Source: Chitinispirillaceae bacterium (GTDB taxonomy: Bacteria > Fibrobacterota > Chitinivibrionia > Chitinivibrionales > Chitinispirillaceae). From it: 13,764 nucleotides of DNA. The position numbers were made by a program, and so were the translations under genes. The notes beneath the pieces were generated by a model. It did no database searches. It saw only the letters and a program-made list of their open reading frames with translations, and was not told the origin of the DNA. Location: positions 1-13,764 of the forward strand of contig JAFGOU010000556.1 in the NCBI GenBank assembly GCA_016926315.1, read 5' to 3'. Of this stretch, positions 1-13,764 are shown in pieces; positions within the stretch are counted from its first letter, which is position 1, and each line of letters begins with the position of its first letter.

Positions 1-102
1 GTGCTCAACGGGATCGCCTACGATGCCGCGACACGGACCTTCTACCTTACGGGAAAAAAATGGAAGAACATCTATCGGGTGACGATCGAATCAGACCAGT
101 GA
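1..102 (+). CDS. Glutaminyl-peptide cyclotransferase, C-terminal fragment
   Basis: Frame 1 is open from the window edge and reads 33 residues before TGA at 100-102. It begins VLNGIAYDAATRTFYLTGKK and continues WKNIYRV. The pattern LNGIAYD...(F)YLTGK.W..(L/I)Y.V is typical of the last blade of plant/bacterial-type glutamine cyclotransferases (beta-propeller family). These convert N-terminal glutamine of peptides to pyroglutamate and are often exported. The start and any signal peptide lie outside the window. The gene runs towards larB, whose stop is 134 bp away on the other strand. The family call rests on one short but characteristic segment recalled from family knowledge. Confidence 0.75.
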   Translation: MLNGIAYDAATRTFYLTGKKWKNIYRVTIESDQ

Positions 103-236
103 CACGGGAAATACCCTGGCGGGCATGACCCTGATGTTTCCCGGTGTCATGGTATCGCTCTCCCCCTTGGCCGGCACCGGGTATGCATCATCTTCAGGAA
201 ACCTTTTCTTGAAAAATCGCACCCCCCTCATCGCCA

Positions 237-237
<1 letters not shown>
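91..237 (-). CDS. Possible 48-residue protein coupled to larB
   Basis: An ATG overlaps the larB stop as TAATG (ATG at 237-235) and opens a 48-codon frame ending in TGA at 91-93. The product begins MAMRGVRFFKKRF and is basic at its N-terminus. There is no separate Shine-Dalgarno site, but the TAATG arrangement allows re-initiation after larB. The frame runs 12 bp into the convergent cyclotransferase gene. I recognise no family and no motif, so this may be a chance frame; it is recorded because the junction geometry is that of a coupled gene pair. Confidence 0.2.
101..148. repeat. Imperfect inverted repeat between convergent genes
   Basis: GACACGGGAAA (101-111) faces TTTCCCGGTGTC (137-148), an 11-bp stem with one bulged G and a 25-nt loop. 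It starts inside the stop codon of the cyclotransferase gene and lies downstream of larB on the other strand. It could serve as a transcription end for either gene, but neither strand has a T-run after it, so terminator function is only a possibility. Confidence 0.35.
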
Positions 238-989
<752 letters not shown>

Positions 990-1062
990 GGGGACCTTTC
1001 GTTTCAAATCCCGGTCCCGGCGGCAGGAACATGACCTGCCCGGGGTACCCTCAATATACAAT

Positions 1063-1096
1063 AAAAAAGGGGCGGACATCAGTGCCGCCCCTTTTT
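1063..1096 (-). terminator. Rho-independent terminator, possibly bidirectional
   Basis: AAAAAGGGGCGG (1064-1075) pairs perfectly with CCGCCCCTTTTT (1085-1096) around a 9-nt loop. On the minus strand the hairpin follows the stop of the 57-codon gene by about 30 bp and is trailed by a T-run (complement of 1063-1068), so it should terminate that transcript. The plus strand also has a T-run (1092-1096), which would block read-through the other way. Confidence 0.85.
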
Positions 1097-1125
1097 CCGG
1101 ATTTTTTGACCGCCAAGGCTCGGTG

Positions 1126-1299
1126 TCAGGCGCTCACGTCAATGTTTGCGCCTTTGCCGATCTCCATCCCCACGGCCATCCGAACTGTCGCTTCCATCAA
1201 CTTTTCAGCCTGCTTGATCACTGCATTCGTCGCGGTTTCGAGAACCTGATGTACCGCCTGCGTCGAGCCTGCAACCAGGGCCTGAGAGGTTGCATCCAT
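1126..1299 (-). CDS. Small putative motility protein, YjfB-like
   Basis: 57 residues, start ATG at 1299, stop TGA at 1126-1128. It begins MDATSQALVAGSTQAVHQVL and ends GKGANIDVSA. The first 45 residues are predicted to be one continuous Ala-rich helix; the Gly...Asn-Ile-Asp-Val ending recalls the C-terminus of the short YjfB putative motility family. A strong AAGGGGG Shine-Dalgarno site sits 6-7 bases before the ATG. The gene has its own sigma-28-like promoter (1346-1372) and its own terminator (1063-1096), so it is a single-gene unit. Promoter type and sequence point the same way: expression with the flagellar/chemotaxis regulon. The molecular role of the family is unknown. That the gene is real is nearly certain; the family match comes from memory and is moderate. 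Confidence 0.75.
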   Translation of the reverse strand: MDATSQALVAGSTQAVHQVLETATNAVIKQAEKLMEATVRMAVGMEIGKGANIDVSA

Positions 1300-1345
1300 G
1301 CCGACCCCCTTGAGATAATTTGAAAAACAGAGACGCCTTTCAGAG

Positions 1346-1372
1346 GTATCGGCAGAAAGGGGCGGAACTTGA
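1346..1372 (-). promoter_or_regulatory. Sigma-28 (FliA/SigD)-type promoter
   Basis: Read on the minus strand, TCAAGTTC (1372-1365), exactly 11 bases, then GCCGATAC (1353-1346). The flagellar sigma-28 consensus is TAAAGTTT-N11-GCCGATAA. Matches are 6 of 8 in the -35 box, exact spacing, and 7 of 8 in the -10 box. Transcription would start near 1339, about 40 nt before the ATG of the 57-codon gene. The box overlaps nothing coding; it lies just after the stop of the phosphatase gene. Confidence 0.75.
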
Positions 1373-1380
1373 GGGTTATT

Positions 1381-1833
1381 TTACCTTCCCGAAACCGCGC
1401 CGCTGCGGATTTTTTGCAGCAGGTCATCCACCATGATCCGACACTCCGGCAGGGCCTTCGCAGCCGCCGCCTCACCCAGATCCTTGATTTTCCAGTAGAT
1501 GATCTTCCGGCCTTTCAGACTGTTTCGTTTTCTTACCATGGGCTGGTGCTCTTTTTTATCCAGGCAGACGATCAGGTCGTACAACGGCACTTCGTTCCCG
1601 GAAAGTTTCTGCGGTTTGCGAACCGGTTTTTTCACCGGGATACCGGATTTTTCAAGCTCAGCGACCGCATCGGCGGAAATCAGCCCCGGATTTTTCAGGC
1701 GCTCGAACTCTTCGGCCAGGCCGCGGGAAACGGCTCGGTGCGGCAGCGACTGGCGTGCGCATAAAGCGTTGAAATACTCCTCCGCAAACCGGGAACGGTA
1801 ATAATTTCCGGTGCAGAGAAAAAGCACGTTCAT
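1381..1833 (-). CDS. Low-molecular-weight protein tyrosine phosphatase family protein
   Basis: 150 residues. The N-terminal MNVLFLCTGNYYRSR carries the P-loop C-X5-R-S: nucleophile Cys7, Arg13 and Ser14. The candidate general-acid Asp118 sits in KIKDLGEA (115-122), where classical enzymes have Asp-Pro. The second cysteine that many family members carry beside the P-loop arginine (CRS) is replaced by tyrosine (YRS), so disulfide protection of the active site is unlikely. Members remove phosphate from protein tyrosine or related substrates; some relatives act on arsenate or phospho-arginine, so the substrate is open. The ATG at 1833 overlaps the stop of the upstream HAD gene as ATGA, so the two are translationally coupled and probably co-transcribed. 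The sigma-28 promoter starts right after its stop. Confidence 0.8.
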   Translation of the reverse strand: MNVLFLCTGNYYRSRFAEEYFNALCARQSLPHRAVSRGLAEEFERLKNPGLISADAVAELEKSGIPVKKPVRKPQKLSGNEVPLYDLIVCLDKKEHQPMVRKRNSLKGRKIIYWKIKDLGEAAAAKALPECRIMVDDLLQKIRSGAVSGR

Positions 1834-2648
1834 GGCCGCAGCAGGCCGTTAAGGACACCGACCGACTCCATGACCGCATCGGGTTTGACATGAGACAAAG
1901 CGACAGCCCGGGCAGTCGCTTCACCCGAAAGGACGCAGAGCGTTAACGCGCCGGCGTTTTTCCCGGCGGCGATGTCGGTATACAACCGGTCGCCAACCGC
2001 CACCGTCCGTTCCGCAGGCACGGAAAATTTCCTGCACAGGAGCCTGATCATATCGGGCGCAGGTTTCCCGATCACCAGGGGCCGCTTCCCGGTCGCCTTC
2101 TCGATCATAAAGCACATGGATCCGCAATCAGGAATGCTGCGACCGCCGTCGATCGGGCAGACATAATCGGGATTGGTCGCGATATAGCGTACGCCTCGGT
2201 CGATCAGTCCGCACGCCGTGCGCAGTTTTTTATACGTCAATTCGGTGTCGAATCCGGCCACCACGTAATCGACCGGTTCCGCGCCATCGCACGGGACAAG
2301 CCCGTACGACGCCAGCTCCGCGGCAAGGGAACGCGTGCCGAGCACGAAAATGCGCGCGCCGGGTTTTCTGCGGGCCAGATACATTCCGGTCGCCTGTCCC
2401 GAGGTGAACACGTTGTCCATGGTAACGGGAATGCCGAGACGGGCGATCTTGCGCCGGTAGTACGGTGCGCTGCGTGAAGAGTTGTTGGTCAGGAAAACAT
2501 AGGGGATACCCCGGTCACGGATACCGGCAATACATTCCCGTGCACCGGGGATCAGCGCGGAACCCAGATACACGGTGCCGTCGAGATCAAAAATAAACAG
2601 CCGGGCTTTTTGTAGCCGCTCCCGGATTTTAGCGCCGATAATTGGCAT
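1830..2648 (-). CDS. HAD-IIA (NagD-type) sugar-phosphate phosphatase
   Basis: 272 residues. A HAD-superfamily phosphatase of subfamily IIA, the group of NagD, 4-nitrophenylphosphatase and phosphoglycolate phosphatase. Motif I is FIFDLDGT (18-25; nucleophile Asp21, acid/base Asp23), motif II LTNNSS (53-58), motif III IGKPAPDM (193-200; Lys195), motif IV VGDRLYTDI (218-226; Asp220, Asp225). Between motifs II and III lies the C2-type cap. Length and motif spacing are normal for the family. The start is uncertain: ATG 2648 gives a family-like N-terminus but has no clear Shine-Dalgarno site, and an ATG at 2684 or a start further up to 2798 is possible. Its stop overlaps the start of the low-molecular-weight phosphatase gene. 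Substrate cannot be told from sequence. Confidence 0.85.
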   Translation of the reverse strand: MPIIGAKIRERLQKARLFIFDLDGTVYLGSALIPGARECIAGIRDRGIPYVFLTNNSSRSAPYYRRKIARLGIPVTMDNVFTSGQATGMYLARRKPGARIFVLGTRSLAAELASYGLVPCDGAEPVDYVVAGFDTELTYKKLRTACGLIDRGVRYIATNPDYVCPIDGGRSIPDCGSMCFMIEKATGKRPLVIGKPAPDMIRLLCRKFSVPAERTVAVGDRLYTDIAAGKNAGALTLCVLSGEATARAVALSHVKPDAVMESVGVLNGLLRP

Positions 2649-2755
2649 AGAACTGAAAACCGATCGGTTGTTGAACGGGCGCATCGCTATGCATACAGGA
2701 ATAAAATAGGTCGTGCGGGTCGGCGCACCACCGGCAAAAATGCTCCCTTTCGCCG

Positions 2756-4261
2756 CTACTCTTCCGTTTCCGCCGCGACGTCCACACCCTCCTTCCACGG
2801 CTCGAGCTCGCTCGAACGGGCGGACTTCCGCAATTTCCGCAGCGCCTTGATTTCGATCTGGCGGATCCGTTCGTTACTGAGCCTGAGCCGTTCACCCACC
2901 TCGCCAAGGGTCTTGATCCTGCCGTCATCAAGACCGAACCGCATTATCACCGTCTGTTTTTCCCTCTGATCAAGGGAATCCAGCGCGAGGTTGATATGCC
3001 TGCGCAAATCGGCAAGCGACAGCCGTTCAAACGGGTCCTCGGCGGCCGGATCCTCCAGGTATTCGCCGATCGTGGCATCATCATCGCCGACATGCATGTC
3101 GAGCGATACCGGGTTGAGCACGCTTTCAAGCGCATTTGTCACCTTTTCGGGAGAAACTTTCAGATGGTCCGCGATCTCCTCAATCGTCGGCTGCCTGCCG
3201 ACTTTCATGCAATACTCGCGCGAGTACTGGTCGATCTTGGAAAACAGGTCAAGCGTATTGGCAGGGACATGGATGGTCTTGGCCTTTTCGTTTATCGAGC
3301 GCAGGATCGCCTGACGTATCCACCAGATCGCATAGGTACTGAACTTATATCCCCGGTGGTAATCGAAGCTTTCCACCGCCGTGATGAGCCCCTTGTTGCC
3401 TTCCTGGATGAGATCGCTGATCTCAAGCCCTCGATGGATGTACCGCTTCGCCACACTGACCACGAGACGGACGTTCGATTCGATGATCGAACATTTAGCC
3501 TCGTCGCGCATGTCCTCCCAATAGGTGAATTCGTCAAGCGCCGTCTCGTTCTGCGAAGCCGCCAGCAGGGACCGGAACCTGGCGAGCAGATCGCGTATCT
3601 GGTGCGGATTGAGCTTGAGCTGCATGCAGATTTCCGTGCACTCCTCCTCAAGCCGTTCGATCGCTTCCGCGCGCCCGTCGGCGGACCCGGCCGGCGAACC
3701 ATTGCGTTGAAGAGTTTCCAGTTCCGCCCGTTTTTTCCTGATGGCGGCGATGACGTCAAGGAATTCCCGCGTCGCCCTGTCCATGCTCGCCTGGTCGGCC
3801 GAGAATTCGTCGTCAAGTTGCAACACCTCGGTGCACCGCACCTTCCCTTCCGAAAGCTTTTGCGCGATGTGATAGAGCGTTTCGATGATCACGGTTTCCC
3901 GGAACGCCCTGCTTAACATCTGGTGCCTGGCAAAACGGATCAGGATCGCATGCTGCACCTCCTGCCCACGGTTCATGAGCGGCACCTTGCCGAGCCCCTT
4001 GAGATACACCCAGGTCGGATCCGAAAAGTTCCCCCTGCCGTCGCCCGCGGCATGACGTCTTCCCGCCCTGATTGGACCCGGACCGGACCGGACCGGATGA
4101 ACCGTGATGCCGTGTTCCTTCAGGACCTCCCTGATCCTGACCTGCTCCGCGGCATCGGGCACCAGCTCCTCGATCTGCTCGTGGGTGACAAATCCCTGCA
4201 AACGGACATGTTTTCCGAGTTTCCTGAGTACCTTTTCCTCGAATGACGCTCTGACGCTCAT
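2756..4261 (-). CDS. RNA polymerase sigma-70 factor, RpoD/SigA type
   Basis: 501 residues. Regions in order: region 1.1-like domain (about 5-55, including [13 protein letters not shown]), region 1.2 ([20 protein letters not shown], 80-99), a non-conserved stretch rich in charged helices (about 110-245), region 2 (256-325, with [23 protein letters not shown] and [15 protein letters not shown]), region 3 (330-385), the 3.2 finger ([10 protein letters not shown], 386-395) and region 4 with its helix-turn-helix ([20 protein letters not shown], 451-470). A true region 1.1 is the mark of primary sigma factors. However, in region 2.4 the residue aligned with E. coli Thr440 is Leu320, while the Gln437 equivalent (Gln317) is kept, so this could be an RpoD paralogue. 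Start ATG 4261 is preceded by AAGGA. A sigma-70-like promoter lies about 90 bp upstream. Confidence 0.9.
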
Positions 4262-4351
4262 GGTTATCCTTACCGCCTGGACCGCGCTGCAATTATCCGG
4301 CGCACCGCCATTTCAGCAATAGAAGCGCACCGGCAGGGGAATACATTTTAT

Positions 4352-4380
4352 ATTGTATGATGAAAGGAAGGGAGGAGCAA
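4352..4380 (-). promoter_or_regulatory. Sigma-70-type promoter of the sigma factor gene
   Basis: On the minus strand TTGCTC (4380-4375), 17 bases, then TACAAT (4357-4352): 4 of 6 and 5 of 6 matches to TTGACA and TATAAT at optimal spacing. Transcription would start near 4345, giving a leader of about 84 nt before the ATG at 4261. Confidence 0.5.
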
Positions 4381-4439
4381 GACGTTAGGGAGCTACCGTA
4401 CCTAAAAAGCAAAGTTGCCAAAACAATTCCGGTTAGATA

Positions 4440-4579
4440 GTGTCTGTCCGAAAAGTCTTTGTTTTGACGTCATACCGGCGAAAGCCGGTATCCAGCTAGC
4501 GAAAACGGCCAGAAACCCTGGATTCCGGCTTTCGCCGGAATGACGGATTCTTAAAAAACAGGGGTTTTCGGACAGAAAC
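4440..4579. mobile_element. 140-bp MITE-like element with TA target duplication
   Basis: Terminal inverted repeats GTGTCTGTCCGAAAA (4440-4454) and TTTTCGGACAGAAAC (4565-4579) match at 14 of 15 positions, and each is flanked by TA (4438-4439 and 4580-4581). TA duplication is the hallmark of IS630/Tc1/mariner transposition. The interior has no coding capacity and consists mostly of two large palindromic arms, so this is a non-autonomous element depending on a transposase elsewhere. It fills the divergent space between the sigma gene and pyrK; its right end is 32 bp before the pyrK ATG. The assignment to an IS630-like mover is inferred from the TA alone. Confidence 0.7.
4468..4545. repeat. Nested palindromic arms within the MITE
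   Basis: Two 28-bp arms, 4468-4495 and 4518-4545, are inverted copies of each other at 26 of 28 positions. Each arm is itself a palindrome: left TACCGGC-GAAA-GCCGGTA, right TTCCGGC-TTTC-GCCGGAA. The two mismatches between the arms (4474 and 4489 in the left arm) fall on partners of the same local stem, so each hairpin stays fully paired. On the plus strand the left loop is GAAA; on the minus strand the right one is. The GCCGGAATGACG-type core resembles short dispersed palindromes seen in many bacterial genomes. Confidence 0.85.
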
Positions 4580-4611
4580 TAGATATATATTTTCAAGATC
4601 AATACCACCGT

Positions 4612-5385
4612 ATGAAGCACCTTACCCCCGCCATTGTCTCCAACCACCCCATCAGCACCGATTTCTTTGAGATGACCTTCTCGTGGGACGCGACCCCCGA
4701 GGTGCCGCGGCCAGGCCAGTTTTTCACGGTCAGGATATCGCGCGACACGGTACCTCTCCTGCGCCGTCCCTTTGCATTCTCTGCGCTCGATCCGGATAAA
4801 AAAACCGCCTCCATGATCTACCAAAAGCGGGGCCGGGGAACTGAAATCCTTACCGGCAAACGCCCGGGTGACGCACTCGACCTTCTCGGACCGCTGGGAA
4901 CACCCTTTCCCCTTCCCGACCCTGCTCCCCACGCGCTGCTCGTTGCCGGGGGGATCGGCATCGGACCCCTGTTGTTTCTCGCAACGGCAGTCACCTCGCG
5001 GGGCGGCAACGCCCGCATGATCTTCGGGTGCCGCAGCAGCGCAATGGTCCCTGACACCGACGGGTTCCGCGCCCTCTCCCCGGTCGTGTGCACCGATGAC
5101 GGCAGCGCCGGGTTCAAAGGCACCGCCGCGGAGTACCTCGCATCATCATATAAAGAACCGGTCATCGCCGGGACCACGATCTACGCCTGCGGTCCCCTGC
5201 CCATGCTCAAAGCGTGCCACGAGTTCGCCCGGAGCAGAGCGTGCGCCTGCATGGTGTCGGTCGAGCAGGTGATGGCGTGCGGCGTTGGCGCGTGCATGGG
5301 ATGCGCGGTAAAAATGGCGGGCGGAGGATTCAAACGCGCCTGTATCGAAGGTCCCGTGTTCGACAGCGGGGAAATAGCATGGTGA
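4612..5385 (+). CDS. pyrK: Dihydroorotate dehydrogenase B, electron-transfer subunit PyrK
   Basis: 257 residues. PyrK carries FAD and a 2Fe-2S cluster and passes electrons from dihydroorotate, via the FMN of PyrD, to NAD. The N-terminal FAD-binding barrel holds RRPFAFSAL (51-59), the NAD-binding half has VAGGIGIGPL (111-120) and YACGPLPML (191-199). The C-terminal cluster ligands are Cys223, Cys228, Cys231 and Cys244 (C-X4-C-X2-C-X12-C), the expected PyrK pattern. The length is normal. ATG 4612 has no good Shine-Dalgarno site; A/T-rich sequence and the MITE end lie just upstream, so the native leader may have been altered. It overlaps pyrD by 7 bp, so the two subunits are translationally coupled. 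Confidence 0.95.
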   Translation: MKHLTPAIVSNHPISTDFFEMTFSWDATPEVPRPGQFFTVRISRDTVPLLRRPFAFSALDPDKKTASMIYQKRGRGTEILTGKRPGDALDLLGPLGTPFPLPDPAPHALLVAGGIGIGPLLFLATAVTSRGGNARMIFGCRSSAMVPDTDGFRALSPVVCTDDGSAGFKGTAAEYLASSYKEPVIAGTTIYACGPLPMLKACHEFARSRACACMVSVEQVMACGVGACMGCAVKMAGGGFKRACIEGPVFDSGEIAW

Positions 5386-6260
5386 CGCCCCGGGACCTGA
5401 TCGTAACCATCGGCACGAAAACACTGCCCAATCCGGTCGGGGTCGCGTCCGGCACATTCGGCTATGGCAGCGAGTACGAAACCCTTATCGATCTCTCGCG
5501 GCTCGGGGCGATCTATACCAAGGCCGTCACGCTCGCGCCGCGCGAAGGAAACGACATCCCCCGGATCGTCGAGACCCCGTCGGGCATCCTGAACTCCATC
5601 GGTCTTGCCAACGTGGGGGTGGAGCGGTTCCTCGCCGAAAAACTTCCCGCGCTTTCCGCGCTTCCCTGCGCCATTATCGCCAACGTCGCCGGATCGACCG
5701 AAGACGAATACGCACAGGTGCTGGAACGGCTCGAATCCGCGGAAACGCTCTGGGGATACGAGATCAACGTATCGTGCCCTAATGTCAAGCACGGCGGCCT
5801 GGCGTTCGGCACCGATCCGCACCAGATCGAGCGGCTCACCGGGCGGCTCCGCGACCTCACGAAGAAACCGCTCATCATCAAACTCACGCCGAACGTGACC
5901 GATATCACGGTGATGGCGAAGGCAGCCGAGACCGCGGGCGCCGACGCGGTCTCGTGCATCAACACGCTCGTGGGCATGGTGATCGACACCCGCACGAAAA
6001 AACCGGTGCTGCCCTTTGGAAGCGGTGGCCTCTCAGGGCCGGCGATACGGCCCGTTGCGGTCGCCATGACCTGGAAGGTGTGCCGGGCGGTGACGATCCC
6101 GGTCATCGGCATGGGCGGCATCATGTGCGCCGACGACGCGCTCCAGTTCCTCATAGCCGGCGCAAAGGCGATCCAGGTGGGAACAGGAACCTTTGTGGAC
6201 CCGAGAATACCCGTGCAGGTGCTGGAGGGAATCGAGAAGTATCTTCTGGATCCGGTTTGA
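5379..6260 (+). CDS. pyrD: Dihydroorotate dehydrogenase B, catalytic subunit PyrD
   Basis: 293 residues. Cytoplasmic FMN enzyme oxidising dihydroorotate to orotate, the fourth step of pyrimidine synthesis. Class 1B features: YTKAVTLAPREGN (46-58; Lys48), INVSCPNVKHGG (129-140) with active-site Cys133 (class 2 enzymes use Ser), KLTPNVTDI (168-176), CINTLVGM (193-200) and phosphate-binding GMGGI (244-248) and GAKAIQVGTG (261-270). The partner pyrK directly upstream confirms the NAD-dependent heterotetramer type. I chose ATG 5379, preceded by GGGGA at 5368-5372; an in-frame start at 5214 would add 55 residues lying inside pyrK in another frame. Its stop is only 17 bp from the stop of the convergent beta-glucosidase gene, with no terminator visible between. 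Confidence 0.95.
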   Translation: MVTPRDLIVTIGTKTLPNPVGVASGTFGYGSEYETLIDLSRLGAIYTKAVTLAPREGNDIPRIVETPSGILNSIGLANVGVERFLAEKLPALSALPCAIIANVAGSTEDEYAQVLERLESAETLWGYEINVSCPNVKHGGLAFGTDPHQIERLTGRLRDLTKKPLIIKLTPNVTDITVMAKAAETAGADAVSCINTLVGMVIDTRTKKPVLPFGSGGLSGPAIRPVAVAMTWKVCRAVTIPVIGMGGIMCADDALQFLIAGAKAIQVGTGTFVDPRIPVQVLEGIEKYLLDPV

Positions 6261-6277
6261 CGGCAAGGAACCGGATT

Positions 6278-7702
6278 TCAGGCTCGAGTCCGACAGCGCG
6301 TCGCTTGGCGTGATGCGGACGTGGCTGGCGCAGTGACCTCCGCCCCTCCCGATGCTATCACCCTCCTGTACCACTCCCCCGAATCCTTGACGGTCCTCCG
6401 CTGCGTTTCGTAATCGACATGCACCAGCCCGAACCGTTTGGCGTATCCCTCGGCCCATTCGAAATTGTCCATGATCGACCAGTAGAAATAGCCGCGTCCG
6501 TCAACGCCGTCCCGGATCGCCCGCGCATACTCGGCGAGGTATCGTTTCATGAAATCGATGCGCTGGGGATCGCGGACCTTCCCGTCGGCCTGCACCCAGT
6601 CGTTGTTTGCCATGCCGTTCTCAGTGATGACGATCGGCAGTCGGTACCGTTCATGGTAATATTTCGGGCCCCAGTAAAGCGCCCGCGGGGTTACCGCCCA
6701 TCCCATGGCGGTCATGGGATGGCCCGGTTCATGGGGAACCGTTTCAGGGACCCCTCCCCTCCCGGCACGGACCCCGATGCCCTGGTAGATGTTGATCCCG
6801 AAGAAGTCCAGCGGCTGCCGTATGGTCTTCATGTCGTCCGGCGCGATGGAAGGCATGTCGCTTCCGAAAAGCGCGACGCCGTCATCCGGATACCGTCCCA
6901 GCACCATGGGATCGGAAAACCAGTTGTTGTTGAATACGTTTTTCTGCGTAATGGCGAACATGCTCGCCGCAGCGGCCGCACGGTCCTCGTCGCTTTCCGT
7001 GGCCGGATAATGGACAAAACTGTCGGGCGCCGCGCCGATGACCGGCGTTGTCCGGGCATGCGCCCTGATCGCGGCTACGGCCTTGCCATGGGCGAGCAGC
7101 GCGTGGTGGCCGGCGCGGAGTACTTCGGGAAACGGGCATTGCAGCCCGGGAGCGTGATACCCGGTCTGGTGGCCGTAGCCGATAAAACAGCGCGGCTCGT
7201 TGATGGTCATCCAGTGCGATACCCGGTCGGACAGGGCATCCACGACCACCCGGGCATAATCGGCGAACCAGTCGGCGCTCTCACGCGCGAGCCAGCCGCC
7301 TTTCCGGAACAGGGCGACCGGATAATCCCAGTGAAACAGGGTGACCCACGGTTCGATTCCGCACGCGAGGAGCGCATCGACAAGCGCCGAGTAGAAAGCG
7401 ATACCGCGTGCATTCGGTGCACCGTTCCCTTCCGGCAGCACACGCGGCCAGGAGAGGGAAAAACGGTACGCTCCGACGCCGATCTCCCTGAGAAGCTTCA
7501 CGTCCTCCCTGAAATGGTGGTAGTGGTCGCAGGATACGTCGCCGGTCTCTCCACGGGCCACCGCGCCCTCCCTGCGGCAGAATTCGTCCCAGACCGAGAG
7601 TCCCCTGCCGTCTTCTTCCGCCGCGCCCTCGATCTGATAGCTCGACGCCGCGGCGCCCCAGATAAAATGGCCGGGGAAAAGGGTCGATGGTTTCACCTCC
7701 AT
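6278..7702 (-). CDS. GH1 family beta-glucosidase
   Basis: 474 residues. Glycoside hydrolase family 1, retaining, hydrolysing cellobiose-like or aryl beta-glucosides and often beta-galactosides. N-terminal signature FIWGAAASSYQIEGA (13-27); acid/base Glu169 in TINEP (167-171); nucleophile Glu361 in ITENG (359-363); aglycone/glucose-binding end NFEWAEGYAKRFGLVHVDY (413-431). No signal peptide, so cytoplasmic: it probably acts on imported oligosaccharides. The last 25 residues (Ala/Thr/Ser/Arg-rich) extend beyond the family core. The start at 7702 lacks a clear upstream Shine-Dalgarno site; a GGAGGTG run lies inside codons 1-3 instead, with no ATG/GTG/TTG start after it in frame nearby. Convergent with pyrD, divergent from glgB. 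Phospho-glucosidase activity cannot be excluded from sequence, but no PTS gene is near. Confidence 0.92.
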   Translation of the reverse strand: MEVKPSTLFPGHFIWGAAASSYQIEGAAEEDGRGLSVWDEFCRREGAVARGETGDVSCDHYHHFREDVKLLREIGVGAYRFSLSWPRVLPEGNGAPNARGIAFYSALVDALLACGIEPWVTLFHWDYPVALFRKGGWLARESADWFADYARVVVDALSDRVSHWMTINEPRCFIGYGHQTGYHAPGLQCPFPEVLRAGHHALLAHGKAVAAIRAHARTTPVIGAAPDSFVHYPATESDEDRAAAAASMFAITQKNVFNNNWFSDPMVLGRYPDDGVALFGSDMPSIAPDDMKTIRQPLDFFGINIYQGIGVRAGRGGVPETVPHEPGHPMTAMGWAVTPRALYWGPKYYHERYRLPIVITENGMANNDWVQADGKVRDPQRIDFMKRYLAEYARAIRDGVDGRGYFYWSIMDNFEWAEGYAKRFGLVHVDYETQRRTVKDSGEWYRRVIASGGAEVTAPATSASRQATRCRTRA

Positions 7703-7709
7703 GGCGGCT

Positions 7710-7738
7710 TTGACTCTTTCTGTGTTGAATAGTACGAT
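7710..7738 (+). promoter_or_regulatory. Sigma-70-type promoter candidate for glgB
   Basis: TTGACT (7710-7715), 17 bases, TACGAT (7733-7738): 5 of 6 and 4 of 6 matches with ideal spacing, pointing towards glgB and giving a leader of about 100 nt. It begins immediately after the start codon region of the divergent beta-glucosidase gene. Confidence 0.45.
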
Positions 7739-7778
7739 ACGTAATGACGGCAGCCGAAAAAAAGAGTGCTGTCCGTGG

Positions 7779-7801
7779 TCCTGAAAATAGTAATTTCAGG
7801 A
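7779..7801. promoter_or_regulatory. Inverted repeat in the glgB leader
   Basis: TCCTGAAA (7779-7786) and TTTCAGGA (7794-7801) form a perfect 8-bp stem with a 7-nt loop ATAGTAA. It lies downstream of the candidate glgB promoter and upstream of the glgB Shine-Dalgarno site. It could be an operator for a dimeric repressor or a leader hairpin; the T7 run at 7812-7818 is 10 bases away, too far for a standard terminator. Confidence 0.4.
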
Positions 7802-7846
7802 TCCATAGGGATTTTTTTCCTGTTGGCCATAAGGATACAACGATTG

Positions 7847-9850
7847 ATGACCTCCGATACGACGGCGCCGACTCCGGCGGAAAAAAAATCGTCCCGCCTG
7901 ACCGACTTCGATATTTTCCTGTTTCGTCAGGGCAACCACTGCAGGCTCTATGAAAAACTCGGAGCGCATAAAACGACTTCCGACGATGGAACCGAGGGGT
8001 ATTATTTCGCGGTCTGGGCGCCGAACGCAAAGCGCGTTTCCGTGGTCGGCGATTTCAACGCCTGGAACAACGAGGCGAACCTCCTGTCCGCCCGGGCCGA
8101 CCATTCCGGCCTGTGGGAGGGGTTTATCCCGGGATTTCAAAAAGGGAATCTTTACAAATTCCATATCGAATCCTCGACCGGCACCTACGCCGCAAACCGG
8201 GGAGATCCCTATGCGGTCCACTGGGAAGTGCCGCCCTTAACCGCGCCGGTCGCCTGGGACCTCGATTACTCATGGAATGACGCGACCTGGATGCAGGTTC
8301 GTAAAAAACACAACGCCCTTACCGGACCGATCTCGATTTTCGAAGTTCACCTCGGTTCGTGGCGCAGAAAAAGCTCCGCAAAAGACGATTTTTTCAGCTA
8401 CCGGGAAATTGCCCCGCTCCTTGCGGCGTATGTAAAAAAGCTCGGATTTACCCATGTGGAGCTCATGCCGGTCATGGAGCACCCCTTTTACGGCTCATGG
8501 GGATACCAAACCACCGGCTATTTTGCGCCGACCAGCCGCTACGGAACGCCGCAGGATTTCATGTACCTGGTCGACCACCTGCACCAGCAGGGAATCGGCG
8601 TGATCCTCGACTGGGTGCCGTCGCACTTCCCGAGCGACGAGCACGGCCTCGTCTATTACGACGGCACGCACCTTTACGAGCATGCGGACCCGCGCGAGGG
8701 ATTCCACCCCGACTGGAAAAGTTATATCTTCAACTACGGCCGCGCGGAAGTCCGTTCATTCCTGTTTTCGAGCGCCCTGTTCTGGCTTGACAAATACCAT
8801 GCCGACGGGCTGCGGGTCGACGCCGTGGCATCGATGCTCTACCGCGACTATTCACGTCCGGCCGGGCAGTGGATCCCGAACAAGTTTGGCGGACGGGAAA
8901 ACCTCGAAGCCATCGACTTCCTCAAAAAACTCAACATAGAGGTGTACAAGGCCTTTCCCGACATTCAGATGACCGCGGAGGAGTCCACGGCCTGGCCGAT
9001 GGTGTCGAAACCGACCTATATCGGCGGACTGGGGTTCGGCATGAAATGGAACATGGGCTGGATGCACGACACGCTCTACTATATGGGCAAGGACCCGATC
9101 CACCGGAAGTACCACCACAACGAGCTCACCTTCACCATGCTCTACGCGTTTTCAGAGAATTACGTGCTGCCGCTTTCACACGACGAGGTCGTCCACGGCA
9201 AACGGTCGCTCGTCAACAAAATGCCGGGCGATGACTGGCAGCGGCTCGCCAACCTGCGGCTGCTGTATGCGTACCATTACACCCATCCCGGGAAAAAACT
9301 CCTGTTCATGGGCGGTGAATTCGCGCAGTGGGACGAGTGGGCGCACGATAAAGCGCTTGATGATGATCTTGCGCAGCACGACCGGCACAACGGCGTGCAG
9401 CTCCTCATCCACGACCTCAATACGCTCTATGCTTCAATAACCGCCCTGCATGAGTTTGATTTCGAGGGCAGGGGCTTCGAATGGATCGATTACAAGGACT
9501 GGGAGCACAGCGTGATAACGTTCCTTCGTAAAGGCAGCGATCCCGAGGACGTGGTGCTGGTTGCGTGCAATTTCACTCCGGTGCCCCATCACGACTATCA
9601 GGTGGGCGTTCCCCTTGCCGGCTTCTGGAAAGAGATCCTCAACAGCGACGCCGCGGTATACGGCGGCAGCAACCTCGGCAACGGCGGCGGCCTGGCAACC
9701 GTACACCAGGCGTGCTTCGGCAAAAAACAGTCGCTGCGACTTACCCTGCCTCCGCTGGCGGCGGTGCTCTTTACCTACGAAAAACCATCCGTGAAACGGC
9801 AGGAAAACGCCGGCGATGGTTCCGTCACCGCCGTCAGTGATGAAACCTAA
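7847..9850 (+). CDS. glgB: 1,4-alpha-glucan (glycogen) branching enzyme
   Basis: 667 residues. Transfers alpha-1,4 glucan segments to alpha-1,6 positions during glycogen synthesis; cytoplasmic, GH13. Layout: N-terminal CBM48 domain ([20 protein letters not shown], 51-70), (beta/alpha)8 barrel from about 185 and a C-terminal beta domain after about 550. Catalytic residues by motif and spacing: nucleophile Asp325 ([10 protein letters not shown]), acid/base Glu378 (AEEST), transition-state Asp446 ([10 protein letters not shown]); the 53 and 68 residue gaps equal those in E. coli GlgB. It is of the shorter type without the long extra N-terminal module. AAGGA at 7831-7835 fits either TTG 7844 or ATG 7847. 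The frame is open back to GTG 7766, but that would add a hydrophobic stretch unlike any branching enzyme. No glgA or glgC is nearby. Confidence 0.94.
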
Positions 9851-9996
9851 TCGCCTTCACCCCATGCCCTCCGATAGCGCCTATCCCGGCAGACCGACGA
9901 CAGAAAATAAACCTGCATAATCCGGCTTATGTCGTTATATTTACTTACTGTAGTTGTCGGCGACGGACCCCGGAAACAAAAGAATCGTTATCACGC

Positions 9997-10194
9997 ATGT
10001 TCGAAAAAAAACCATACTTCTTCAATAAAGAACGAAGCGACGTCACCCCCGACCTCGTGAACAAACCGCCGCTCTGCCTTTCCTGTAAAAAAAACGATGA
10101 CCCCGCCGAGGAGGTATTTTGTATTTTAAACCGGGCGGGTCAGCAGGAAACCGAAGCGTTTCACTGTAGCGCTTATCTGCCGAACTCCTTTTAG
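9997..10194 (+). CDS. Small Cys-rich protein, possible zinc binding
   Basis: 65 residues; begins MFEKKPYFFNKERSD. Four cysteines are arranged C-X2-C (CLSCKK, 27-32), then Cys42 and Cys57, ending HCSAYLPNSF. The pattern Cys-X2-Cys...(E)xFxC-x-x-Y is what one expects of a one-domain zinc-ribbon-like protein, and I have seen similar short uncharacterised proteins in other bacteria; no function is known to me. The ATG at 9997 has only a weak A/G-rich stretch upstream. It is the first frame of the rightward cluster, 70 bp before the HAD gene, without a terminator between. The 146-bp gap before it (9851-9996) is A/T-richer than its surroundings and probably holds the cluster promoter, but I cannot pick convincing boxes. 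Confidence 0.6.
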   Translation: MFEKKPYFFNKERSDVTPDLVNKPPLCLSCKKNDDPAEEVFCILNRAGQQETEAFHCSAYLPNSF

Positions 10195-10264
10195 GCCCTC
10201 CCGCCGATTCCCGTTACGCGGCAACAGCATACCCGTTTTCGTTCGTTTTCGAAGTGCGACAACT

Positions 10265-10894
10265 ATGGCCGATGCGCTTATCTTTGATTTTGACGGCACC
10301 ATCGCGGACACCTTCGATCTATCGCTCCATATCGGGCGAAACCTGCTCGATTCCCTTCATCTGCGCCATGTAAGCGAAGAGGAGATCGTCCACTTCCGGA
10401 ACAAGCCGCTTCGTCAGGCGGTGCGCAGCTTTAAAATCCCCCTGCGGAAAATCCCTTCCCTCATCATACGGATCCGCAGGGAGATACACGAGCATATCGA
10501 TGAGATCAAGCCGTTTGACGGAATGCGGGACGTTTTGCGCGCCGTCAAACCGCACTGTGCCTTCATGGGCATGGTTACCTCCAACTCGGAGGAAAATGTC
10601 GCGCATTTTCTCGCCCGATTCTCCATGGAATTCTTCGATGCGGGAGCCTATTCGTCCGCGATCCTCGGCAAGGCGTCGAAGCTGCGGCGGCTGATGCGGA
10701 AAAACGGCCTCGATCCGGAACGGGTTATTTATATCGGCGACACTACCGACGACGTTGAGGCGTGCAGGAAAGTGGGGATCAGGGCCGCCGCCGTTACCTG
10801 GGGGTATAACACGAAAGAGGTGCTGGAGCGCTCGAACCCCGAATACCTGTTCGAGCGGGTCGAAGACCTGCTCCGTCTGGTTTCCCTGAGCTGA
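10265..10894 (+). CDS. HAD-IA phosphatase (Gph-like)
   Basis: 209 residues. HAD-superfamily hydrolase with an inserted helical C1 cap, resembling phosphoglycolate phosphatases. Motif I IFDFDGT (6-12; Asp8 nucleophile, Asp10), motif II VTSNS (104-108), motif III lysine in GKASK (135-139), motif IV IGDTTDDVEA (157-166; Asp159, Asp162/163). The cap (about 17-85) is basic and helical. It starts at ATG 10265, 70 bp after the small Cys-rich gene, and its stop lies 10 bp before galE, which begins within the same unit. In this context a sugar-phosphate substrate, perhaps housekeeping removal of a dead-end sugar-1-phosphate, is plausible but unproven. Confidence 0.85.
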   Translation: MADALIFDFDGTIADTFDLSLHIGRNLLDSLHLRHVSEEEIVHFRNKPLRQAVRSFKIPLRKIPSLIIRIRREIHEHIDEIKPFDGMRDVLRAVKPHCAFMGMVTSNSEENVAHFLARFSMEFFDAGAYSSAILGKASKLRRLMRKNGLDPERVIYIGDTTDDVEACRKVGIRAAAVTWGYNTKEVLERSNPEYLFERVEDLLRLVSLS

Positions 10895-10904
10895 AAGGAA
10901 CCGA

Positions 10905-11903
10905 ATGTCCGCTGATCGTACCACCATCCTTGTTATCGGCGGTGCCGGGTATATCGGCAGCCACGTCTGCAAAACGATCCATCGCGCCGGTTATATCCCG
11001 GTAGCTTACGACAACCTCATTCACGGCCACCGCCATGCGGTCAAATGGGGGCCGTTTGAACACGGAGACCTCTCCGATTCGCGAAGGCTCCTGGAGGTCT
11101 TTTCCACCCACCGGCCGCAGGGGGTGGTCCATCTTGCGGCATTCGCCTATGTCGGGGAATCGGTTGAAAAACCGGCGAAATACTATCTGAACAACGTGGC
11201 GGGTTCGCTTTCGCTGCTCGAGGCCATGCGCGCGTCAAACGTGAACACGATGGTCTTTTCCAGCACCTGCGCGGTATACGGGGTACCGCGGACGATCCCC
11301 ATTACCGAACAGACACCGCCGGATCCGGTCAATCCCTACGGCGCCTCCAAACTCATGATCGAACGGATGATGCGGGACTACCACCGCGCCTACGGCCTCA
11401 ATTCGGTTTCGCTGCGGTATTTCAACGCCGCCGGCGCCGACCCGGAAGGTGAGATCGGCGAAGAACACAATCCTGAAACCCACCTGATCCCGCTGATCCT
11501 CGATGCCGCCTCAGGCCGCCGGGAGGCGCTTACCGTATTCGGCAACGACTATCCGACCAAAGACGGCACCTGCATCAGGGACTACATCCACGTCAGCGAT
11601 CTGGCGCGGGCGCATGTGCTCGCGCTGCGACTGATCGAAAGCAGCCCATCGACCTGTCTTTCCATGAATCTCGGCACCGGGAAGGGATACTCGATCCGGG
11701 AGCTGTTGGAAGTCGCCGGGAACATCACCGGGAAAAAAATCCCCCATGCCTTTGCAGCGCGCCGGGAGGGCGATCCTCCGGCGCTGATCGCGGACCCGGG
11801 CGAAGCATTCCGCCGGCTCGGCTGGAAGGCGGAGTATGCGGAAATCGAGACGATCATGACGCATGCGTGGGATTTTCACCAAAAAACCTTCAACGCCCAC
11901 TGA
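10905..11903 (+). CDS. galE: UDP-glucose 4-epimerase family protein (GalE type)
   Basis: 332 residues. Extended short-chain dehydrogenase that inverts C4 of a UDP-sugar through a bound NAD. NAD-binding GGAGYIGSH (12-20); catalytic triad Ser/Thr120-121 (FSSTCAVYG), Tyr145 and Lys149 in NPYGASK (143-149); LRYFNAAGADPEGEIGEEHN and DGTCIRDYIHV are classic GalE segments. The usual reaction is UDP-glucose/UDP-galactose; close relatives interconvert UDP-xylose and UDP-arabinose. Since the next gene is an arabinokinase-like kinase, UDP-arabinose 4-epimerase activity should be considered. AAAGGAA lies 4-10 bases before ATG 10905. It is 10 bp from the HAD gene and 21 bp from the kinase gene. Confidence 0.92.
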   Translation: MSADRTTILVIGGAGYIGSHVCKTIHRAGYIPVAYDNLIHGHRHAVKWGPFEHGDLSDSRRLLEVFSTHRPQGVVHLAAFAYVGESVEKPAKYYLNNVAGSLSLLEAMRASNVNTMVFSSTCAVYGVPRTIPITEQTPPDPVNPYGASKLMIERMMRDYHRAYGLNSVSLRYFNAAGADPEGEIGEEHNPETHLIPLILDAASGRREALTVFGNDYPTKDGTCIRDYIHVSDLARAHVLALRLIESSPSTCLSMNLGTGKGYSIRELLEVAGNITGKKIPHAFAARREGDPPALIADPGEAFRRLGWKAEYAEIETIMTHAWDFHQKTFNAH

Positions 11904-11924
11904 TCCAGAAACCAGGGAGATACG

Positions 11925-13376
11925 ATGTCAGCGAAACAACTGCCCTTTGAAGTCGCCGAATTCGAGCGACTACTCCAGAAACCGACCAGCGACCCGACCG
12001 GCCTTGCAGGGTTCTTCAACTGCGGCGAGATCATCATTTCCCGCGTGCCTGCCCGGCTCGATGTCATGGGCGGTATCGCCGATTACTCCGGCGCAAACGT
12101 CTGCGAGGCCGTGCTCAACCGCGGCATGCTCATGGCGCTTCAGCCACGCACCGACCGCACCCTGCGTATCCGCACCATGCAGGTGGGCAAACACAGCCTG
12201 CCGGTCGAAACGCGCATCCCGCTTGACTATTTCGAATCCGGCGAAGGGCTCGGCGCCTATTCCGACATCAAGGAGCTGTACCACGCCAATCCCCTCGTCT
12301 CATGGGTGGCCTACATCGGCGGCAGCATTTTTACGCTGCTCAAGGAGGAGTCGGTGCACCTCCCCTTCGGGTTCAGCATGCTCCTTTTAAGCGCCGTGCC
12401 GATGAATATCGGCATCGGCAGCTCGGCCGCGGTGGAGATCGGGACCCTCTGCTGTCTCAACTCCTATCTCCGGCTCAATCTCGACGCGGCGCGCATCGCG
12501 CGGCTCGGCCAGATGGCCGAGAACCATGTCGTGGGCGCTCCCTGCGGCATCATGGACCAGATCGCGATCACGAGCGGAAAACACCGGAAACTCATCCATA
12601 TTTTATGCCGGCCCGGAATGGTTCTTGACGAAGTGGAAATTCCTGCCGGAACCGGTTTCGTGGGCATCAACTCCATGATGCGTCACTCGGTGGCGGCCAA
12701 CCCTTACAGCGACGTGCGCATCGGCGCGTTCATGGGTAAACGCATCATCAATGACCTCCGGGCGAAAAAGGGGCACGGACCGCTCGATTACCTCACCGAG
12801 ATATCCGTTGACGAGATGAAGTCACTCTACCTGCAGCACCTGCCCGAAACCATGCTCGGATCGGATTTTACCGCCCGGTATAAAACCCACGACGATCCGG
12901 TGACGAAAATCCAGCCCGACGCCACCTACCGCGTACAAGGACCGGCCCTGCATCCGGTCGAGGAGAACGAGCGGGTGCTCGCCTTTATCGGGGCGCTTCA
13001 GGCCGCGTCGAACGGAGGCGGCGAGGCGGCGCTCGTCGCCGCCGGAGAGGCGATGTACGGCGCGCACGAAAGCTACCGCGCCAACTGCCATCTGTCGGTT
13101 GACGAAGTCGATTTCCTCGTGGAGGCGGTCCGCCGCAGGGGCGCGAAAAAGGGCCTGTACGGGGCTAAAATTACGGGAGGCGGAACAGGCGGAACAATCG
13201 CGGTTTTCGGCAGGATCGACGCATTGCAGGAACAGGTTCCCAGCATTGCCGTTGAATATTCGCGGAGGATCGGCATGCTGCCCGACGTTTTTGAGGGCAC
13301 CTCGCCCGGCGCCATGGAGTTCGGCGGCCGGAGGTATTGTTTCGGGCATGAGGGATGGTCGGGCGGCCAGGCATGA
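11925..13376 (+). CDS. GHMP sugar kinase, plant L-arabinokinase/galactokinase-like
   Basis: 483 residues. ATP-dependent kinase expected to phosphorylate C1 of a free sugar. Motif 1 is VPARLDVMGGIADYSG (41-56): galactokinases have GEH-DY here, while plant L-arabinokinase has the GGIADYSG form. Motif 2, the ATP loop, is VPMNIGIGSSAAVE (158-171). The catalytic base is Asp211 in GIMDQ (208-212). Motif 3 is GAKITGGGTGGT (413-424). Further blocks shared, as I recall them, with the plant enzyme are RHSV (253-256), RIGAFMG (265-271), LPETMLGSDF (306-315), HDDPVT (322-327), HP..EN.RV (343-351) and FEGTSPGA (456-463). The plant N-terminal glycosyltransferase-like domain is absent. Shine-Dalgarno GGGAGA precedes ATG 11925. 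It overlaps the next gene by 4 bp. Family certain; sugar specificity unknown. Confidence 0.9.
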   Translation: MSAKQLPFEVAEFERLLQKPTSDPTGLAGFFNCGEIIISRVPARLDVMGGIADYSGANVCEAVLNRGMLMALQPRTDRTLRIRTMQVGKHSLPVETRIPLDYFESGEGLGAYSDIKELYHANPLVSWVAYIGGSIFTLLKEESVHLPFGFSMLLLSAVPMNIGIGSSAAVEIGTLCCLNSYLRLNLDAARIARLGQMAENHVVGAPCGIMDQIAITSGKHRKLIHILCRPGMVLDEVEIPAGTGFVGINSMMRHSVAANPYSDVRIGAFMGKRIINDLRAKKGHGPLDYLTEISVDEMKSLYLQHLPETMLGSDFTARYKTHDDPVTKIQPDATYRVQGPALHPVEENERVLAFIGALQAASNGGGEAALVAAGEAMYGAHESYRANCHLSVDEVDFLVEAVRRRGAKKGLYGAKITGGGTGGTIAVFGRIDALQEQVPSIAVEYSRRIGMLPDVFEGTSPGAMEFGGRRYCFGHEGWSGGQA

Positions 13377-13764
13377 GCGGCTCCCGTGTCCGCAAAGCGA
13401 TCGTACCCGCGGCAGGCCTCGGCACGCGCCATTTCCCGGCCTCCCATGCCGTAAAAAAGGAGCTGTTTCCGGTGGTCGGGCCCGACGGCATCGCCCGGGC
13501 GCTCATCCATTACCACCTCGTCGAACTCGTGGCAGCCGGCATTGAGGACCTATGCATCATCGTCCAGCCCGGCGACGACAGCGCGATACGCGCCTACCTG
13601 GCCGGCCCGGACGACGACTACCTTCGCAGGCTCGAAAAATACCCTGAACTGCACCGTGAAGCGCTCTCCCTGCGCGAGCTTGCCAAACGGGTGACGTTTG
13701 CGGTCCAGCACGAGCAGGAGGGGTACGGCCACGCGGTCTATCAGACAAAAGCGTTCGCGGCCAA
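13373..13764 (+). CDS. GalU-like UTP:sugar-1-phosphate uridylyltransferase, 5' part
   Basis: 130 codons before the window ends. Begins MSGSRVRKAIVPAAGLGTRH. The nucleotide-binding loop AAGLGTR (13-19) and KKE (28-30) correspond to GLGTR and PKE of GalU; GYGHAVYQTKA near the edge matches the GLGHAV block. The loop between them, HFPASHAVKKELFPV, deviates from the standard LPATKA-PKEMLPI, so this is a divergent member rather than a textbook GalU. Expected reaction: sugar-1-phosphate plus UTP to UDP-sugar and pyrophosphate. Its ATG overlaps the kinase stop as ATGA, which suggests equimolar production with the kinase and a shared pathway. The C-terminal sugar-binding half is missing, so specificity cannot be judged. 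Confidence 0.85.
   Translation, partial: MSGSRVRKAIVPAAGLGTRHFPASHAVKKELFPVVGPDGIARALIHYHLVELVAAGIEDLCIIVQPGDDSAIRAYLAGPDDDYLRRLEKYPELHREALSLRELAKRVTFAVQHEQEGYGHAVYQTKAFAA

Follow-up and report, generated by a model that had tools for sequence, protein, structure and literature searches.

A stand-alone bacterial ARA1-like sugar kinase and its GalU-like partner: a candidate nucleotide-sugar salvage module

Described sugar-1-kinases and the kinase of the window

Salvage by the L-arabinokinase ARA1 and USP has been described in plants (in the relevant passages of PMC5897480 and PMC12281597), and a kinase followed by a pyrophosphorylase makes up the Isselbacher route (as outlined in PMC6329318). 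Full-length plant ARA1 is ~960 to 1030 aa long and carries an N-terminal glycosyltransferase-like domain (partly from PMC12281597). A GHMP sugar-1-kinase is also tied physically to a bacterial-type nucleotidyltransferase in the zebrafish glucuronokinase/putative pyrophosphorylase, although there the kinase branch and the sugar are different and the nucleotidyltransferase is N-terminal in one fused protein; the passages of PMC3938481 that treat this protein call its pyrophosphorylase putative and give the pyrophosphorylase activity of the Xenopus homologue as not confirmed. A Bifidobacterium UDP-sugar pyrophosphorylase, which we liken by description only to the partner enzyme discussed below, has been evaluated on L-arabinose-1-phosphate, the substrate that we propose for that partner (PMC5974040).

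The closest protein of solved structure is AbGHMP from Acidobacteria (PDB 9ulx and 9uly), a stand-alone bacterial kinase of ~490 aa; the AbGHMP stretch is identical to P0241, a protein from an Acidobacteria MAG. Our searches of the open-access literature turned up no publication on AbGHMP or 9ULX and, among the papers listed, none on a bacterial arabinokinase of the family described here, and in the papers searched we found no experimental test of the galactokinase or L-arabinokinase label on these proteins. Thousands of predicted proteins match our kinase. Of 7998 candidates scored in a protein search, 6103 had E ≤ 0.001, distant ones included, and the JGI function names among the matches listed were L-arabinokinase or galactokinase. 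With the database label L-arabinokinase and a solved structure for a sister-group member, AbGHMP, proteins of this kind are already known, and what is new is the clade to which our kinase belongs, together with its dedicated GalU-like partner.

We analyzed a 13,764-nucleotide stretch of DNA from a Chitinispirillaceae bacterium (the window). A 483-aa ORF with an ATG start lies at 11925..13376 on the plus strand, exactly where a sequence-only reading had placed a bacterial stand-alone kinase resembling the kinase domain of ARA1. Full-length matches, a single Pfam domain, and the trees described below confirmed that description, and we predict that the ORF encodes a stand-alone ARA1-like GHMP sugar-1-kinase. 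GHMP_kinases_N (PF00288; 62 bits against a gathering score of 22.3; E 6e-17) was the only Pfam domain above its gathering score, placing the protein in the GHMP kinase superfamily. The three GHMP motifs are all represented, with Arg44, Asp53, Asp211, Ser166-Ser167-Ala168, and GGG-x-GG invariant. Pfam profiles found no N-terminal glycosyltransferase-like domain of the plant ARA1 kind in the 483 aa, and the kinase does not have the plant ARA1 architecture.

In a database of 5.8 billion sequences, plant L-arabinokinases matched the kinase at 35 to 39% identity over 90 to 97% of the query (E ~1e-80), which chance would not produce. The homology to the plant ARA1 kinase domain extends over the full length of the kinase, which also has the GGIADYSG motif, and motif 1 and an insertion are the same in both; the plant enzyme differs in belonging to another clade and in having USP as its partner, where the window has a GalU-type gene. 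In the PDB, AbGHMP was the best match (E 5e-90), with query residues 15 to 470 matched and motif 1 identical, followed by galactokinases at ~1e-21 and weaker. AbGHMP differs in being 38% identical to the window kinase and in sitting in the plant-ARA1 clade.

In line with the sequence-only reading, an ordinary galactokinase was ruled out by motif 1, by tree position, and by model cut-offs. Five NCBIfam galactokinase models matched the kinase at 103 to 141 bits, all below their cut-offs of 227 to 509 (for TIGR00131, 124.6 against 226.65), and identity to Escherichia coli GalK was 25%. The galactose-binding signature PF10509 fell just under its cut-off in the window kinase (19.8 against 23.1 bits) and was passed by two proteins of the same clade, L055 (23.8) and L058 (25.9); this signature fails to discriminate galactokinase from kinases of the window type.

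Motif 1, conserved residues, and the insertion

Motif 1 reads RLDVMGGIADYSG (residues 44 to 56; 12054..12092, plus strand). In the alignment, Arg44, Asp53, and Tyr54 are kept, and Gly50-Ile51 stands where galactokinases (R-x4-GEHTDY) have Glu-His, so that GEH becomes GGI and the GEH-T-DY galactokinase signature is lost, as the sequence-only reading had reported. The alignment also located the phosphate-binding loop, PMNIGIGSSAAVE (residues 159 to 171; 12399..12437, plus strand), at which plant rows read PEGKGVSSSA(A/S)(L/V)E; GIMDQ (residues 208 to 212; 12546..12560, plus strand), which holds the predicted catalytic residue, Asp211; and motif 3, LYGAKITGGGTGGT (13155..13196, plus strand). The stretch LPETMLGSDF ... 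HDDPVT (residues 306 to 327; 12840..12905, plus strand), part of a family-specific insertion, is a gap in three aligned galactokinase rows.

Several long blocks had earlier been said to agree with ARA1, and this proved correct. We located all six (12054-12092, 12840-12869, 12888-12905, 12951-12977, 13155-13196, and 13290-13313) and compared them with plant L-arabinokinase P0179. RLDVMGGIADYSG and HDDPVT are identical to the plant sequence (13/13 and 6/6 residues); LYGAKITGGGTGGT and FEGTSPGA have one mismatch each, HPVEENERV has three, and LPETMLGSDF has four.

We then relied on a residue alignment of 21 rows from the clade of the window kinase (window-type kinases), 9 plant rows, 25 bacterial ARA1-type rows (AbGHMP included), and 10 galK rows. 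Insertion positions P307, G312, F315, and D324 are common to window-type and ARA1-type kinases and are gaps in all 10 galK rows. The equivalents of E. coli GalK R28, D37, Y38, D174, and Y223 are the same residue in every row; Arg44, Asp53, Asp211, and Tyr261, at the R28, D37, D174, and Y223 positions, are also invariant in a 32-row alignment. The aligned GalK residues bind sugar, and the motif-1 Glu of GalK lies near O6; among the papers listed in our literature searches, none stated the contacts of Glu43. The window kinase therefore resembles canonical GalK in its GHMP family and in keeping the catalytic Asp, the Arg, and the sugar-binding Asp and Tyr, and it differs in motif 1, in the extra insertion, and in its scores. 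Our prediction that Asp211 is the catalytic Asp is modeled on fucokinase, for which the part of PMC11982464 dealing with catalysis describes Asp762 as the general base and assigns roles to Arg. When we mapped the Arabidopsis ara1-1 change, E655K (as given in PMC12281597, in its account of that allele), by distance from the C terminus, two Tarenaya rows had no Glu at the position, and this comparison was dropped.

The positions of GalK E34-H35 are Gly-Ile in 21/21 window-type and 9/9 plant rows; among bacterial ARA1-type rows, the first is Gly in 25/25 and the second is Ile in 80%. Three of the 10 outgroup galactokinase rows, L045, L046, and L047, read GNHTDY instead of GEHTDY; all three exceed the cut-off of the galK model, L047 only once its two pieces are joined. 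Loss of the Glu therefore does not by itself fix the substrate, and the sequence-only argument for a pentose stays tentative. In the window kinase, the motif-1 His is lost as well.

An enzyme-dead or regulatory GHMP protein is extremely improbable here. Some galactokinase-like proteins are regulators, e.g., yeast Gal3. Nothing specific favors such a role for the window kinase, and against it stand the retention, in 21/21 window-type rows, of Arg44, Asp211, and the phosphate-loop residues Ser166-Ser167-Ala168, and the conserved coupling to a nucleotidyltransferase.

Window-type kinases are unlike ARA1-type kinases at several conserved positions, including Ala43, Cys60, Gly67, Asn161, Arg229, and Ser391 (the last two match galK), and specificity therefore need not carry over from one group to the other. 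This bears on the idea that the enzyme is a sugar-1-kinase of different or broad specificity (for D-fucose, for D-galactose and L-arabinose together, or for an unusual galacto-configured sugar) that would feed synthesis of UDP- or other NDP-sugars. The conserved Ala43, Cys60, Gly67, and Asn161 of the group, and its separation as a deep clade with 100/100 support, are in favor of this idea, which we nonetheless regard as quite unlikely, given that ARA1-type kinases and galactokinase have identical residues at the core sugar-binding positions.

Tree position, distribution, and the origin of the plant enzyme

We inferred three maximum-likelihood trees, of 64, 58, and 56 rows. The first was made from 68 rows, leaving out L049 and L050 (below the galK cut-off), L060 (short), and P0126 (a plant row with an extra insert); for the other two, further long-branch or redundant rows were dropped, and in the 56-row tree eight Acidobacterial rows were added and P0241 replaced the AbGHMP fragment. 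Long branches remain, and support outside the forks cited here is rough. In all three trees, galactokinases split from all other rows with 100/100 support, and window-type kinases formed one clade, also with 100/100 support. The window kinase thus groups with ARA1 apart from the galactokinases and does not nest among them.

Neither does it fall inside the subclade of plant ARA1. Plants, the Acidobacterial (AbGHMP-type) kinases, the GalT-fused kinases, and most bacterial ARA1-type rows formed a clade that excludes the window type, with support of 100/97 in the 58-row tree and 100/96 in the 56-row tree; with the longest branches kept (64 rows), the corresponding fork had only 80/87. Constraining plants to group with the window type in the 58-row tree cost 28.7 log-likelihood units (AU p 0.034, a guide, as the group tested was picked after the 64-row tree). 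Identities run the same way: 37 to 38% between the window kinase and two plant rows, and 49 to 52% between AbGHMP and nine plant rows. The sequence-only reading had suggested that a single-domain bacterial form might mark the source of, or a relative of, the plant enzyme. A relative it is; as a source, the window clade was rejected by the 58- and 56-row trees. By these sequence comparisons, the window-type clade is a sister lineage to the ARA1-type kinases, and the origin of plant arabinokinase points instead to the branch that holds the Acidobacterial and GalT-linked kinases.

The 120 matches listed in the protein search were 73 to 91% identical to the kinase, and the best organism-named match among them came from Chitinispirillaceae (87%). 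A GTDB contig scan with exact peptide patterns, which reaches close relatives only, returned 27 loci, 77% (L001) and 69 to 76% (the other 26) identical to the window kinase. They come from MAGs labeled as Verrucomicrobia groups, Phycisphaerae/Phycisphaerales, Fibrobacteres, or simply bacterium. We also drew genomes evenly from three phyla: that of G004, taken to be Verrucomicrobiota; that of G019, taken to be Planctomycetota; and that of G001, taken to be Fibrobacterota, each draw including its seed genome. Relatives of at least 55% identity were sparse, being present in 7/240, 1/199, and 1/120 genomes, respectively. The counts of kinase-partner adjacency given below rest on ORF calling without a filter for the longest overlapping frame, because such a filter hid five kinases. 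One genome, G002, carries a window-type kinase without an adjacent partner (L002) and a second ARA1-like kinase, L048 (37% identity).

The identities of the window kinase to the 27 loci (77% to L001 and 69 to 76% to the rest) span a narrow range, unlike those of a neighboring gene. For the window PyrD, identity is 79% with the copy in Fibrobacteres genome G001 but only 46 to 50% with the best full-length matches elsewhere (G009, G006, G002, and G027); of the 20 genomes compared, 17 had any match, and most of the others were weaker and probably not orthologous. From this difference, it is fair to infer that the kinase and its partner have been transferred together between phyla.

In a search admitting long proteins, the 120 matches listed were mostly plant L-arabinokinases. 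Nine of the 120 were GalT-kinase fusions (P0123, P0124, P0127, P0132, P0141, P0168, P0176 from Gemmataceae, P0184, and P0214; one was checked with profiles), and none was a window-type kinase fused to its own partner. In P0121 (Armatimonadota) and P0122, an N-acetylmuramoyl-L-alanine amidase domain is fused to an ARA1-type kinase (one of the two was checked by profiles). Genomes G219 and G036, which have canonical galK, hold their ARA1-type kinases in long frames of a size like that of the GalT fusions.

The overlapping partner gene and the likely sugar

The strongest functional clue is a gene that the sequence-only reading did not mention. Its start overlaps the kinase stop in the ATGA manner (13373-13376), and it continues on the plus strand (13373..13764) until it runs off the window. 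PF00483 (NTP_transferase) matched both this in-frame fragment and its full-length homologue in L001, and we identify the gene, from this domain, its adjacency, and its co-occurrence with the kinase, as a putative GalU-like nucleotidyltransferase; the L001 homologue is well under the GalU equivalog cut-off (117.7 against 326.8 bits). Upstream of the kinase by 21 bp lies galE, encoding UDP-glucose 4-epimerase (10905..11903, plus strand; TIGR01179, 424 bits against a cut-off of 262), and a HAD phosphatase-like gene (10265..10894, plus strand) heads the presumed operon, its membership being suggested by spacing only. The order HAD-galE-kinase-nucleotidyltransferase is thus that of the window, and galE is also upstream of the kinase, in the same order, in L001.

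In 24/27 loci from the contig scan, the kinase is followed on its own strand by a partner ORF. The exceptions are L002 and L003, which have no adjacent partner, and L020, which ends 0.45 kb past the kinase; the gap between the genes widens to ~1.1 kb in L014 and L016. The partner also adjoins the kinase in 6/6 further Verrucomicrobiota loci (L053-L058), and homologues of 64 to 74% identity occur in exactly the 7/240 Verrucomicrobiota genomes that hold a window-type kinase, the next best matches being at ≤42%. The Bifidobacterium UDP-sugar pyrophosphorylase is not known to have an ARA1-like kinase partner.

We fetched 13 of these next-best matches, L073-L085, from Verrucomicrobiota. All except L079, which is separate, lie in frames of ~640 to 690 aa in which the partner-related nucleotidyltransferase is the C-terminal part, and the two that were profiled (L073 and L082) have a different GHMP kinase ahead of it, with GRICLFGEHSDW in L073. 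Partners of window-type kinases have the motif PASHAV (window, L001, L004, L012, L019, and L023) or PASQAV (L055 and L058), whereas fused L073 and separate L079 have PATK. This difference may reflect a changed sugar-1-phosphate specificity of the partner, a point that also suits a kinase of different or broad specificity.

With about an even chance of being right, we propose that kinase and partner form a two-gene nucleotide-sugar salvage module, its sugar likeliest L-arabinose. The kinase would use ATP to phosphorylate a galacto-configured sugar at C1, most likely L-arabinopyranose, and, unlike galactokinase, would make no contact with a C6 hydroxyl. The partner would couple the sugar-1-phosphate to UTP to give a UDP-sugar, which GalE, encoded next door in this lineage, could epimerize at C4. 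By analogy, such a module most probably works like plant ARA1 and USP, with a bacterial GalU-type enzyme replacing USP. The sequences themselves establish the family, the motif, the tree position, and the coupling and co-occurrence of the two genes, and the related nucleotidyltransferase found behind another GHMP kinase in L073 and L082 also speaks for the module; we infer the activity, the order of the steps, UTP as the donor, and, above all, the sugar. Three observations favor L-arabinose: the relatedness to ARA1, the Gly-Ile pair of motif 1, and the existence of a separate galK.

Galactose, in turn, is favored by galE and by the link of the sister group to GalT, classically a galactose enzyme. 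Bacterial ARA1-type kinases of the same wider family differ from the window kinase, which adjoins a pyrophosphorylase-like gene, in being fused to GalT (as in Gemmataceae) or having it nearby: a GalT match lies 0.5 to 2.1 kb away in 5/5 cases from the Verrucomicrobiota draw. For the wider family, this link speaks for galactose. galE stands beside 2/17 ARA1-type loci (L033 and L039), these loci holding ~1.5 kb or less per side. In L036, an ARA1-type locus with a long-branch row, a partner-like ORF fragment (46% identity over 83 aa) occurs ~1.1 kb downstream, so the partner split between window-type and ARA1-type kinases is not absolute.

The corresponding alternative is that, its motif apart, the kinase is simply a galactokinase. 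It would phosphorylate D-galactose, and the GalU-like partner would turn galactose-1-phosphate into UDP-galactose for GalE in an Isselbacher-type route, replacing GalT. The adjoining galE here and in L001, the GalT link of the sister kinases, and the retention of the other core galactokinase residues fit this account, as does the presence of GalT (PF01087) in only 4/33 window-type genomes. GalT is scarce in the phylum regardless, however (12/240 genomes of the Verrucomicrobiota draw), and we dropped its anti-correlation with the kinase as proof of a bypass. Canonical galK scored above its cut-off in 21/33 window-type genomes (19/27 and 2/6), which are mostly MAGs of unstated completeness, making absences soft; the figures elsewhere were 12/16 ARA1-type genomes, 21/26 other Verrucomicrobiota from the same draw, and 8/14 controls. 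This coexistence implies that the kinase is not simply a replacement for galK, an idea that we abandoned as unsupported. Together with a motif 1 that lacks the Glu as well as the His of GEH and the clear separation from galK in the trees, it makes a galactokinase unlikely.

For the L-arabinose module, two features of the same 33 genomes complicate matters. araA is present in 24/33, so L-arabinose has another fate. No genome (0/33) had GalU above the strict cut-off, which only 5/14 control genomes pass, and the best match to the GalU model was the gene beside the kinase in 28/33; UDPGP (PF01704) was found in 20/33, 10 of the matches being strong, with no match in 13/33. The partner might therefore mainly make UDP-glucose, and it may itself be the UDP-glucose pyrophosphorylase of these genomes.

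A wider proposal, possible though somewhat doubtful, is that these bacteria have a counterpart of the plant salvage set, comprising canonical GalK, a second, ARA1-like kinase for L-arabinose, a dedicated UDP-sugar pyrophosphorylase derived from GalU, and GalE, in most cases with no GalT. It would provide a direct route from free arabinose to UDP-L-arabinopyranose beside araA-type catabolism; its parts would have come together separately from those of the plant set and would have passed from phylum to phylum as a cassette of two genes. Conserved as a pair, the kinase and its presumed pyrophosphorylase lend themselves to a one-pot test of the assignment and could supply compact enzymes for the synthesis of UDP-L-arabinose or UDP-galactose.

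The rest of the window, from 237 to 9850, holds ordinary neighbors: an AIRC-domain protein, which we take to be LarB-like, a LMW phosphatase, a HAD phosphatase, a sigma-70 factor, a PyrK-like protein, PyrD, a GH1 glycosidase, and GlgB.
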